A stretch of DNA of 64,000 nt from Paracoccaceae bacterium (GTDB lineage: Bacteria; Pseudomonadota; Alphaproteobacteria; Rhodobacterales; Rhodobacteraceae). The DNA is taken from positions 310,001 through 374,000 of the forward strand of contig SDAL01000002.1 of the NCBI GenBank assembly GCA_004153385.1. Direction: 5' to 3'. The notes under the pieces are model-generated. The model did no database searches. It had not been told where the DNA came from and was given only the letters and a program-made list of their open reading frames with translations. How positions within the stretch are numbered: position 1 is the stretch's first letter; every line of letters starts with the position of its first letter. The translations under genes and the position numbers were made by a program. This document shows, piece after piece, positions 1 to 64,000 of the stretch.

Positions 1-77
1 ACGGAAGTTCACACAGTATTGCCCGCATACGCGAATCCCTCTTCCCAGGGGCAGATTGCCAATATATATCGCGCTTC

Positions 78-1877
78 ATGACCGAGCTTGATCGTATCCG
101 CAATTTCTCCATCGTGGCACATATTGACCACGGTAAATCCACGCTTGCCGACCGGCTGATTCAGCTCACCGGGACGGTGGCCGAACGCGACATGAAGGCG
201 CAGATGCTCGATGCGATGGACATCGAACGCGAGCGGGGGATCACCATCAAAGCGAACTCCGTGCGTATCGATTATCCCGCAAAGGACGGGCACACCTATG
301 TGCTCAACCTGATCGACACGCCCGGCCATGTCGATTTTTCCTATGAGGTGTCGCGCTCCATGCAGGCGGTCGAAGGATCGCTGCTGGTGGTCGATGCCAG
401 CCAAGGGGTCGAGGCACAGACGCTGGCCAACGTGTATCAGGCGATTGACGCCGATCATGAAATCGTACCGGTTCTGAACAAGATCGACCTTCCGGCCGCC
501 GACCCCGAACGGGTGAAGACCAACATCGAGGATGTCATCGGGATCGACGCCTCTGAGGCGATCAGTATTTCCGCCAAATCCGGCTTGGGTATCCCAGACG
601 TGCTGGAGGCTATTGTCAAACGCCTGCCTGCCCCCAAAGGGGACCGTGATGCGCCCTTGAAGGCGATGCTGGTTGATAGCTGGTATGACAGCTATCTGGG
701 TGTGGTCGTTTTGATCCGTGTGATGGATGGCGTGATCAAAAAAGGCGACCAGATCAAGATGATGAAAAGCGGGGCGGCCTACAAGCTGGACCGGCTTTCT
801 GTTTTGAAACCCCAGATGGTCGATATTGCGGAGCTTGGTCCGGGCGAGATCGGGGTCTTTACCGCCTCCATCAAACAGGTCCGCGATACCAAGGTGGGCG
901 ATACCATCACCCACGAGAAAAAACCCTGTGCCACGGCCCTACCGGGTTTCAAACCGTCGGTGCCGGTGGTGTTTTGTGGCCTTTTCCCCGTCGATGCGAA
1001 TGATTTCGAAACGCTGCGCGATGCGATCGAGAAGCTGCAGCTGAACGATGCGTCCTTCTCCTCCGAGATGGAGACGTCGGCGGCGCTCGGGTTCGGCTTC
1101 CGCTGCGGTTTCCTGGGTCTGCTGCACCTTGAGGTGATCCGCGACCGTCTGGAACGTGAATATGATCTGGATCTGATCACAACCGCCCCGAGCGTTGTGT
1201 TCAAATTGCATATGCGCAGTGGCGAAGTGGCCGATTTGCACAATCCTGCCGATATGCCCGATCTGACGCTTGTCGACCATATCGAAGAGCCGCGGATCAA
1301 GGCCACGATCATGGTGCCTGACGAGTATCTGGGCGATGTGTTGAAGCTGTGCCAGGACCGGCGCGGTATTCAGGAAGACCTGACCTATGCCGGTCAGCGG
1401 GCTATGGTGGTATATGATCTTCCCCTTGCGGAGGTTGTGTTCGATTTCTACGATCGTTTGAAATCGGTCACCAAAGGCTATGCCAGTTTCGATTACCAGA
1501 TCACGGGTTACCGCGAGGATAGCTTGGTCAAAATGTCGATTCTGGTGAATGACGAGCCGGTGGACGCGCTGTCGATCATGGTGCACCGCGATCGGGCCGA
1601 TTTCCGTGGCAGGGCGATGTGTGAAAAGCTGAAGGACCTGATCCCGCGGCATATGTTCAAGATCCCGATTCAGGCCGCGATTGGCGGGCGTGTGATCGCC
1701 CGTGAAACGCTATCGGCGATGCGCAAGGACGTGACTGCAAAATGTTACGGCGGGGATGCCAGCCGTAAGAAAAAGCTGCTTGAAAAGCAAAAGGCCGGTA
1801 AAAAGAAAATGCGGCAGTTCGGCAAAGTCGAGATCCCGCAATCCGCCTTTATTGCGGCGCTTAAAATGGATGATTGA
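78..1877 (+). CDS. lepA: Elongation factor 4 (LepA)
   Basis: Ribosome-associated translational GTPase (EF4) that acts on the elongating or assembling ribosome and resembles EF-G. The 599 residues match the usual family length. The N-terminal GTPase domain carries the P-loop AHIDHGKST (residues 14-22), the switch segment RERGITIKA (51-59), DTPGH (80-84) and NKID (134-137). The lysine-rich C-terminal tail, with [16 protein letters not shown], is typical of LepA rather than EF-G. The ATG at 78 gives the canonical N-terminus [22 protein letters not shown] strong intrinsic terminator follows the stop codon at once, so the gene seems to end its transcription unit. Identification is secure. Confidence 0.97.
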
Positions 1878-1907
1878 AAAAACGGGCCGGCATGGCCCGT
1901 TTTTTTA
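1876..1907 (+). terminator. Intrinsic terminator of lepA
   Basis: A GC-rich inverted repeat, ACGGGCC / GGCCCGT with a five-base loop, is followed by seven T residues on the plus strand. It begins at the lepA stop codon. Confidence 0.9.
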
Positions 1908-2083
1908 TACGATGCGAGCCTCATGGCCTTGGACCCGTTCGCGCTGCCAGCGCTGTGCGCATCAGGGCGCCGCAGGCAGGGGCGGGCGTGTGCTCCCCGC
2001 GATCAGATGACTGTGAATTCGCAACTCTGTCGGGAACAGGGCGGTGCGGTGCGGTGTTCTCCCTACAACAGGAGGATTTACTC

Positions 2084-2566
2084 ATGACCGATGACGCAAA
2101 AATCGAAAAGAAATTCTGGGATGCACTGCAATCCGAACGATTTGTGATGCTGGCGCTTGAAGGCGCGTTGGGGGCCGCCCCACGTCCGATGACCGCGATC
2201 AGCGAAGAAAACGGTGGGCCGGTCTGGTTCTTCACATCGCGTGATACGGATCTGGTGCGCAACCTGACACCGGGTGCCGCGGCCTATATGACGTTCAGCT
2301 CCAAGGGTCACGAAATCTTTGCCACCATGCGCGGCGAGATGACATTGTCCAACGATCCGGATGTGATCGACCGCCTTTGGAACCCGATGATCGCTGCGTG
2401 GTTCGAGGGTGGCCGCGAAGACCCCGATCTGGCGCTTTTGTGCATGGAGCCAAGCGATGCGGAAATCTGGTTGGCGGGCAAGTCCCTTATTTCCGGCCTG
2501 AAAATCCTGCTTTCGTCTGATGCGCGTGAAGCCCAAAAAGAGAATGTGGCCCACATCACCTACTAA
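2084..2566 (+). CDS. Pyridoxamine 5'-phosphate oxidase-fold general stress protein
   Basis: A 160-residue protein of the split-barrel flavin-binding (PNPOx-like, general stress protein 26) group. Visible family features are the N-terminal helix with RFVMLAL, then PRPMTAI, WFFTSRDTDLVRNL and the segment YMTFSSKGHEIFATMRGEM, followed by DPDVIDRLWNPMIAAWFEGG. Members are usually small cytoplasmic homodimers that bind flavin or a related cofactor; the substrate is not known. The start at 2084 is chosen because AGGAGG sits about 7 bases upstream; an open frame continues upstream to 1874 but lacks such a site. The gene is monocistronic, between the lepA terminator and a convergent transporter gene. 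Confidence 0.85.
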   Translation: MTDDAKIEKKFWDALQSERFVMLALEGALGAAPRPMTAISEENGGPVWFFTSRDTDLVRNLTPGAAAYMTFSSKGHEIFATMRGEMTLSNDPDVIDRLWNPMIAAWFEGGREDPDLALLCMEPSDAEIWLAGKSLISGLKILLSSDAREAQKENVAHITY

Positions 2567-2576
2567 AGCGTGCGGC

Positions 2577-3506
2577 CTAGAGCTGGCTCCCTAACAGCCA
2601 CAGAAGTGACATCAGCGTCAGAAATGACAAGACAGTGGCCGCGATCAAAGACGTGGCGGCCACGTCTTCGCGCTGGAAACGCTGACCGAACAGCATGTAT
2701 GAGGCCATCATCGGTAAGGCCGCGTTCAAGACCAGCCCACCGGCCAGCTGCGGCATGTCGCGTGCAAAAACCAGAGATACAAGCGCTACGCTCACCGGAT
2801 GACCAACCAGTTTGCAGATCACGATGCGCGCCACCCCCCATCGGAACGCATGAAGCGACAGTTCCGCCACCGAACCACCAACAGACAAAAGCGCAACCGG
2901 CGCCGCGACAGGTGCCAATAGCGCGATTGCGCGTGCGAAAACTTGGGGAATCTCCAGCCCCGACGTACGCCACATCAGCCCTGCAACTGCAGCCAGCAGC
3001 AACGGATTGCGCGCCATGCCACCAAGCAGGCGCTTGATCTTGCGCCATGTCAGGCCGCTGTCCGTTTCGATAATGGCAATCGCCAACGGGATGATCAGCA
3101 CATTCTCAACGAGCAAGGCAACGGTAAAGATTTCCAGCGCCACTTGCGGGCCATAGGCAACCGTGATGATCGGCAGACCGAAAAAGGCGGAGTTGGAACA
3201 CGAACATCCCATCGCCTCGAACGCGCCTACGCCATGGTCCTTGCCTGCCAGACGCGCAGTCATATATCCGATCCCATAGCTGAGCACCGACCCGAGCGTA
3301 TAGATAAGATAGACCCGCATATGCGATTGCGTGTCTGTTCCCGTTCCCGCAATCGAAGAAAAAATCATGATCGGTAGAAACAACCGGATCACCAGCCGCC
3401 CCGCGCCGCGCAAATCCTCGCCACCGGCATAGCCGGTTCTGATGATCGCAAAACCGACTGCAATCAAAAGATAAATCGGCAAGATAAGGCGAATGATTTC
3501 CAGCAT
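2577..3506 (-). CDS. AEC family (auxin efflux carrier-like) transporter
   Basis: A 309-residue integral membrane protein with about ten hydrophobic segments, starting MLEIIRLILPIYLLIAVGF. The pattern is typical of the bacterial AEC family, whose members export or exchange small organic acids such as malate. Family-like features are the GYAGGEDLRGAGRLVIRLFLP loop after the first segment, the conserved NSAFFGLPI segment in the middle and the LNAALPMMASYMLFGQRF region near the C-terminus. No substrate can be assigned from sequence. It converges on the PNPOx-fold gene and is divergent from pabB, with about 150 bases between the two start codons. Confidence 0.85.
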   Translation of the reverse strand: MLEIIRLILPIYLLIAVGFAIIRTGYAGGEDLRGAGRLVIRLFLPIMIFSSIAGTGTDTQSHMRVYLIYTLGSVLSYGIGYMTARLAGKDHGVGAFEAMGCSCSNSAFFGLPIITVAYGPQVALEIFTVALLVENVLIIPLAIAIIETDSGLTWRKIKRLLGGMARNPLLLAAVAGLMWRTSGLEIPQVFARAIALLAPVAAPVALLSVGGSVAELSLHAFRWGVARIVICKLVGHPVSVALVSLVFARDMPQLAGGLVLNAALPMMASYMLFGQRFQREDVAATSLIAATVLSFLTLMSLLWLLGSQL

Positions 3507-3653
3507 GGACGGATCCTATCGGGCAGTCTGCTTCATCGTGTTAGCGTTCCATTGGCTTGCGCGCAATTGCCACCGGGCGCGGGCGCGTTGTTGTTATTGC
3601 TTGACCTTCGCAGGCGAAACTCGAATTTAGCGCCACCTGCAACGGAGTATGCG

Positions 3654-4772
3654 ATGAAAGTGGAATTCGATCAGGGCCCGTTGAACGGTGGCACTGTGTT
3701 TGCAGATCCGGTGGATGTTGTGCGCGTGACGGATCCTTCAGGGGTCGAGGCCGGGCTGGAACGGTTGCAGGATTTGCGCGACCGCGGGCTGTGGTTGGCG
3801 GGATGCCTGTCCTACGAGCTGGGCTATTGTTTTTCGTCGAAACTGCGGCCCTTGATGCCTGAAAACCGGACGACGCCGCTGATTGAAATGGCCGCCTTTA
3901 CCGCGCCGACCCGCTCTGGTGTTTGCGCGGTAAAGGACGTGGGCCCGTTGGCGCTGCGGCCTGCGTGGTCGGCTGAGGAATATGGCGCGGCCTTCGCGCC
4001 TTTGGCCGCGCACATTCGTGCGGGCGACTGCTATCAGGTCAATCTGACATTTCCGCTGTCGGCACATCTGTCTTGCCCTGCGGAGCACCTGTACCAGCGT
4101 ATGCGCGCGCAGCATCCTTTGGAATATGGCGCTTTTGTCGATTTGGGGGAGGAGCAGATCATCTCCCGCTCACCAGAACTGTTCTTTTCGGTGGACGCAG
4201 GCGGGTTTATTCGCACACGTCCCATGAAGGGTACACGTCCGCGCATGTCCGATCCGGCGGCTGACGCAGCACAGATCGCGGATTTGAAATGCTCTGAGAA
4301 GGATCGTGCTGAAAACCTGATGATCGTTGATTTGCTACGCAACGACCTGTCGCGGTTGTCACGGCTTGGCAGCGTGAAAGTGCCGGAACTGTTCAAGATT
4401 GAAAGCTACGCGACGGTGCACCAGATGACCTCGACGGTCGAGGCGCGCCTGCGCGACGGGGTCGATCTGCCAGAGATCTTGCGGGCGATTTTTCCCTGCG
4501 GCTCGGTGACCGGTGCTCCAAAAATTCGTGCGATGCAGATTATCCGCGCGCTGGAGCCCGCCCCACGCGGGCAATATTGCGGGGCAATCGGCTGGGCTGC
4601 ACCCGAGGGGCGGATGTGTTTCAATGTCGCAATCCGCACCCTGAGCTGTGCGCGTGATGGTAAAATCCGGCTGAATGTGGGCGGCGGCGTGGTGTATGAT
4701 AGCGTTGCGGAAAACGAATATCAGGAGGCGCTATGGAAAGCGCGATTCGCCGGCACTGTCCGGACGATCTGA
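3654..4772 (+). CDS. pabB: Aminodeoxychorismate synthase component I
   Basis: Converts chorismate and ammonia to 4-amino-4-deoxychorismate, the first committed step of p-aminobenzoate and folate synthesis. The 372-residue protein has the chorismate-binding fold of the anthranilate synthase/PabB family: KCSEKDRAENLMIVDLLRND and IFPCGSVTGAPKIRAMQII are the hallmark segments, and PKIRAM fits PabB. The ATG at 3654 gives MKVEFDQGPLNGG; an open frame reaches 3552 but its N-terminus is not family-like. The last 40 bases overlap pabC, which implies translational coupling. No glutamine amidotransferase subunit (PabA) is encoded nearby. Confidence 0.93.
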   Translation: MKVEFDQGPLNGGTVFADPVDVVRVTDPSGVEAGLERLQDLRDRGLWLAGCLSYELGYCFSSKLRPLMPENRTTPLIEMAAFTAPTRSGVCAVKDVGPLALRPAWSAEEYGAAFAPLAAHIRAGDCYQVNLTFPLSAHLSCPAEHLYQRMRAQHPLEYGAFVDLGEEQIISRSPELFFSVDAGGFIRTRPMKGTRPRMSDPAADAAQIADLKCSEKDRAENLMIVDLLRNDLSRLSRLGSVKVPELFKIESYATVHQMTSTVEARLRDGVDLPEILRAIFPCGSVTGAPKIRAMQIIRALEPAPRGQYCGAIGWAAPEGRMCFNVAIRTLSCARDGKIRLNVGGGVVYDSVAENEYQEALWKARFAGTVRTI

Positions 4773-5371
4773 AACTTATCGAAACTCTGCGAGGAGGGGC
4801 CGAGGGGCTGGTTCGGGTAGAGTTGCATCTTGAACGATTGCGTCGCAGCTGTGAGTTGCTGGGCGTGCCTTTTCATATCCGTGATGTGCGAGCGGCCTTG
4901 GCGCAAGTGCCGACGTCCGGAGTGCGACGCGTGCGGCTGACGATTGATCTGCGCGGCAAGGTCACATGTAGTGCCCATGAGATCAGCGCCCATCAAGGCA
5001 TGTGGCAGGTCGCAATTCATGAGACCCCTGTTGCAAGCAACGATCCTTGGCTTCAGGTAAAAACCACGCAGCGCGCGTTTTACGATCAGGCCCGGGCCGC
5101 GCTGCCCGATCATTTGCAAGAGTGGCTTTTCGTTAACGAAAACGGAGCGGTCTGTGAGGGCACAATCACAAATATCTTTGTGCCCGATGGCGACCAGCTT
5201 TTGACGCCACCATGCAGTTGCGGGGCTTTGCCGGGTGTATTGCGCGAAAGTCTTTTGCAATCGGGCCGCGCCCGGCAAGCGCATATAAGCGTAGACGACC
5301 TAAGGGACGTGAAATCGTTTTTCGTTGGCAATTCCCTGCGCGGGTTGATCACGGCCTCTTTGGTCGGGTGA
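4733..5371 (+). CDS. pabC: Aminotransferase class IV, probable aminodeoxychorismate lyase
   Basis: A 212-residue PLP enzyme of fold type IV that probably releases pyruvate from aminodeoxychorismate to give p-aminobenzoate. Evidence is the VKTTQRAFYDQAR segment with the expected PLP lysine and the GTITNIFV motif of class IV aminotransferases. The protein is shorter than typical PabC (about 270 residues), which suits the compact version found downstream of alphaproteobacterial pabB. The start overlaps the 3' end of pabB and is preceded by AGGAGG within the pabB reading frame. D-amino acid or branched-chain aminotransferase activity is less likely given the pabB linkage. Confidence 0.85.
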   Translation: MESAIRRHCPDDLKLIETLRGGAEGLVRVELHLERLRRSCELLGVPFHIRDVRAALAQVPTSGVRRVRLTIDLRGKVTCSAHEISAHQGMWQVAIHETPVASNDPWLQVKTTQRAFYDQARAALPDHLQEWLFVNENGAVCEGTITNIFVPDGDQLLTPPCSCGALPGVLRESLLQSGRARQAHISVDDLRDVKSFFVGNSLRGLITASLVG

Positions 5372-5388
5372 CAGTTTTGAACTGTCAC
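5368..5388. terminator. Bidirectional stem-loop between pabC and fliP
   Basis: The inverted repeat GTGACAGTT / AACTGTCAC starts in the pabC stop codon and lies between two convergent genes. No long T-run follows, so it is a weak terminator candidate. Confidence 0.55.
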
Positions 5389-5390
5389 AG

Positions 5391-6149
5391 TTAGAAATAG
5401 CTGCGCACCAAGGCTTCGGATATCAGGACCCAGCCATTCGCCACCACGAAAAACGCCAGCTTGAACGGCAACGCAACCACAGCAGGCGGCACCATCATCA
5501 TGCCCATCGACATCAGCACCGCCGATACCACAAGGTCTATGATCAGGAACGGAACATAGACGAGAAAACCGATCTGGAACGCACGGGCGACTTCCGACAG
5601 CATGAACGACGGTACGAGCGTTGACAGCGGCGCGCGAGGAGACAGATCCTGCACTTGGGCTGGGTCGGCCAGGCGCAATTCGCTTAACGATCTGAATGTT
5701 TCGGGGTCTGTGCGCGCTGCCATAAATACCCGAAATGGCTCTATCGCCCGTTCAAACGCCGTGACCATCTCGATATCCTGACGGATCAATGGCGCAATGC
5801 CGGTTTGGTAGCTTTCCATGAAAACCGGCTCCATGATGAACCAGGTCAGAAAGAGTGACAGGCTGATGATCAGCATGTTTGGCGGTGATTGCTGCAAACC
5901 GATTGCTTGCCGCAGGATAGACAAGACAGTGACAATAAAGGGAAAACATGTCACCATTATCAGAATGCCCGGTGCGAGGCTTAACAGCGTGACCGCCGCG
6001 ATCAACATCAGCGAACTTCCGGTCAGGCTGTTGTCCCCACCGAAATCCATCGTGATTTCCTGTGCGTTTGCACCGGTTGCTGATGCTGAAAGCAAGATTA
6101 TCACAATCCAAAGGCGCGAGGGCCATCTTGCGGTGGCGCGGGCGGGCAT
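5391..6149 (-). CDS. fliP: Flagellar type III export protein FliP
   Basis: Core membrane component of the flagellar type III export gate (FliP5FliQ4FliR1). The 252-residue protein has a cleavable N-terminal signal ending near ANAQ, which is typical of FliP. It also has the conserved ITCFPFIVTVLSILRQA-type segment, LSLFLTWFIMEPVF, and the C-terminal FQIGFLVYVPFLIIDLVVS...MGMMMVPP block that defines the family. It is the last gene of the minus-strand run fliF-fliH-fliN-fliP, separated from fliN by three bases. FliQ, FliR, FlhA and FlhB are not in the window. Confidence 0.96.
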   Translation of the reverse strand: MPARATARWPSRLWIVIILLSASATGANAQEITMDFGGDNSLTGSSLMLIAAVTLLSLAPGILIMVTCFPFIVTVLSILRQAIGLQQSPPNMLIISLSLFLTWFIMEPVFMESYQTGIAPLIRQDIEMVTAFERAIEPFRVFMAARTDPETFRSLSELRLADPAQVQDLSPRAPLSTLVPSFMLSEVARAFQIGFLVYVPFLIIDLVVSAVLMSMGMMMVPPAVVALPFKLAFFVVANGWVLISEALVRSYF

Positions 6150-6152
6150 ACC

Positions 6153-6425
6153 TTATAGCCCGCTTTGCAAATCAATCACTTCGGTCAAACGCACGCCCAA
6201 CTGTCCGGCCTGATCGCCCTGCATTTCTGTCAGCTCGCCACGAGCGATGAGCTTGTCTCCCACATATAGTTCCACCGGATCGTCCACTCTGCTATCGAGC
6301 GCCATGACCGCGTCGGGTTGCATGCGCAAAAGGTCGCGCACCATAGGTCTGGCCTTGCCAACGGAAATGGTGATTTCGATCGGCACTTGAGTGAATGGGC
6401 TTTGCGGCATGCTGGCATCAACCAT
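6153..6425 (-). CDS. fliN: Flagellar motor switch protein FliN
   Basis: A 90-residue SpoA-domain protein of the C-ring that helps switch motor direction and docks the export ATPase complex. The domain is recognisable in VPIEITISVGKARPMVRDLL, LDSRVDDPVELYVGDKLIARGEL and GQLGVRLTEVI. The start at 6425 is chosen because an AGGAG ribosome binding site lies just upstream inside fliH, giving an 8-base overlap with the fliH 3' end. A longer open frame to 6524 is not supported. The protein is short because it lacks the N-terminal extension found in enterobacterial FliN. Confidence 0.93.
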   Translation of the reverse strand: MVDASMPQSPFTQVPIEITISVGKARPMVRDLLRMQPDAVMALDSRVDDPVELYVGDKLIARGELTEMQGDQAGQLGVRLTEVIDLQSGL

Positions 6426-7011
6426 CTGCGGTCTCCTGTGATTTTGTATTGAAATATCCCGCGAGAACGGCCTCGATCCGGCGGATCGCCTCATCAGGGT
6501 CAATCCGGATTTCTGTTTCGCCAAACCGCAAAACTGCTTGGCCGTGACTCAGGCTTTGATCATTTTTGAACACCAGCGGCAGGCCCGGTTCTTTGGCAAG
6601 GAGCTGCAATACTGCCTGCTGGCACTGTGAATGCGTGAGCACCGTAATGGGAGGTGGATCCGCTGTCGCAGCAAGTGCTGCCACCTCTTGGGCAATCAGC
6701 GGGGCAAGCGTATCCGTCGCGATGCGTGGAAGGATCTTTGCGGTCATGTCACGCAGCACTGGTGCGAGCGCCTGCAGCACATGCTGACGGGCTTCATGAA
6801 ACCCGAAAGCGAGACCTTGCAGGTTTTGTAGTAGGTCAGCCTGCTGGCGCGCTTCCTCTGCGGCCTGTGACGCGCTGGCCTCTTGCCATCCGGCTGCGTA
6901 CCCGCGCTCGTAGGCCGCGATTTTCATCTCCTCCAGTTCGGCCTCGTTCAGATTGATCTGGTCTGAAGGAGGGGCCGGCCTGTCAAAGGATTCGAGCACT
7001 ACACTAAGCAT
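6418..7011 (-). CDS. fliH: Flagellar assembly protein FliH-like
   Basis: A 197-residue protein matching the FliH/YscL/HrpE stator-like regulator of the flagellar export ATPase in position and pattern. It has a charged, Ala/Glu-rich N-terminal half (AYERGYAAGWQEASASQAAEEARQQ) with coiled-coil character and a C-terminal half ending in QAVLRFGETEIRIDPDEAIRRIEAVL. The GxxAG-like AYERGYAAGW segment is common in FliH. Its start codon overlaps the fliF stop codon (TGATG), and its end overlaps fliN. Similarity to a named family is moderate, so the assignment leans on context. Confidence 0.83.
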   Translation of the reverse strand: MLSVVLESFDRPAPPSDQINLNEAELEEMKIAAYERGYAAGWQEASASQAAEEARQQADLLQNLQGLAFGFHEARQHVLQALAPVLRDMTAKILPRIATDTLAPLIAQEVAALAATADPPPITVLTHSQCQQAVLQLLAKEPGLPLVFKNDQSLSHGQAVLRFGETEIRIDPDEAIRRIEAVLAGYFNTKSQETADG

Positions 7012-8630
7012 CAGCCCTGCCTTTCTTTGTCATCCATCCAGCTGCGCAAGATTTCCACGGTTTCATCTCGACGCTCTTCGATCAGGCGTTTCAGTCGATC
7101 CACCGGATCGGCCGCGTCATCTTCGCTTTCAAAGGCGTTGCCCATCGCAAATGGCATGTCCAGATCGTCGGAGGTGCCACCATCGAATCCGGAAAGCATC
7201 GGTAAATCCGGCATCGGGCTATCGTCATCCGCAATTTCGCCGGTAAGCGCGGCCTGGGCGTTGGTTGTATCGGGTGCGGGCAAGCTTGCGCTCGCGCGTT
7301 GCATCAGGATCGGGCGCATCACAAACAGACCCAATATCAGGGCGACCAGTGCAATCACGCCCAGCTGAACCAATTGCATGATGTCCAGCGGTTGGCCGCC
7401 CATAAACCCACCCGTCGCGCTTGTACCCTCTATCGCCAGCGGTTCGAATTGCATGCTTTGCAGCGTGACCACATCGCCACGACTTTCATCATAGCCCACT
7501 GCCGAGGCGACAAGTGTTTGAAGTTGCGCTAGTTCCTCCTGTGGGCGCGGTGTCCATGTGATCGTGCCGTCTTCTTGTGGAATGGCAATATCGTTCACCA
7601 AAACTGCGACGCTGAGTTTTTTCAGCGCGCCGGGTTGCCGTGAAATTTCGCGCCGCGTTTCAGAAACCTCGTAGTTGGTACGCTCACGGGTCTCTGACGA
7701 AGAGCTTTGCGATTCCCCGCCATTTGCCGCGTCTCCCTCTGGGAGATTCGAGGCGACCGTTACGTTCGGTGGATCTGTCGCCTGCGAGCTATCGGTTTTC
7801 TCGGTCGCATCTGTAGAGATCGCGATGCGGCTATCAGGATCAATCGTACGCTCGGTGATCGTTTCGCTTTCCATAGCGGTTTGCACCGATACTTCCACAA
7901 CGGCATTTCCGCGCCCGACGCGCGCCTCAAGCAAACGCTCGACGTTTTGTTTGATTTCGGCTGCACGGTCTTGGGTCGCCGCGCCCGGCGCATCTTCTCC
8001 GGAACTGATCAACCCGCCCTGCGAATCTATAATCGCCACATCTTCGGGCAACATGCCGCTGATCGCTGAGGCCACCAGATATTTGAAGGCGCGTGCCTGT
8101 TGTGCCGCAATAGTGCCGTTGGCGGATGTGATATAGACCGAAGCGGTCGGACTAATGCTGCGCCGGAACGCGTTCGAACTGCCATTCGCGATATGTACGC
8201 GCGCCGCTCGTATTTGCGGGTTTGCAAGAATTGTACGCGCTAATTCTCCCTCTTTTGCGCGCCAGTAGGCCGCGTCAAACATCTGGGATGTTGTGCCGAA
8301 GCCGGACATGGAATCGAGCAATTCATACCCCGCACCGCCGATTGCGGGTAACCCTTCTGCGGCCAACGTCATGCGCAGTTCGTCACGGCGCGTTGCATCA
8401 ACATAAATCGAATCGCCGCGCACGTCATAATCGACCCCACGTTGTTCGAGAGCTGTCACGATCTCGCCGGATTGTGCGCCTTCGAGCCCCGCATAAAGCA
8501 GGGAGAGATTGGGTTTGGACGCCATGTTGGAAAGGGCCAGAACCGCAATAAAAACAAAAGCTGTCGCAGCCAGAACGATAAGCCGCCGCCGCATATCCAT
8601 TCCGTGCCAAACGGCCATGACTTGCTCCAA
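7011..8630 (-). CDS. fliF: Flagellar MS-ring protein FliF
   Basis: A 539-residue inner-membrane ring protein that forms the base of the flagellar hook-basal body. One transmembrane segment lies near residues 17-33 and a second near 420-440 (IMQLVQLGVIALVALILGLFVM). The periplasmic region between them has the FliF/YscJ signature: KPNLSLLYAGLEGAQSGEIV, RVHIANGS and KYLVASAISGMLPEDVAIIDSQG. The C-terminal cytoplasmic tail ends in a FliG-binding-like segment, RRDETVEILRSWMDD. It heads the minus-strand operon and diverges from fliL across 123 bases that must hold both promoters. No clear sigma-54 or sigma-28 site was seen there. Confidence 0.96.
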   Translation of the reverse strand: MEQVMAVWHGMDMRRRLIVLAATAFVFIAVLALSNMASKPNLSLLYAGLEGAQSGEIVTALEQRGVDYDVRGDSIYVDATRRDELRMTLAAEGLPAIGGAGYELLDSMSGFGTTSQMFDAAYWRAKEGELARTILANPQIRAARVHIANGSSNAFRRSISPTASVYITSANGTIAAQQARAFKYLVASAISGMLPEDVAIIDSQGGLISSGEDAPGAATQDRAAEIKQNVERLLEARVGRGNAVVEVSVQTAMESETITERTIDPDSRIAISTDATEKTDSSQATDPPNVTVASNLPEGDAANGGESQSSSSETRERTNYEVSETRREISRQPGALKKLSVAVLVNDIAIPQEDGTITWTPRPQEELAQLQTLVASAVGYDESRGDVVTLQSMQFEPLAIEGTSATGGFMGGQPLDIMQLVQLGVIALVALILGLFVMRPILMQRASASLPAPDTTNAQAALTGEIADDDSPMPDLPMLSGFDGGTSDDLDMPFAMGNAFESEDDAADPVDRLKRLIEERRDETVEILRSWMDDKERQG

Positions 8631-8753
8631 GACTCACCTCCATGGACGGACCTTCTGTCCTGTCGTCGGAAGTAGTTTTCGCTGGTCCGCCTTAACATTC
8701 GGTTAGTTGCTGCGGGGTATGACTGGCTGTGACGAAAGAAATTCGGTGATGGC

Positions 8754-9254
8754 ATGGCGGATCTAACAGCAGAGCAAGTTGCGGATGACGCGGCGACCAA
8801 AAAGAAGTCCAAACTGCCTTTGATCATAGGGCTGGCAGGGATGCTGCTTTTCGGAGGGGGGAGCTTTTATGCGTTATATTCGGGGATGATTCTCGCGCCC
8901 GATCCTGTGGAACAAACAGTAGATACAGCGGCTGAAAAAACGCCGGAAGCCTTGGCCGATATCGCTTTCGTCAAGCTCGACCCAATGGTGGTCTCGCTGG
9001 AAGCAAGTAACGCACGGCATCTACGTTTCAGCGCAGAGCTGGAGGTGCCTACGGCCTATCAGGCTGATGTCGAACTGCTACGCCCGCGTGTGATGGATGT
9101 TTTAAACGGCTATCTGCGCGCGGTCTCGCTTGAGCAGCTGGAAAACCGTAGCGCGCTTATAAGATTACGGGCACAGATGTTGCGCCGAATCCAGATGGTC
9201 ACGGGCGAGGGGCGTGTGAACGACCTTCTCATCATAGAATTTGTTCTGAATTGA
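8754..9254 (+). CDS. fliL: Flagellar basal body-associated protein FliL
   Basis: A 166-residue single-pass membrane protein that sits around the stator and stabilises motor torque. It has a short charged cytoplasmic N-terminus, one transmembrane helix (about residues 22-44, LPLIIGLAGMLLFGGGSFYALY) and a periplasmic domain. The FliL pattern is visible in FVKLDPMVVSL, HLRFSAELEVP and the C-terminal VNDLLIIEFVLN. It is the first gene of a plus-strand motor operon (fliL, coiled-coil protein, motE-like, motA, TPR-like protein), with 9 bases to the next gene. Confidence 0.95.
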   Translation: MADLTAEQVADDAATKKKSKLPLIIGLAGMLLFGGGSFYALYSGMILAPDPVEQTVDTAAEKTPEALADIAFVKLDPMVVSLEASNARHLRFSAELEVPTAYQADVELLRPRVMDVLNGYLRAVSLEQLENRSALIRLRAQMLRRIQMVTGEGRVNDLLIIEFVLN

Positions 9255-9263
9255 GGGATCGGT

Positions 9264-9626
9264 ATGGGTTTGATTTCCGATATTTTATTGGCTGCGGGAG
9301 CATTTGGTGCCGCGATCTATTGCGTTGTGCTGTCGCGACGTCTTCGTGCGTTCAACCAGCTTGAAAATGGCATGGGAGGCGCGATTGCCGTGCTCTCGGC
9401 GCAGGTAGATGACATGACGCGTGCTCTGGAGAAGGCCCAGAAGGCTGCAAATAGCTCTGTCTCGGACCTGCGCAGCTTGACCGAGCGTGCCGAAAGCGGA
9501 GCAGAGCGGTTAGAGATCATGCTCGCCTCCCTGCACGATCTTCCTGACACGTCGTCGGATGACGCGCGTAAACCCCGGGTGGTGCGTCGCCGTGCTCGCG
9601 AGACGGATATGGAGGCTGTAGAATAA
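9264..9626 (+). CDS. Small membrane-anchored coiled-coil protein in the fliL-motA operon
   Basis: A 120-residue protein with one N-terminal hydrophobic segment (about residues 5-24, SDILLAAGAFGAAIYCVVLS). A predicted coiled-coil follows (roughly 35-85, rich in Ala, Leu, Gln and Glu), then a basic tail with RKPRVVRRRARE. I do not recognise a named family. Its place between fliL and a MotE-like gene, and the TAATG overlap with the latter, suggest a structural role near the stator or basal body. The topology predicts that most of the protein is cytoplasmic or periplasmic behind a single anchor. Confidence 0.8.
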   Translation: MGLISDILLAAGAFGAAIYCVVLSRRLRAFNQLENGMGGAIAVLSAQVDDMTRALEKAQKAANSSVSDLRSLTERAESGAERLEIMLASLHDLPDTSSDDARKPRVVRRRARETDMEAVE

Positions 9627-10270
9627 TGTTCGGGAAAAAGACTGCGTCCGAGAAACCTGGCGCGAAACAAAAAGATGATAAAGCGAAAGCCCCCAAAGCA
9701 GGCAACCCCACCAAAGCGCGGCGTGGCACACTTTTGATATTGGCTGCATTTCTAATGGGGTCTGGGTTTATTCGTGTAGGGATCGGGGCGGAGAGTGCCA
9801 TGGCGCAATCTGATGAAACCGCGCCTGAAACACCGTCAAACTCCGCGCCTGAATGCATCACACAAGCAGGGGTCCTCTCTATGCTGGACGAACTGAATGC
9901 GCGCGCATCCAAGCTGGATGAGCGAGAGGCACTATTAGGCAATCGTCAGGCAGCGATAGATATGGCTGAAAGCCAGCTCACCAAACAGATAGAAGAGATG
10001 CAAGTGGCTGAGGCTGAGTTGGCACGAACTGTGGAGATTGCGGACAGGGGGGCCACCGACGATGTGGCGCGGCTTGTCACGCTTTATGAAAACATGAAAC
10101 CAAAACAGGCGGTGCCGCTGTTTGAAACCATGGCGCCCGAGTTTGCTGCTGGATTTTTAGCCCAGATGGAGCCTGCGTCTGCTGCGGCAATCATGGCAGG
10201 ATTAACCCCTGATACGGCATATACCATCAGTGTTATGATGGCCGGAAGAAATGCTCAGGCGCAAAAATAA
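9626..10270 (+). CDS. MotE-like flagellar protein (MgtE-N-type domain)
   Basis: A 214-residue protein with a lysine-rich cytoplasmic N-terminus, one transmembrane/signal segment (about residues 34-50), a coiled-coil stretch (about 85-145) and a C-terminal MgtE intracellular N-domain-like region. The last is seen in VTLYENMKPKQAVPLFETMAPEFAAGFLAQMEPASAAAIMAGL. This architecture matches MotE, known in rhizobia as a periplasmic partner of the MotC stator-linked protein. Context with fliL and motA supports a stator role. The start overlaps the previous stop codon. The symbol is left blank because only the domain pattern, not orthology, can be judged. Confidence 0.82.
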   Translation: MFGKKTASEKPGAKQKDDKAKAPKAGNPTKARRGTLLILAAFLMGSGFIRVGIGAESAMAQSDETAPETPSNSAPECITQAGVLSMLDELNARASKLDEREALLGNRQAAIDMAESQLTKQIEEMQVAEAELARTVEIADRGATDDVARLVTLYENMKPKQAVPLFETMAPEFAAGFLAQMEPASAAAIMAGLTPDTAYTISVMMAGRNAQAQK

Positions 10271-10334
10271 AGATACATCAGTATAAAATTAATCCTGATC
10301 TGCCATAATTAAGCTGCATGTATGGAGATACCGA

Positions 10335-11204
10335 ATGGTCGGAATTATCGGAATTGTGATTATTTTTGCTATGGTGTTTGGCGGATATATCGCTGCTGGT
10401 GGGAAAATGGGGATTATATTGAAATCCCTGCCATTCGAAATGATTATGATTGGTGGTGCTGCCACTGGCGCCTTCGTCTTATCAAACGACATGGCATCCA
10501 TTAAGCATAGTTTGAAGGATATAAAAAAGGTTTTTAAAGGGGTGCAATGGAAGCCAGAGGATTATAAAGATCTTCTGTGTCTTTTATTTGAACTTATCCG
10601 CCTGCAGAGACAAAACCCTGTCGCAATAGAAGAGCATATCGAAGATCCTGAGAACTCGTCTATTTTCGGTAAGTATCCTAAAATTCTTCATGACCATGAA
10701 GCTGTTGAGATGATTTGCGACACGATGCGATCAGCTTCAATGAATTATGACGATCCCCATCAGGTTGAAGAGGTCCTCGAAAAACAGCTTGAGGCGAATT
10801 ATCATCATGCAATGCATTCCAGCCACGCGATGCAATCCGTGGCGGATGCTTTGCCTGCACTAGGAATTGTTGCAGCTGTTCTTGGCGTTATCAAAACAAT
10901 GGGATCTATCGACCAGCCACCAGCTGTGCTGGGAAAGATGATCGGTGGCGCATTGGTTGGCACCTTCTTGGGCGTGTTCCTAGCCTATGGTTTCATCGGG
11001 CCTTTTGCAACGAGGATCAAGGCCGTGGTTGATGAGGATGCGCATTTTTACAAGTTAATCCGGGAAGTTCTCGTCGCAAATCTATATAATCATGCAACCA
11101 ATATTTGCATTGAGGTTGGTCGTCAAAATACTCCGCACCACATTCGTCCCAAATTTTCTGATCTTGAAGAGGCGATGAAATCCGTTAAGTCGGAGGCGGC
11201 ATGA
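10335..11204 (+). CDS. motA: Flagellar motor stator protein MotA
   Basis: A 289-residue four-helix stator subunit that forms a proton (or sodium) channel with MotB and generates torque against FliG. The start MVGIIGIVIIFAMVFGGYIAAGG and the PALGIVAAVLGVIKTMGSIDQPPAVLGKMIGGALVGTFLGVFLAYGF block hold the conserved proline and the channel helices 3-4. A GGAGATA ribosome binding site lies 8 bases upstream. The gene is notably richer in A+T than its neighbours. It overlaps the next gene by four bases (ATGA). No motB is seen in the window. Confidence 0.95.
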   Translation: MVGIIGIVIIFAMVFGGYIAAGGKMGIILKSLPFEMIMIGGAATGAFVLSNDMASIKHSLKDIKKVFKGVQWKPEDYKDLLCLLFELIRLQRQNPVAIEEHIEDPENSSIFGKYPKILHDHEAVEMICDTMRSASMNYDDPHQVEEVLEKQLEANYHHAMHSSHAMQSVADALPALGIVAAVLGVIKTMGSIDQPPAVLGKMIGGALVGTFLGVFLAYGFIGPFATRIKAVVDEDAHFYKLIREVLVANLYNHATNICIEVGRQNTPHHIRPKFSDLEEAMKSVKSEAA

Positions 11205-13423
11205 AGTGGTTTTCATTTATTTTTTTCTTGCTGCTTGCTTTTCCAAGCGTTTCTATTGCTAAGGAAACTAAGGTTATTTCAGGGGAGCATGAAGATTTTT
11301 CACGATTGGTATTCATGTTTGATTCGGTGCCGGATTGGTCGATTGATGAAGACGGATCGCAGTATATATTTAAAGTGAAAGGCGATGAGGCGACATATGA
11401 TATTGATGATGTTTTTTATTACATACCAAGAAAAAGGATTTTAAGTGTCGAACCTGCCATGGGCGGTGGTCTTGGTATAACTCTTGCAGAAAACATGACG
11501 ATCAATACATTTGTATTGCAAGATGGCCCTGTTGTGCTGGACGTCAAAAAACGTGATGAAGCCAAGGACCCTTCTCCTTCTTCCACGCTGACTCCACTGG
11601 TCGAACTGCCTCCTATAGAGGTGCCCATTCCGGGCCCGGATGCCTATTGGCGTCTTTCCGGGTCCGTTTCTGACACATCGAACACATCGAACACATCGAA
11701 TGTTCCGATGCCCGACGCTGGCCGTGACAACGTACCGCTGGCAATGGAGTCTGCGCTGGATCGCGAAAGGCCGCGGGTGCAGGAAGCCGAGGCAAAACTG
11801 TTAGAGCAGTTGAGCAGAGCCGCGTCGCAAGGGTTGATCTCGTTCAAATCGCCCCCTGCCACAAAACAGAAACTTGAGGTGCCTCCTGAACAGGCTCCAG
11901 AGGATCCCGAACCTGTACTTCCTGCGCATATGGCCATCCGCTCGCAGACGGCGATGGACCGTGATATGGCAAATTCACTTTTCGCTCCGCTGCGCGGGGG
12001 AGATGAAGCCTGTTACGCGGATAAATGGTTTGCATTGCAGGATTGGGTTCCCGAGGGCGATGGTTTCATGGCCGTAGGACAACGCCGTCGTGCCCTTCTG
12101 ACAGAATTCGATACGCCCGCGCCCAAGGCGGTAAGATCTTTGGCACAAGCGTATTTGGCGCTTGGGTTCGGGGCTGAAGCACGCGCTGTGGTAAATGATT
12201 TCGAGATGGATGCGCGCACCCGCCAGACGGTGAATGCGATAGGTGCTGTGATTGATAACGAAGATGTCGCTCTCGATAACCCGGTTTTGCAAATGGCGGG
12301 CTGCGATACCTCTGCTGCCCTTTGGGCGCTTCTGGCCAGTCCGCTAACCTCATTGCCGGCTGACGTGAACCTTCAGGCGGTACAGCGCGCCTATTCAGAT
12401 CTTCCGGTCGTGGTGCGGCGTGAGGTGGCGTTGCCGCTGGCAGAAAAACTCAAGGAATTCGGGGCGCCCGAAGCCGCAGTGGCGGTGCATTCCGCATTGT
12501 CACGCGGTGAGGAGGCGCCGAGCGACACTGCCTTGTTGCTTGAGGCCAAAGCATCTTCAGCGGACACGGGTGATGCGATTAACTTGACGGAGGTACTGGC
12601 GCCTGTTTTGCAACGCGATACGCAACAGTCTGTTGAGGCTATGGAGCTGATTGTCGCAGATGCTTTGCGCCGTAAATCGCAAGTTGATCCGCTTATTCTG
12701 GACAATGCTCATGCGCTTTCAGTGGAGATGATTCCATCCGAAAAAGGTCTTTCTTTGCTTGGCTTGTATATAACCGGCTCCGCGCTGAATGGGGATTTCG
12801 AAGCAGCCATGGCTGGCCTTGCCGAATGGCCCACGCCCCGCGACCCCACACAGGTAGAAGAAACGCTTGGCACCGTTCTGGAACTGGCGCTAGAGGATTT
12901 GGAAGATGATGCGTTGCTATTGTTCTATTTTCAGTATCGCACAAATTTATTGGCAAACCCCCTAAGTAAAGCGCCGCGTCAAAACCTTGCCAAGCGGCTT
13001 ATAGAATTAGGGTTTGGGGCGGATGCGATTGCGGTGCTGGATACACAGCGCGCCCCCGGCCGAGATAATTTGATTTTGCGAGCACGCGCTGCATTGACCG
13101 AGCGGGACGGGCCCACAGCACTTGCCTATGTATCTGATATCGAAGGTGAGGATGTGAGCGATATTCGAAAGCAGGCTTATAGAATGATTGGCGGCATTGC
13201 GCGACCAACCGAAAATGGGCTCACGCCGGAAAACAGCAATTTGGATACCGCGGTGTTGGATGCCGAGGTGGCCGAACGTTTCTCCCGGTTTCAGGAGGCT
13301 TTTACACAAGCCCCCCCTCCCGCGGGACCCGTTGATGGCGCAGTGGGCAGCGCCCGCGCGCTTTTGCAGCAAAGCGCGGCGAAACGCACCGCGCTTTCCG
13401 ATTTGCTCGAGACGTTGCGATGA
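11201..13423 (+). CDS. Large periplasmic TPR-like protein linked to motA
   Basis: A 740-residue protein with a signal peptide (MKWFSFIFFLLLAFPSVSIAKE). An N-terminal beta-rich domain (about residues 22-115) has an AMIN-like look: FSRLVFMFDSVPDWSI, YIFKVKGD, GPVVLDVK. A proline-rich, low-complexity linker follows, then a long Ala/Leu-rich helical region of probable tetratricopeptide-type repeats (about 300-740). The linker holds a short in-frame TSN repeat from three 9-base units (11687-11713). It starts within the motA stop codon, so it is co-translated with the stator. It may play the part of MotC, but I could not match it to that family by motif. Confidence 0.75.
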   Translation: MKWFSFIFFLLLAFPSVSIAKETKVISGEHEDFSRLVFMFDSVPDWSIDEDGSQYIFKVKGDEATYDIDDVFYYIPRKRILSVEPAMGGGLGITLAENMTINTFVLQDGPVVLDVKKRDEAKDPSPSSTLTPLVELPPIEVPIPGPDAYWRLSGSVSDTSNTSNTSNVPMPDAGRDNVPLAMESALDRERPRVQEAEAKLLEQLSRAASQGLISFKSPPATKQKLEVPPEQAPEDPEPVLPAHMAIRSQTAMDRDMANSLFAPLRGGDEACYADKWFALQDWVPEGDGFMAVGQRRRALLTEFDTPAPKAVRSLAQAYLALGFGAEARAVVNDFEMDARTRQTVNAIGAVIDNEDVALDNPVLQMAGCDTSAALWALLASPLTSLPADVNLQAVQRAYSDLPVVVRREVALPLAEKLKEFGAPEAAVAVHSALSRGEEAPSDTALLLEAKASSADTGDAINLTEVLAPVLQRDTQQSVEAMELIVADALRRKSQVDPLILDNAHALSVEMIPSEKGLSLLGLYITGSALNGDFEAAMAGLAEWPTPRDPTQVEETLGTVLELALEDLEDDALLLFYFQYRTNLLANPLSKAPRQNLAKRLIELGFGADAIAVLDTQRAPGRDNLILRARAALTERDGPTALAYVSDIEGEDVSDIRKQAYRMIGGIARPTENGLTPENSNLDTAVLDAEVAERFSRFQEAFTQAPPPAGPVDGAVGSARALLQQSAAKRTALSDLLETLR

Positions 13424-13772
13424 CGACCTGACACGCCGGCATTTGTTCTGTTCCACCGCTATGAATTTGCTTGGGCTAAACACTCTGGGCAGCGACCAGC
13501 GAGTTGGAAGCTGCCCCTAAGTATCTGAAGGTGATTGGCATAGCGGGAATGTGTTACATTTACGGATCCGTTCGAGCGTTTGCACGAGTAGATCCCATCG
13601 CCAGATTTGCCCTTGGGCCTCTCTTTATAGCCGGAAGCGTCCGTCCGAGGAGTGACACTGCAAGGCAATGGTAAATGTGAGCCAGCTACAAAACCGATTT
13701 ATCGGGACAACACTCAAATACCCTGACCGGAGGATGCCTGTCAGGGTATTTACGCATGTTCTCTTTGGTCAA
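13424..13772. other. Intergenic region with one stem-loop, no gene seen
   Basis: About 350 bases separate the flagellar block from the pentonate block. I see no credible coding frame. A perfect 12-base inverted repeat (AAATACCCTGAC / GTCAGGGTATTT, 13717-13752) lies just after the rraA-like gene on the minus strand. It is a likely bidirectional terminator. Confidence 0.6.
13717..13752. terminator. Stem-loop downstream of the pentonate operon
   Basis: A 12-bp perfect stem (AAATACCCTGAC / GTCAGGGTATTT) with a 12-base loop lies 20 bases past the stop of the rraA-like gene. The A/T ends of the stem give short T tracts on both strands. Confidence 0.65.
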
Positions 13773-14483
13773 TCAGCGGCCGTGTTTAGTGCGCCACGCC
13801 TTGAAAGCCACCTGATGCTCGTCTTTGGTGCAGGGGTATAGACCTATGATCGTCTCGCCGTCCTTTACGCGCTCGACGACGAAATCTTCATAGGCGGTCA
13901 TCTCGACGGCTTCATCAGCGATCTCGTCGGCCATATGGGCAGGGATTACGATGACGCAATCGGCATCCCCTACCAGAATATCGCCCGGAAACACGGGGGC
14001 ATCGCCGCAGCCGATCGGCTCGTTGATTGCGATCGCTTCGTTGTTTGTCAGGTTCGTCGGGCTGGAAGGGCGGGTGTGATAGGCCGGTATGTCCAGATCG
14101 GCGATAACCGCCGCATCCCGAAACCCGCCATCGGTCACAATTCCGGCCCCGCCACGTTTCATCAACCGTGTGATCAGGATGTCACCTGATGAGGCCGCAT
14201 CGGCCTGTTTACGACTGTCCATAACCAAAATCGAGCCGGGCGGGCAGGTTTCGATTGCGACACGCTGGGGATGTTCGGGATTACGGAATGCGGTCAATGG
14301 ATTGCGATCTTCGCGCGCGGGCATGTAGCGCAAAGTGAACGCCGGACCGACCATGTTCTGCCCTTTCCAGCCCACCGGATGCACCCCTTGGATGACTTGA
14401 TGGCGCAGGCCACGTTTGAACAGGGCCGTGGCAAGGGTGGCCACGGAGACGCCCATCAGCTTTTCACGGGTGGCTTCATTCAT
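13773..14483 (-). CDS. RraA-family protein in the pentonate operon
   Basis: A 236-residue member of the RraA/HMG-aldolase superfamily, seen in GGFRDAAVIADLDIPAYHTRPSSPTN (split motif G-x-RD), GDILVGDADCVIVIPAHMADEIA and the N-terminal ATLATALFKRG. Family members include RNase E inhibitors and divalent-metal aldolases that cleave 4-hydroxy-4-methyl-2-oxoglutarate-type substrates. In a sugar-acid operon a lyase or racemase-like role on a keto-acid intermediate is more likely than RNase control. The start at 14483 has a GAGGAGG ribosome binding site directly upstream. It is the last gene of the four-gene catabolic operon. Confidence 0.82.
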   Translation of the reverse strand: MNEATREKLMGVSVATLATALFKRGLRHQVIQGVHPVGWKGQNMVGPAFTLRYMPAREDRNPLTAFRNPEHPQRVAIETCPPGSILVMDSRKQADAASSGDILITRLMKRGGAGIVTDGGFRDAAVIADLDIPAYHTRPSSPTNLTNNEAIAINEPIGCGDAPVFPGDILVGDADCVIVIPAHMADEIADEAVEMTAYEDFVVERVKDGETIIGLYPCTKDEHQVAFKAWRTKHGR

Positions 14484-14496
14484 CGTTTTCTCCTCC

Positions 14497-16020
14497 TCAG
14501 GCGATGTCATGGGGCAAAACGCCCGTTGGAATGTTCTGGTAGCAAACGGGGCGCAAGAATCGCCGGATCGATAGCGTGCCAACCGATGTCGCGCCGAAAT
14601 TGGTGCTGGCCGGATAGGGGCCGCCGTGCACCATGGTATCGGACACCTCGACGCCAGTGGGAAAACCGTTGGCCATCACACGTCCTGCTTTACGCTCAAG
14701 GATCGGCAGCAGACGGCGGGCCAGTTCGGCATCGCCTTCATCCAGATGCATAGTCGCGGTAAGTTGGCCATCGAACCCTTTGGCCAGTTCGAGCATTTGC
14801 TCGGGCGATTTTACACGCACGACAAGACCCAGCGGGCCAAAGACCTCTTCGCCAAGCGCATGATCGTGTAGATAGTCTTCAGCGCTGGTTTCATACAGGT
14901 TGGGGCTGGCGGTGCGCCCCTCCTGCTGGGTGCTCAGCAGTGGTTTTACGCTATTGCGCTGCTCAAAACGCGCCTGGCCATCGCGATAGGCTTTGGCAAT
15001 GCCGTCTGTTAGCATGGTTTGGGGGCCGGTGCCGGCCAGCGCGTCCTTTGCGGCATCTACAAATGCATTGCCCTGCGGCCCGTCAAGCACGATCGCAATG
15101 CCGGGGTTGGTGCAGAACTGACCCGCACCCATGGTGAGCGATCCTGCCCAGCCGGTGCCGATTTCTGCACCGCGCGCCTGTGCTGCCTCTGGCAGCAGAA
15201 ACATCGGGTTGACCGAGCCCAATTCGCCAAAGAACGGAATGGGCTCGGGGCGCTGGGCGCACAGATCAAAGAGCGCGCGGCCACCGCCCAGCGAGCCGGT
15301 GAAACCGACCGCCTTTATCAGCGGATGTTGGACAAGGGCGGTGCCCACGTCCCGCGTGCCGCCTTGGATCAAGCTGAACACGCCTTCGGGCAGGCCGCAT
15401 GTTTTGAGGGCGGCAGCGATTGCCTCTGCCACGATTTCACCTGTGCCGGGGTGGGCGGAGTGGCCCTTGACCACCACGGGGCACCCTGCGGCCAAAGCTG
15501 CGGCTGTGTCGCCGCCTGCCGTTGAGAACGCGAGCGGGAAGTTCGATGCGCCAAACACGGCCACCGGGCCGATCGGACGCTGCATCATCCGCAGATCGGG
15601 GCGGGGCAGGGGCTGACGATCAGGCAGGGCCTTGTCGTGACGCAGATCGAGATAGTCCCCTTTGCGAATGTGGCTGGCAAACAGACGCAACTGGCTTGTG
15701 GTCCGTCCGCGTTCGCCATTCAGACGCGCCTCTGGCAGTCCGGTTTCCTGCGTGCCGATTTCGGTGATCTGTGCACTGCGGGCCTCGATCTCGTCCGCGA
15801 TTGCGTCGAGGAAAGCGGCGCGGTCTTCGCGCGGCAAATAGCCATAGGTCCAGAACGCATCTTCGGCTGCGTGCACCGCACGATCCACCAGATCGACGGT
15901 ACCTACGCTGAATGCATGCGCTGGACCGTGTGCGGGATCCGAGCAAAAGGTCTGCGCGCCCGCCACCCATTCGCCTGCGATCAGATGTTTCCCATGCGGA
16001 GAGAACGTATTGTCTGACAT
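14497..16020 (-). CDS. 2-oxoglutarate semialdehyde dehydrogenase-type aldehyde dehydrogenase
   Basis: A 507-residue NAD(P)-dependent aldehyde dehydrogenase. The nucleotide-binding and active-site motifs are clear: GPVAVFGASNFPLAFSTAG (151-169), catalytic Glu in FGELGSVNP (Glu266) and catalytic Cys in GAGQFCTNPG (Cys303). The Gly-rich FGASNFPLAFS variant is typical of the NADP-dependent 2,5-dioxovalerate (2-oxoglutarate semialdehyde) dehydrogenase branch. In this operon it would finish pentonate oxidation by making 2-oxoglutarate. It lies between the DapA-family dehydratase gene and the RraA-like gene, with 13 bases to the latter. Confidence 0.9.
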   Translation of the reverse strand: MSDNTFSPHGKHLIAGEWVAGAQTFCSDPAHGPAHAFSVGTVDLVDRAVHAAEDAFWTYGYLPREDRAAFLDAIADEIEARSAQITEIGTQETGLPEARLNGERGRTTSQLRLFASHIRKGDYLDLRHDKALPDRQPLPRPDLRMMQRPIGPVAVFGASNFPLAFSTAGGDTAAALAAGCPVVVKGHSAHPGTGEIVAEAIAAALKTCGLPEGVFSLIQGGTRDVGTALVQHPLIKAVGFTGSLGGGRALFDLCAQRPEPIPFFGELGSVNPMFLLPEAAQARGAEIGTGWAGSLTMGAGQFCTNPGIAIVLDGPQGNAFVDAAKDALAGTGPQTMLTDGIAKAYRDGQARFEQRNSVKPLLSTQQEGRTASPNLYETSAEDYLHDHALGEEVFGPLGLVVRVKSPEQMLELAKGFDGQLTATMHLDEGDAELARRLLPILERKAGRVMANGFPTGVEVSDTMVHGGPYPASTNFGATSVGTLSIRRFLRPVCYQNIPTGVLPHDIA

Positions 16021-16156
16021 ATTTTTTCCTTTGAGTGTCGTAGGGGGATGCGCTGATGGTCCCCTTCACAGATCGGGTCACCGCACGTGCGTCCATCGGG
16101 GTGGCATGTTTCTCTTGCTGCACTCGCAGGCGCGCCTCGCGGCCCGCCTTTGCGTC

Positions 16157-17056
16157 TCACACCAGACCGTTTGCCGTAAGAAAATCCTGCATCGTGGCCT
16201 GTTGTGCCTGTGTCAGCGGCCATGCCGAAGGCGGACGCGTGGCCCCGCAATCGAAGCCGGTTGCCTGAAGCGCGGCCTTCACGCCCGTTACATTGGTGCC
16301 GTTCAGCTCCTCTGCGCGAATATCTTCGAACGGGGCCATGGCTGCGATCAGGGCGTTTGCTGCGGGATAATCGCCAGCCTCAAGTGCTGCGTGGATTGCC
16401 ATGGAATGTTCTGGCCAGATGTTGATCAGGCCTGAGGTGAAGCCCCGTGCGCCCACTGCGTAGAAGGCAGGGGCCCATACTTCGGCCAGACCACCCACCC
16501 ATGTGATGCCCGGATCGCAGGCCGCGATCGCTGCGGCAAGTTTCATCGGGTTCGGGGTGGCCCATTTGACACCCTTCACGCCCGGCAGGTCGCACAGCGC
16601 CTTGATGGCGTCGGTGCCGATGGCATCATTGCGCAGATATAGCATCAATGGCAGCCCGCCCGAGGCTTGGGAGATCTGGCGGACATAGTCGACAGTGCCG
16701 CGCGGGGATACGAACGGGTCCGGCGGCTGGTGCACCATCAACGCACTGGCACCCGCCTTGGCGGAGGCTTCCGCCAGCTTGCAGGCATCGCGAATACCGC
16801 GCCCCACACCCGCCAGTAGCGGTGCGCGCCCGTCGATCATACCGGCCACTTCGGTGACCATTGTGCAAGCCTCGTCGGTGGTCAGGGCGTAAAACTCGCC
16901 CGTGTTTCCGTTGACCACCGGCATATGGACGCCAGCCGCAAGCGCGCGATCAATGATCGGCTGCAACTTTCGGGGCGCAAGCTCGCCCGCATCATCATAG
17001 GGTGTGACAAGGATGCCAGAAATCCCGCCAAGCGCTTTATCTAGGTCATGTGTCAT
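16157..17056 (-). CDS. DapA-family 2-keto-3-deoxy-pentonate dehydratase (putative)
   Basis: A 299-residue Schiff-base TIM-barrel lyase of the dihydrodipicolinate synthase/N-acetylneuraminate lyase family. Seen are GILVTPYDDAGEL, the NGNTGEFYALT block, Tyr140 in LMLYLRND and a probable Schiff-base lysine in GVKGVKWA (Lys164). Next to an IlvD-type pentonate dehydratase and a semialdehyde dehydrogenase, the likely reaction is dehydration of 2-keto-3-deoxy-pentonate to 2-oxoglutarate semialdehyde (Weimberg-type route). An aldolase activity on the same intermediate cannot be ruled out. It is 12 bases downstream of the dehydratase gene, so it is co-transcribed. Confidence 0.87.
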   Translation of the reverse strand: MTHDLDKALGGISGILVTPYDDAGELAPRKLQPIIDRALAAGVHMPVVNGNTGEFYALTTDEACTMVTEVAGMIDGRAPLLAGVGRGIRDACKLAEASAKAGASALMVHQPPDPFVSPRGTVDYVRQISQASGGLPLMLYLRNDAIGTDAIKALCDLPGVKGVKWATPNPMKLAAAIAACDPGITWVGGLAEVWAPAFYAVGARGFTSGLINIWPEHSMAIHAALEAGDYPAANALIAAMAPFEDIRAEELNGTNVTGVKAALQATGFDCGATRPPSAWPLTQAQQATMQDFLTANGLV

Positions 17057-17067
17057 CTCGGGTTTCC

Positions 17068-18807
17068 TTAGAAGATATCGGGTTCACCGACGGGCGCGCC
17101 AAAGTCCCGTTGCAAATAGTCGAAATCGCAGCCCTTGTCGGCCTGGGTCACATGTTTTGAGAACATATAGCCGTAGCCGCGTTCGTATCGTGGCGCAGGC
17201 GGCTGCCATGCCGCGCGGCGGCGGGCGAGTTCGTCATCGTCCACCAGCATATCGAGGCTGCGCCCTGCCAGATCAAGGCGCACGATATCGCCGGTTTTCA
17301 ACAGCGCGAGGGGTCCGCCAACAAAGCTTTCGGGGGCCACATGCAGCACGCAGGCACCGTAGGATGTGCCAGACATCCGTGCGTCGGAAATGCGCAACAT
17401 ATCGCGATGGCCCTGTTTGATCAGCGCTTTCGGGATCGGCAGCATGCCCCATTCGGGGAAGCCGGGCCCACCTTGCGGTCCGGCGTTGCGCAGCACCATG
17501 ACCGTGTCGGGCGTCACGTCCAGTGTCTCGTCATCGACCGCTTTTTTCATCTCTGGATAGCTGTCAAACACCAGCGCTGGGCCTTCATGCTGATAGTATT
17601 TGGGGTCGCAGGCTGCAGGTTTGATAACGGCACCATCGGGGCAAAGATTGCCGCGTAACACGGCAAGCGAGCCCTCTTTGTAAACCGGATTGCTCAGCGG
17701 GCGGATCACATCGTCATTGTAGATTTCCGCACCTTCGAGGTTTTCCCCCATGGTTTTTCCGGTGACGGTCATGACCGAACAATCCATCCGGTCTTCCATC
17801 TGTTTCATCAGCGCACGAAGGCCGCCTGCGTAGAAGAAATCCTCCATCAGGTAGTCTTTGCCGGACGGGCGCACATTGGCGATCAGCGGCGTGTCACGGC
17901 CCAACGCATCCAGATGATCGAGCGTCAGATCAACGCCTGCACGGCGTGCCATCGCAATCAGGTGCACCACGGCATTGGTCGAACATCCCGTGGCCATTGC
18001 GATGATCGCAGCGTTTCGGACAGCACCATCGGTGATGATCTGGTCTGGGGTAAGATCCTCCCACACCATCTCGACGATCCGGCGCCCGCAGGTCGATGAC
18101 ATCCGCTGGTGGTTGGCGTCCACTGCAGGGATCGATGACGCGCCCGGCAATGTCAGGCCCATCGCATCGGTGATTGCGGTCATGGTCGATGCGGTGCCCA
18201 TGGTCATGCAGGTGCCTGCAGAGCGTGCGATACCGCCCTGAACGCCCAGCCATTCCTCGTCCGAAATGTTGCCTGCGCGTCGTTCATCCCAGTATTTCCA
18301 CGCATCCGAACCGGAGCCGAGGATCTTGCCTGCGTAATTGCCGCGCAGCATCGGGCCTGCGGGCAGGAATATCATCGGCACGCCTGCGCTGATTGCGCCC
18401 ATGATCAGGCCGGGGGTCGTTTTATCGCACCCGCCCATCAGCACCACGCCATCCAGGGGATGTGCGCGAATCTGCTCTTCGGTCTCGATGGCCAGCAGGT
18501 TGCGATACAGCATCGAGGTCGGTTTGTTGAAAGATTCATCCACCGATAGCGATGGCAACTCTACTGCAAACCCGCCCGCTTGCGCCACGCCGCGTTTCAC
18601 ATCGACCACGCGTTCCTTGAAATGCTGGTGGCACGAGTTCAGCTCCGACCACGTGTTCAATACGCCGATGATCGGCCTGCCGCGAAACTCTTCTTCGGTA
18701 TAGCCCAATTGCATCATGCGGGAGCGGTGCCCGAAACTGCGCAGATCGTCTGGCCCGAACCAACGGGCGGAGCGAAGGTCATCCGGGCTTTTTCTAGTGT
18801 GTGCCAT
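17068..18807 (-). CDS. IlvD/Edd-family sugar-acid dehydratase (L-arabinonate dehydratase-like)
   Basis: A 579-residue iron-sulfur dehydratase that converts an aldonate to a 2-keto-3-deoxy acid. Three cysteines placed as in the pentonate dehydratase branch, Cys59 (ELNSCHQHF), Cys127 (GGCDKTTPG) and Cys200 (AGTCMTMGTAST), would hold a [2Fe-2S] cluster. Length and the start (RSARWFGPDDLRSFGHRSR) fit L-arabinonate/D-xylonate-type enzymes rather than dihydroxyacid dehydratase. It is the first gene of the minus-strand catabolic operon and faces the divergent transporter genes across a 228-base control region with two candidate operators. The exact sugar acid (arabinonate, fuconate, xylonate or other) is not fixed by sequence. 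Confidence 0.9.
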   Translation of the reverse strand: MAHTRKSPDDLRSARWFGPDDLRSFGHRSRMMQLGYTEEEFRGRPIIGVLNTWSELNSCHQHFKERVVDVKRGVAQAGGFAVELPSLSVDESFNKPTSMLYRNLLAIETEEQIRAHPLDGVVLMGGCDKTTPGLIMGAISAGVPMIFLPAGPMLRGNYAGKILGSGSDAWKYWDERRAGNISDEEWLGVQGGIARSAGTCMTMGTASTMTAITDAMGLTLPGASSIPAVDANHQRMSSTCGRRIVEMVWEDLTPDQIITDGAVRNAAIIAMATGCSTNAVVHLIAMARRAGVDLTLDHLDALGRDTPLIANVRPSGKDYLMEDFFYAGGLRALMKQMEDRMDCSVMTVTGKTMGENLEGAEIYNDDVIRPLSNPVYKEGSLAVLRGNLCPDGAVIKPAACDPKYYQHEGPALVFDSYPEMKKAVDDETLDVTPDTVMVLRNAGPQGGPGFPEWGMLPIPKALIKQGHRDMLRISDARMSGTSYGACVLHVAPESFVGGPLALLKTGDIVRLDLAGRSLDMLVDDDELARRRAAWQPPAPRYERGYGYMFSKHVTQADKGCDFDYLQRDFGAPVGEPDIF

Positions 18808-18836
18808 TGTCGTCCTCCCTGGCCTTTATTTTTCTT

Positions 18837-18852
18837 ATGTATGCGTATTCAT
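18837..18852. promoter_or_regulatory. Candidate LacI-type operator, copy 1
   Basis: The 16-mer ATGTATGCGTATTCAT is a near palindrome around a central CG, as in LacI-family operators. It lies 30 bases upstream of the dehydratase start, where binding would block the minus-strand operon. Confidence 0.6.
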
Positions 18853-18945
18853 TAAATCATGTCAATAAAACTGAGCTAGAAAATATTACCTTCGTAAATC
18901 CAATTTTTTCACTGTTGACAGGGTGTAGTGTTATAGAGGAAGTTT

Positions 18946-18961
18946 ATGTATGCGCATTCAT
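18946..18961. promoter_or_regulatory. Candidate LacI-type operator, copy 2
   Basis: ATGTATGCGCATTCAT differs from copy 1 at one base and is palindromic except at positions 4 and 13. It lies 75 bases upstream of the tctC-like start codon. The copies are 109 bases apart, which would allow looping by a tetrameric or paired repressor. A TTGACA hexamer (18915-18920) lies between them, but no well-spaced -10 element was found. Confidence 0.6.
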
Positions 18962-19035
18962 GCAATGCGGACGGGCTATCGGAGGGTGCCCGGAATTTCA
19001 AGTTGCCCGTAACATTGGGCTCAGGGAGGGAAATC

Positions 19036-20079
19036 ATGAACTTTACTCGCAGGACGCTTCTGGCCGCCGTTGGCGCTGCCGCTATTCTGGTGCAGCCGGT
19101 CGCCGGTTTTTCGAAAGATCTGCCGCGCAATATGCGTATGGTGATCGGCTCGACCTCAACGGGCGGCGATACCTATCAGGCGGCAGCTATCGTGGCAGAT
19201 GCGCTGTCTGACAAGCTGGGCATCAACATCAAGGTGGACGCGGTTGGTGCCGCGGCAGGGTTCAAGGCACTGGCGCGTGACAAGCGCGGCACGACGATCA
19301 TGATGTTCCATGACTTTGCCTATCTGGCAGAGCTTTACGGTGGCAAAGGCTTTGAAAACCCCTTTGAGGCGTTCACTGTAGGTGCGACCGTGGCGACAAA
19401 TCCCGCGAACGCCTATCTGGTGTCGAAAGACTCGCCCTACCAGAACATGAGCGACATCCTGCAGGCCGCCGTTGACGGCACACGCGTTCGGGTTGCGATC
19501 CAGCCGGGTGGCGTGTCCGAGATCGGCTTTTCGGCCATGAAAAACGCGGCCAATGTCATGAAGCCGGGTGCGGGCGAAAATATCGTGGCCGTCAACACCG
19601 GTTCGCAATCCGATAAAAATCAGGCGATGTGGGATGGTCTGGCGGATGTGATCAACGGCTCCATTCAGGCCAACGAGCAGTTCACCCAGCTGCCCGAGGA
19701 TGACCAGAAGGCCATGCGTTTTGTCTGGCTGACATCGACGGAGGCCACCCTGAAAGAAGCGCCCGAAGCCGGCATGGGGAAACTGACCCGCGATGCCATG
19801 CTGCAATATGCAGAGCCGGAGACAAGCGTGCCGCTGGACGAAAATACCGATTTCACATTCGACAAAGAATTTTTCTTTATCTTCAACAAGGACATGGACC
19901 CCGAGCTGATCGACACAATCGACGGGGCACTGGCCGAGATTTATGACGAAGGAAACATTCAGGAACGTGAAAAGGCGGCCTTTTTCACGCCGAATTTCCA
20001 GCCTTCGGCCGTGGCCCGCGAGCACCTGCGCGAGAAGCGCGAAACCTATGGCAAGTTGATCAAAGATCTCGACGGCTAA
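19036..20079 (+). CDS. Tripartite tricarboxylate transporter substrate-binding protein (TctC/Bug family)
   Basis: A 347-residue periplasmic solute receptor. The N-terminus MNFTRRTLLAAVGAAAILVQPVAG has a twin-arginine-like n-region and a hydrophobic core. The mature protein shows Bug-family features: MRMVIGSTSTGGDTYQAAAIVADALSDKLGINIKVDAVGAAAGF, where the ligand loop sits. It delivers a carboxylate, here probably a sugar acid, to the TctA/TctB membrane pair. The ATG at 19036 follows GGGAGGG by a few bases; an upstream open frame to 18946 covers the operator and is not used. Confidence 0.88.
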   Translation: MNFTRRTLLAAVGAAAILVQPVAGFSKDLPRNMRMVIGSTSTGGDTYQAAAIVADALSDKLGINIKVDAVGAAAGFKALARDKRGTTIMMFHDFAYLAELYGGKGFENPFEAFTVGATVATNPANAYLVSKDSPYQNMSDILQAAVDGTRVRVAIQPGGVSEIGFSAMKNAANVMKPGAGENIVAVNTGSQSDKNQAMWDGLADVINGSIQANEQFTQLPEDDQKAMRFVWLTSTEATLKEAPEAGMGKLTRDAMLQYAEPETSVPLDENTDFTFDKEFFFIFNKDMDPELIDTIDGALAEIYDEGNIQEREKAAFFTPNFQPSAVAREHLREKRETYGKLIKDLDG

Positions 20080-20221
20080 CTGCCCGAAGCGGTGGTCTCG
20101 GCCCTGGCCGTACTCTCTTCTGTCGTGGGCAGATCGGGTGCGGCCTGTGGGGCGATGCCGAATGTGTCTGGGCGCTTGACCAGCGCCCCGTGACCCGTCC
20201 TTGATGATTACGGAGACAGCT

Positions 20222-20641
20222 ATGGGCGATCTGACCCACGTCACCATCAATTTCGATACATCGCATCTGATTTTCCCCACGTTGATCGGCGCGATCCTGG
20301 GCCTTTTGCTGCTGGCCATCGTGATCCGCGACAGACGGCGGATACTGGCCTCTGGCAGCTACTGGAAAAGCATCATGGTGCGATCGGACAAAACGCGCCT
20401 GTTCGGCGCACTGGCGCTGACGGTGCTGTATTTTTCGCTGATGGAACCCATCGGGAACATCTGGCCCAACACGGGGATGGGGTTCTTGCTGACCTCGATC
20501 CCGTTTGTGGCGCTGGCGGGGCTGTTGTTCATGCATGACCGGCGGCTGTCGAAAGCATGGCCGCTGCTGGTGGTCGCCGTGATCGTGCCCATCATTGTGT
20601 GGTGGCTGTTCACCGATCTTTTCTTCCTGACCCTGCCTTGA
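20222..20641 (+). CDS. Small TctB-like membrane subunit
   Basis: A 139-residue protein with four predicted membrane segments (about 20-37, 60-77, 85-101, 112-130). It fits the small, poorly conserved TctB subunit of tripartite tricarboxylate transporters, whose genes lie between tctC and tctA. The start at 20222 is chosen for the GGAGA just upstream; the longer frame from 20201 gives an atypical MMITETA start. Sequence identity to characterised TctB is not visible by eye, so the call depends on size, topology and position. Confidence 0.8.
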   Translation: MGDLTHVTINFDTSHLIFPTLIGAILGLLLLAIVIRDRRRILASGSYWKSIMVRSDKTRLFGALALTVLYFSLMEPIGNIWPNTGMGFLLTSIPFVALAGLLFMHDRRLSKAWPLLVVAVIVPIIVWWLFTDLFFLTLP

Positions 20642-20662
20642 TCCGCGCGGAGACCTGAATCC

Positions 20663-22165
20663 ATGGAACTATTCGATAGCCTCTCCCCGCTTTTCGTGCT
20701 GCTGACCATTGGCGGCACCTTTGTGGGGATCATCTTCGGTGCCATTCCCGGCATGACCGCCACCATGGCGGTGGCTGTGTGTTTGCCGATTACCTATTCA
20801 CTTGGTCTGGAAAACGGTCTGGCGCTGCTGCTTGGCTTGTATGTGGGCGGCATTTCTGGCGGTCTTGTGCCCGCGATCTTGCTCGGTATTCCCGGCACGC
20901 CATCCTCGATCACGACCACGCTGGACGGATACCCGATGGCGCAGCAGGGGCAGGGCGAGAAGGCGCTCAGGATCGGGATCGTGGCCTCGCTGGTGGGCGG
21001 GCTGATCTCGTTGCTGATCTTGGATTTCTTCGCCCCCGCGCTGGCGGATTTCGCGATCAAGTTCTCCTATGTCGAGAAATTCCTGATCATCCTTTTCGCA
21101 TTGACCGTGATGGCGGCGCTGTCGTCCGATCTGTTATTGGGCATCTTTTCCGGATTTCTAGGCATCTTCATCTCGCTGATCGGGACATATGATGTCACCA
21201 ATGGCGGCAATGGCGAATGGCGCCTGATCCCGCCGGGTACCGAATACTGGCTGCAAGACGGGTTTTCGCTTTTGCCGCTGCTGATCGGCCTGTTTGGTCT
21301 GGCCACCGTTCTGGAGGAGGCCCAGACCGGCATGCAACCCGGGATGAGCCAGAAGGACGTAAAGGTCGGAAAACACGAGCGGTTCTCGTTCCGGATTTTC
21401 AACGGCCAGTGGATCAACCTTATCCGGTCCAGCTGTATCGGGACATTCGTGGGCATCCTGCCGGGGGTAGGGGGATCTGCGGCCTCGATCCTGAGCTATT
21501 CCAATGCCAAGACTTTCTCCAAACACCCCGAGCGTTTCGGCAAGGGCGAGCCTGCGGGCGTCATGGCGTCTGAGGCGGGCAACAACGGCCTGACGGGGGG
21601 GGCGCTTGTCCCGTTGTTGTCACTCGGTATTCCGGGCGACAGCACCACCGCGCTTTTGATCGGGGCTTTCACCTTGCAAGGTGTACAGGTGGGGCCGCTC
21701 TTTATCGGCAACAACCCCGGCACATGGGATGCGATGATCTGGGCAATGTTGATCGCCAATATCGCGATGTTTGTCATGATGTATTTTGCCATCCGCTATT
21801 TCGCGATGGTGGTCACGATCCCGAAGCACATCCTGTTTCCGGTCATCTTGATGATGTGTGTGATAGGTGCCTACACGATCAACTATGGCATCATGTTCGA
21901 CGTCTGGACGCTGTTGATATTCGGGATTTTCGGTTGGGCGATGGGCAAGCTCAGGCTTGAGGTGGCGCCATTTATCATCGGCTTCATTCTTGGACCATCG
22001 GCAGAGGTCTATTTTGTCAAAACACTGGAAAGCTTCGGTGATGTTTCGATCTTCTTTACCAAAAGCCCGATTGCGATGGTGCTTTGGGTGATGATCATCG
22101 GTTCTGTCGTCGGGTCAATCTTGCTCAACAGATCGGCTGCGAAACGCATTCGCGAAAATAGCTGA
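20663..22165 (+). CDS. Tripartite tricarboxylate transporter TctA subunit
   Basis: A 500-residue membrane permease with 10-12 hydrophobic segments. The family hallmarks are GIIFGAIPGMTATMAVAVCLPITYSLGLENGLALLLGLYVGG near the N-terminus and the repeated GILPGVGGSAASILSYSNAKTFSKHPERFGKGEPAGVMASEAGNNGLTGGALVPLLSLGIPGDSTTALL block. It forms the ion-coupled channel used by the TctC receptor. It is encoded 21 bases after tctB and probably imports the sugar acid used by the neighbouring catabolic operon. Confidence 0.94.
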   Translation: MELFDSLSPLFVLLTIGGTFVGIIFGAIPGMTATMAVAVCLPITYSLGLENGLALLLGLYVGGISGGLVPAILLGIPGTPSSITTTLDGYPMAQQGQGEKALRIGIVASLVGGLISLLILDFFAPALADFAIKFSYVEKFLIILFALTVMAALSSDLLLGIFSGFLGIFISLIGTYDVTNGGNGEWRLIPPGTEYWLQDGFSLLPLLIGLFGLATVLEEAQTGMQPGMSQKDVKVGKHERFSFRIFNGQWINLIRSSCIGTFVGILPGVGGSAASILSYSNAKTFSKHPERFGKGEPAGVMASEAGNNGLTGGALVPLLSLGIPGDSTTALLIGAFTLQGVQVGPLFIGNNPGTWDAMIWAMLIANIAMFVMMYFAIRYFAMVVTIPKHILFPVILMMCVIGAYTINYGIMFDVWTLLIFGIFGWAMGKLRLEVAPFIIGFILGPSAEVYFVKTLESFGDVSIFFTKSPIAMVLWVMIIGSVVGSILLNRSAAKRIRENS

Positions 22166-22207
22166 TCTGCATTGCCTTGGCTGGCCGATTTCACGATGAT
22201 GGGAGCC

Positions 22208-23251
22208 ATGGATCAAAAGACCGATATACCAAAGAAGCGCGCTCCGGGTAAAAAGCCCGGGGGGCGTGTTACAATGAGCACCATCGGCAAGCTTTCGGGG
22301 GTCAGTCAGGTCACCGTTTCTCGGGCGTTGTCAGACCCCTCCAAGGTGTCGCCAGATACGATGGCGCGCATCCGCGAGGCGATCGAGTTGACGGGCTTCG
22401 TGCCCAATGCGGTAGCAGGCGCACTGGCATCGCAGAAATCAAAGCTGATTTCGGCGATCGTGCCGTCCATCACCAACATTGTTCATGCCACGATGGTCAA
22501 AGGTTTCAGCCAGATCATGCGTGAGAAGGGTTACGAAATCCTGCTGTCAGAGGCGGGGCTGAATGCCGAGGACGAAGAAAAACTGGTGGCCGCGCATTTG
22601 TCGCGCAGGCCCGATGCGATCTACCTCACAGGCATCCATCACACTGCCCTGACCCGGAAAATGCTTCTGGGGGCGGATATTCCGGTGGTGGAGGTCTGGG
22701 ATCTGACCGACACCCCGATCGATCACTGCGTGGGCTTCAGCCATGCCGAGGCTGCGCGCGCGGTGGCACAGTTCGCGGTCGAGGGTGGATATCATATGGC
22801 GGCGACCGTCTCAGCGGGTGACGAGCGTGCCTTGCGTCGCAGGGACGCATTCACCCAAGAGTTTGATCGCTTGACCGGCTTTGTCGCGCCCACCGTGACG
22901 TGGGAGACCACAGCCAGCCTGCCCGGCGGGCGCGAGGCCCTGCGGCGGCTGCTGGACGAGCTGTCCTTTGATCGGGGTGTGATCTTTTGCAGCTCCGATA
23001 TTCTGGCGCATGGCGTGATGATAGAGGCGATGCAGCGCGGCCTTGATATTCCGGGCCAGATTGCCGTGATCGGCTTCGGCGATCAGGATTTTGCAGAGTT
23101 TCTGGAGCCTGCGCTGACCACTGTGCGGGTGGATCGTCCGCATCTGGGGCGGATGGCGGCCGATGCACTCCTCAACCGGATCGCGGGACATGCGGCCGAG
23201 CGCCCGATGACAGATGTCGGGTATCGTATTATGCCACGCTGCACGACCTGA
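22208..23251 (+). CDS. LacI-family regulator of the pentonate genes
   Basis: A 347-residue repressor with an N-terminal LacI helix-turn-helix (MSTIGKLSGVSQVTVSRALSDPSKVSPDTMARIREAIELTGFVPNAVAGALASQ, roughly residues 20-75). It is followed by a periplasmic-binding-protein-like ligand domain (AIVPSITNIVHATMVKGFSQIMREKGYEILLSE and VIGFGDQDFAEFLEPALTTVRVD). A GntR-like ligand type, i.e. gluconate- or aldonate-sensing, is plausible. The start is uncertain: ATGs at 22196 and 22199 and an upstream codon at 22172 are also in frame. It lies directly after tctA and probably acts at the two operators at 18.84 and 18.95 kb. Confidence 0.88.
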   Translation: MDQKTDIPKKRAPGKKPGGRVTMSTIGKLSGVSQVTVSRALSDPSKVSPDTMARIREAIELTGFVPNAVAGALASQKSKLISAIVPSITNIVHATMVKGFSQIMREKGYEILLSEAGLNAEDEEKLVAAHLSRRPDAIYLTGIHHTALTRKMLLGADIPVVEVWDLTDTPIDHCVGFSHAEAARAVAQFAVEGGYHMAATVSAGDERALRRRDAFTQEFDRLTGFVAPTVTWETTASLPGGREALRRLLDELSFDRGVIFCSSDILAHGVMIEAMQRGLDIPGQIAVIGFGDQDFAEFLEPALTTVRVDRPHLGRMAADALLNRIAGHAAERPMTDVGYRIMPRCTT

Positions 23252-23439
23252 CCGGTTTGCAAACGGTGCTGGGTGCGGCATGTTGCAAACAGGGCAGGGT
23301 TTGCCCCGCCTTTTGGACATCCGAAGGCGCGAAAACGGGGAGGCTCAGCGCGGGGTCTGCCGTGGGGCCTTGCAGCAGTCATGTGCCGCGTCTGTCACGT
23401 CCACACCATTTGCATCGCCGTGCTTCGATAGAACGGCGC

Positions 23440-24366
23440 CTATGCCCCGATCCCGTTCGCAAACACGGCGCGCTGGTTTTTCTTTATAAATGTCCAGGCG
23501 ATAAAGCGGCTGGTTTTCTGGCCTTGTGCCATTTCGACGACCTTGTAATCCGCAACACCGGCTTTGGTCAAAATCCGGTGGAGGGGTTGGAGGTTGTCTT
23601 TTTTTGACACCAACGAGGTAAACCACAGGCACTGGTCGGCAAAGCTGACGCTTTGTTCGACCATGCGGGCCACAAACTTTATCTCGCCACCGGGACACCA
23701 GAGTTCAGCGTTTTGCCCCCCGAAGTTGAGTTTCGTCGAGCGCCCTTTGCGAAGGTTCGCCCATTTGCGGCGGGTCCCTTTGTTCGCTTGTTCAATCGAA
23801 CTGTGGAAAGGTGGGTTGCACAATGTCACATGAAACGCATCGTCGGGCCGGATCACACCGCGAAAAATATTTTCGGGGTCGCTTTGAAGCCTGAGGCTGA
23901 TTGCAAGGCTGTTAAATTCACAAATCTGTTGCGCTGATCTGATCGCGGCTGCATCGATATCGACACCGGTAAAGTGCCAGCCGTATTCGCTCTGGCCTAT
24001 GAGGGGATAGACCAGGCTCGCGCCGGTGCCGATGTCGAGGGCCTTGATGGCGCGCCCGCGGGGAATTTCCTGGTTGTTACTGCCGGCAAGCAGATCCGCA
24101 AGATAATGGATATAGTCGACACGACCCGGAATGGCCGGGCAAAGGTATCCTGCGGGAATATCCCAAAAATCAATATTGTAATGTGTCCTCAGCAAGGCAC
24201 GGTTGAGCATACGCACGGCGCTTGGGTCTTGAAAGTCAATCGTGGTCTGACCGGCGGGATTATTGGTCGTGAAGGCTGCAAGCTCGGGCGTCTGCGCGAT
24301 TAAACGCTCGAAATCGTAGCCTGCCGCGTGTTGATTGCGAGGGTGCAGTTTGGTTTGGATGGCCAT
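23440..24366 (-). CDS. rlmF: 23S rRNA (adenine(1618)-N6)-methyltransferase RlmF
   Basis: A 308-residue SAM-dependent methyltransferase that modifies A1618 of 23S rRNA. The N-terminal KLHPRNQHAAGYDFERLI matches the LHPRN-x-H-x-GYDF start of RlmF. The SAM site is ALDIGTGASLVYPLI (109-123) and the catalytic motif is NPPFHSS (184-190), the adenine-N6 NPPF type. The C-terminal WTF region closes the family pattern. The gene stands alone on the minus strand between the LacI gene and the papain-like operon. Confidence 0.93.
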   Translation of the reverse strand: MAIQTKLHPRNQHAAGYDFERLIAQTPELAAFTTNNPAGQTTIDFQDPSAVRMLNRALLRTHYNIDFWDIPAGYLCPAIPGRVDYIHYLADLLAGSNNQEIPRGRAIKALDIGTGASLVYPLIGQSEYGWHFTGVDIDAAAIRSAQQICEFNSLAISLRLQSDPENIFRGVIRPDDAFHVTLCNPPFHSSIEQANKGTRRKWANLRKGRSTKLNFGGQNAELWCPGGEIKFVARMVEQSVSFADQCLWFTSLVSKKDNLQPLHRILTKAGVADYKVVEMAQGQKTSRFIAWTFIKKNQRAVFANGIGA

Positions 24367-24655
24367 GGGGGACGCCTTTTTTCGAAATGCGCGGGCGTCA
24401 GTCGCCAGACGGTGTGCTGGTTTTAAATTCTCATATACAAAAAGTAAAATTACGAGCAGCGCAGATTTTCAAAAGACGCGGGGGCGCGCCTGCAGCTTCC
24501 CCCCTTTGGCAATGGACGCAGGCTGTCTTCGACGGATGGCCGTGCGCCGATCCAACAGACGGACCCCTCACGCACCCGCACCGCCCCCCTGAAAACCGGA
24601 TCGTCGACGCTGGAGTTCTGAGCTGGATTCCCTTGGCCGGACGAACGCTTGTGGG

Positions 24656-26656
24656 TCATAACCGATCGGCAGCCCAGCTTTCGGTGGCTTGTTTTCGAAC
24701 CGAGTTTAGGGAGGCGTTTGAAACATCTTCCAACATCTGATGGCTACGCAGCAGTTCATCGTGAAAAAGATACACCCGCGACAGGAAATGCCCGAACTCA
24801 AGGGAGCCTTCGCCGTTGCGTTCGCCGTTGCCGCTGGTCGAGACCACCACATCACCGCCCCAATCCTGACCACTGTCATTGTTCGGATTGTAAAAATAGA
24901 CCCGCATCATTCCGGTTTGATCTTCGGCGACGCGCAGAATTGCGATGGCGTGCCAGCCAATGAACTGTTGGTTGGGGTCTGTTACCGCGATGCCGGCTGG
25001 CTGGGGATGGCTTAGCGGACGGCCGCCGTTGTGATGGGGGTGATACGTTGCAAAGAAGCGGCGTAGGAAATTATCGTAATCCGTGAGTTTGCCGGTGGCC
25101 ACATCTACGGCAACAGCGCAGTCGCGTGCCACCCACCATCCGTGAAATTCAGGGTTGATCCACCGATGGGGATCGCCATCACGCCCGATGCATAACTGCC
25201 CCATTTTAGCATAAATCCTGTCAAGATGCGCGACCAGCAGCACCGAGACCGGATCAGCATCGATCGGGCCAAAGCCGGCCAGACCAACAGGCAGAGTGGC
25301 GGAATTGATTTCGGTCCCTTCGAAATGCATCAAAACCGCATCAAATTCGGACGCCTGATAAATGATATGAAGCAAATAGTCAGGTTCGACCTGAGACCAC
25401 ATTGCGATCGCGCGCGCCGATTGGCATGTCGGATTTGCGCCTTGTCCAACGCCCAGTGGCTGGCCGATGATCTGCAGAACGCCCGCTAAGATATGCGTTT
25501 CCGGCGGAACGAGTTCACCAAAGCCCAAAGTGATGCGCGCGCGCGCCGACCCCCGTATTTTTTGCCGTAGCTGTCGGTCAAGGGCCGGCACCATAGGCGC
25601 ATGGTGCAGAACACCACGTTCCAGCAACAGCGTCAGACCATACACCGCCTGAGGGGTCGACAGGGTGACGCCCGCGCGGATCAGATCTTCGATCAGGCGG
25701 CGATAGTGTCGCCAGCAATCCAGACCGGTGGTCCCGAGACCCAGCGCTTCCGGCACAAGCGCGCGGTCGCGGTAATCCAGCACATAGAGTAGAAACGTCA
25801 CATGGTAGTCTGAAACAAGGCCGGTATCGTGCATGGCGCGCGCAAAACCCATCGCCTCCCGCGAGAGAGCAGCTTCGTCGAAATGCTCGATCCGTTCAAG
25901 ATAGGCATCAACCCCCGGATCCTCCAATGACGCGACCGTAGGGCCGAACAGAGCGCTCACAAGGCGTTCGGCGCCTAAACGCTCGCTGCCCGGCTCGGTG
26001 CCATTTTCGTTCAGAGCGATCGCAATCTGCGCGATCATGTCCTTGACCACGCCCACCTGAATCGAACGCTGTTCGAGAAGACGCCAGATTTCGCTGACAA
26101 GAGCGCCCAAGACATCCGTCAGGCCGATATGTTCCGAGAGATACCGCAAGATCCGTTGCTTGGTTTCGTGGCGCTCACCTAACGCACGTGCCGCCTCGTC
26201 AGACTGCCCGAAGATATCGCGCAGATTAAGGGCCAAGACCTGTGTCAGGAAATGCCTTGCGGTGTCTTGATGCAAGTTGCGATGACGCATCGCACCGGTG
26301 GCCACGGCCAGAAACCGGCAGAGGCTTGCGACTTCTATTGCAACAAGCCCCGGGTCTAAGGCAAGCAGTGTATTGGCGGAAATTTGCGGAAGCAGGGCCT
26401 CCGGTGCATCCCAGTCCGAGCCCGCAAACACGCCGGCAATATCCATGGGAACGGCACGTTCGCAGATCACGTCCATCCCGCTGTCTGTCTGCAATAGCTG
26501 CCCGACCACATTCAGAACGGCGTGTTGATATTCCAGTTTTGAACCTAGACCTATCTGTTCAAGCTGTTCGATTTTGATGTCGAGATCAGCAGCGAGCCGG
26601 GCGTTTTGCGCCCGGCTATCGACATTGCTAGATTGGCCGTCGTTGGATGTGCTCAT
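24656..26656 (-). CDS. Large protein with papain-like Cys/His/Asn signature, partner of an ATP-grasp enzyme
   Basis: A 666-residue protein (from ATG at 26656) of no family I can name. The N-terminal 380 residues are helical and acidic. The C-terminal part has a papain-like layout: a cysteine at the start of a helix in GQGANPTCQSARAIAMW (Cys411), a histidine in FIGWHAIAILRV (His569), then an asparagine in YFYNPNNDSGQDWG (Asn590), reminiscent of the HAV...NSWG order in papain. The function could be amide hydrolysis or amide/ester transfer. It has no signal peptide, so it is probably cytoplasmic. The start codon overlaps the stop of the ATP-grasp gene by one base (a TTG lies one codon earlier), so the two are coupled. 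Confidence 0.75.
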   Translation of the reverse strand: MSTSNDGQSSNVDSRAQNARLAADLDIKIEQLEQIGLGSKLEYQHAVLNVVGQLLQTDSGMDVICERAVPMDIAGVFAGSDWDAPEALLPQISANTLLALDPGLVAIEVASLCRFLAVATGAMRHRNLHQDTARHFLTQVLALNLRDIFGQSDEAARALGERHETKQRILRYLSEHIGLTDVLGALVSEIWRLLEQRSIQVGVVKDMIAQIAIALNENGTEPGSERLGAERLVSALFGPTVASLEDPGVDAYLERIEHFDEAALSREAMGFARAMHDTGLVSDYHVTFLLYVLDYRDRALVPEALGLGTTGLDCWRHYRRLIEDLIRAGVTLSTPQAVYGLTLLLERGVLHHAPMVPALDRQLRQKIRGSARARITLGFGELVPPETHILAGVLQIIGQPLGVGQGANPTCQSARAIAMWSQVEPDYLLHIIYQASEFDAVLMHFEGTEINSATLPVGLAGFGPIDADPVSVLLVAHLDRIYAKMGQLCIGRDGDPHRWINPEFHGWWVARDCAVAVDVATGKLTDYDNFLRRFFATYHPHHNGGRPLSHPQPAGIAVTDPNQQFIGWHAIAILRVAEDQTGMMRVYFYNPNNDSGQDWGGDVVVSTSGNGERNGEGSLEFGHFLSRVYLFHDELLRSHQMLEDVSNASLNSVRKQATESWAADRL

Positions 26657-27963
26657 CAAACGTAAAAGTCCAATTCTTCTTGCGCTTTCAGTAGGTCGCG
26701 CAGCTTCAGGGGATCATCACCCGCAAAAAAGACCAGACCCCAATGCGTGCCAAAGGCAGACCTGTCGGGGACGGTTTCTTCGGTAGGTGCGACCAGCTCG
26801 TGGGATTCGAAATACGGATGCTCGGTGGTTTCTTTCGGCATTTCCAGTTTGCTGACCACACGCCGGCGCGGATAAACCCCGAAACAGCCAGCATAGCACG
26901 TCGCATCTTCGACTTCGCGTGGGAAGAAGGCATCGACCTCTTCCTTGGTGCTTTTGGGGTCAAACACCAGAATGGACGCTTGGTAGGCGCTGAAGCCATA
27001 TGCGCGCTCGATCAATTCGAACGCCTTGAACCCCGGTGGGCGATAGGCGACTTCGCCAAAGTACATCTCGCCGTCGGATGTGACGAAGTATTCCGGATGG
27101 ATCTGGCCGAACTTGATGTCGAAGGTCTTGATCAGTTTCTCGATCTGCTTGGTAATCGCGCCTCGCCAGCTCTCCAGTTCCTTGGTGGCCGGCACAAAGA
27201 CAGAGTAGCCCAGCGTCACATATTCGGAAATGTTGAGAAACTTGATTTCCCCGTCATGAACCCAAGCTTCGACAGCAAACTCCCAACCATCAAGATGGCT
27301 TTCCATCAACAAAGGATATTCCTCGTCCGGAATCTTGTCGATATCCTCTATTTCGCGGATCATGCGATGGCCCAAACAGCCGGCCTTATCGAACGCCTTT
27401 ACGTGGATGGGATCGTTCGGGTCGCCGTCAAGCTTGAGCAGCGTCTGGTTGACCCGCTTCATAAAGCGAATGATATCGTCTTTCTCGTAGGCTTCCTCGA
27501 AAATACCGACACGAATACCACCCAGCTGGGCACGGCGCTTCATCAGGGCTTTGTCGCGAAACAGGATAGACTGACCGTACATGCGGGGCTTGTCCATCAG
27601 CACCGAGTTGATCGCGCCCGACCACTCCACGGTTTCTTCAAACAGCGGGATGGCCACATCCACGCCGTCCGCCTTGAGCCGCTGTGCAATTTCCATGGAA
27701 CGGTCGTTCAACCGTGCAAAATCCCAAGAGATAAACGGAATATTGTTCGCTTCGCAGAAATCGGCGGCCCATTCGGGCGCGACCACAACATACCGACGAT
27801 CAAATTTCTGGGCGGCCTTGATCGCATTCACGCTCCAGCCCAGCAGGGCAATATACCCTTTGTCCGGATCTTTGGGTGTTTCGGTTCCACGCACGGAATC
27901 CAGCGTCGGATCGGTCCAGCCGGAGATAACTTGTTCTGTTGGGGCTTGTATTTCCTTGGACAT
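26656..27963 (-). CDS. ATP-grasp domain carboxylate-amine ligase-like protein
   Basis: A 435-residue ATP-grasp protein. A Rossmann-like pre-ATP-grasp domain begins with GYIALLGWSVNAIKAA (36-51). The ATP-grasp core shows the nucleotide lysine in HVKAF (Lys189), MESHLDGWEFAVEAWV (Glu221 onward), then FGQIHPEYFV and YFGEVAYRPPG (Glu304, Arg308), which match the metal- and carboxylate-binding motifs of peptide-forming ligases. Such enzymes activate a carboxylate as acyl-phosphate and join it to an amine. The ATG at 27963 has AGGAG 7 bases upstream; an in-frame ATG 15 bases earlier overlaps that site. It is the first gene of a two-gene operon; the substrates are unknown. Confidence 0.85.
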   Translation of the reverse strand: MSKEIQAPTEQVISGWTDPTLDSVRGTETPKDPDKGYIALLGWSVNAIKAAQKFDRRYVVVAPEWAADFCEANNIPFISWDFARLNDRSMEIAQRLKADGVDVAIPLFEETVEWSGAINSVLMDKPRMYGQSILFRDKALMKRRAQLGGIRVGIFEEAYEKDDIIRFMKRVNQTLLKLDGDPNDPIHVKAFDKAGCLGHRMIREIEDIDKIPDEEYPLLMESHLDGWEFAVEAWVHDGEIKFLNISEYVTLGYSVFVPATKELESWRGAITKQIEKLIKTFDIKFGQIHPEYFVTSDGEMYFGEVAYRPPGFKAFELIERAYGFSAYQASILVFDPKSTKEEVDAFFPREVEDATCYAGCFGVYPRRRVVSKLEMPKETTEHPYFESHELVAPTEETVPDRSAFGTHWGLVFFAGDDPLKLRDLLKAQEELDFYV

Positions 27964-28541
27964 TGTCGGTCTCCTCATCAGTTGCGCACTAAACTGACGC
28001 CCTGATCGGCAGCACCAGCAGTCTACATGCAGGTAGTCACTGGTTACTTAATGCCCTCGCCAATTATTTCCAATCGGATCAAGGCTGCAGCCAATTCCGG
28101 ATCACTTCACGAACAAAAACCACTGTCCTGCTCTACTCAACACGATGCCAGCGTGAAACACGCCAAGTATCTGTGATAATACGCGGATTTTGGGCTGGGC
28201 ACATCGTCGGCATGTACAAGGATCATCAGGCCGCGCTCGGGGCGATGGAGATCTGCCGCCCGTCCTGTGTCGGCGATACCGGGCAGTTTCAGAATAAGAG
28301 AGCACGCCATTCTCGCCGCCTGCCGGTCAGTGGCTGTAACGCTAACGCTTTCGGGACCGAACGCATGATGTCGGCTGGGTTCATCAAGCTTGGGCAGAAA
28401 TTTGGGTCACATGTTGCTGGGTGCGATGAGATTAAGGCATGGTCTAAGCGCGTCCAGTTTCCAAAAACCTGTGTTGTCGAGCGGATATGGCCGCAGGGTG
28501 GGGAATTTCGTCGCAAGAATGGCCAGAACTCAAATGGTGTT
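27964..28541. other. Non-coding stretch between the ATP-grasp operon and the island
   Basis: About 580 bases with no credible gene. Long frames crossing its right half are antisense to the AAA ATPase gene. It must hold the promoter of the ATP-grasp operon and, if an older transposon lay here, its eroded remains. I found no TnsB-site-like repeat in it. Confidence 0.5.
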
Positions 28542-29081
28542 TCACAACAAAAGTTGCGCTGTGACGAAATTTGCGCGCGTTCCAACGCCGCTGCACGGCA
28601 GTTCAGTGATTTCATACCCGAGGGCAGCGTAGGTCTCGCGCATGACGGCGCAGGTTGTCTCGGCCTCGGCGCGGGTCTGTTTGCGTTCGGCGTCTTGAGT
28701 GAAGATTTCGTCCCGGTGGGGCGCAAGGAAGACGCGGGCGTTGTAGCGGGCTGCCTTGGCCGCTGCGGCAAGGTGGGGCGGCACGGGGAGGCCGCAGAGG
28801 GTCAGGTAGCCCACGATGTCGGGAATGCCTCGGTCGAAGATCACGGACCCTGAGACCGTCTGTGCGGTGCTATAGGCGCTCAGGTCGCGCTCCAGCATTC
28901 GTTCGGCGTAGGCCATGCGATCCGCCCAAGGCAGGGCGTCTCCGCCGCGGGCCACCTCCTCGTGGATGATCGCGCGGCCGGATTCGGGGATTGTGTGAAA
29001 GCCGCGGCGGGCGAGCTCCGTGATCAGGCTGGTCTTGCCCGCACCGGGGCCGCCCGTCACGACAAAGAAATGGTCGCTCAT
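28542..29081 (-). CDS. AAA_28-type (NadR/Ttd14-like) ATPase, copy 1
   Basis: A 179-residue P-loop protein with GGPGAGKTSLI (about residues 10-20), IPESGRAII, IFDRGIPDI (Walker B-like) and RVFLAPHRDEIFTQDAERKQ. This is the AAA_28 pattern shared with NadR kinase-like domains; members are small cytoplasmic nucleoside-triphosphatases of unclear role. It is roughly 80 percent identical by eye to the gene at 44112-44651, and the upstream 160 bases are also shared. Only the last 15 residues differ strongly. The duplication lies at the outer edge of the Tn7-like element and looks like the right end of an earlier related insertion. Confidence 0.85.
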   Translation of the reverse strand: MSDHFFVVTGGPGAGKTSLITELARRGFHTIPESGRAIIHEEVARGGDALPWADRMAYAERMLERDLSAYSTAQTVSGSVIFDRGIPDIVGYLTLCGLPVPPHLAAAAKAARYNARVFLAPHRDEIFTQDAERKQTRAEAETTCAVMRETYAALGYEITELPCSGVGTRANFVTAQLLL

Positions 29082-29189
29082 GGGCCATCCTCGGGTTTGA
29101 CAGGGGAAGGGCTACGCAGCGATCGACGCTCCGAAAGGTGCGGATCAAAGCAGCATAGAATTTCGTAGGGAAAACAGCACCGGTCTGCG

Positions 29190-29222
29190 CGGCAGAGGCA
29201 AAACCTCTGACAAGAAAGGCAG
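29190..29222 (-). repeat. Right-end repeat pair, remnant copy
   Basis: Read on the minus strand this is two adjacent repeats, CTGCCTTTCTTGTCAGAGG and TTTTGCCTCTGCCG. It is nearly identical to 44760-44792 and closely similar to the inverted pair at 29331-29365. It is the putative TnsB-binding right end of an older element. Confidence 0.65.
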
Positions 29223-29260
29223 AACTATCTGGTGCTTTTCAAATGTTGGGAAGGGGCACA

Positions 29261-29365
29261 TAGTTTTGCCTCTGAGCGTCAAAATTTCCTTTTGAATTCA
29301 GTGCCCCGAAATCTCGATGCTGAACTGAAGCTGCCTTTTTCGTCAGATAAGGTTGCCTCTGACCG
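29261..29365 (+). repeat. Left-end TnsB-binding-like repeats
   Basis: Three related repeats occur: TTTTGCCTCTGAGCGTC (29264-29280), CTGCCTTTTTCGTCAGAT (29331-29348) and TTGCCTCTGACCG (29353-29365). The spacing, one separate and two adjacent, recalls Tn7-type ends. Confidence 0.65.
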
Positions 29366-29371
29366 TACATG

Positions 29372-29397
29372 AAAAAGCCGGCGCAGCGGCCGGCTTC
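29372..29397 (-). terminator. Terminator of the tns operon
   Basis: AGCCGGC / GCCGGCT with a short loop, followed on the minus strand by five T residues, 15 bases past the tniQ stop codon. Confidence 0.85.
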
Positions 29398-29411
29398 CCG
29401 TGAGTGATGGT

Positions 29412-31205
29412 TCAGAGAACGTCGTTTCGCCTGAAAATCATGTTGGCGCGTGGGTCCAACGGTAGCGGCTTCGCCCCGCGATCAAGTTGGATCACGGCCT
29501 CTACGCTTGGCAGCCGCCCGCTCTTCGTCGCCAGCTCGACCACCGAGATATGACTCTTGGAAAACTGCTCCATCGACTTGGCGCAGACGTACCGTCGCAT
29601 TCGTCCGCTGTTCAGCTCCTCTATGTCGCAAGATTTTAGTACGCCCGTGTCCATCAGACTGCGGATCGTCCGGATATTGATTCCGAGAATTTTTGCGGCC
29701 CGGGTCGGTCGAACGGTTCCGTGGTGATCGGCAGCGATGACCTCCCGCAGCACGGCGAGCGACACGTGGAAATCCGGGAAACGCGTGGTGGCAGGGTCGA
29801 CTGCATGCAGCGGAAGGTGGTTTCTCAGAATGATTTCGACCACGCGCTCGGTCGGTATGCGGACACGATGCGATGCCGTCGCAATGTCGAGTAGGTCCTC
29901 CGATTTGGGGCGTTCAACGCGCGCCCGCAGCTTCCCAAGGAACCCATCGAGATCGCGTGGATGATACATCGGCGAGGCATTCTTTTCGTCGAAATACTTC
30001 TCAACGAGTCCGGGCTTCGTCAGCTTGGTCATCATGAAACGCTCGACGCCAAGGTGTTTTCCTGCATCGGCGGCGTTCAGGAGGTCATCGAAATCGGTCG
30101 CGATGTCATTGATGATTTCCGTGGGCACGTAGCCGGTCAGTACAAAACCTTGGCCTGACGTTTTCCTCTCCGCGAGCCCCATTGAGGCCAGGCGGCGCGC
30201 CAGCTTCCAGCCAGACATCCCATAGCGCGAGCGCGCCGTCGAAAGCGAATGAACGTATTGTTCCGGGCAAGGTTGGCCCAGAACGATGTAGCCTTCGGAG
30301 ATCGGAAAATTGCGGAAGATGAACTCTCGCACCAGATCACGGATCACATCGAACTGAGGGTCGTCGTCGCGGTGGCGCAACCACTCGAAGAACACGCGAT
30401 AGCGGGTCCGGTAAAGGGTGTTGTCGACCGGATGCGCCCGCTGGATCTCCTTGAGCTTTTCCCTGAAAGCATCTGGTCCGTGACGTAGGACACCATAACC
30501 GGCAGTGCCTGCAGCCGCCCATTGCGCCGGCGTCACTGTTTCTCGCCGGGCTTTCGGGCCAAGGGTCAGCAGGAGCCCCAAGCCCTCGCACGTCTGCGCC
30601 GCAACATGGAAGGGCAACCGGTCGAGCCACGTTTTCCCGGGCCCTTTCTTGATCCTATTTCTCAGGTAGTGCTCGAACAAAAGGTCCTGATCGTTCGCGA
30701 TTTGGGGTTTTGGTGGTGAAAAGCCAGAGGTCAGCTTGATGACGTCGAACCGCTCTCGCGTCCCAGACGACGTGGGCAACGGAGTGAGGTAGCAGCCGTG
30801 CAAGCAGCAGGTGCGGATTGAGGTCAACTGCCATATGCCGAAATGCGCAGCATCGTTTTGGTTTGAGGCGTCTTGCAGGCATTGCGGGCAGCTTTTGAGA
30901 GCGGTTCGGCTGAAGGCCGTGAACTTGATCTCCTCCATGCCCAACCGGAACCAGCCAGGAGAGACTAGCGCAGGTGTGTGGCGATGCAGTTCCGCCTGAT
31001 CGACACCGGCGAGTGAAGCCAATCGCGCGCAATCTTCTTGGTCGCCATTGGATAGTTTCAAATAGTCGATCCCGAAGTCCGACAGAAACATGGCCATGCC
31101 TGACACGCCGTTGCGACGTGCCAAGCGGGATGCGAGAGAGGTTGCGGATTCTCCATTCTGGTGTTTTACATTTAAGGGCAACGGCTTGATTGTCGAAAAC
31201 ATCAT
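29412..31205 (-). CDS. tniQ: TniQ/TnsD-like target-selection protein
   Basis: A 597-residue protein with the TniQ zinc-finger region in its N-terminal third: SPGWFRLGMEEIKFTAFSRTALKSCPQCLQ, then H, GIWQLTSIRTCCLHGCYLTPL (Cys-x2-Cys...Cys-x2-His). The long C-terminal part carries helix-turn-helix-like segments (GYVPTEIIND; TRAAKILGINIRTIRSLMDTGVL), as in TnsD-type proteins that read a fixed chromosomal target. It acts with TnsC to choose the site; the tRNA-Ala gene is the likely target here. The start overlaps the tnsC stop by four bases (ATGA). Confidence 0.9.
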   Translation of the reverse strand: MMFSTIKPLPLNVKHQNGESATSLASRLARRNGVSGMAMFLSDFGIDYLKLSNGDQEDCARLASLAGVDQAELHRHTPALVSPGWFRLGMEEIKFTAFSRTALKSCPQCLQDASNQNDAAHFGIWQLTSIRTCCLHGCYLTPLPTSSGTRERFDVIKLTSGFSPPKPQIANDQDLLFEHYLRNRIKKGPGKTWLDRLPFHVAAQTCEGLGLLLTLGPKARRETVTPAQWAAAGTAGYGVLRHGPDAFREKLKEIQRAHPVDNTLYRTRYRVFFEWLRHRDDDPQFDVIRDLVREFIFRNFPISEGYIVLGQPCPEQYVHSLSTARSRYGMSGWKLARRLASMGLAERKTSGQGFVLTGYVPTEIINDIATDFDDLLNAADAGKHLGVERFMMTKLTKPGLVEKYFDEKNASPMYHPRDLDGFLGKLRARVERPKSEDLLDIATASHRVRIPTERVVEIILRNHLPLHAVDPATTRFPDFHVSLAVLREVIAADHHGTVRPTRAAKILGINIRTIRSLMDTGVLKSCDIEELNSGRMRRYVCAKSMEQFSKSHISVVELATKSGRLPSVEAVIQLDRGAKPLPLDPRANMIFRRNDVL

Positions 31206-32155
31206 GTGCGGTTCTCCCGAGAAAACACCTGGCGGGCGTCGATGCGCATGAAGTCCGGCACGACAAACGGGTTGAACTCGGCATCGCAGGAGGTCCGCCG
31301 ATGGTACGCCCTGATGAAATTGTGCCGGTTCAGTGTCTTCTGGCCATGCAGATAGGCATCCTCGATGGCGTCGAGGATCAGGACGATGGCGATGCCGAAC
31401 TGGTTTGCCGCAGCATGGACCACGCGTTCGCCGTGGGATAATTCCAGAACGTCTTCCTCTGGTTCGAGCTGCGCCAGTTCACAGTAGTTCTCGAGCAGGT
31501 CGAGGATATCATCACCATATGCGGCGGGGGATAGGCTCTCGAACCGAACGGTCCGCATGCGCCGAGCGAGCTGATGGTCGTGGTTGAGGATGTCTTCCAG
31601 CTCGTTTGTGCCCGACAGAATGATCCCAACTGGCCATTCCGGGTCCGTCATCAGAGTCTTCAGCATGGATGTCACTGAATCCAGCTCGTGCTTGGTGCCC
31701 CGCGACGCCAGGTCCTGCGCCTCGTCGAGATGCACGAACAAAACGCGCCGCTCCTTCAGGTGATGTTGGACCAGGTCCCAGATGTACCAAGCATGGCGAT
31801 CGGCACCGATAGGGTAGCCGAGCGCCCGAAGGAGCATCTGCCCGACGAATTTCAGCGTTGCGGGTGATGGTACCCGCAAGCTGATGATGGTTGAATCTCC
31901 GTATCCCTGATCGGCCAGCCTCTTCCTTTCTTGGGCAAGAAGATGGGTGATTGCCGCGCTTTTTCCGGCCCCGGAGTGCCCGGACAGGGCAAGCCCTTGC
32001 GCCTCGCTGATACGATCGGTCTGGATGTCTACGAGCCTTTTCTCAGCGAGGATGGAGAACCCTTCTGCCAGTGGAACGAAGCGCTCGTGATCGACGAAAT
32101 ACGCCTTCAGTTCAGCGACCCGTTGTGCCGCTTGGGTGATCAGATCATTTCCCAT
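31202..32155 (-). CDS. tnsC: TnsC/TniB AAA+ ATPase
   Basis: A 317-residue AAA+ transposition regulator that links the target-selection protein to the TnsAB transposase. Walker A is GHSGAGKSA (59-67) and Walker B VLFVHLDEAQDL; a sensor-like GIILSGTNEL follows. The ATG at 32155 is chosen because it gives MGNDLITQAAQRVAELKAYF, the usual TniB N-terminus, and lies 11 bases inside the tnsB 3' end. The frame stays open to 32356, but that stretch is tnsB coding sequence. It is shorter than Tn7 TnsC and nearer to TniB size. Confidence 0.9.
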   Translation of the reverse strand: MGNDLITQAAQRVAELKAYFVDHERFVPLAEGFSILAEKRLVDIQTDRISEAQGLALSGHSGAGKSAAITHLLAQERKRLADQGYGDSTIISLRVPSPATLKFVGQMLLRALGYPIGADRHAWYIWDLVQHHLKERRVLFVHLDEAQDLASRGTKHELDSVTSMLKTLMTDPEWPVGIILSGTNELEDILNHDHQLARRMRTVRFESLSPAAYGDDILDLLENYCELAQLEPEEDVLELSHGERVVHAAANQFGIAIVLILDAIEDAYLHGQKTLNRHNFIRAYHRRTSCDAEFNPFVVPDFMRIDARQVFSRENRT

Positions 32156-34289
32156 CGTTGAACCCCCAGCGTCTGCGGTTCTTGCGTCTCGTTCGACGCT
32201 CGGAGATCGGCCCGTTATCGTCGCTGTCCGGCTTCCGAGATGTGTCCGTTGGCGAAGTAATGGAGATTGCATCATCGAGCAGGTCGTTGCTCGGCGGCAT
32301 GTGTCCCAGCCGCTGCTGATCAGAGCGGAGCGGATAGTGCAGTGCCGCATCTGCACGGGCGACGTCCACGTCGGTCACATGGAAAGGGGTCAGGGCGCGC
32401 AGCGCGAATGCGCGGCGGTTCGCGTCCGATATCCGCGCGATAGCCCGCTGGACCTTGGGCGCGTCCAACTTCGCAGCACGCGCATGTGCGTGACGAACGG
32501 CCCGGATGCCCTCGCGCAGCTCATCGAAGCTCATGCCCTCAAAGCCGGGCTGATTGGCGAGTGCCGGATACCAAGTAGCTCCGACCTTGACGGCGATCCA
32601 CCCGATGTCCTGCAGATCGACCCTGATTTCCACCTCCCGTATGGGGGAGTGCAGATAGGCTTCCCGCAGCGCCTCGCAGCTATAGCTAAGCCCCGAGAAC
32701 AGTACGCCCTCGTCGTTGAGCTTCTGGGGCATCGGCCTGCCGAATGCCTTCCTGAGGGTCAAACCATCCGGCACCGGGGGCGTCCCGTGTTCAGCCACAA
32801 GCCGCTTCCAAGCTGCATTCGGGGTTTCCCCCTTCAGCGAGCCGTGTGGCTGGTTGTGATAGATATCAACGATATAGGTGAGCAGGACCTTGATCAGGTC
32901 GTCGTCACACAGACAGGCGAGCATTTCTGAAGGATAGTCACCGCGATCAACAGTGTCGAAGAAGGTCCGGCCAGCCAAGAGCGGCATGAGCTGATGCCCA
33001 AGAGTGCGGAAGAAGGACTCAATGTGCCCCCGCATCCAAGGAATTCCGGCGGGCGGCAAATGTGACGTGACCCCAAGCGACGCTACCGTTGCCTGGAAGG
33101 CATCCGAAACGAAGGCAGGCCCCATGTCGGTCACGAGGGTCCCGATCCCGCCATGATGATGCCATGTGCTCTCGCATTCGGCCGCCTGAGCCAGCGGGGT
33201 CTTGTCCTCGAAAATCTGCCGCAGCGCGCGGATCGCATCATCCGAGTTTGGATTGTCGGCCAGTCGCATCGAAACGACACATTTCGTGGCGCAGTCGATC
33301 GCAAGATACATCCAGCGCCGCCCTGTCTCGAATTTCTTCTGCCGATCCGGCGGCAGGTGTTCCCAGATGCCTGTCAGCGTCAGTAACGACATGACGTCGA
33401 GCTTGTTTTCATCCATCTCGACCCGCTCCATGGGGCGCACGACATCGGGACCGTTGCTGCTCATGGCGAATTTCCTGGCGGCCGCAGACGCGCCAAATCG
33501 TTTTGCGCAGACGTAGAATGGGTCTGCCGAGTCCAATCGGCGTTTAACGCTGGAGGCAGAGGGGATCGAGAGCAGCGTTGCCCCCGCGCTGGTTCTGCGC
33601 GCGTTCTCGTCGGCGAACAGCGCCCGAGTCTCCTGAATAGACTGGACTTTGGTTGGTCGCTGCGTGTCGGCGTAAATCTCGATGACCTGGTTCATCAGGG
33701 CTTCCGCCTTTGGACACCAGCGCCGGCTCCGATTGCCGGATAGGTGAGTGGCCGGAATGAGCGAAAGTGCAGAGTAGCCTGCAGCCTGATAGGAGCGGAC
33801 CCACTGCAAGACTGTCCGGCTTCCCGGCAGCTTGCGGATTTTTATTTCCTTACCCGGTCGTATCTTGGCAAAGGCCGCTGCGCCTTCACCAACGAGCCTG
33901 GCCGTCACTGATGCGAGCTGCGCTTTGGCCTGCTCATAGGCCCGCTGCGTGCGTTTGACGAGGCCCGCAGCTTCGAGAGCCAGGAAGGCGTCACAGACGG
34001 CCTTCCGCCAGATCACCAGCCGTGCGGTCTTTTCCGACAGTTCGCTGATGACCTGCACAGGTTTATCGCGATGGGCCTCTTGGGTGGCTCGATCAAAATA
34101 CCCGGCAAAGTAGGTCGTGTCCGGCCGACGCATCATCTCGGCGAGCTCTTGGTGGGAAAACGCCTCAGTAATTCCCGGCTGGCCGACGCGCTCGAAGGTG
34201 CCGCCTTTGTCGTCGATTTCTAGCGGACGCATGGCGACGCCTGCCGTGGTGATCATGTCGGAGTTCGAGAAGCGAAAACGCAGGGTCAT
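32145..34289 (-). CDS. tnsB: TnsB/TniA DDE transposase
   Basis: A 714-residue integrase-fold transposase that cuts the 3' ends of the element and joins them to the target. The catalytic DDE triad is visible in VEMDENKLDV (first Asp), LVTDMGPAFV (second Asp) and WMRGHIESFFRTLGH (Glu). It has N-terminal DNA-binding helices and a C-terminal basic tail (ERRTRRKNRRRW) that may contact TnsC, as in Mu and Tn7 families. The start overlaps the tnsA stop by four bases. It would bind the repeats at both element ends. Confidence 0.92.
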   Translation of the reverse strand: MTLRFRFSNSDMITTAGVAMRPLEIDDKGGTFERVGQPGITEAFSHQELAEMMRRPDTTYFAGYFDRATQEAHRDKPVQVISELSEKTARLVIWRKAVCDAFLALEAAGLVKRTQRAYEQAKAQLASVTARLVGEGAAAFAKIRPGKEIKIRKLPGSRTVLQWVRSYQAAGYSALSLIPATHLSGNRSRRWCPKAEALMNQVIEIYADTQRPTKVQSIQETRALFADENARRTSAGATLLSIPSASSVKRRLDSADPFYVCAKRFGASAAARKFAMSSNGPDVVRPMERVEMDENKLDVMSLLTLTGIWEHLPPDRQKKFETGRRWMYLAIDCATKCVVSMRLADNPNSDDAIRALRQIFEDKTPLAQAAECESTWHHHGGIGTLVTDMGPAFVSDAFQATVASLGVTSHLPPAGIPWMRGHIESFFRTLGHQLMPLLAGRTFFDTVDRGDYPSEMLACLCDDDLIKVLLTYIVDIYHNQPHGSLKGETPNAAWKRLVAEHGTPPVPDGLTLRKAFGRPMPQKLNDEGVLFSGLSYSCEALREAYLHSPIREVEIRVDLQDIGWIAVKVGATWYPALANQPGFEGMSFDELREGIRAVRHAHARAAKLDAPKVQRAIARISDANRRAFALRALTPFHVTDVDVARADAALHYPLRSDQQRLGHMPPSNDLLDDAISITSPTDTSRKPDSDDNGPISERRTRRKNRRRWGFNDGK

Positions 34290-34807
34290 GCCGCCACCTC
34301 CGTCAAAGAGGGGCGCGACCAGGCGAGTATCCGGGCCGCTTCAGCAGCGGCGGTCCGGTCGATATGCAGATCCGTGACCAGCAGCACGCGGTCTGCAAAG
34401 GATTTGGAAACTGCGGCTGCAACAGCTTCGAGCTCGGATGCAAAGTTCAGCTTCAGCACACGCTGCATAGGTTTGACGGCCACAGCAATGCGCTCCCCGT
34501 CCGTTTTCGTGATCAAGAAATCGAAGACATGCCGCGCGGGGCAACCGTCAGTGCCGACATAGGATATCGCCGGGGGTTGTTCGCGGATGTTGTGCACGTC
34601 GGGGCGTACCAACATCAGGCAGAGGAAGGCGTATTCGAGCGCACTCTCGAAGTGAATGATGCGCGGGCGCTCGAAGCCGGGCAACGATGCGACCATCGAG
34701 CCACGAAGGCTCCCTTTTGAACGGCGCGCAGGCACCCGGGTCGCGTGGCTCGGCTCCGGCCCGCGGTGGAACAAGGTGTTGTACATGATGATTGGAGCGC
34801 ACCTCAC
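34286..34807 (-). CDS. tnsA: TnsA-like endonuclease
   Basis: A 173-residue protein of the TnsA N-terminal restriction-endonuclease-like fold, which cleaves the 5' strands so that transposition is cut-and-paste. Candidate catalytic residues are Glu54 (IHFESALEYAFL), Asp96 (ARHVFDFLIT) and Lys112 (IAVAVKP), with IREQPPAISY between them as in TnsA. It lacks the C-terminal winged-helix domain of Tn7 TnsA, as often in shorter Tn7-like systems. An internal Met8 is an alternative start. It heads the tnsA-tnsB-tnsC-tniQ operon, where every junction overlaps. Confidence 0.87.
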   Translation of the reverse strand: MRCAPIIMYNTLFHRGPEPSHATRVPARRSKGSLRGSMVASLPGFERPRIIHFESALEYAFLCLMLVRPDVHNIREQPPAISYVGTDGCPARHVFDFLITKTDGERIAVAVKPMQRVLKLNFASELEAVAAAVSKSFADRVLLVTDLHIDRTAAAEAARILAWSRPSLTEVAA

Positions 34808-34880
34808 CTGGGCGCCGACCCATGTGGATCGGAGCAGGCGCGGGGCGACATCCCCCTATGTTTGAGATGAGTTTGACTGC

Positions 34881-34904
34881 CCTGCCGAGAGACGCCTCGG
34901 CAGG
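34881..34904. other. Stem-loop upstream of tnsA
   Basis: CCTGCCGAG / CTCGGCAGG with a six-base loop lies about 75 bases upstream of tnsA. Its role (leader structure, operator or terminator) is unknown. Confidence 0.4.
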
Positions 34905-34969
34905 TTGACTTTTCGTGAGACTCAGGGGATGAATAAGGGGTCGGATCGAAACGACACTTATTCAAAAGG

Positions 34970-34998
34970 CCTTCCTGTTAGCGCAGGAGGGTCTTTTT
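34970..34998. terminator. Terminator next to the small HTH gene
   Basis: CCTTCCTG / CAGGAGGG with a six-base loop, then TCTTTTT on the plus strand and CCTTTTG on the minus strand. It lies just after the HTH gene that ends at 35010 on the minus strand. Confidence 0.7.
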
Positions 34999-35009
34999 AT
35001 TTCCCGATG

Positions 35010-35270
35010 TCAGGTGTTGTTTGCCGCGCTGTCCTCCTCTGCTGGGTAACGGTCGGGGAAAAGCTCGGCCGGAGTCGTCTCGACTGCATCGGCAAGGGCC
35101 TTCTCGATTTTCAAAGACCTACGCAGACCTTGGCTGACCAGCGTCACCGTCGAACGCAGAACCTCCAGCTCGCGGGCGACTGAGGCAATGGATTTGCCAC
35201 GTAGGCGTAGCTCCATTTTCAGGCGTTCATGAGCTGGGTTCACTGTGTGTGACATTGACGCTGTAACCAT
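35010..35270 (-). CDS. Small Ner/Nlp-like helix-turn-helix regulator
   Basis: An 86-residue DNA-binding protein. The core HERLKMELRLRGKSIASVARELEVLRSTVTLVSQGLRRSLKIEKALADAVETTPAELFPDRY resembles the Ner/Nlp family of short phage and transposon regulators, including the C-terminal P-x-x-LFPDRY that is typical of it. It lies upstream of tnsA, so it may control the tns operon or flanking cargo. An internal Met (35255) is also a possible start. Confidence 0.8.
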   Translation of the reverse strand: MVTASMSHTVNPAHERLKMELRLRGKSIASVARELEVLRSTVTLVSQGLRRSLKIEKALADAVETTPAELFPDRYPAEEDSAANNT

Positions 35271-35422
35271 GATTGCTGGGACTTCGTGATCCGGAGGGAA
35301 TCAGCTATCAACGAATCAGTCAAGGATAACTGTTTAGAATCATGTGGTTAAAAACTGCGGCAGAATTCTCATTATGGATGGCGGTAGAATTTCACCGGAG
35401 TTTTTAGTCAGAGGAAGGGTCT

Positions 35423-36034
35423 ATGGCCGAAGCAAAACACCATCTGGAGGTTTCTGGCGATTTCGTCATCATCTTTGCGGATGGCGAAGGTCAAGGCGTC
35501 CATCACTCTGAACTCATCGAACTAATGACGCTTAGCCGGTCGCTGGCAGAGGTTCGGAAACGTTTCGTCGGCAGTCGGACCAATCTGATCGAAACGTTGG
35601 AGCACTTCGGCTATGATTTCGACGCGCTGCTCCAATCCCAGTTTCGGGAGGGGTATCGCGACACGGCCTTGGCGAAGCTACATCGCGTTGATCCGAAATG
35701 GATCGCTCGTAAGCGAGAGGCACTGGGCTTCTCGAACGCGCCGGGGCGGTCGCGTGCGGAGTTCTCATCTGAACAAGTGAGAAAAGCATATGATGTCGCT
35801 GGCAGCTTTGCCGGTGCCGCAAGGTTGATGGGCATCAATCGGCAGACGTTCAAAAAGTTGTACGCCCGAGTGTCAGACCAAATGGAGCCGGCGCATGATG
35901 ACAACTTAGACCAGTCGCTGGGGGACGACCGTCTCGCAAAGGCGCGAACGGCAGCTGGCCGCGTCGGCTCCAAGGTTTGTTCTTCTGGGGATGAGCTGAA
36001 GAAGTTTTTCGACGACGAGTGGGGGGAGGGTTAA
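35423..36034 (+). CDS. Unknown cargo protein with repeated HTH-like segments
   Basis: A 203-residue protein I cannot assign. It is mostly helical with two or three segments that look like helix-turn-helix units: SRSLAEVRKRFVGSRTNLIETLEHFGYD (about 38-65), TALAKLHRVDPKWIARKREALGF (about 82-104) and SFAGAARLMGINRQTFKKLYARV (about 129-151). The C-terminus is acidic. It has no signal or membrane segment. GAGGAAGGG lies just upstream of the ATG. As cargo of the Tn7-like element it may be a regulator or part of an unrecognised module with its neighbour at 36103. Confidence 0.65.
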   Translation: MAEAKHHLEVSGDFVIIFADGEGQGVHHSELIELMTLSRSLAEVRKRFVGSRTNLIETLEHFGYDFDALLQSQFREGYRDTALAKLHRVDPKWIARKREALGFSNAPGRSRAEFSSEQVRKAYDVAGSFAGAARLMGINRQTFKKLYARVSDQMEPAHDDNLDQSLGDDRLAKARTAAGRVGSKVCSSGDELKKFFDDEWGEG

Positions 36035-36102
36035 TCGCGGCATACAGTCGCCAGTGCAGTATTCACATGGATGAATTACGGTTGGAAAAATTATCGCAAC
36101 CC

Positions 36103-36888
36103 TCAGGAAACCCCTTTCAGAAATGCCTCGCCAACTTCTTCCGCCTCAATCTCAATCAATCCCTCTTCATGCAGAATTTTCGTTGCGACTACGAGGAGGG
36201 ATTTCTCCTCATCACTAAGGTTTCCAATTCCAAGTGCGCCGTGAACTTCGTCTGCGATGAGGGTCATCTGGCAAATGTAAGACACATGCAGAGCATATAG
36301 GTTCCGCGCAAGTTCACGATGGAATAGCGGGACTACAGACGGCCCTTTCCGGTCGCCCATCTCCGTGGCGATTATGCCATGCATGAGCCGGGATTGAGAA
36401 ACATGCGCCGCGCCGCTCAGTTCACCATAGACCTTGCCCATGTTTTTCAGTCGGCCGATGGTTGCGTGTGGTGTCTTGCCGTCTTTTCGTTTCGAAACCC
36501 CGAGTTCCTGTACCGCTGAGATCAACTCATGCTCTTGTCTCAGAAGGGTCGCAGCCTGCGCGTATAGTCCTTCAACAATCGCGATTTCACAAAGATTTAT
36601 ACCGTGCATGAAGTGCGTTATAAGGTCAAGCTGTTGTGCCAGGGCGCCGGTTACTTCATCAAATTGCCGCCCGCAGCAACGTGAGATGAAGTTTAAAAAT
36701 GCACTGCAAACCGACGCATGCGCCTGTGTCAGTATGATATCATTCTCTTTGAACGCCTCTCGGTTTTTAGCGCATTGCTCCGCGTGCTTCCCCATAAGAA
36801 TTGAGACAGGCGCCAACGTCTTCTCACCCCAATTCTTCATTGAGGAAATAATGTCATCCCCAAAGCTGAGTTCTTTTTTTGCGTGCAC
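36103..36888 (-). CDS. Unknown helical cargo protein
   Basis: A 261-residue, almost wholly alpha-helical cytoplasmic protein with no named family visible. Notable segments are ALAQQLDLITHFMHGINLCEIAIVEGLYAQAATLLRQEHELISAVQEL (about 84-131) and YGELSGAAHVSQSRLMHGI (about 155-173). The pattern of conserved Arg/Glu/His in long helices recalls HEPN-like or DUF5677-type proteins seen in defence islands, but this is a loose resemblance. It converges on the HTH-like gene at 35423. Base composition is lower in G+C than the tns genes, which suggests separate acquisition. Confidence 0.6.
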   Translation of the reverse strand: MHAKKELSFGDDIISSMKNWGEKTLAPVSILMGKHAEQCAKNREAFKENDIILTQAHASVCSAFLNFISRCCGRQFDEVTGALAQQLDLITHFMHGINLCEIAIVEGLYAQAATLLRQEHELISAVQELGVSKRKDGKTPHATIGRLKNMGKVYGELSGAAHVSQSRLMHGIIATEMGDRKGPSVVPLFHRELARNLYALHVSYICQMTLIADEVHGALGIGNLSDEEKSLLVVATKILHEEGLIEIEAEEVGEAFLKGVS

Positions 36889-37414
36889 TACTCAAACTCC
36901 ATTGTCAGGAAGCACTGTTCGAGAACAATTGCCTATTTATTGGATCGTTATCAACGCGCCTGAGCGCCAAGATGTGACGATTCGATCCTAAGGTTTTCTG
37001 TACGTCTATCCTGTGCGTGTGCATCTAGGAACCCGCTCGTGTGGACCGGCCATGCATCGCGGTAGGTTGCTGCTCGGCGCTATTGCGCCCAATCAAGTTC
37101 GCGCGAACGCCGGTCGCACCTATCAACGGACGCCATTCTGGATGGTATGACAAACGTCTGCTTAAAGTGGAGGGCAGGGTCGCGCTTGCAGCCTTGGCGA
37201 CAGGCAGCTCTCCGCCCGCTTCTGCTAGACGTCTCGCAGTCGCGACATGGATCGTGCTGGTCCGGCAATCGGCTTACTTGCGTCCGTAAGGGGATCGTTC
37301 AACGAGCGTTTTTGATTTCGCCTCGCGCTCCTTCTGCTGTTGGGAAAACTATGTCTCGATAGGGTGGTACGATTTGTTTATCGCTGAAGGGGCCGCTTGC
37401 GTTACGCTTGCCTC
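36889..37414. other. Intergenic stretch before the resolvase, no gene seen
   Basis: About 525 bases without a credible coding frame. The segment near the resolvase has TGTTGGGAAAACTATG (37339-37354), which shares nine bases with the element's left tip, and one copy of a 12-base repeat (37364-37375). It may contain the resolvase res site. Confidence 0.4.
37364..37375 (+). repeat. 12-base direct repeat, left copy
   Basis: GTGGTACGATTT occurs here and at 42619-42630, on either side of the resolvase and the Gabija-like pair. It may be a junction of a nested insertion or part of a recombination site. Confidence 0.4.
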
Positions 37415-37996
37415 ATGACAGACCTTCGTATTGGCTATGCCCGCTGCTCCACCGACGCTCAGGACCTCGCCGCGCAGCGCACGGCGCTGGAAAATCTTGG
37501 CGTCGCCTCCGAGCGCATCTACACAGACCATGGGCTGACCGGCCGCGACCGCGACCGGCCCGGGCTTGCCCAGGCGCTGGCCGCCGTGCGGGCGGGCGAT
37601 ACACTTGTGGTGCCCAAGCTTGACCGGCTGGCCCGCTCGGTGCCGGACGCACGCGACATCGCCGACGGGCTAGCTGAGCGCGGGGTACGGCTCGCGCTAG
37701 GAAGCACAGTCTACGACCCCACCGATCCGATGGGACGGATGTTCTTCAACGTACTGGCGACCTTCGCCGAGTTCGAAGCCGACCTAATCCGGCTACGCAC
37801 CCGCGAGGGCATGGCGATTGCCCGCGCCAAAGGGAAGCTGAGGGGCAAGAAGCCAAAGCTCTCCGACCGACAAGCCGAGGAACTGACACGAATGCACGCA
37901 ACCGGGGAGTATTCGGTGTCGGACTTGGCCGAGCTCTTCTCTGTCTCTCGGCCAACTGTCTATCGCACGCTGGCGCGGCAGGGGCCGAAACGTTGA
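37415..37996 (+). CDS. Serine recombinase (Tn3-type resolvase)
   Basis: A 193-residue small serine recombinase. The catalytic serine is Ser12 in RIGYARCSTDAQDLAAQ. Other family motifs are TGRDRDRPGLAQALAAVRAGDTLVVPKLDRLARS, TDPMGRMFFNVLATFAEFEADLIRLRTREGM and a C-terminal helix-turn-helix, YSVSDLAELFSVSRPTVYRTL. Such enzymes resolve cointegrates or invert DNA at a nearby res site. The ATG at 37415 gives the normal N-terminus; a TTG at 37397 is a weaker choice. It is encoded upstream of the defence genes and may belong with them as a sub-module. Confidence 0.93.
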   Translation: MTDLRIGYARCSTDAQDLAAQRTALENLGVASERIYTDHGLTGRDRDRPGLAQALAAVRAGDTLVVPKLDRLARSVPDARDIADGLAERGVRLALGSTVYDPTDPMGRMFFNVLATFAEFEADLIRLRTREGMAIARAKGKLRGKKPKLSDRQAEELTRMHATGEYSVSDLAELFSVSRPTVYRTLARQGPKR

Positions 37997-38291
37997 CGGC
38001 CGACGCCCCCTCCCAGCCCCTTACAGCCGCCCCTTCCAGAGACGACACGGAACATACCGGGGGCAGGATGGGGGCTGGAATTTCGCCGCAAGCGCGAACT
38101 CGACTGAGATTTATCCCGGAAGCGGACACTCCGCCAGCTATGGATAAGCCCCACACAGGGGACGGGAAGCGAATAGCTAGGCATATAAGATTTTGTAGGT
38201 TCAATGGCGGCTTGGCAGGTCTATAACTGCACAGAATAGGTCTATATACAGGCAGCTGCGCCGAAATTCCTGCGAAGGGGACGTAAATATT

Positions 38292-40550
38292 ATGAAACTT
38301 GCACGCATTGAAATTTTCAATTTTCGCAAATTGCGGCGCGCCCGTCTGGACATGTCGGATAAGCAGACTCTGCTCGTCGGGGCCAACAACAGCGGCAAGA
38401 CATCGGCCATGAAGGCGCTGCGCAAATTCCTGAAGGATCGTGGAGGTATCGACACGCGTGATGTGACAGCCTCGAACTGGCCCGTGATCGAAAAGATTGC
38501 GGGCTCCTGGCTACAGGAAGCTGAGGCGGATCTCAGTCCGCTTCTGGCCCAACTTCCGTTTCTCGACGTCTGGCTCCATGCGGACACGTCCGAGCTGCAT
38601 CATGTCGCGCATCTAATCCCGACGCTCACCTGGACTAGCGGCCCGCTGGGCGTGCGGATACGCTTGGAGCCGAAGAAGGCAGCGGACATTAAGGCTCAGT
38701 ACCTGACAGCGCGAAAAGCCGCTCAGACGCTGCAACCCGATGGCGCAACAGCGAGCGGTTTCGCGCTTTGGCCACGCGACTTTCGAGAATTTCTGGACAA
38801 GCGCCTAAATGACCTGTTCGAGCTCAACGCTTATCTCTTGGATCCCGCGAGCTTCGCAACCACAGATACAGTAGAGCCGCTTCCCCTGCCGCCCTTGTCA
38901 GAGGGGATCGGTGCGAACCCCTTTGCTGGTCTCATCCACATTCGCGAAATCAACGCGCAACGTGGGTTCGCAGATGCGGGGGACGGCAAGGGCGATGATG
39001 ACGAGGGGACGAACGCTGTCAGCCGCAAGATCGCTAGCCAAATTCAGCCCTATTTCCGCAAGCATATCGACCCAGAAAAAGACCCCACACCAAGCGACGT
39101 GAGGGCACTCCAGGCAATCCATGATGCCGAAGCCAGCTTTAATGCTCGTCTCAAAGATGGGTTCGCCGATGCTATCAAGGAACTGGAAAATCTCGGCTAC
39201 CCGGGTGGTCTCAACAACCCAAAACTTTTCATTGCGACACAGATCAAACCCGTTGACGGGCTCGATCACCCGGCAGCCGTGCAATACGATATCTCGGGTG
39301 ACACATCCGGGGTTAAGCTGCCTGAGGGCTACAACGGTCTTGGCTTCCAGAACCTGATCTCCATGGTGTTTCAGCTCATGCGTTTCCGCGATGACTGGAT
39401 GCAGGTCGGCAAGTTCAAATCACAGGTGGTGGACCCGGACGACAGGGGTATCGAACCCCTGCAACTGGTACTGATCGAGGAACCCGAGGCACATTTGCAT
39501 GTTCAGGTGCAGCAGGTCTTCATGGCCAGGGCCCACAAGGTGCTGCGCAACCATGATGATCTTAGGGGCAAGGGATCGGCATTTACCACCCAGTTGGTCG
39601 TGAGTACCCATTCAGGCCATATCGCGCACGCCGCGGCGTTTGAGGAGCTGCGCTATTTCAAACGCGAGCTGCCTGATCACGGAGTTGTGCCCACTGCCAC
39701 CGTGGCGAATATGACTGGGCTTTTTGGCGAGGATACGGAAACCCAACGCTTCGTGACGCGGTATCTGCTGAGCACACATTTTGATCTATTCTTCGCCGAC
39801 GCCATCGTTGTGATCGAGGGCGCCGCAGAGCGGATCCTGCTGCCACATCTGATCCAGCATCATTACCCTGACCTTGCAGTGGCTTATCTTTCCTTTCTAC
39901 AGCTGGGGGGCAGCCACGCACACCGCATGCGGCCCTTGATCGAGGCGCTGGAGGTGCCGACGCTGATCATCACCGATCTCGATGCCGCGACGAAGGTCAA
40001 AGTCGAGGTCAAGAAAGGCGAAAGTAAAGGCGAAAGGAATGCCTGGAAATCGGCTCGGCCGCGCTCGGGAGCCGCTCAAGAAACTACGAACCACGCTCTG
40101 AAATCTTGGCTCCCCGAGATAGCTGAGGTGGACAAGCTGCTGGCCGCGCCGCCACACACATTCTGCCACACCGATAGCACCCAGACCATCGCAGTCGCCT
40201 ATCAGATTCCGCAAGAGGTGACACAGGGTACGCAGACCCAAGCCATCACGCCCAGCACGTTCGAAGATGCTCTTGCGCTGACCAACCCGAAAGCAGTGGA
40301 GGACGCCGCGAAAGCGGATCTGGCCTGCGGCATGACGCGTGATTTTGGCAAATACATCGCTGCCGCGGCAACGCCTGAGGAACTTGCTGAGAAGCTCTTT
40401 GATCGATTGGCTAAAAATACGGATAAGGCCGCCTTCGCACTGGACCTCCTATATATCGAGGACATCAAAGCGCTTCAGGCACCACCATATATCGACAAAG
40501 GCCTGACTTGGCTCGCGGACCAACTGAAGGGCGGAGTGAAAGCGATATGA
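38292..40550 (+). CDS. OLD-family ATPase/TOPRIM nuclease (GajA-like)
   Basis: A 752-residue overcoming-lysogenization-defect (OLD) protein. The N-terminal ABC-type ATPase has Walker A GANNSGKTS (30-38), Walker B LVLIEEPEAHLH (392-403) and the H-loop STHSGH (438-443). A C-terminal TOPRIM domain shows VVIEGAAE (Glu509), LGGSHAHR and the metal-binding TDLD (561-564). Paired with a UvrD-like helicase, this is the class 2 OLD arrangement known from Gabija anti-phage systems, where GajA nicks DNA when nucleotides fall. It is longer than typical GajA (near 580 residues). It overlaps the helicase gene by four bases. Confidence 0.88.
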   Translation: MKLARIEIFNFRKLRRARLDMSDKQTLLVGANNSGKTSAMKALRKFLKDRGGIDTRDVTASNWPVIEKIAGSWLQEAEADLSPLLAQLPFLDVWLHADTSELHHVAHLIPTLTWTSGPLGVRIRLEPKKAADIKAQYLTARKAAQTLQPDGATASGFALWPRDFREFLDKRLNDLFELNAYLLDPASFATTDTVEPLPLPPLSEGIGANPFAGLIHIREINAQRGFADAGDGKGDDDEGTNAVSRKIASQIQPYFRKHIDPEKDPTPSDVRALQAIHDAEASFNARLKDGFADAIKELENLGYPGGLNNPKLFIATQIKPVDGLDHPAAVQYDISGDTSGVKLPEGYNGLGFQNLISMVFQLMRFRDDWMQVGKFKSQVVDPDDRGIEPLQLVLIEEPEAHLHVQVQQVFMARAHKVLRNHDDLRGKGSAFTTQLVVSTHSGHIAHAAAFEELRYFKRELPDHGVVPTATVANMTGLFGEDTETQRFVTRYLLSTHFDLFFADAIVVIEGAAERILLPHLIQHHYPDLAVAYLSFLQLGGSHAHRMRPLIEALEVPTLIITDLDAATKVKVEVKKGESKGERNAWKSARPRSGAAQETTNHALKSWLPEIAEVDKLLAAPPHTFCHTDSTQTIAVAYQIPQEVTQGTQTQAITPSTFEDALALTNPKAVEDAAKADLACGMTRDFGKYIAAAATPEELAEKLFDRLAKNTDKAAFALDLLYIEDIKALQAPPYIDKGLTWLADQLKGGVKAI

Positions 40551-42496
40551 CGGATGTAACCGACGCTACGCGCGACGCTGGCGCTGACGCCACGATCCGC
40601 CAATGCCTATCCCTCGATCAGCCGCGCAGCTTCTTTCTTTTTGCCGGGGCGGGATCGGGCAAAACGCGCTCACTCAAGGAGGCACTGGAGGGCTTGGACA
40701 CAGCGACACTGACGACCTTTCGAAAACACAGCCGCAAGATCGCAGTGATCACCTATACCAATGCTGCCGCAGACGAGATCACGCGTCGCGTCAAAGCAGA
40801 TCCCGTCTTTCAGGTGCAGACCATCCACAGCTTCGCTTGGTCGCTCATCGAAGGGCGCACCGCTGATATACGGGGCTGGCTGAAAAGCCGCTTGCACACG
40901 GAAATTGCTGAAATTGCGGCAGCCCATGCGAAGGGTCGAGCGGGCACCGACGCCCACGACAAACGCGAGAAGAAGATGGCCTCCAAGACGAAGCGTCTGG
41001 AGCGCCTGGCTGAAATCCGCGCCTTCACCTATGCGCCTGAGGGGGACAATTTCGGCCGGGATGCGCTGCAACATACCGAGGTTATTGCGCTTGCAGCGTA
41101 TTTCCTGACTGAAAGCGAGACGTTTCAGAACATCGTTCTGGCGCGCTACCCGTTCATTCTGATCGACGAGAGCCAAGACACCATGAAGCCGTTGATGGAG
41201 GCGCTCTTGATCTTCGAGGCGCGCCATCGGGGTCGCATCGCTCTTGGACTGCTTGGGGACACAATGCAGCGCATCTACTCCGATGGATTGCGCGATCTCG
41301 ACCAACGAGTGGCAGATTTTGCGCAACCTGCCAAACAGATGAACCACCGTAGCCGCGAGCGTATCGTGAACTTGGCGAATGCGATCCGATACGATGATGA
41401 TGGTCGCCAGCAGCGTGCGCGCGAAGACAAACCAGGTGGTACCGTGCGTGTGTTCCTTGCGCCCAGCGAGGGCACGGATCGCGCGGCATTTGAAACTTGG
41501 ACACGGGCGGAAATGGCCCGCATCACCGGCGACCCTGCGTGGCAGAACGCGGAGTCGATCAAAGCTCTCACGATCGAGCGTCACATGGCCGCTGCGCGCC
41601 TTGGCTTCAGTGAATTGTTTGAGCCGCTCGGCAAACCTGACAAACTCAAGGACGGGTTTCGCGATGGAACCTTGCCCGCGATGCGGCTTTTCACCCACCG
41701 TGTCTTGCCTTTGGTGACGGCACAAAGGAATGGGGATGCCTATGCTGCGATGGCAGTGCTGCGCGACGGATCGCCGCTAGTCGAGAAGAGAGGTATCCGA
41801 GCGGTAGGCGGGGGCCAAACCACCGGCCTCGACGCTGCCCGGACGGGCGTCGTAGCGCTGATGACCCTCTTTGAGGACGATCACGATCCGAAATGTGCCG
41901 AAGTGTTGGCGGTGGTTGCGAAGCACGGTTTGTTCCCTGTTCCCGACCAGCTGCAACTCTGTCTACCTGACGATGGCTCCCCCACTCAAGAAGACACTGA
42001 TATCGGCGCTGATCTTATTCAATCCCCTGCAAATGAAACGCCAACCGTTCCCAAGGCTGAGGACCCCGCCGAAAACTCCATCACCGAAGCTTGGACGCAG
42101 GCACTTGAGGCTCCGTTTTCTCAGGTTGCGCGCTATCGCGACTATGTCGAAGACCGCAGCCCATTTGGTACCCACCAAGGAGTAAAAGGACTTGAGTTTC
42201 CCCGGGTCATGGTGATCGCCGACGACGTTCATACACGCTTCAAAGGCCTTGCCTCGTATGAAACCCTGTTTGGCGTAAAGCAGCTGAGCCCCGGCGCCCA
42301 GAAAAAGGCCGACGAAGGTGAGGAAACCACGATCGAGCGCACCCGTCGCTTGCTTTATGTCACCTGCACACGGGCCGAAGAGAGCCTCGCGCTTGTGCTC
42401 TATTCTGAGGCCCCCGACAGTATCCGCGGGTTCCTTGTCTCTAAAGGGTGGATGGCTGAAGATGAGATCGTGATGGCTGCGGTCCGCGGGACCTAA
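40547..42496 (+). CDS. UvrD/PcrA-like helicase (GajB-like)
   Basis: A 649-residue superfamily 1 helicase. Motifs in order are Walker A FAGAGSGKTRS (33-43), motif Ia ITYTNAAADEI, QTIHSFAW, motif II FILIDESQDTM, motif III LGLLGDTMQRIY, motif V GTHQGVKGLEFPRVMVIADD and motif VI RRLLYVTCTRAEESLALVLY. With the OLD nuclease it forms a probable two-gene anti-phage system of Gabija type. Translation starts in the stop codon of the nuclease gene (ATGA), which implies fixed stoichiometry. It is longer than typical GajB (near 500 residues), so a variant class is possible. Confidence 0.88.
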   Translation: MTDVTDATRDAGADATIRQCLSLDQPRSFFLFAGAGSGKTRSLKEALEGLDTATLTTFRKHSRKIAVITYTNAAADEITRRVKADPVFQVQTIHSFAWSLIEGRTADIRGWLKSRLHTEIAEIAAAHAKGRAGTDAHDKREKKMASKTKRLERLAEIRAFTYAPEGDNFGRDALQHTEVIALAAYFLTESETFQNIVLARYPFILIDESQDTMKPLMEALLIFEARHRGRIALGLLGDTMQRIYSDGLRDLDQRVADFAQPAKQMNHRSRERIVNLANAIRYDDDGRQQRAREDKPGGTVRVFLAPSEGTDRAAFETWTRAEMARITGDPAWQNAESIKALTIERHMAAARLGFSELFEPLGKPDKLKDGFRDGTLPAMRLFTHRVLPLVTAQRNGDAYAAMAVLRDGSPLVEKRGIRAVGGGQTTGLDAARTGVVALMTLFEDDHDPKCAEVLAVVAKHGLFPVPDQLQLCLPDDGSPTQEDTDIGADLIQSPANETPTVPKAEDPAENSITEAWTQALEAPFSQVARYRDYVEDRSPFGTHQGVKGLEFPRVMVIADDVHTRFKGLASYETLFGVKQLSPGAQKKADEGEETTIERTRRLLYVTCTRAEESLALVLYSEAPDSIRGFLVSKGWMAEDEIVMAAVRGT

Positions 42497-42735
42497 TGGG
42501 AAGCTGCACTGCAGCGCTGAACTAGCTCGGTCCTGACTGCTTTGGGCCGGTCACGCTTGGATCACTTTACGCCCCGACGCTACTATATATATGCGCCGCG
42601 TGAATCGTGACGCAACTTGTGGTACGATTTCGTGGAATCAGTGGCTCTGGATGCTTGACGTGGCATTTCGCGCAGGTCGGCCTGCCGTGGTTCATGGATC
42701 CACTCAGCGTAACTAAGGACATCACTATGACTAGG
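42497..42735. other. Intergenic stretch after the helicase gene
   Basis: No gene is seen. It holds the second copy of the 12-base repeat (42619-42630) and an A/T-rich tract near 42582-42592. It ends at the IS481-type element. Confidence 0.45.
42619..42630 (+). repeat. 12-base direct repeat, right copy
   Basis: GTGGTACGATTT, identical to 37364-37375 and in the same orientation, 5.2 kb apart. Confidence 0.4.
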
Positions 42736-43702
42736 TGTTCAGTCCCGGCATTTGGTGGATTGGATCCCTGATGAATCTTTCGGGCTCTGATGTCCAGATT
42801 TTGCAGATGTATTCATAGGGTGTGAGCCCGTTGAGGGTCTTGAGCCTGCGTGCGAAGTTGTATGCTGCCATGAAGTCCGTGAGGTGCGTGCTCAGCTGGT
42901 CGTGACTGTCGTAGTGGTACCGTTTGACGGTGGCCTCCTTGATGGTGCGGTTCATCCGCTCGACCTGACCATTAGTCCAGGGATGGTTCGGCTTGGTAAG
43001 CCGATGCTCGATCCCATTTGCCTGGCAGATCATGTCGAACCGCATCTGCCTGGATGATGCGGTGTTGCGGTTGCGGGGTTGCTCGGCGAACTGGATGCCG
43101 TTGTCCGTCAGGATGGTGTGAATGCGATAGGGAACGGCTTCGAGCAGGTGCTCCAGGAACTCCCACGCTGTCTTGCGGTCCGCCTTGTCCACGAGCTGTG
43201 TCACCGCGAACTTGCTGGTTCGGTCAATGCCCACGAAGAGGAAAAGCTTTCCCTCGACCGTCTGGACCTCGGCAATATCGATATGGAAAAAGCCGATTGG
43301 GTATCGCTTGAACTTCTGCCGCTTTGGTTTGTCACCCTCGACATCTGGCAGGCGCGAGATCCCATGCCGCTACAGGCACCGCTGCAGGCACCGGTGCAGA
43401 TGCGGGATCGAAGGCTGAAGGGCATAGAGACAGTCATCCAGCGGCAGCAACGTGTGGCGTCGAAACGCGACAATCATAGCTTCCTCTGCCTCAGTCAGAA
43501 CGGTTGAGCGCGGCTCTCTCGGACCGGTCTTCAAATCTTCGACGGTCGCAAGCTTCCGCCATTTCGCGACCGTCTTGGGATTGACGCCCAACTCTTGGCT
43601 TAGCTGCGCGAGCGAAGCTTGCGATCGCTGTATTGCAGCTCTGACGGCGTACGTGGTCGTGGCGCTCCCGTGACGAACTTGTCCCATAATGCTTCCCTCC
43701 AA
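42731..43702 (-). pseudogene. IS481-family transposase interrupted by an amber codon
   Basis: Two parts lie in the same reading frame. The N-terminal helix-turn-helix part (43702-43370) reads RSQASLAQLSQELGVNPKTVAKWRKL, and the rve-fold part carries FHIDIAEVQTVEGKLFLFVGIDRTSK, HTILTDNGIQFAE and NHPWTNGQVERMNRTIKEA (DDE residues). They are split by a single TAG at 43370-43372. At that point a 12-base unit (CTGCAGGCACCG on the plus strand) is tandemly repeated, and the copy next to it has lost CAG to TAG. The element is therefore dead unless the stop is suppressed. Confidence 0.88.
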
Positions 43703-43720
43703 GCTTGAGAAAGGATCACA
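42736..43720 (-). mobile_element. IS481-family insertion sequence (inactive copy)
   Basis: About 985 bases with a transposase gene on the minus strand. Probable tips are TGTTCAGTCCCGG (plus strand, 42736) and TGTGATCCTTTC (minus strand, from 43720); they match only weakly beyond TGT, and no target duplication was seen. The 5' tip carries the leader ending just before the transposase start, as is usual for this family. Confidence 0.7.
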
Positions 43721-43953
43721 CCATCAAACCGTGGGATCAAACAACTAGGATCAAAGGTAAAGGTGACGGCCCCGGAGGGCGGAATGAGCATTACGATGTT
43801 GGCAACCGGAAAGACGTCCCCCGTCGCAACATCGTGGCTGAGATAAAAAGGGGTGAGCATCCAGATGCACACGTCGTCAAGATCAAAGGTCGTGAGTATG
43901 CGAGAGACAACCCTGACCGCACGAAGAAAGACAACGTGAATCGCGACAGGTGA
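43721..43953 (+). pseudogene. Fragment of a small DUF3892-like gene cut by the IS
   Basis: An open frame of about 77 codons outside the IS reads IKPWDQTTRIKGKGDGPGGRNEHYDVGNRKDVPRR and ends VVKIKGREYARDNPDRTKKDNVNRDR. The ending resembles the short DUF3892-type proteins that finish in R-x-x-PD-x-x-x-x-DN. The reading frame runs into the IS 5' tip with only a TTG (43705) as start, so its true N-terminus appears to have been displaced by the insertion. It is a probable truncated cargo gene. Confidence 0.5.
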
Positions 43954-44111
43954 ACCCGCAGCGGCTGTGTCGGCTTTTGATATGCGGCGGTGCCGCACCT
44001 ACACTCCGCTCAATGACCGCTGTGGGCCGTGAGTGTCAGGCAGCTAGAGGCCGGAGGGACCACGCGGTTTGTCCGCTTCAGCAGTTTCGCCACGGAATCT
44101 AGAGATGAAGG

Positions 44112-44651
44112 TCAATTTGCCATTTGCTCACAGACAAAGTCGGCGCGTGTTACAAAATCGGCGCGCGGCAGCTCCGTGATTTTGTATCCGAGGGCCGTGT
44201 AGGTCTCGCGCATGACGGCACAGGTCGCTTCGGCTTCGGCGTGAGACTGCTTGCGTTCGGTGTCCTGCGTGAAGATCTCATCCCAATACGGCGCCAGAAA
44301 GACGCGGGCGTTGTAACTCGCTGCCTTGGCCGCTGCGGCGACGTGGGGCGGCACGGGGAGGCCGCAGAGCGTCAGGTAGCCCGCGATGTCGGGAACGCCG
44401 CGGTCGAAGATCACGGGGCCTGAGAGCGCCTGTGCGTCGCTGTAGCCGCGCAGGTCCCGCTCCAGCATCCGCTCGGCATAGGCCAGACGGTCCGCCCAGG
44501 GGAGGGCGTCTCCGCCGCGCGCCATCTCCTCGCGAATGATCGCGCGGCCGGATTCGGGAATGTTCTGAAAGCCACGGCGGGCAAGCTCGGTGATGAGGCT
44601 GGTCTTGCCCGCACCGGGGCCGCCCGTCACGACGAAGAAACGGTCGCTCAT
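44112..44651 (-). CDS. AAA_28-type (NadR/Ttd14-like) ATPase, copy 2
   Basis: A 179-residue P-loop protein, MSDRFFVVTGGPGAGKTSLITELARRGF, with IFDRGVPDIAGYLTLCGLPVPPH and RVFLAPYWDEIFTQDTERKQ. It is the paralogue of the gene at 28542-29081. The ATG at 44651 is chosen to match that copy; a longer frame runs to 44771 across the transposon-end repeats. It is the last gene before the right end of the Tn7-like element and 170 bases from tRNA-Ala. A role in the element is not known; ATPases of this type can also stand alone in alphaproteobacterial chromosomes. Confidence 0.87.
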   Translation of the reverse strand: MSDRFFVVTGGPGAGKTSLITELARRGFQNIPESGRAIIREEMARGGDALPWADRLAYAERMLERDLRGYSDAQALSGPVIFDRGVPDIAGYLTLCGLPVPPHVAAAAKAASYNARVFLAPYWDEIFTQDTERKQSHAEAEATCAVMRETYTALGYKITELPRADFVTRADFVCEQMAN

Positions 44652-44759
44652 GGGCCATCCTCGGGTTTGACAGGGGAAGGGCTGCGCAGCGATCGACACG
44701 CCGAAACGCGCGGATCGAGGCAGCATGGATTTTCGTAGGGAAAACAGCACCGGTCTGCG

Positions 44760-44792
44760 CGGCAGAGGCAAAACCTCTGACGAGAAAGGCAG
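44760..44792 (-). repeat. Right-end TnsB-binding-like repeat pair
   Basis: On the minus strand this reads CTGCCTTTCTCGTCAGAGG then TTTTGCCTCTGCCG. It is an inverted match of the left-end pair at 29331-29365, differing mainly by a two-base indel. Confidence 0.7.
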
Positions 44793-44822
44793 AACTATCT
44801 GGTGCTTTTCAATGAGGATTGG

Positions 44823-44895
44823 TGGAGCCTAGGGGGATCGAACCCCTGACCTCCTGCATGCCATGCAGGCGCTCTCCCAGCTGAGCTAAGGCCCC
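44823..44895 (-). tRNA. tRNA-Ala (GGC anticodon)
   Basis: On the minus strand the sequence starts GGGGCCTTAGCTCAGCTGGG and ends AGGCTCC plus discriminator A, with CCA encoded next (44822-44820). The acceptor stem pairs over seven bases, including one G-U. The anticodon loop is ATGGCAT between CCTGC and GCAGG, so the anticodon is GGC. The T-loop GGTTCGATCCC is canonical. The Tn7-like element's right end lies about seven bases past the CCA. Confidence 0.96.
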
Positions 44896-45115
44896 AATCG
44901 CGCGTGGTCTCAATGCGTTACCATCTGCGTGCGGCGACTTTTAATCGCGGATCAGGCGGGGCGCAAGAGTGTTTTTGATTGCTCCGAAGAAAAAATGCAT
45001 CGCGACATAAATGCGATAAAGCTGATACACCCCAAAGGCTTGGCGCAGGTCCTAAAAGAAAGGGCGCGGATCGATTTGACCCACGCCCAACATAGCATAT
45101 CAATGCGGATGGCGA

Positions 45116-45442
45116 TCAGTTGTCGTCGTCGTCCTTGCTGACGTCTGCGATCTCGTCAAGCGAGACGCTATCGTCGTCGTCGTCGTCCAGCAGATCATCA
45201 TCGAGATCAACATCGTTGTTGTCGTCGTCAAGATCTTCGTCGGGCAGACCGTCGACATTGTCGTTAGTTGATTTGGCGTTCGATTTGTCAGCGACCAGAA
45301 CCTGACCGCGGCCGCCTGCCATGCTTTCCAGCGTGAAGCTGTTCGAGCAGACCGGGCAAATCATGGGATCGCGGTTCAGATCGTAAAAGCGGCTCTGACA
45401 ATGCGGGCAGAGGCGCTTGACGCCCCATTCCTCTTTGGGCAT
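45116..45442 (-). CDS. TIGR02300-family FYDLN acid protein
   Basis: A 108-residue alphaproteobacterial protein. The N-terminus MPKEEWGVKRLCPHCQSRFYDLNRDPMICPVC carries two CxxC pairs (Cys12/15, Cys29/32) around the FYDLN signature, a probable zinc ribbon. The C-terminal half is a run of Asp-rich, low-complexity sequence. The molecular role is unknown. The ATG at 45442 follows AGGAG. It is encoded beside tRNA-Ala, a common setting in Rhodobacterales. Confidence 0.93.
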   Translation of the reverse strand: MPKEEWGVKRLCPHCQSRFYDLNRDPMICPVCSNSFTLESMAGGRGQVLVADKSNAKSTNDNVDGLPDEDLDDDNNDVDLDDDLLDDDDDDSVSLDEIADVSKDDDDN

Positions 45443-45566
45443 GGAATTCTCCTGGCTGCGCTCGGATAGAGAGTCGAGGCCAACTGCCACAACCAGCGGC
45501 TTGTGTCAAAGCTTTTGTCGTGAAAAGCAGGGATATGGCCCGAGGAAACGGAAAAGATCGCAGCCA

Positions 45567-46274
45567 ATGGTACCCAAACTCCCCAAATCCGTGAGGCTGA
45601 AATCCCTGCCAGATGTCGAGGTGATGTTGAACGCATCAGCGCGGGCGCGCCGTTACGGGCTACGGGTGTCACAGGTGGACGGGCGGGTCACACTGACTGT
45701 ACCGGCACGCGGCACTCAGGCACAGGCGTTGGCATTTGCCGAGGGGCAGGCCGAATGGCTCGAGCGTGCGCTTGCCCGCCTGCGGCCCCGGACGCCCGTG
45801 GCCTTTGGGTCGCAGGTGATGGTCGAGGGGCGGCCCTACACGCTTGTGGCGGGGTCCAGACGCAGCCCGGAACTGGGTGAGGGCGTGCTCTGCCTTCCTG
45901 CTGATCCGGTCAGGTTACCGGCGCGGCTTCAGGCCTTTCTGAAACACCTCGCCAGACAGCGCCTGCAAAGCGCCACAGAGCATTACGCGCAGCGTCTGGG
46001 GCGTCCCTTCCGCAAGATCACCTTGCGTGACACACGCTCGCGCTGGGGGTCGTGCAGTGCCGATGGATCGCTCAGCTACAGCTGGCGGCTGATCATGGCC
46101 CCACCAGAGATATTGCACTATGTCGCCGCCCATGAGGTGGCCCATTTGCAGGAAATGAACCACTCGCCGGAGTTCTGGGCGGTGGTCGCCAAATTGCGCC
46201 CCACATATGCGCCAGAGCGGGCGTGGCTGCGCCGCGAAGGGAGCCATCTTCATGTGCTTCGTTTCGACGATTGA
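45567..46274 (+). CDS. YgjP-like (SprT-type) zinc metallopeptidase
   Basis: A 235-residue protein of the DUF45/YgjP group. The zinc motif is HEVAHLQEMNH (His189, Glu190, His193), preceded by the family signature SRWGSCSADGSLSYSWRLIMAP (158-179). The final zinc-binding His region is HSPEFWAVVAKLRP. The substrate is unknown. The ATG at 45567 gives the usual N-terminus; the frame stays open upstream but that part overlaps the divergent TIGR02300 gene. A GntR gene follows after 30 bases. Confidence 0.88.
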   Translation: MVPKLPKSVRLKSLPDVEVMLNASARARRYGLRVSQVDGRVTLTVPARGTQAQALAFAEGQAEWLERALARLRPRTPVAFGSQVMVEGRPYTLVAGSRRSPELGEGVLCLPADPVRLPARLQAFLKHLARQRLQSATEHYAQRLGRPFRKITLRDTRSRWGSCSADGSLSYSWRLIMAPPEILHYVAAHEVAHLQEMNHSPEFWAVVAKLRPTYAPERAWLRREGSHLHVLRFDD

Positions 46275-46287
46275 CGCGGACGGGATT

Positions 46288-46297
46288 TGTGATCACA
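46288..46297. promoter_or_regulatory. Palindromic TGTGATCACA site at the gntR start
   Basis: A perfect 10-base palindrome ends 7 bases before the ATG of the GntR gene. Its position suits autorepression. The same word occurs in pairs near sucC and at the right edge of the window. Confidence 0.65.
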
Positions 46298-46304
46298 TAG
46301 ATCC

Positions 46305-46952
46305 ATGACCACGATATCGACCCGCCAGATTGAAAGCGCCGCGCATGACCGGCTGTATCGCAAGCTGCGTCAGCAGATTATGCATGGCGAAATTGCACCT
46401 GGCGTGGCGATGACATTGCGCGGGCTGGCCAAGCAGCACGACCTGTCGATGACCCCCGTGCGCGAGGCGCTGCGCAGGCTGGTGGCGGAAGGCGCGCTTT
46501 TCATGTCGGCTTCGGGTCGGGTGACAACGCCCGAATTGTCGACCGAACGGATCGAGGAACTTGCCGCATTGCGCGCGATGATCGAGCCGGAACTGGCGTC
46601 GCGCGCGCTGCCACGCGCCCATCTGGCGCTGATCGACCGGCTTTCGGCCATCAATCATTCCAATGCCGAGGCCGTGGCCAAACGTGACGCGGTTGCCTAT
46701 ATCCGCACAAATCTGGAATTCCACCGCACGCTGTATCTGCGCGCACAGGCACCGGCCATTCTTGCGGTGATAGAGACTGTGTGGCTGCAACTGGGGCCCA
46801 CGATGCGCGCCGTTTATCACAAGATGCAGCGCAACGAGCCACCACGCCATCACAGGCTTATTCTGGCGGCGCTGCGCGCGGGCGACGAACCCGGGCTGCG
46901 GTTGGCGGTGCGTACAGATGTGACCCAAGGCCTGCGCCATCTGGCACAATAG
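46305..46952 (+). CDS. GntR-family (FCD-type) transcriptional regulator
   Basis: A 215-residue regulator with an N-terminal GntR winged helix (LYRKLRQQIMHGEIAPGVAMTLRGLAKQHDLSMTPVREALRRLVAEGAL, about 14-62) and a helical FCD ligand domain (LRAMIEPELASRALPRAHLALIDRLSAINHSN and EFHRTLYLRAQAPAILAVIETVWLQLGPTMR). The FCD domain usually binds a carboxylate through metal-coordinating histidines. No ribosome binding site is evident, and a palindrome sits directly before the ATG. I infer that it controls its own gene and the TCA genes carrying the same site. The effector is unknown. Confidence 0.9.
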   Translation: MTTISTRQIESAAHDRLYRKLRQQIMHGEIAPGVAMTLRGLAKQHDLSMTPVREALRRLVAEGALFMSASGRVTTPELSTERIEELAALRAMIEPELASRALPRAHLALIDRLSAINHSNAEAVAKRDAVAYIRTNLEFHRTLYLRAQAPAILAVIETVWLQLGPTMRAVYHKMQRNEPPRHHRLILAALRAGDEPGLRLAVRTDVTQGLRHLAQ

Positions 46953-47081
46953 CGGTGTGTTCACCGCCTGTGCGGGATTTTGGGCCACAATCGGCGGCAG
47001 TTCCCAGGCATAGTACCCGTTAGGGGTTCAAAAACGGTTTTCTGCGTGACTTATGGTGGCAAAAGACGAAAGGCGAGGATC

Positions 47082-47585
47082 ATGCCCAGCAGACTGACCA
47101 GTGACGAGCGCAAGCGGCTCGAGATGAACGTGCTTATGACCCCCGATATGGCGAATTTCTCGGGGAAAGTGCACGGGGGCGCATTGCTTGCCGAATTGGA
47201 TCGGGTCGCGTTCACGCTGGCCTCGCGCTATTCGGGCTATTACGCGGTGACATTGTCTGTGGATCAGGTGACGTTCAAACAACCGATCCTTGTGGGCGAG
47301 CTGGTGCGGTTTCGCGCAAGCGTCAACCATACCGGCCGCAGTTCCATGGAAATCGGTGTCCGCGTCGAGGCGGAGAATATCACCGCCGGCCGGCGCCGCC
47401 ATACCAACAGCTGCTATTTCACGATGGTTGCGGTAGATGAAATCGGCAAACCCGTTGAGGTGCCGAAGCTGGAACCTGTCGGCGACGAAGAGGTCGAACG
47501 CTGGCGGGCGGCGGAATTGCGCCGCGAATTGCGCAAGGAACACGCCCAGCGTATGGACGCCGCAGCCAAAGCCGCCAAGGAATAA
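47082..47585 (+). CDS. Hotdog-fold acyl-CoA thioesterase
   Basis: A 167-residue thioesterase of the YciA/acyl-CoA hydrolase group. The hotdog core shows MTPDMANFSGKVHGGALLAELDRVAFTLASRYSG, the VTLSVDQVTFKQPILVGELVRFRASVNHTGRSSMEIGVRVEAEN segment and a charged helical C-terminal tail (RRELRKEHAQRM). It hydrolyses acyl-CoA to free acid and CoA in the cytoplasm; chain length cannot be read from sequence. The ATG at 47082 follows GGCGAGGA. It converges on lpd with a shared terminator. Confidence 0.88.
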   Translation: MPSRLTSDERKRLEMNVLMTPDMANFSGKVHGGALLAELDRVAFTLASRYSGYYAVTLSVDQVTFKQPILVGELVRFRASVNHTGRSSMEIGVRVEAENITAGRRRHTNSCYFTMVAVDEIGKPVEVPKLEPVGDEEVERWRAAELRRELRKEHAQRMDAAAKAAKE

Positions 47586-47637
47586 CACCGGCCCCGGCAC
47601 GCGCTTGATCGGGGCGGCACAGGCGAACGGACGAAAC

Positions 47638-47667
47638 AAAAAGGGCGGCCGCGATGGCCGCCCTTTT
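47638..47667. terminator. Bidirectional terminator between thioesterase gene and lpd
   Basis: AAAAAGGGCGGCC / GGCCGCCCTTTTC with a five-base loop gives T-runs on both strands. It lies between two convergent genes. Confidence 0.88.
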
Positions 47668-47688
47668 CATGTAAGTGGGGGGATGCGC

Positions 47689-49074
47689 TTAGGCGTGGAT
47701 CGCCCCGTCACCGCAGGCAAGCGCTGCTTCGCGAACCGCCTCGGAGAACGTCGGGTGCGCATGGCAGGTCATGGCAAGATCCTCGGCAGAGGCGCCGAAT
47801 TCCATCGCCACGCAAACCTCGTGGATCAGATCGCCGGCACCGGGGCCGATGATGTGCGCCCCGAGGATGCGGTCGTTTTCATCAACGATGAGTTTGGCAA
47901 AACCCTCTGCCTGAAACACGGCCTTCGCACGAGCGTTGCCCATGAAGGGAAACTTGCCAACCTTGTATTTCACGCCATCAGCCTTCAGGGCCTCTTCGGT
48001 TTTACCAACAGACGCCACTTCGGGCGAGGTGTAGATCACACCGGGGATCACGTCGTAATTGACGTGACCGTGTTTGCCCGCGATCACTTCGGCCACAGCC
48101 ATGCCTTCGTCTTCGGCCTTGTGCGCAAGCATCGGCCCGACAATCGCATCACCGATGGCATAGATCCCTTTCACAGAGGTCTGCCACTGCGCGTCGGTCT
48201 TGACCTGGCCGCGTTTTTCCAGCTCTACACCCAGCGCATCCAGACCCAGACCCTTGGTAACCGGTTTACGCCCTGTGGCCACCAGCACGGTATCGGCATC
48301 AATCGTGGTCTCGCTGTCGTCTTTGTTGAGCTTATAGGTCACTTTGGCTTTGCCGCCCGATGTGTCCACGCCCTGAACGGCCGCGCCAAGCACGAATTTC
48401 ATGCCTTGTTTGGTCAGGATCTTCTGGAATTGCTTGGCCACTTCGCCATCCATGCCGGGCGTGATCGCGTCAAGATATTCGACGACCGTCACATCAGACC
48501 CCAGACGCGCATAGACAGATCCCATTTCCAGACCGATGACACCTGCACCGATCACCACAAGGCTTTTGGGAATTTTGCCAAGGCTGAGCGCACCGGTCGA
48601 GGTCACCACGGTTTTCTCGTCGATCTCGATGCCGGGCAGGGACGCTGGCTCGGAGCCGGAGGCGACCACGATGTGCTTGGCGGTATGGACCTCGTCGCCC
48701 ACTTTCACCTTGCCGGCCTCGGGGATCGAACCCCAGCCTTTTAGCCATTCGATCTTGTTCTTTTTGAACAGGAATTCGATGCCTTTGGTGTTTCCGTCTA
48801 CGGTTTCCTGTTTGTAGGCCTTCATCTGGTCCCAGTCGACGGAGGGGGATTTCCCCTTCAGGCCCATCTTGGCAAAGTTGTGCTCGGCCTCGTGCAGCTC
48901 GTGTGTGGCGTGCAGCAGCGCCTTGGAGGGGATACAGCCCACGTTCAGGCAGGTGCCGCCCAAAGTCTCGCGTCCCTCGACACAGGCGGTTTTCAGGCCC
49001 AGCTGTGCGCAGCGGATCGCGCAAACATAGCCGCCAGGGCCGGAACCGATTACGATCACATCAAAATCAGCCAT
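47689..49074 (-). CDS. lpdA: Dihydrolipoyl dehydrogenase (E3)
   Basis: A 461-residue FAD-dependent disulfide oxidoreductase that reoxidises dihydrolipoamide of the 2-oxoglutarate dehydrogenase complex. The FAD motif is [23 protein letters not shown], the redox disulfide is in [13 protein letters not shown] (Cys42, Cys47), the NAD motif is [21 protein letters not shown] and the active-site His is in HAHPTFSEA near the C-terminus. It is the distal gene of the suc cluster, separated from sucB by two MAPEG genes. It may also serve pyruvate dehydrogenase or the glycine cleavage system. Confidence 0.96.
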
Positions 49075-49136
49075 TTTATTGCTCCCATTTGTCAGGTGCG
49101 GGGTAGGGCGATCCCTACCCGTGTGTATATTTCAGA

Positions 49137-49535
49137 TCAGAAAACTGCGGCGAGGATCATCGCCACAGTCGCGAAAAAGCCCACCGCCCAGATGATCGAG
49201 CGCCACGGGCTTAGGCCCATGGCATAGGCGGGAATATATAGCAGTCGTGCCACCACGAAGACCCAGCCGCTGATCGTTGTGACACCCCCCTCGGCCCCGG
49301 CCAACGTGACCACCATCACCGCAGGCGCGAACATCACGAGACTTTCGAACGAATTTTGTAGCGCGCGCTGCAAGCGTCCTGTCACCTTTGACGGCGGGCG
49401 GGGCGGGGCGTGGTCGCGGGGGCCGAGCGTGTAGGAGGGGCCGATCTCCAGATTGGCGCGCAGCGCAAAAAGGCACATAAGCGCTACATGCAGCAACAAG
49501 GCACAGACAAGTGTCAGAAGCTCGGCAGATATCAT
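49137..49535 (-). CDS. MAPEG-family membrane protein, copy A
   Basis: A 132-residue, four-helix membrane protein of the MAPEG (eicosanoid and glutathione metabolism) superfamily. It starts MISAELLTLVCALLLHVALMC and has the conserved RANLEIG, RLQRALQNSFESLVMFAPAV and ARLLYIPAYAMGLSPWRSIIW segments. The role in bacteria is unclear. It lies between lpd and a paralogue, within the suc operon region, and may be co-transcribed with it. Confidence 0.85.
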   Translation of the reverse strand: MISAELLTLVCALLLHVALMCLFALRANLEIGPSYTLGPRDHAPPRPPSKVTGRLQRALQNSFESLVMFAPAVMVVTLAGAEGGVTTISGWVFVVARLLYIPAYAMGLSPWRSIIWAVGFFATVAMILAAVF

Positions 49536-49551
49536 CGTCCTGATCCCTGTC

Positions 49552-49944
49552 CTAGAAAAACGCGGCGATAATCATCGCCATCGTGGCCAGCAATCCCACC
49601 CCGAAGATAACAGAGCGCCATGGAACCCAGCCGAAGGCATAGGCTGGCAGATAGAGCGCGCGCGCGATTACGAAAATCCACGCACAAAGGGCTGTAAACA
49701 CGCTATGCGCATCACACAGTTCCACAAGCACGACCGCTATGATGAACAGTCCGATGTTTTCGGTATGGTTGGCCAAGGCACGGCGCAGGCGCTTTGTATA
49801 GTCCGAGAGCCGGTCCTCAAGGTTTTCGCGGGTGCCGACATTGCCTTCACGCCCGATATCGGACTGAAGCGCACGCTGCGACCAGAAAACGGCGGCAAGC
49901 TGGATAAGGGCCGTTGCGGCCAAAGCTGAGAGTTCAGGTGTCAT
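49552..49944 (-). CDS. MAPEG-family membrane protein, copy B
   Basis: A 130-residue MAPEG protein that parallels its neighbour: MTPELSALAATALIQLAAVFW, RLRRALANHTENIGLFIIAVVLV and ARALYLPAYAFGWVPWRSVIFGVGLLATMAMIIAAFF. The two paralogues sit in tandem, 16 bases apart. The ATG at 49944 gives a normal N-terminal helix; a longer frame to 50004 adds a polar leader not typical of the family. Confidence 0.85.
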   Translation of the reverse strand: MTPELSALAATALIQLAAVFWSQRALQSDIGREGNVGTRENLEDRLSDYTKRLRRALANHTENIGLFIIAVVLVELCDAHSVFTALCAWIFVIARALYLPAYAFGWVPWRSVIFGVGLLATMAMIIAAFF

Positions 49945-50019
49945 ATGTGTTGCCTTTCCGGTTGAATATAACCGGAGAGTGGATCGGGGGCGGCAGATGT
50001 CCACCGCCCCCGCATGTTT

Positions 50020-51522
50020 TTACAGATCCATCAGCAGGCGGCGCGGGTCTTCCAGCGCTTCTTTCACCCGCACGAGGAAGGTCACGGCACCTTTGCCGTC
50101 GACGATACGGTGATCGTAGCTGAGCGCCAGATACATCATCGGGCGGATCTTGATCTCGCCGTTGATGACCATCGGGCGGTCCTGGATTTTGTGCATCCCC
50201 AGAATACCCGATTGCGGCGGGTTGAGGATTGGCGAGGACATCAGCGAGCCGTACACACCACCGTTTGAAATGGTGAAGGTGCCGCCTTGCATCTCTGCCA
50301 TCGACAGTTTGCCATCACGGGCGCGTTTGCCTTTTTCGGCAATCGATTTCTCGATTTCCGCAAATGACATGCTGTCGGCATCGCGGATGACCGGAACCAC
50401 AAGGCCCTGCGGCGTGCCGGCGGCCACACCCATGTGCACGAAGTTTTTGTACACAACCTCGTTGCCGTCGATCTCGGCATTAACTTCAGGCACTTCTTTC
50501 AGCGCATGGCAGCATGCTTTGGTGAAGAACGACATAAAGCCCAGACGCGCGCCATGTTTCTTCTCGAACATGTCTTTGTATTGCGAGCGCAGCGCCATCA
50601 CCTCGGTCATGTCCACCTCGTTATAGGTGGTCAGCATGGCTGCGGTGTTCTGGCTGTCTTTCAGACGCTTGGCGATCGTGGCCCGCAGGCGGGTCATCTT
50701 CACACGCTCTTCGCGCGACGCATCATCGGGATTGGATGTGCCACGTGAAACAGAAACGGGCGCGGGGGCCGCTTTGGGGGCGCTGGCTGCTTTTGCCACG
50801 TCCTCTTTCATGATCCGGCCGTCACGGCCAGTGCCGCTGACGCTCGACGGATCAATGCCCTTTTCGGCCATTGCCTTATCGGCGGACGGGGCATTTTTCA
50901 CGCCCGCACCCGATTGGGCCTCGGCTTTCGGGGCGTCCGACGAGGCCGCAGGTGCGGACCCTGCGGAGGCGCCCTCAGCGATCACGGCCAGTTTTGCGGA
51001 GGCATCAACGGTTGCGCCTTCGGCGGCCACGATTTCCGTCAGAACACCGGCGGTCGGGGAGGGAACCTCGACAGAGACCTTATCGGTTTCCAGCTCGCAC
51101 AGCATTTCGTCGGCCGCAACAGTGTCGCCCACTTTCTTGAACCACGTGGCGACCGTCGCCTCAGAAACAGACTCGCCCAAAGACGGAACCATCACGTCAA
51201 CCGGTTTGCCTTCGCTGCCCGTATCTTTGGGTGCATCGGCGTCCGATTTGGTGTCGTCTTGCTTCGGCGCGGAGGTGGCAGCGCCAGCCTCTTCGATCAT
51301 TGCCAACAGCGCGTCCACACCGACAGTGTCGCCTTCTTTTGCGACGATCTCGCCCAAGGTGCCCGCCGCAGGGGCGGGGACTTCAACAGTCACCTTGTCG
51401 GTTTCCAGCTCACACAGCATTTCATCAGCAGATACCGTATCACCCGGTTTTTTGAACCAGGTTGCAACGGTGGCCTCGCTTACACTTTCGCCCAGCGTGG
51501 GGACGCGAACTTCGGTACTCAT
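50020..51522 (-). CDS. sucB: Dihydrolipoyllysine-residue succinyltransferase (E2)
   Basis: A 500-residue core enzyme of the 2-oxoglutarate dehydrogenase complex. It has two N-terminal lipoyl domains with lipoyl lysines in [11 protein letters not shown] (Lys43) and [11 protein letters not shown] (Lys148), linked by Ala/Pro-rich sequence. A peripheral subunit-binding domain ([24 protein letters not shown]) and the catalytic domain ending in [19 protein letters not shown] with the active-site His follow. Two lipoyl domains rather than one is unusual for enterobacterial SucB but common in alphaproteobacteria. It starts 3 bases after sucA. Confidence 0.95.
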
Positions 51523-51525
51523 GGA

Positions 51526-54474
51526 TTATCCCTCCAGTGCATCATTAACGAGCGCGTCCTGCTCTGCCTTGTGCGACTTTGCCAGACCCGTTGCGGGCGA
51601 GGCGGAAGCTGCACGGCCGGCATAACGGGCGCGGGCGTGTTTGGCGTCGATTTTCGACAGAACCCATTCGATATTGGGTTCGATAAAGGTCCAGGCGCCT
51701 TGGTTTTTCGGCTCTTCCTGACACCAGACAATTTCAGCGTCCTTGAAGCGGCTCAACTCGTTGACCAGCGAATGGGCCGGGAACGGGTAGAACTGTTCGA
51801 CGCGCAGCAGATAAACATCGTCCAGCCCGCGTGCATCGCGTTCGGCCAGCAGATCATAATAGACCTTGCCCGAACACATCACGACGCGCTTGACCTCTGC
51901 ATCAGGTTTCAGCGACAGATCGGAATTGCCGCCCTGCGCATCATCCCACATCACCCGACGGAAGAACGAGCCTGTTACAAACTCTTCCTTCTTGGACACG
52001 GCTTTGGGGTGACGCAAAAGCGATTTCGGCGTCATCAATACCAGAGGCTTGCGGAAGTTGCGGTGCAACTGGCGGCGCAGGATGTGGAAGTAGTTTGCGG
52101 GTGTAGAGCAGTTGGCAATGATCCAGTTGTCTTCGGCTGACATCTGCAAGAACCGCTCCAGACGGGCGGAGGAGTGCTCGGGCCCCTGGCCTTCATAGCC
52201 GTGCGGCAACAGCATCACCAGACCTGACATCCGCAGCCATTTACGCTCGCCAGACGAGATGAACTGGTCAAACATGATCTGCGCGCCGTTGGCGAAATCG
52301 CCGAACTGACCTTCCCATAGCGTGAGGGTATTCGGCTCTGCCAGTGAATAGCCGTATTCAAAGCCCAAAACCGCGTATTCAGAAAGCATGGAGTCAATCA
52401 CTTCATAGCGGGCCTGACCGTCTTTGATGTGATTGAGCGGATAATAGCGTTTCTCGTTGGACTGGTCGACAAAGGCCGAATGGCGCTGCGAGAATGTCCC
52501 GCGTGTGCTGTCCTGCCCCGAAAGACGCACAGGATAGCCCTCTGTCAGCAGCGACCCGAAGGCAAGCGCTTCTGCCGTGGCCCAATCGAACCCTGTGCCG
52601 GTTTCGAACATTTCCTGCTTTGTCTTGACAAGCCGTTTGACCGTCTTGTGCATATCGAACCCGTCGGGAGCCTTGATCAAGGCCTGGCCGATTTCGTCGA
52701 AAGTCTCTTGGCTGACCGGGGTGATGCCCGCGTCATAGTCTGTCGGCTCGCGCTCGAGGTTTTTCCAACGCCCGTCCAGCCAGTCCGCCTTGTTGGGCTT
52801 ATAGGCTTTACCGGCTTCGAACTCTTCGTTCAAATGCGACTGGAATGCGGCTTTCATATCCTCGATCTCGCCCTCGGGGATCAGGCCGTCTTTCACCAGA
52901 CGCTCGGTATAAAGCTGCAGCGTCGTTTTGTGGCCCTTGATGTTTTTATACATCTCGGGGTTGGTAAACATCGGCTCGTCACCCTCGTTGTGACCGAAGC
53001 GACGATAGCAGAAGATATCCAAAACAACGTCTTTGTGGAACTTCTGGCGGAACTCGGTGGCAACCTTGGCGGCGTGTACAACCGCTTCGGGATCATCGCC
53101 GTTCACATGGAAGATCGGTGCCTCGACCATCAGCGCGATATCGGTCGGATAGGGGGATGTGCGCGAGAAATGCGGCGAGGTCGTGAACCCGATCTGGTTG
53201 TTGACCACGATATGGATCGTACCGCCCGTGCGGTGGCCGCGGATACCCGACAGCTGGAAGCACTCCGCCACAACGCCTTGGCCTGCGAAGGCCGCATCGC
53301 CGTGCAGCAGAACCGACATCACCTGCTCGCGGTCTTTATCGGTCAGCTGGTCTTGCTTTGCGCGGACCTTGCCGAGCACAACGGGGTTCACCGCCTCCAG
53401 GTGCGAGGGGTTCGCTGTCAGTGACAGGTGGACCTTGTTGCCGTCAAATTCACGATCCGACGACGCGCCCAAGTGGTATTTCACATCGCCCGACCCGTCG
53501 ACGTCTTCGGGTTTGAACGATCCGCCCTGGAATTCGTTGAAGATCGCGCGGTAGGGCTTCATCATCACGTTCGACAAAACCGACAGGCGGCCACGATGTG
53601 GCATACCGAAGACGATTTCTTTCACGCCCAGATTGCCGCCGCGTTTGACGATCTGCTCCATCGCGGGGATCAGCGCCTCGCCACCGTCAAGGCCGAAGCG
53701 TTTCGTACCCATATATTTGACGTGCAGGAATTTCTCGAAACCTTCAGCCTCGACAAGTTTGTTGAGGATCGCACGGCGCCCTTCGCGGGTGAAACGGATC
53801 TCGTTATCGTAACCTTCGATCCGCGCCTTCAGCCATGCCGACTGCTCGGGGTCGGAGATATGCATGTATTGCAGCGCGAATGTACCGCAATAGGTGCGTT
53901 TAACCATATCCATGATCTGGCGCATGGAGGCGATCTGCATGCCCAGCACGTTATCAAGGAAGATCGGCCGGTCCATATCGCTGTCGTTGAACCCGTACGT
54001 TTTCGGGTCCAGCTCGGGATGATGGTCCTCGCCACGCATCTTCAGCGGATCAAGATCGGCGGCAAGGTGGCCCCGAATCCGGTAGGCGCGGATGATCATC
54101 AGCGCGCGCACGGAATCCAGCACGGCACGCTTGATTGCGTCCTCGCTGACCTGAACGCCTTGCTCCTTCGCCTTGCCGGCGATTTTCTTGCCGGCATCTT
54201 TCATCTCGGCGGCAGGCCATTCGCCCGTCAGTGCACCAAGCATTTCGCTCGGCATGACAGGGGGCCAGTCGCTGCGTTCCCAGCTGGGACCGGATGCGGA
54301 TTTTTTTACACTGGCGTCATCGTCGCCAAGAGTGCGGAAGAACTCGGCCCATGCGGTATCAACCGACGCCGGGTCGTCTGTGAAGCGCGCATAGAGCTGC
54401 TCCACATACTCGGCATTGGTCCCTTGCAAGAAGCTCGAAGCCTGAAACTGATCGTTTGGAGATTCGTCGTTCAT
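51526..54474 (-). CDS. sucA: 2-oxoglutarate dehydrogenase E1
   Basis: A 982-residue thiamine-diphosphate enzyme that decarboxylates 2-oxoglutarate and passes succinyl to lipoyl-E2. Visible signatures are FLQGTNAEYVEQLYARFTDDPASVDTAWAEFF at the N-terminus, EIVFGMPHRGRLSVLSNVMMKPY, VLLHGDAAFAGQGVVAEC, the ThDP motif GDDPEAVVHAAKVATEFRQKFHKDVVLDIFCYRRFGHNEGDEPMFTNP, and the C-terminal LLPHGYEGQGPEHSSARLERFLQ. It heads the sucA-sucB segment and is preceded by 705 bases without a gene. Confidence 0.97.
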   Translation of the reverse strand: MNDESPNDQFQASSFLQGTNAEYVEQLYARFTDDPASVDTAWAEFFRTLGDDDASVKKSASGPSWERSDWPPVMPSEMLGALTGEWPAAEMKDAGKKIAGKAKEQGVQVSEDAIKRAVLDSVRALMIIRAYRIRGHLAADLDPLKMRGEDHHPELDPKTYGFNDSDMDRPIFLDNVLGMQIASMRQIMDMVKRTYCGTFALQYMHISDPEQSAWLKARIEGYDNEIRFTREGRRAILNKLVEAEGFEKFLHVKYMGTKRFGLDGGEALIPAMEQIVKRGGNLGVKEIVFGMPHRGRLSVLSNVMMKPYRAIFNEFQGGSFKPEDVDGSGDVKYHLGASSDREFDGNKVHLSLTANPSHLEAVNPVVLGKVRAKQDQLTDKDREQVMSVLLHGDAAFAGQGVVAECFQLSGIRGHRTGGTIHIVVNNQIGFTTSPHFSRTSPYPTDIALMVEAPIFHVNGDDPEAVVHAAKVATEFRQKFHKDVVLDIFCYRRFGHNEGDEPMFTNPEMYKNIKGHKTTLQLYTERLVKDGLIPEGEIEDMKAAFQSHLNEEFEAGKAYKPNKADWLDGRWKNLEREPTDYDAGITPVSQETFDEIGQALIKAPDGFDMHKTVKRLVKTKQEMFETGTGFDWATAEALAFGSLLTEGYPVRLSGQDSTRGTFSQRHSAFVDQSNEKRYYPLNHIKDGQARYEVIDSMLSEYAVLGFEYGYSLAEPNTLTLWEGQFGDFANGAQIMFDQFISSGERKWLRMSGLVMLLPHGYEGQGPEHSSARLERFLQMSAEDNWIIANCSTPANYFHILRRQLHRNFRKPLVLMTPKSLLRHPKAVSKKEEFVTGSFFRRVMWDDAQGGNSDLSLKPDAEVKRVVMCSGKVYYDLLAERDARGLDDVYLLRVEQFYPFPAHSLVNELSRFKDAEIVWCQEEPKNQGAWTFIEPNIEWVLSKIDAKHARARYAGRAASASPATGLAKSHKAEQDALVNDALEG

Positions 54475-55137
54475 GGTTTCACCTATTCAGGTGCTCTGGG
54501 TTAAGGCGCGGCCCGCGCGGATCGCGGGCCGATATGCGAGGTGTCCATCTGCCAGTCTTGGGCAGCGGATCGGGCTGGCCCATGCGGCAGATGCCGGACA
54601 CGGATGGCAGCCCCGGTGAAAGCACGCGCAGCTGGCGCCAGTGGCGTGCCTGAGCAGGGCGCGCCAAATTCTCGCAGCGGCCGTTGCGGGCCGATGCAGC
54701 TTTCGATGTATCCGCGTGTATGGAAAACGCATACAAACGGGGTAAATCGGCCCGAACCGGACCGTCGCATTGCCGCGCGCAGTGATCAATCGTTCTGGGC
54801 GCAGCGGAAAAAGGGCAGCACATATCCTTACACACAATAGAGCGCATAAGGCCATTGGCCACAAAGAGGTCTTTATTTCGGGTTAAAGAGGGCACATCCG
54901 AGGCAGAAGGGGCACGTTTCGCATGCACGCCACGGGGGGCAGGATGCCCAAAAGCCTTTCGGGAACGGGGCGCGCCCCTTCCTTCAATCCCTGTCTCGCA
55001 TGTGCCGTTCATTTATTCGCCCTTCGGTTCTACGCATTATGCCTGAACCTGACGTTTTGGAAAACCGACCTCGAAAGAGCAAAGCAGACATTCCCTCTCT
55101 GCTTGGCTATTGCGAGCCGATGCCGACATGACATCGT
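54475..55137. other. Long gene-free leader region between sucD and sucA
   Basis: About 660 bases, with the sucD terminator following. No convincing gene: several frames are open because of high G+C but have no family-like sequence. A GC stem-loop (GGCCCGCG / CGCGGGCC, near 54509-54529) lies just upstream of sucA. The region could hold a sucA promoter and an untranslated leader. Confidence 0.5.
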
Positions 55138-55170
55138 AAAACCCCGCGCAAAGGATACCCTTGCGCGGGG
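55138..55170 (-). terminator. Terminator of sucCD
   Basis: CCCCGCGCAA / TTGCGCGGGG hairpin followed by TTTTAC on the minus strand, just past the sucD stop codon. It separates sucCD from sucAB transcription. Confidence 0.85.
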
Positions 55171-55179
55171 AAGGGAGCG

Positions 55180-56064
55180 TTAGCCTTTGATGGCTTTCAT
55201 CACGGCTTCGCCCAAAGTGGCGGGGCTGTCTGCCACGACGATACCAGCGGATTTCATCGCCTCGATCTTCGATTCCGCATCGCCTTTACCGCCGGCGACA
55301 ATTGCGCCTGCGTGACCCATACGGCGGCCGGGAGGGGCTGTGCGACCGGCGATGAAGCCAGCGGTGGGTTTCCAGCGGCCTTTTTTGCGCTGTGCGGCCA
55401 GAAACTCTGCAGCTTCTTCTTCTGCCGAGCCACCGATTTCGCCGATCATGATCATCGATTCCGTTTCCGGATCGTCAAGGAACATGTCCAGCACGTCGAT
55501 GTGCTCGGTCCCTTTGATCGGATCACCACCGATACCAACGGCTGTGGACTGACCCAGACCCATATCGGTGGTCTGTTTCACGGCCTCATACGTCAGTGTG
55601 CCCGAGCGCGACACAACACCCACCGAACCACGTTTGTGGATATGGCCGGGCATGATGCCGATTTTGCAAGCATCTGGCGTGATAACACCTGGGCAGTTCG
55701 GGCCGATCAGGCGTGATTTGGAGTTCGCCAATGCGCGTTTCACACGCATCATGTCCAAAACCGGAATACCTTCGGTGATGCAGATGATCAGTTCCATTTC
55801 GGCGTCGATCGCCTCGAGGATGGAATCTGCGGCGAAGGGCGGCGGCACGTAGATAACCGACGCATTCGCCTCGGTTTTGGCCTTGGCTTCGTGAACCGAG
55901 TTGAACACCGGCAGGCCCAGATGGTCTTGGCCACCTTTGCCGGGCGTTACACCACCAACCATTTTAGTGCCGTAAGCAATCGCTTGTTCGGTGTGAAAGG
56001 TCCCCTGCGAGCCGGTCAGGCCCTGACAGATGACTTTGGTGTTTTCGTTGACGAGAACTGCCAT
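55180..56064 (-). CDS. sucD: Succinyl-CoA synthetase alpha subunit
   Basis: A 294-residue CoA-binding subunit that carries the phosphohistidine of succinyl-CoA synthetase. The CoA motif is [22 protein letters not shown] (13-34), and the active-site histidine lies in [32 protein letters not shown] and [10 protein letters not shown]-like segments complete the family pattern. It sits 4 bases after sucC and is followed by a terminator. Confidence 0.97.
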
Positions 56065-56068
56065 GATT

Positions 56069-57262
56069 TTAGCCTTTCACCGCTTTGACGATTTTTTCTG
56101 CGCCATCCGACAGGTTGTCGGCGGCAATGACGTTCAGGCCGGAATTCGCGATGATTTCCTTGCCTTTCTCGACGTTCGTGCCTTCAAGACGGACAACCAG
56201 CGGAACTTGCAGGCCGACTTCTTTCACAGCCGCGATCACGCCTTCGGCGATGATGTCGCAGCGCATGATGCCGCCGAAGATGTTGACCAAGATACCTTTG
56301 ACGTTTTTGTCAGAGGTGATGATCTTGAACGCTTCGGTCACTTTCTCTTTCGTGGCGCCGCCGCCAACGTCGAGGAAGTTCGCAGGTTCTGCACCATACA
56401 GCTTGATGATGTCCATCGTGGCCATCGCAAGGCCAGCGCCGTTCACCATGCAACCGATTTCGCCGTCAAGCGCGATGTAGTTCAGGTCGTATTTCGACGC
56501 TTCGAGTTCTTTGGAGTCTTCTTCCGTCTCGTCGCGCAGGGCCTGAATATCGGTGTGGCGATACAGTGCGTTGCCGTCGAACCCGACTTTGGCATCCAGC
56601 ACTTTGAGGTTGCCATCGGGCATGACGATCAGCGGGTTGATTTCCAGCTGTTCCATGTCTTTTTCGACAAACGCCTGATACAGCTTTCCAAGCAGGCTGA
56701 CCATCTGTTTGACCAGACCGCCTTCCAGACCCAGAGCGAACGCCACGCGGCGGCCGTGATAGGCTTGATAGCCTGCTGCCGGATCGATGGAGAACGAGAT
56801 GATTTTCTCCGGGGCCGATTCAGCGACCTCTTCGATGTCCATGCCGCCTTCGGTCGAGCAAACAACCGACACCTGGCTGGTTTGGCGATCAACGAGCAGG
56901 GCAAGATACAGCTCGCGCTCGATGTCCGAACCGTCTTCGATATAGATGCGGTTGACCTGTTTGCCTGCAGGGCCGGTCTGGTGCGTCACCAGCGTCTTGC
57001 CCAGCATCTGCTTTGCCATCTGCTCGGCTTCTTCAACCGACTTGGCAAGGCGTACACCGCCTTTTTCGCCAGCTTCAGCTTCTTTGAAGTGGCCTTTACC
57101 GCGACCGCCCGCGTGAATCTGGGCTTTTACAACCCAAAGCGGACCGTCCAGAGCGCTTGCAGCTGTTTTGGCTTCTTCAGCCTTCGTAACGGCGCGCCCA
57201 TCCGACACCGGGCATCCGTAGCTCTTAAGGAGCTGCTTCGCCTGATATTCGTGAATATTCAT
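56069..57262 (-). CDS. sucC: Succinyl-CoA synthetase beta subunit
   Basis: A 397-residue ATP-grasp subunit that forms succinate and ATP (or GTP) from succinyl-CoA with Suc[26 protein letters not shown] at the start, [27 protein letters not shown] in the lid and [30 protein letters not shown] for Mg-nucleotide binding are diagnostic. [13 protein letters not shown] and [17 protein letters not shown] complete the ligase domain. A pair of identical palindromes lies 109-139 bases upstream of its start, shared with the divergent glycosyltransferase gene. Confidence 0.97.
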
Positions 57263-57370
57263 GTCTCCGTCCCATACTGGTTCGATTTACAGGACGTTGT
57301 TACATATTGTCGCGGCCAGACAAACCGTAAATTTTGCGAAGCCGCAGATTGTGAGCGGAAAACCGACATT

Positions 57371-57401
57371 TGTGATCACAGCAATATAAGGTGTGATCAC
57401 A
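57371..57401. promoter_or_regulatory. Paired TGTGATCACA operators between sucC and the glycosyltransferase gene
   Basis: Two perfect palindromes, 57371-57380 and 57392-57401, are separated by 11 bases (two helical turns centre to centre) that begin with GCA. The same 10-11-10 layout with a GCA-starting spacer occurs at 63938-63968. TATATT within the spacer (minus strand) could be part of a -10 element for sucC. They are candidate sites for the GntR protein encoded at 46305. Confidence 0.7.
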
Positions 57402-57487
57402 TAGTAGAAACTGTTAGCGAAATCTTCTGTAAAGCGGCATTCTTGCTCGAATCTTGGTGTATAAGCGGTTGCCGGAAGGAACTTGGT

Positions 57488-58561
57488 GTGAGCGATGTAG
57501 AAAAGCCCGGTGCGAGGCTGCCAACATGGGGCGTGGTGGCAACAGTTGACGAGCCATTAGCCCTTGTTGTGGCGTGGGCCACATACCATCTGGCCATCGG
57601 CGCCAGTCAGGCACATGTGTTCTTCGACCGGCCCGATCCTGAAGCCGAGGCCTATCTGCAGCAGATCGAGGGCTGCTTCGTACACCATTCCGGTGAAGAC
57701 AACTGGGTGCAGCACTGGCGCCAGACGCGCCCTGCGCGCCATCAGGCCCGCCAGAAATACAACGCCACGCGTATCGCCAACGAGGCACCGCTTGACTGGG
57801 TGATCCATTGTGATGCGGATGAATATGTCCGCCTGACCCGTCCGCTCGAGTGGGAGCTGGACAAGGTCAATCTCAAGGCGTGGCTCCGGTTGGAAGTGCT
57901 GGAACGTGCGCGCGTGTCCAAAACCTCCCAGACAGGCCTTTTCGACGGGGTGTTTCGCACCCGCTGGGACGATTTCGATGAACAGAGCGAGGGGCTGTAC
58001 GGCCCGCGGGCGCGGTTTTTCAATCGGGGCGTGGTGGGGCATCTGGCTGGCAAGGCCTGTGTGCGTGCGGGGCAGGGCTATACGCTTGGCGTGCATCACC
58101 CGACCGAGCATTGGGACGCCCCTGGTGGTACCGTAACCTTGCCCTACCGGTCGTCTTATAACGCCACCCTGATGCATTTCGACGGGATGACCCCGTTGCA
58201 TTATCTGCTCAAGATGATGCGCCGTGTGTTAACGGAAGTATCGGGCGAACCGGTGCCCTATCCTGAACCGCGGAAGGCCCAGTTTGCCATGGCAAAGCAA
58301 AACGCGGCCGATCCGGCGGCCTTGATGGCGTTTTGGTGGCAGGTGCAGGGGCTGGAAGAGGCGGAGGTCGATCTTCTGGAGGAAGAAAATGCCTTGGTAC
58401 GCGCACCCGCCCAGATCATGGATCATGTGCGCACGCTGTTTCCCGAACTGGATTTTTCCGTTACGGCCTTTGACCGGGCGTTATTGGAGCGCGAAGCCGA
58501 GCTGATCGCACGCGCAAAACACGAATTGGGCTTTGATGCAAAGGCAGTGGCTTGGTGCTAG
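57488..58561 (+). CDS. Glycosyltransferase family 2-type protein
   Basis: A 357-residue protein with a GT-A-type pattern. It starts WGVVATVDEPLALVVAWATYHLAIGASQAHVFFD, has the metal-binding DxD-like CDADEY (109-113) in DWVIHCDADEYVRL, and later MHFDGMTPLHYLLKM. This matches the Glyco_tranf_2_4-like group common in Rhodobacterales, which often decorates surface polysaccharides. Start is GTG at 57488, with GGAAGGA 8 bases upstream. The same frame is open for 486 more codons upstream, antisense to sucC, but this is codon-bias shadow. It diverges from sucC across a shared control region. Confidence 0.85.
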   Translation: MSDVEKPGARLPTWGVVATVDEPLALVVAWATYHLAIGASQAHVFFDRPDPEAEAYLQQIEGCFVHHSGEDNWVQHWRQTRPARHQARQKYNATRIANEAPLDWVIHCDADEYVRLTRPLEWELDKVNLKAWLRLEVLERARVSKTSQTGLFDGVFRTRWDDFDEQSEGLYGPRARFFNRGVVGHLAGKACVRAGQGYTLGVHHPTEHWDAPGGTVTLPYRSSYNATLMHFDGMTPLHYLLKMMRRVLTEVSGEPVPYPEPRKAQFAMAKQNAADPAALMAFWWQVQGLEEAEVDLLEEENALVRAPAQIMDHVRTLFPELDFSVTAFDRALLEREAELIARAKHELGFDAKAVAWC

Positions 58562-58629
58562 ACGGGCGCAGCTTCGGCCTGCAGGTCGACGGCCGTCAGG
58601 CCCGCACATCAAAATGAGCCCGTTCATTG

Positions 58630-58660
58630 AAAAAGGCGCGCCCGATCGAGCGCGCCTTTC
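58630..58660. terminator. Bidirectional terminator between glycosyltransferase gene and mdh
   Basis: AAAGGCGCG / CGCGCCTTT with a 10-base loop and A/T tails on both sides, between two convergent genes. Confidence 0.85.
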
Positions 58661-58684
58661 CTGTGGTGTCAATCCGGGCAGGTC

Positions 58685-59701
<1,017 letters not shown>

Positions 59702-59939
59702 TCACGTTAGGCAAGAGCGACCCGTCGCCAAGGTATGCATAACCAATGGTAGCATGCCATCGTGCACTAAATTATTATACATATATATCAATTATGTAAG
59801 TGTTTTATTTTTTTATATGCCAATGCTTCAAATCACCCCCCTCACGCACCTCTTTTCAGATAGTCTAGCCGTTTTGCGGGCAATTCATACCAATGCGCGC
59901 TGACCGGCCAGACCAGCGCTTGCGCGAGTCGATGGCGGG

Positions 59940-60293
59940 CTAAACGGCTGTATTACCGGTATTTCGGGAGCGGGCAGGAACGGCCGGTGCTGGGTGGTTT
60001 ACACCGGAACCGACAAGGCAGCTGCGCCCGTCTTCATAGCTCGCAAGAATGGTCCATGTCCCGCTCGGGGCGATCAACAGTTCTGCTGTGATGTCGGGGG
60101 CGATGGGGCGACGTGCCTGTAAAACCTCCCTATATCGGGCAAACAGGGCTGTAATCACGTTCTGTCGCGCATCACAGGCCATCTGGGACGCCACGACAGG
60201 CGACGAATGCACTAAACTGGCGGAAAAAAGCACGATCAGCAGCGACAGAACTGCTGCCCGCCTGTGGCGTAATACTGCGCGTTGTTCAGTCAT
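59940..60293 (-). CDS. Small secreted hypothetical protein
   Basis: A 117-residue protein with an N-terminal signal or anchor (MTEQRAVLRHRRAAVLSLLIVLFSASLVHSSPVVA). The mature part has two cysteines (MACDARQN, GRSCLVGSG) that could form a disulfide, and the segment GTWTILASYEDGRSCLVGSGVN, a pattern common in small Rhodobacterales periplasmic proteins. No function is known. It is divergent from the CitE-family gene. Confidence 0.7.
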   Translation of the reverse strand: MTEQRAVLRHRRAAVLSLLIVLFSASLVHSSPVVASQMACDARQNVITALFARYREVLQARRPIAPDITAELLIAPSGTWTILASYEDGRSCLVGSGVNHPAPAVPARSRNTGNTAV

Positions 60294-60474
60294 ATCTGTC
60301 ACCCGAGCCGAATGGATAAGCTGTAAGTGTCGCAGTGATGGCTCAACCAAACGTTAACGCGCGCAGTTTTCCTGCGGAGTCTATGTGGCTGTTATTGCTG
60401 CGCTGCGGAAAACACCCTTGCGTCAGAGCCGATTTTCATGGTCACCTGCGAAATATTATTGCGAGGAAAATACC

Positions 60475-61335
60475 ATGTCTGCACAACCCTATCGTTCCGT
60501 GCTTTATATCCCCGGCTCGAATGCACGCGCGCTTGAAAAAGCGGCGACGCTGGAGTGCGACGCGATCATCTTCGATCTGGAAGATGCGGTGGCCGTGACA
60601 GAGAAATCGAATGCCCGCGATCAGCTGGTCGATGTTCTGAAAACCCGCGATTATGGTGCGCGGGCGCGGATCGTTCGTGTGAACGCGCTGGATACAGAAT
60701 GGGGCCGCCCGGATCTGCTGGCATTGTCGCAGGCTTTGCGTGAGGGGGCTATGATCGATGCGGTATTGATCCCCAAAGTGAATGCGCCCGCAGATCTGGA
60801 CAAGGTCGGTGATCTGCTTGCCGATGTGCCGCTTTGGGCCATGATGGAAACTGCGCAAGGGGTTCTGAACGCGGCCTCAATTGCGGCGCATCCACGCGTG
60901 GGCGGTTTTGTTATGGGCACGAATGATCTGGCAAAAGAGCTTGGGTCCCGTGACCGGCCCGACCGCCTGCCGATGCAGGCGGGGTTGGGGTGGTGCGTGC
61001 TGGCAGCAAAGGCCAACGGGCGTATTGTCATTGATGGTGTGTACAACGCTTTTCGCGACGAGGCGGGTTTGGCTGGCGAGTGTGAGCAGGGCCGCGATAT
61101 GGGCTTTGACGGCAAAACCGCGATTCATCCCGCGCAGCTGGAGGTCTGCAATCGCGCCTTTGCCCCGTCCGACGCAGAGATTACCCTCGCACAGCGCCAG
61201 ATCGCGGCCTATGACGCCGCGCAACAGTCCGGTCAAGGAGTGGCGGTTCTCGATGGAAAAATCGTCGAAAATCTGCATATCGTGACGGCGCGGCGAATTC
61301 TGGCGAGAGCAAAAGCCATTGCCGCACGAAACTAG
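60475..61335 (+). CDS. CitE-family lyase/thioesterase ((3S)-malyl-CoA thioesterase-like)
   Basis: A 286-residue HpcH/HpaI-CitE TIM-barrel enzyme. It starts MSAQPYRSVLYIPGSNARALEKA, with the metal site in IIFDLEDAVAVTEKSNAR, RVNALDTEWGRPDL, and GFVMGTNDLAKELGSR. Its length is closer to Mcl2-type (3S)-malyl-CoA thioesterase than to the longer malyl-CoA lyase Mcl1. The linkage to mdh, suc genes and a mesaconyl-CoA hydratase relic resembles the Mcl2 region of Rhodobacter, as far as I recall it. It would hydrolyse malyl-CoA to malate in the ethylmalonyl-CoA pathway. A GAGGAAA site precedes the ATG at 60475. Confidence 0.82.
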   Translation: MSAQPYRSVLYIPGSNARALEKAATLECDAIIFDLEDAVAVTEKSNARDQLVDVLKTRDYGARARIVRVNALDTEWGRPDLLALSQALREGAMIDAVLIPKVNAPADLDKVGDLLADVPLWAMMETAQGVLNAASIAAHPRVGGFVMGTNDLAKELGSRDRPDRLPMQAGLGWCVLAAKANGRIVIDGVYNAFRDEAGLAGECEQGRDMGFDGKTAIHPAQLEVCNRAFAPSDAEITLAQRQIAAYDAAQQSGQGVAVLDGKIVENLHIVTARRILARAKAIAARN

Positions 61336-61354
61336 CTAAAGCGAAAGGCAAGCC

Positions 61355-61894
61355 ATGTTTCTGTTAATTCTAGGCGTTTTAATTTGGGCATTTGCACATT
61401 TGTTCAAACGGATGGCGCCACATGCGCGCCGCAAAATGGGCGCGCAAGGGCGTGCGATGGTGGCCGGTCTTCTGGCGCTGTCAATTGTATTCATGGTGAT
61501 CGGCTATCACACCGCCTACGGCGAGTTTTTCTGGGGTCGCACGCCGATGCTGGTGGGGGTCAACAACCTGCTGATGCTGGTGTCTGTCTATCTGTTTGCG
61601 GCAGCGGGGATGAAAACCAAACTGGCGCAGAACTTTCGTCATCCGATGTTGCTGGGCGTCGTTTTGTGGTCGACCGCACACCTATTGGTCAACGGTGATA
61701 CGCCGAGTTTTATCCTGTTTGGCGGCATCGGCCTTTGGGCATTGGCGGAGATTGCGTTGTTGAGCCGAGTGACATGGGTGCCACCGAAGGGTAAAGGCGC
61801 CAAGATGGAGGTTTTTGCCCTGCTTGGCACAGTGATTGTTTATGGTGCGATAGCCGGTGTGCATTATGCGCTTGGCCATCCGGCCTTTGGCTAA
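61355..61894 (+). CDS. NnrU-family membrane protein
   Basis: A 179-residue membrane protein with five or six hydrophobic helices. MFLLILGVLIWAFAHLFKRMAPHARRKMGAQGRAMVAGLLALSIVFMVIGY and MLLGVVLWSTAHLLVNGDTPSFILFGGIGLWALAEI match the NnrU family, first named near nitrite/nitric oxide reductase genes. Its molecular function is not established. It is 19 bases after the CitE-family gene, so it is probably in the same transcript. Confidence 0.88.
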   Translation: MFLLILGVLIWAFAHLFKRMAPHARRKMGAQGRAMVAGLLALSIVFMVIGYHTAYGEFFWGRTPMLVGVNNLLMLVSVYLFAAAGMKTKLAQNFRHPMLLGVVLWSTAHLLVNGDTPSFILFGGIGLWALAEIALLSRVTWVPPKGKGAKMEVFALLGTVIVYGAIAGVHYALGHPAFG

Positions 61895-61919
61895 TACCCG
61901 AGGTATAAGGACAGACGCG

Positions 61920-62126
61920 ATGAAAGCTTACAGGTTTCTGAGTGCCGATGACACGAGCGAGTTCTGCCACAAGGTCACGGCCGCCCTGTCGAAGGGGTGG
62001 TCGCTGTACGGTGATCCGCACTATGCCTTTGATGCGGAGCGGGGTGTGATGCGCTGCGGTCAGGCAGTGACGAAAGACGTCCCCGGCAAGGAGTATGCGC
62101 CGGATATAAAACTCGGGCAGCTTTAA
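61920..62126 (+). CDS. DUF1737-like small protein
   Basis: A 68-residue protein, MKAYRFLSADDTSEFCHKVTAALSKGWSLYGDPHYAFD, that resembles the DUF1737 group of short proteins with a (Y/W)xLYG core. It has no known function. The ATG at 61920 follows AAGGA; an open frame upstream belongs to nnrU. It is 25 bases after nnrU and directly before the mesaconyl-CoA hydratase relic. Confidence 0.75.
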   Translation: MKAYRFLSADDTSEFCHKVTAALSKGWSLYGDPHYAFDAERGVMRCGQAVTKDVPGKEYAPDIKLGQL

Positions 62127-62154
62127 GGGCTATGGCCCTTTAAGTGGCAAGGAC

Positions 62155-62755
62155 ATGGTGAAAACCACCGCGAGGCGCTTTTTCGAGGGCTATCGGTTGG
62201 GCAAGGTTTTGGACCATACGCCACCGCGAAGGGTGTCGGGCGGGGTGCAGGCGCTGTATCGCGCGCCCTATCTCGCCCGTGGCGCGGCTTACGCGTTTGA
62301 TGAAGTCGCGCGCCAATGTGGTCTGCCTGCCGCCCTAGAAATATCTGTCGGTATTCCATCTGGCCCTCGGGGAAAAATCTGCCGGATGGTTCCCCTGACG
62401 GGCTGGCCAATCTGGGGGGCGCTGTCACCGGCCTGTCTATGCGCGCGATACCTTTTGCGCCTCATGCGAGGTGGTCGGGCTGAAGGAGAATTCCGGCAAG
62501 ACAACCGGCGTGGCCTATGCGCGCACGCAGGGACACAACCAACTGGTGGTTGGGAGCCGTGCGCCGGGGTGATGGTGCGCAAGCGTGACGTCAACGCTAC
62601 AACACCCCGAAACGGCCATACCTTTTCGGCAAACGGTGGTTCCGGCCTCCAGACCGATCATGCGTGAGATACTCACCTTTCAGGACGATGATTTTGCGCA
62701 ATTGATGCCATCGCCCGACAGGACAAGCGCAGGCTGGTCTAAGGCGGACATGTGA
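62155..62755 (+). pseudogene. mch: Decayed mesaconyl-CoA hydratase (MaoC-type) gene
   Basis: The first ~60 codons (MVKTTARRFFEGYRLGKVLDHTPPRRVSGG...EVARQCGLPA) match the N-terminus of mesaconyl-CoA hydratase. After about 62330 the matching sequence moves to another frame (PVYARDTFCASCEVVGLKENSGKTTGVAYARTQGHNQ), which contains stop codons. MVRKRDVN then reappears in the first frame. Several indels and stops, and a length well under the usual ~340 residues, show a dead gene. The live enzyme interconverts mesaconyl-CoA and beta-methylmalyl-CoA in the ethylmalonyl-CoA pathway. Its relic lies beside the CitE-family gene. Confidence 0.82.
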
Positions 62756-63126
62756 CTTCACTTGCCTGAGCGTTTTCGCTCAACGGCTTGGCAATGATCC
62801 TATGATCACGGCCCTTGGTAGCGGGGCGCATGCTACCCAGTTTTTTTGTAGGCGACAGGGTGCGGATATGGCCGGCAGTTCTGGACTTCGTTGAAACGAC
62901 CCGGCCGGATGTGGGTGCGATTCGGCTGTGGCGGTTGACGAGAAAACAGGGTGCGTCAGGGGGGTGCTTTTCGAAAAAAGGGCAGGGCACATTTGCCGCT
63001 GATGCTTGCAAATCGGAACTGCCGGGGATTAATGCCTTTGTGATCACGATGATATGAGGGTATTTTCGGCAAAATTGCGCCGACCTTTTGTGCAACTGTT
63101 TTACGAGCGGCCTGATTTTTTGGCAT
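62756..63126. other. Gene-poor region between the mch relic and the TM2 genes
   Basis: About 370 bases with only weak frames. It includes TTGTGATCACG (63039-63049), a nine-of-ten match to the TGTGATCACA site, upstream of the TM2 genes. I see nothing coding with confidence. Confidence 0.4.
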
Positions 63127-63486
63127 ATGGCCGAAGCTGTCCGCAGGGCGCCAGTCGAAATCAGGGCGCCAGTCGAAATCACGAAAGCCGATCCGATGTC
63201 ATCTGAAGAACGATCCCCGAAATCCTATGGCACGGCCGTCTCGCTTTGCGGCGTATTCGGGATCTTCGGCGTGCATCATTTCTACCTTGGCAATTATCTG
63301 CATGGTCTGGTGGATCTGGCCCTGAGCATCGTCAGCCTTGTTCTGCTTTGGAACGGCAATGACGTTGGTCTTCTCTTTCTGCTTGCCGATGCTTTGCATA
63401 CAGTCTTTGTTTTTTACCAATTGATTGTTGAAAAAGCACGAGACGGGCAGGGCCGACGTGTTTGTCTGGCCCCGCACGCTGCATGA
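63127..63486 (+). CDS. TM2-domain membrane protein A
   Basis: About 119 residues from ATG at 63127 (96 from the ATG at 63196). The TM2 domain is AVSLCGVFGIFGVHHFYLGNYLHGLVDLALSIVSLVLLWNGNDVGLLFLLADALHTV, with the typical G-x-H-x-FYLG turn and two helices. The N-terminal extension includes an 18-base in-frame tandem repeat (63144-63179) that duplicates RAPVEI. Neither ATG has a good ribosome binding site. The function of TM2 proteins is unknown. It is paired with a second TM2 gene 41 bases downstream. Confidence 0.75.
   Translation: MAEAVRRAPVEIRAPVEITKADPMSSEERSPKSYGTAVSLCGVFGIFGVHHFYLGNYLHGLVDLALSIVSLVLLWNGNDVGLLFLLADALHTVFVFYQLIVEKARDGQGRRVCLAPHAA
63144..63179 (+). repeat. Perfect 18-base tandem duplication
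   Basis: Two copies of CAGGGCGCCAGTCGAAAT in direct tandem. The unit is a multiple of three and lies in the frame of the TM2 gene. Confidence 0.9.
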
Positions 63487-63527
63487 CGCCAAAACCTTAA
63501 ACCTATATTTTTACGGAGTTTTTCTTC

Positions 63528-63773
63528 ATGACGACCACACCTGATCCACACGTTGTAACGCCGGAAACATCTGATAAAGGCTTCGTGCCCGCCGTGTTGT
63601 TGTGCTTCTTTCTGGGATCGTTCGGCCTGCACCGTTTCTACCTTGGTAAGTGGGTGACGGGTATCTTGATGCTTGTCACATTTGGCGCATTTGGTATCTG
63701 GACACTGATCGACTTTGTGCGCCTTGTCGTGGGCTCGCTGAAAGACAAACAGGACCGTCCCCTTCGTCGTTGA
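63528..63773 (+). CDS. TM2-domain membrane protein B
   Basis: An 81-residue TM2 protein: short polar N-terminus, then FVPAVLLCFFLGSFGLHRFYLGKWVTGILMLVTFGAFGIWTLIDFVRLVVGSLKD. It holds the two membrane helices and the G-x-H-RFYLG signature. ACGGAG lies upstream of the ATG. It is a tandem neighbour of TM2 protein A and ends before a strong stem-loop. Confidence 0.88.
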   Translation: MTTTPDPHVVTPETSDKGFVPAVLLCFFLGSFGLHRFYLGKWVTGILMLVTFGAFGIWTLIDFVRLVVGSLKDKQDRPLRR

Positions 63774-63813
63774 ACAATCTAGGCCTTGATCGGGCCTCGA
63801 GTGTGACCGGATA

Positions 63814-63846
63814 TATGCCCGTGCAGGATGCGCGGGCATAATTTTT
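63814..63846 (+). terminator. Terminator of the TM2 genes
   Basis: TATGCCCG / CGGGCATA hairpin followed by AATTTTTA on the plus strand. Confidence 0.8.
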
Positions 63847-63937
63847 ATGGGGACACTGCCTCTGTCCGCTGGGCACCAGTGCCGTATATTCAAGCGAAAT
63901 TCCGACACAATTACTCGCCTTTTTTAGGCGCAATCGC

Positions 63938-63968
63938 TGTGATCACAGCATCAAAATTTGTGATCACA
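63938..63968. promoter_or_regulatory. Paired TGTGATCACA operators at the right edge
   Basis: Two perfect palindromes, 63938-63947 and 63959-63968, are separated by an 11-base spacer that starts with GCA. This is exactly the layout of the pair before sucC. The gene they control must lie beyond the window or read leftward from outside; none is visible inside. Confidence 0.7.
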
Positions 63969-64000
63969 AAGGTGGATTTTATTCCTATTTTAGGAAAATC

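Follow-up and report, generated by a model that had tools for sequence, protein, structure and literature searches.

Glutathionylspermidine synthetase/amidase couples an amide ligase of the ATP-grasp type to a Cys-His amidase. The locus described here would follow the same logic of a ligase combined with a Cys-His amidase, yet spreads over two genes what glutathionylspermidine synthetase/amidase holds in one. A second point of reference is provided by ectoine synthase (EctC) genes located outside ectABC, the orphan or solitary EctC genes of PMC5924519 and PMC6344544, whose role is left open in the passages concerned and which PMC5924519 treats there as an unresolved question.

The locus lies on the minus strand of a 64,000-nucleotide stretch of DNA from a Paracoccaceae bacterium (GenBank assembly GCA_004153385.1, contig SDAL01000002.1, positions 310,001 to 374,000), hereafter the window. 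It consists of P0002 (26656..27963), a predicted 435-aa ATP-grasp ligase with L-amino acid ligases as its nearest solved folds, and P0001 (24656..26656), a papain-like protein of 666 aa whose N-terminal part is long and helical. Both reading frames are present as a first-pass annotation of the sequence had described them, and the overlap of start and stop codons that it reported consists of one base, 26656, which the stop codon of P0002 (TGA) shares with the start codon of P0001 (ATG). We found no description of the pair in the full-text literature searched, a body of work outside which most subscription papers fall, and to that extent the annotation's view of the pair as undescribed stands.

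By sequence profile, P0002 barely passes the Pfam ATP-grasp_4 cut-off (27.1 bits vs 27, residues 217-306), and its nearest NCBIfam model, PRK07206, falls far below cut-off (26.5 vs 302 bits). Its predicted model (pLDDT 79) has as its best match among solved structures the L-amino acid ligase 3vot (Z 27.3), followed by 4dim, annotated as a phosphoribosylglycinamide synthetase (Z 26.0), and by the L-amino acid ligase 4wd3 (Z 25.9). Glu291 (codon 27091..27093, minus strand), the position of which we take to be that of a Mg ligand, aligns with an identical residue in solved L-amino acid ligases, as do Glu304 and Arg308 of the Glu-x3-Arg ATP-grasp site (27040..27054, minus strand). These three residues, together with Lys138, Lys177 and Lys189, are invariant in all 102 rows of an alignment from which matches of fewer than 330 residues were left out. 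P0002 belongs with ATP-grasp proteins by fold and by its Lys and Glu/Glu/Arg site residues, and the motifs attributed to it in the annotation are upheld by the aligned Glu/Glu/Arg residues, if only just by Pfam. Among ATP-grasp ligases, these comparisons support its assignment to the fold group of the L-amino acid ligases.

In P0001, residues 375-666 (24659..25534, minus strand) make up a predicted papain-like catalytic region. Residues 1-374 (25535..26656, minus strand) are all-helical and match no named family, as had been claimed, with only short fold matches to HEAT/ARM/TPR-like proteins. Cys411, His569 and Asn590 are found where the annotation placed them: His569 (24950..24952) and Asn590 (24887..24889) follow Gln405 and Cys411 (25424..25444, all minus strand), a putative papain-like oxyanion Gln and nucleophile that share the Gln-x5-Cys spacing of papain. 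All four residues, in the papain order Gln, Cys, His, Asn, are conserved without exception across the 105 rows of an alignment that comprises P0001 and 104 distinct matches, including the window's own copy and stand-alone paralogues, with matches of fewer than 500 aligned residues and identical repeats dropped. Cys411, His569 and Asn590 are also invariant in all 70 rows of a narrower alignment, and variation at Cys411, the outcome named beforehand as telling against the proposal, occurs in none of the 105 rows.

Sequence profiles place P0001 in no described family of the papain clan (Pfam CL0125, MEROPS CA). No Pfam model is matched above cut-off and a single match below it is due to chance; NCBIfam and PADLOC yield no model at E <= 10; phytochelatin synthase (PF05023) matches neither P0001 nor any other part of the window's genome; and PDB sequence and profile searches with P0001 and its alignment return chance matches only. 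When the C-terminal part was compared in hhalign with a C1 profile built from four sequences, nothing was detected (probability 0.2 of 100, against 0.1 for an N-terminal control), a result that neither shows nor excludes descent, since both profiles are shallow. Structural searches with the predicted model placed staphopain C in the top Foldseek row, weakly (E 0.30, prob 0.60), and returned a best VIA match of Z 7.6 (203 residues, rmsd 4.3); of the 13 best VIA rows, 9 are calpain cores, aligned over residues 372-640. A search of BFVD gave nothing at E <= 0.001, with two papain-type viral proteins among the weak rows. The predicted fold leans weakly towards calpain and staphopain, and of the claim of a papain fold the invariant Gln/Cys/His/Asn order stands, whereas the fold itself is just suggested by the Foldseek and VIA scores and the profile comparison is negative.

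The neighbourhood search that the annotation had proposed reveals a pairing of ligase and papain-like genes far beyond chance. An ATP-grasp gene adjoins the papain-like gene at 75 of 80 loci (74 upstream, 1 downstream), with a nominal gap of at most 30 bases at 61 of the 74; at the 5 remaining loci the neighbouring ligase is lost or decayed, and an intact ATP-grasp gene lies elsewhere in the genome. Among 295 genomes sampled from the family, 12 carry the papain-like gene, all of them side by side with the ATP-grasp gene, which occurs in one further genome. The identity matrices of 89 pairs are correlated (Spearman 0.65, compared with 0.07 at most in 500 permutations), and the 88 pairs other than the window's are 69-95% identical to it in the ligase and 45-87% in the papain-like protein. 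Some genomes harbour additional papain-like genes that have no ATP-grasp gene nearby and, given these and the 5 loci with an adjacent ligase lost or decayed, the operon claimed in the annotation is better described as strongly coupled genetically but not strictly closed. Clustering of neighbouring genes disclosed no conserved third gene within 8 kb besides synteny inside Halomonadaceae, using crude gene calling in which homologues of P0001 and P0002 were broken up across incorrect frames and the zinc peptidase of one locus (L063) was overlooked.

To judge from their names, carriers of the pair span alpha-, gamma- and delta/epsilon-type proteobacteria as well as actinobacteria, and the named carriers appear to belong mostly to marine or saline genera. 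Genes resembling TniQ, TniB and TniA adjoin the pair. Searches for transposon ends around it produced just repeats of 17-26 nt, likely to be chance occurrences, and in an empty-site comparison the flanking gene was not found in a genome of the same genus (G259). The sole match in a plasmid collection is on a 1.8 Mb Halomonas record, which is without gene annotation there. A defence system was also considered and rejected, as neither P0001 nor P0002 matches any anti-phage family of PADLOC-DB 2.0.0 at E <= 10.

An association between the pair and EctC is new here. EctC exceeds its cut-off in 90 of the 295 family genomes overall versus 12 of the 12 with the papain-like gene (P 3.8e-7, a value that ignores relatedness and habitat), and is present in all 13 with the ATP-grasp gene. 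It is also found in 48 of 49 named genomes carrying the papain-like gene, many of which are Halomonadaceae, where ectoine is usual. A common salty habitat could explain part of this association. That it explains the whole, with the pair unrelated to ectoine and both merely found in salt-tolerant bacteria, we consider unlikely but deserving of serious attention, given the marine or saline affinities of the carriers, the fact that 25 of 30 EctC matches examined belong to ordinary ect clusters separate from the pair, and the absence of the pair from most EctC carriers (78 of the 90 EctC-positive family genomes are without the papain-like gene). The window's genome has an ectABC-type cluster at 2.03 Mb on one contig (C1) and the pair on another (C2). 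However, habitat accounts poorly for the contrast of 12/12 with 90/295 within one family, and for EctC genes that adjoin the ATP-grasp gene itself, at three places (L004, L153 and L086/L188), two of the genomes being alphaproteobacterial and one a Halomonas. The EctCs of these three places group in a separate clade of their own (100/98) and have kept every one of the 25 residues that do not vary among 27 other EctCs; at a fourth place (L048/L195) a C-terminal EctC remnant lies directly upstream of the pair. The pair is not itself part of an ectABC cluster, and it is only solitary EctC genes that adjoin the ligase elsewhere; in four genomes a solitary EctC is the only full-length EctC. A gene for a Peptidase_Mx-type zinc peptidase lies within 4 kb of the pair at five places. 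Neither the EctC nor the zinc-peptidase link featured in the first-pass annotation.

Our tentative explanation, to which we would give a little less than an even chance, is that the pair forms a mobile module of the cytosol for the synthesis and processing of an amide-bonded metabolite of salt stress, with a product and substrates that we infer. Such a module would move horizontally between distantly related bacteria. P0002 would spend ATP on converting a carboxylate to its activated acyl phosphate and then join it to an amine, as in the L-amino acid ligase reaction. Cys411 of P0001, held by His569 and Asn590 and with Gln405 as oxyanion helper, would attack the resulting or a related amide, passing its acyl group on to a second acceptor or hydrolysing the bond. 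The make-and-transfer or make-and-trim scheme put forward in the annotation is likewise a proposal. The target could be set by the N-terminal helical part and by the paralogues, and the product would most probably be a small molecule derived from, or made alongside, the ectoine pathway, sometimes processed further by the dedicated EctC and the zinc peptidase of the same islands. Counting against such a module are the many EctC carriers that lack the pair, the distant ect cluster of the window's genome, the finding of adjacent EctC at just four places, and papain-like paralogues that in single lineages adjoin transporter genes, a GCS2-like ligase or other genes, a variety that indicates more than one target.

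A different and rather improbable target is protein, in which case the ligase would add an amino acid or short peptide reversibly and P0001, through a HEAT/ARM-like protein-binding arm, would remove or move it. All matches of the N-terminal part of the model are to helical-repeat proteins, among which protein binders are frequent, yet these matches are short and below the VIA noise level (Z under 8). Several papain-like paralogues are served by one ATP-grasp gene (some genomes have 2-3 ATP-grasp matches versus 3-6 papain-like matches), as different targets would predict. Against a protein target, however, no conserved third gene that might encode a substrate was seen within 8 kb by the crude gene calling, and free amino acids are the substrates of the nearest ligase folds.

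A more specific pathway, for which we see only a slim chance, would unite the ligase, the papain-like transferase, the dedicated solitary EctC clade and the zinc peptidase as one mobile unit: the ligase, together with the Cys enzyme, would build an N-acyl-diaminobutyrate-like or glutamine-like amide, which the solitary EctC would convert by ring closure to a cyclic amidine. The outcome would be either a novel osmolyte of the ectoine type or an EctA-free route to ectoine. If so, orphan EctC would gain a function.

We regard as very doubtful a turnover of polyamine conjugates, in which the ligase would make an amino acid-polyamine amide that the Cys enzyme cleaves, in the manner of glutathionylspermidine synthetase/amidase. 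Two papain-like paralogues (L143, L146) do lie directly behind an ABC transporter operon that we take to be of polyamine type (its Pfam matches are only SBP_bac_8, ABC_tran and BPD_transp_1), but such neighbours occur in 2 genomes of one genus, other copies being without them, and neither the glutathionylspermidine synthetase nor the CHAP domain is among the Pfam matches of P0001 or P0002 at E <= 1. Least credible, and scarcely to be entertained, is that P0001 acts as a general protease or peptidase of the cytosol and lies near the ligase through a common nutrient pathway (dipeptide salvage) with no joint reaction, a reading that suits the C1/C2 catalytic order, the calpain and staphopain folds and the existence of stand-alone copies, but not co-inheritance with near-overlap (61/74 gaps of at most 30 bases), which is unusual for a general protease.

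The favoured salt-stress module concerns a strongly conserved two-enzyme family, the second protein of which has no named family, and its comparison with known systems is as follows. L-amino acid ligases (3vot BL00235, 4wd3 RizA and BacD/YwfE) share with P0002 a nearly whole-chain fold (Z 27.3, 25.9 and 22.5) and Glu/Glu/Arg site residues that line up, but are just 15-19% identical to it in structural alignments, and P0002 differs in being clustered with a papain-like gene. Papain-like peptidases (calpain core, staphopain, C1) have the same Gln-x5-Cys...His...Asn order as P0001, which differs in its extra helical region of ~370 residues, in matching no Pfam peptidase model and in being read as cytosolic, with no signal peptide seen. 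The tight EctC association offers a testable claim of salt-stress chemistry, and a way into the question of what orphan EctC does. The passages of PMC5924519 and PMC6344544 tie orphan EctC to no ligase or papain-like gene; the solitary EctCs reported here resemble those orphans in lying outside ectABC, and stand beside an ATP-grasp gene.

On the minus strand of the window, the genes for an ATP-grasp ligase (P0002, 26656-27963, 435 aa) and a papain-like protein (P0001, 24656-26656, 666 aa) have a one-base overlap, with base 26656 common to the stop of the former and the start of the latter, just as the first-pass annotation had described. P0002 only just reaches the Pfam cut-off for ATP-grasp_4, while no Pfam model reaches cut-off in P0001, which also lacks matches in NCBIfam and PADLOC. 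Directly upstream lie TniQ-, TniB- and TniA-like transposition genes (29412-34289, minus), among which Pfam matched TniQ and TniB, with rve and Mu-transpos_C marginally below cut-off; no transposon ends enclosing the pair were found around these genes and the pair. Downstream is an RNA methyltransferase gene (23440-24366, minus; Pfam Methyltransf_10, 392 bits), which was sought without success in G259 and G287.

The claimed coupling of the two genes is borne out across genomes. A scan of named genomes turned up at least 558 relatives (counted over the first 590 stretches), and in 75 of the 80 loci kept an ATP-grasp gene (cut by a contig end in 3) adjoins the papain-like gene, 74 times upstream and once downstream. 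Three of the other five (L054, L059, L067) retain only C-terminal remnants of the ligase gene beside an intact papain-like gene, and two have none; all five genomes carry a full-length ATP-grasp gene elsewhere, adjoining a second papain-like gene in two. In a sample of 295 genomes from the window's family, the papain-like gene occurs in 12, always side by side with the ATP-grasp gene, and a 13th genome, G287, has the ligase gene alone. In the phylum sample (398 genomes), searched solely from ATP-grasp to papain-like gene, 11 genomes have the ligase gene, one being the window's own, and all 10 others have the papain-like gene. In one genus, three genomes have 2 or 3 ATP-grasp genes against papain-like matches numbering 3 to 6 (in the set of six, one is a piece of 56 residues); a ligase may therefore work with more than one partner. 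Identity matrices for 89 adjacent pairs are correlated (Spearman 0.65, against a highest value of 0.07 in 500 permutations), with a clear break: in L006-L014 the papain-like proteins are 69-71% identical to P0001 and the ligases just 69-73% identical to P0002, whereas L040, L120 and L121 have ligases 86-87% identical to P0002 and papain-like proteins at 45-50% to P0001. On these identities, the window's lineage has exchanged one partner.

Papain carries Gln19 and Cys25, and Gln405 and Cys411 of P0001 have the same spacing, with a QGxxxxC pattern visible in the comparison. These residues, His569 and Asn590 are invariant in 70/70 aligned papain-like proteins and in all 105 rows of a wider alignment that takes in stand-alone paralogues. 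Two such paralogues lie directly behind polyamine-type ABC transporter operons (L143 8280-15532; L146 3941-9870, starting at most 4 bases after the permease stop). Another paralogue (L137 8025-13841; L142 7413-12868, the latter also with a Memo-like gene) accompanies genes for a GCS2-like ligase and an AstE/AspA-like hydrolase that overlap each other, once more a grouping of enzymes that make and break amides. The model of P0001, with a mean pLDDT of 86 that drops below 50 around residues 407-409 and 502-509 in the region of the cysteine, matched nothing in the PDB by Foldseek at E <= 0.001, the top row being staphopain C (E 0.30, probability 0.60). By VIA, calpain cores form 9 of the 13 top rows (best 6bjd, with Z 7.6 and rmsd 4.3 over 203 residues), all below the Z of 8 named as safe, and the remainder are short helical pieces. 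Because these matches are sub-threshold and comparison against a profile of four C1 sequences detected nothing, P0001 is labelled papain-like only, from its residues and a weak fold hint, rather than an established family member. The P0002 model (mean pLDDT 79) best matches the L-amino acid ligase 3vot (Z 27.3, with rmsd 3.8 over 343 residues), followed by 4dim, annotated as phosphoribosylglycinamide synthetase (Z 26.0), and RizA 4wd3 (Z 25.9); its Glu291, Glu304 and Arg308 align with RizA and BL00235, and are invariant in 102/102 ligase rows.

An unexpected association is that with ectoine synthase (EctC). The window's genome has one EctC, in an ectA-ectB-ectC-ask-like order (names other than ectC are presumed). 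EctC exceeds the cut-off in 90 of the 295 family genomes, including every one of the 12 genomes that carry the papain-like gene (hypergeometric P 3.8e-7) and every one of the 13 that carry the ATP-grasp gene, statistics that ignore relatedness and habitat; mere co-habitation in salt may also explain the link. A set of 50 named loci comprised four relatives of the window together with every locus whose name is not of Rhodobacterales type; with L004 left out, 48 of the 49 genomes searched have EctC (up to three may recur in the family sample, and many are Halomonadaceae), the sole negative being L046, an incomplete genome of 1.2 Mb.

EctC genes were also sought in all fetched loci. One adjoins the ATP-grasp gene in L004, L153 (from G287, without the papain-like gene) and L086/L188 (G004), and a C-terminal EctC remnant lies immediately upstream of the pair in L048/L195. 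Transposase-like genes, identified by reading, surround the EctC, zinc peptidase and ATP-grasp genes of L004 (1-12362) and L153 (1-281), as in a mobile island. Zinc peptidase genes 75-100% identical to that of L004 occur in L004, L030, L050, L063 and L153, at most 4 kb from an ATP-grasp or papain-like gene (Peptidase_Mx confirmed for three). When 30 EctC hits were examined together with 1.5 kb on either side, 25 proved to have a neighbour resembling EctA or EctB; the five without are those of G004, G695, G705, G710 and G693. Each of the last four is the sole full-length EctC match in a pair-bearing genome, and the longer stretches inspected there also show no EctA/EctB-like gene. These solitary genes lie in stretches L192, L193, L194 and L196. 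In an EctC tree the island genes group as a single clade (100/98), adjacent to the solitary EctCs of G695, G705 and G710 (93/93); every one of the 25 residues that are invariant across 27 other EctCs is retained in them.

In ATP-grasp ligases an amine attacks an acyl phosphate made by the enzyme; in papain-fold enzymes, an acyl thioester arises and is either hydrolysed or passed to an acceptor. Since both enzymes here are cytosolic and co-inherited, and no third gene is constant, the most economical reading is that P0002 and P0001 would make, then process, a small amide; protein modification by the pair is a possible alternative. For the small amide, a salt-stress metabolite is our best guess, owing to the EctC association. 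The gene pair noted in the first-pass annotation is confirmed as an observation, and the interpretation given there is supported in part. We found no description of the pair in searches of an open-licence library. It combines known kinds, an amide ligase and a papain-like enzyme; the second belongs to no named family, and the link to ectoine is unexpected.
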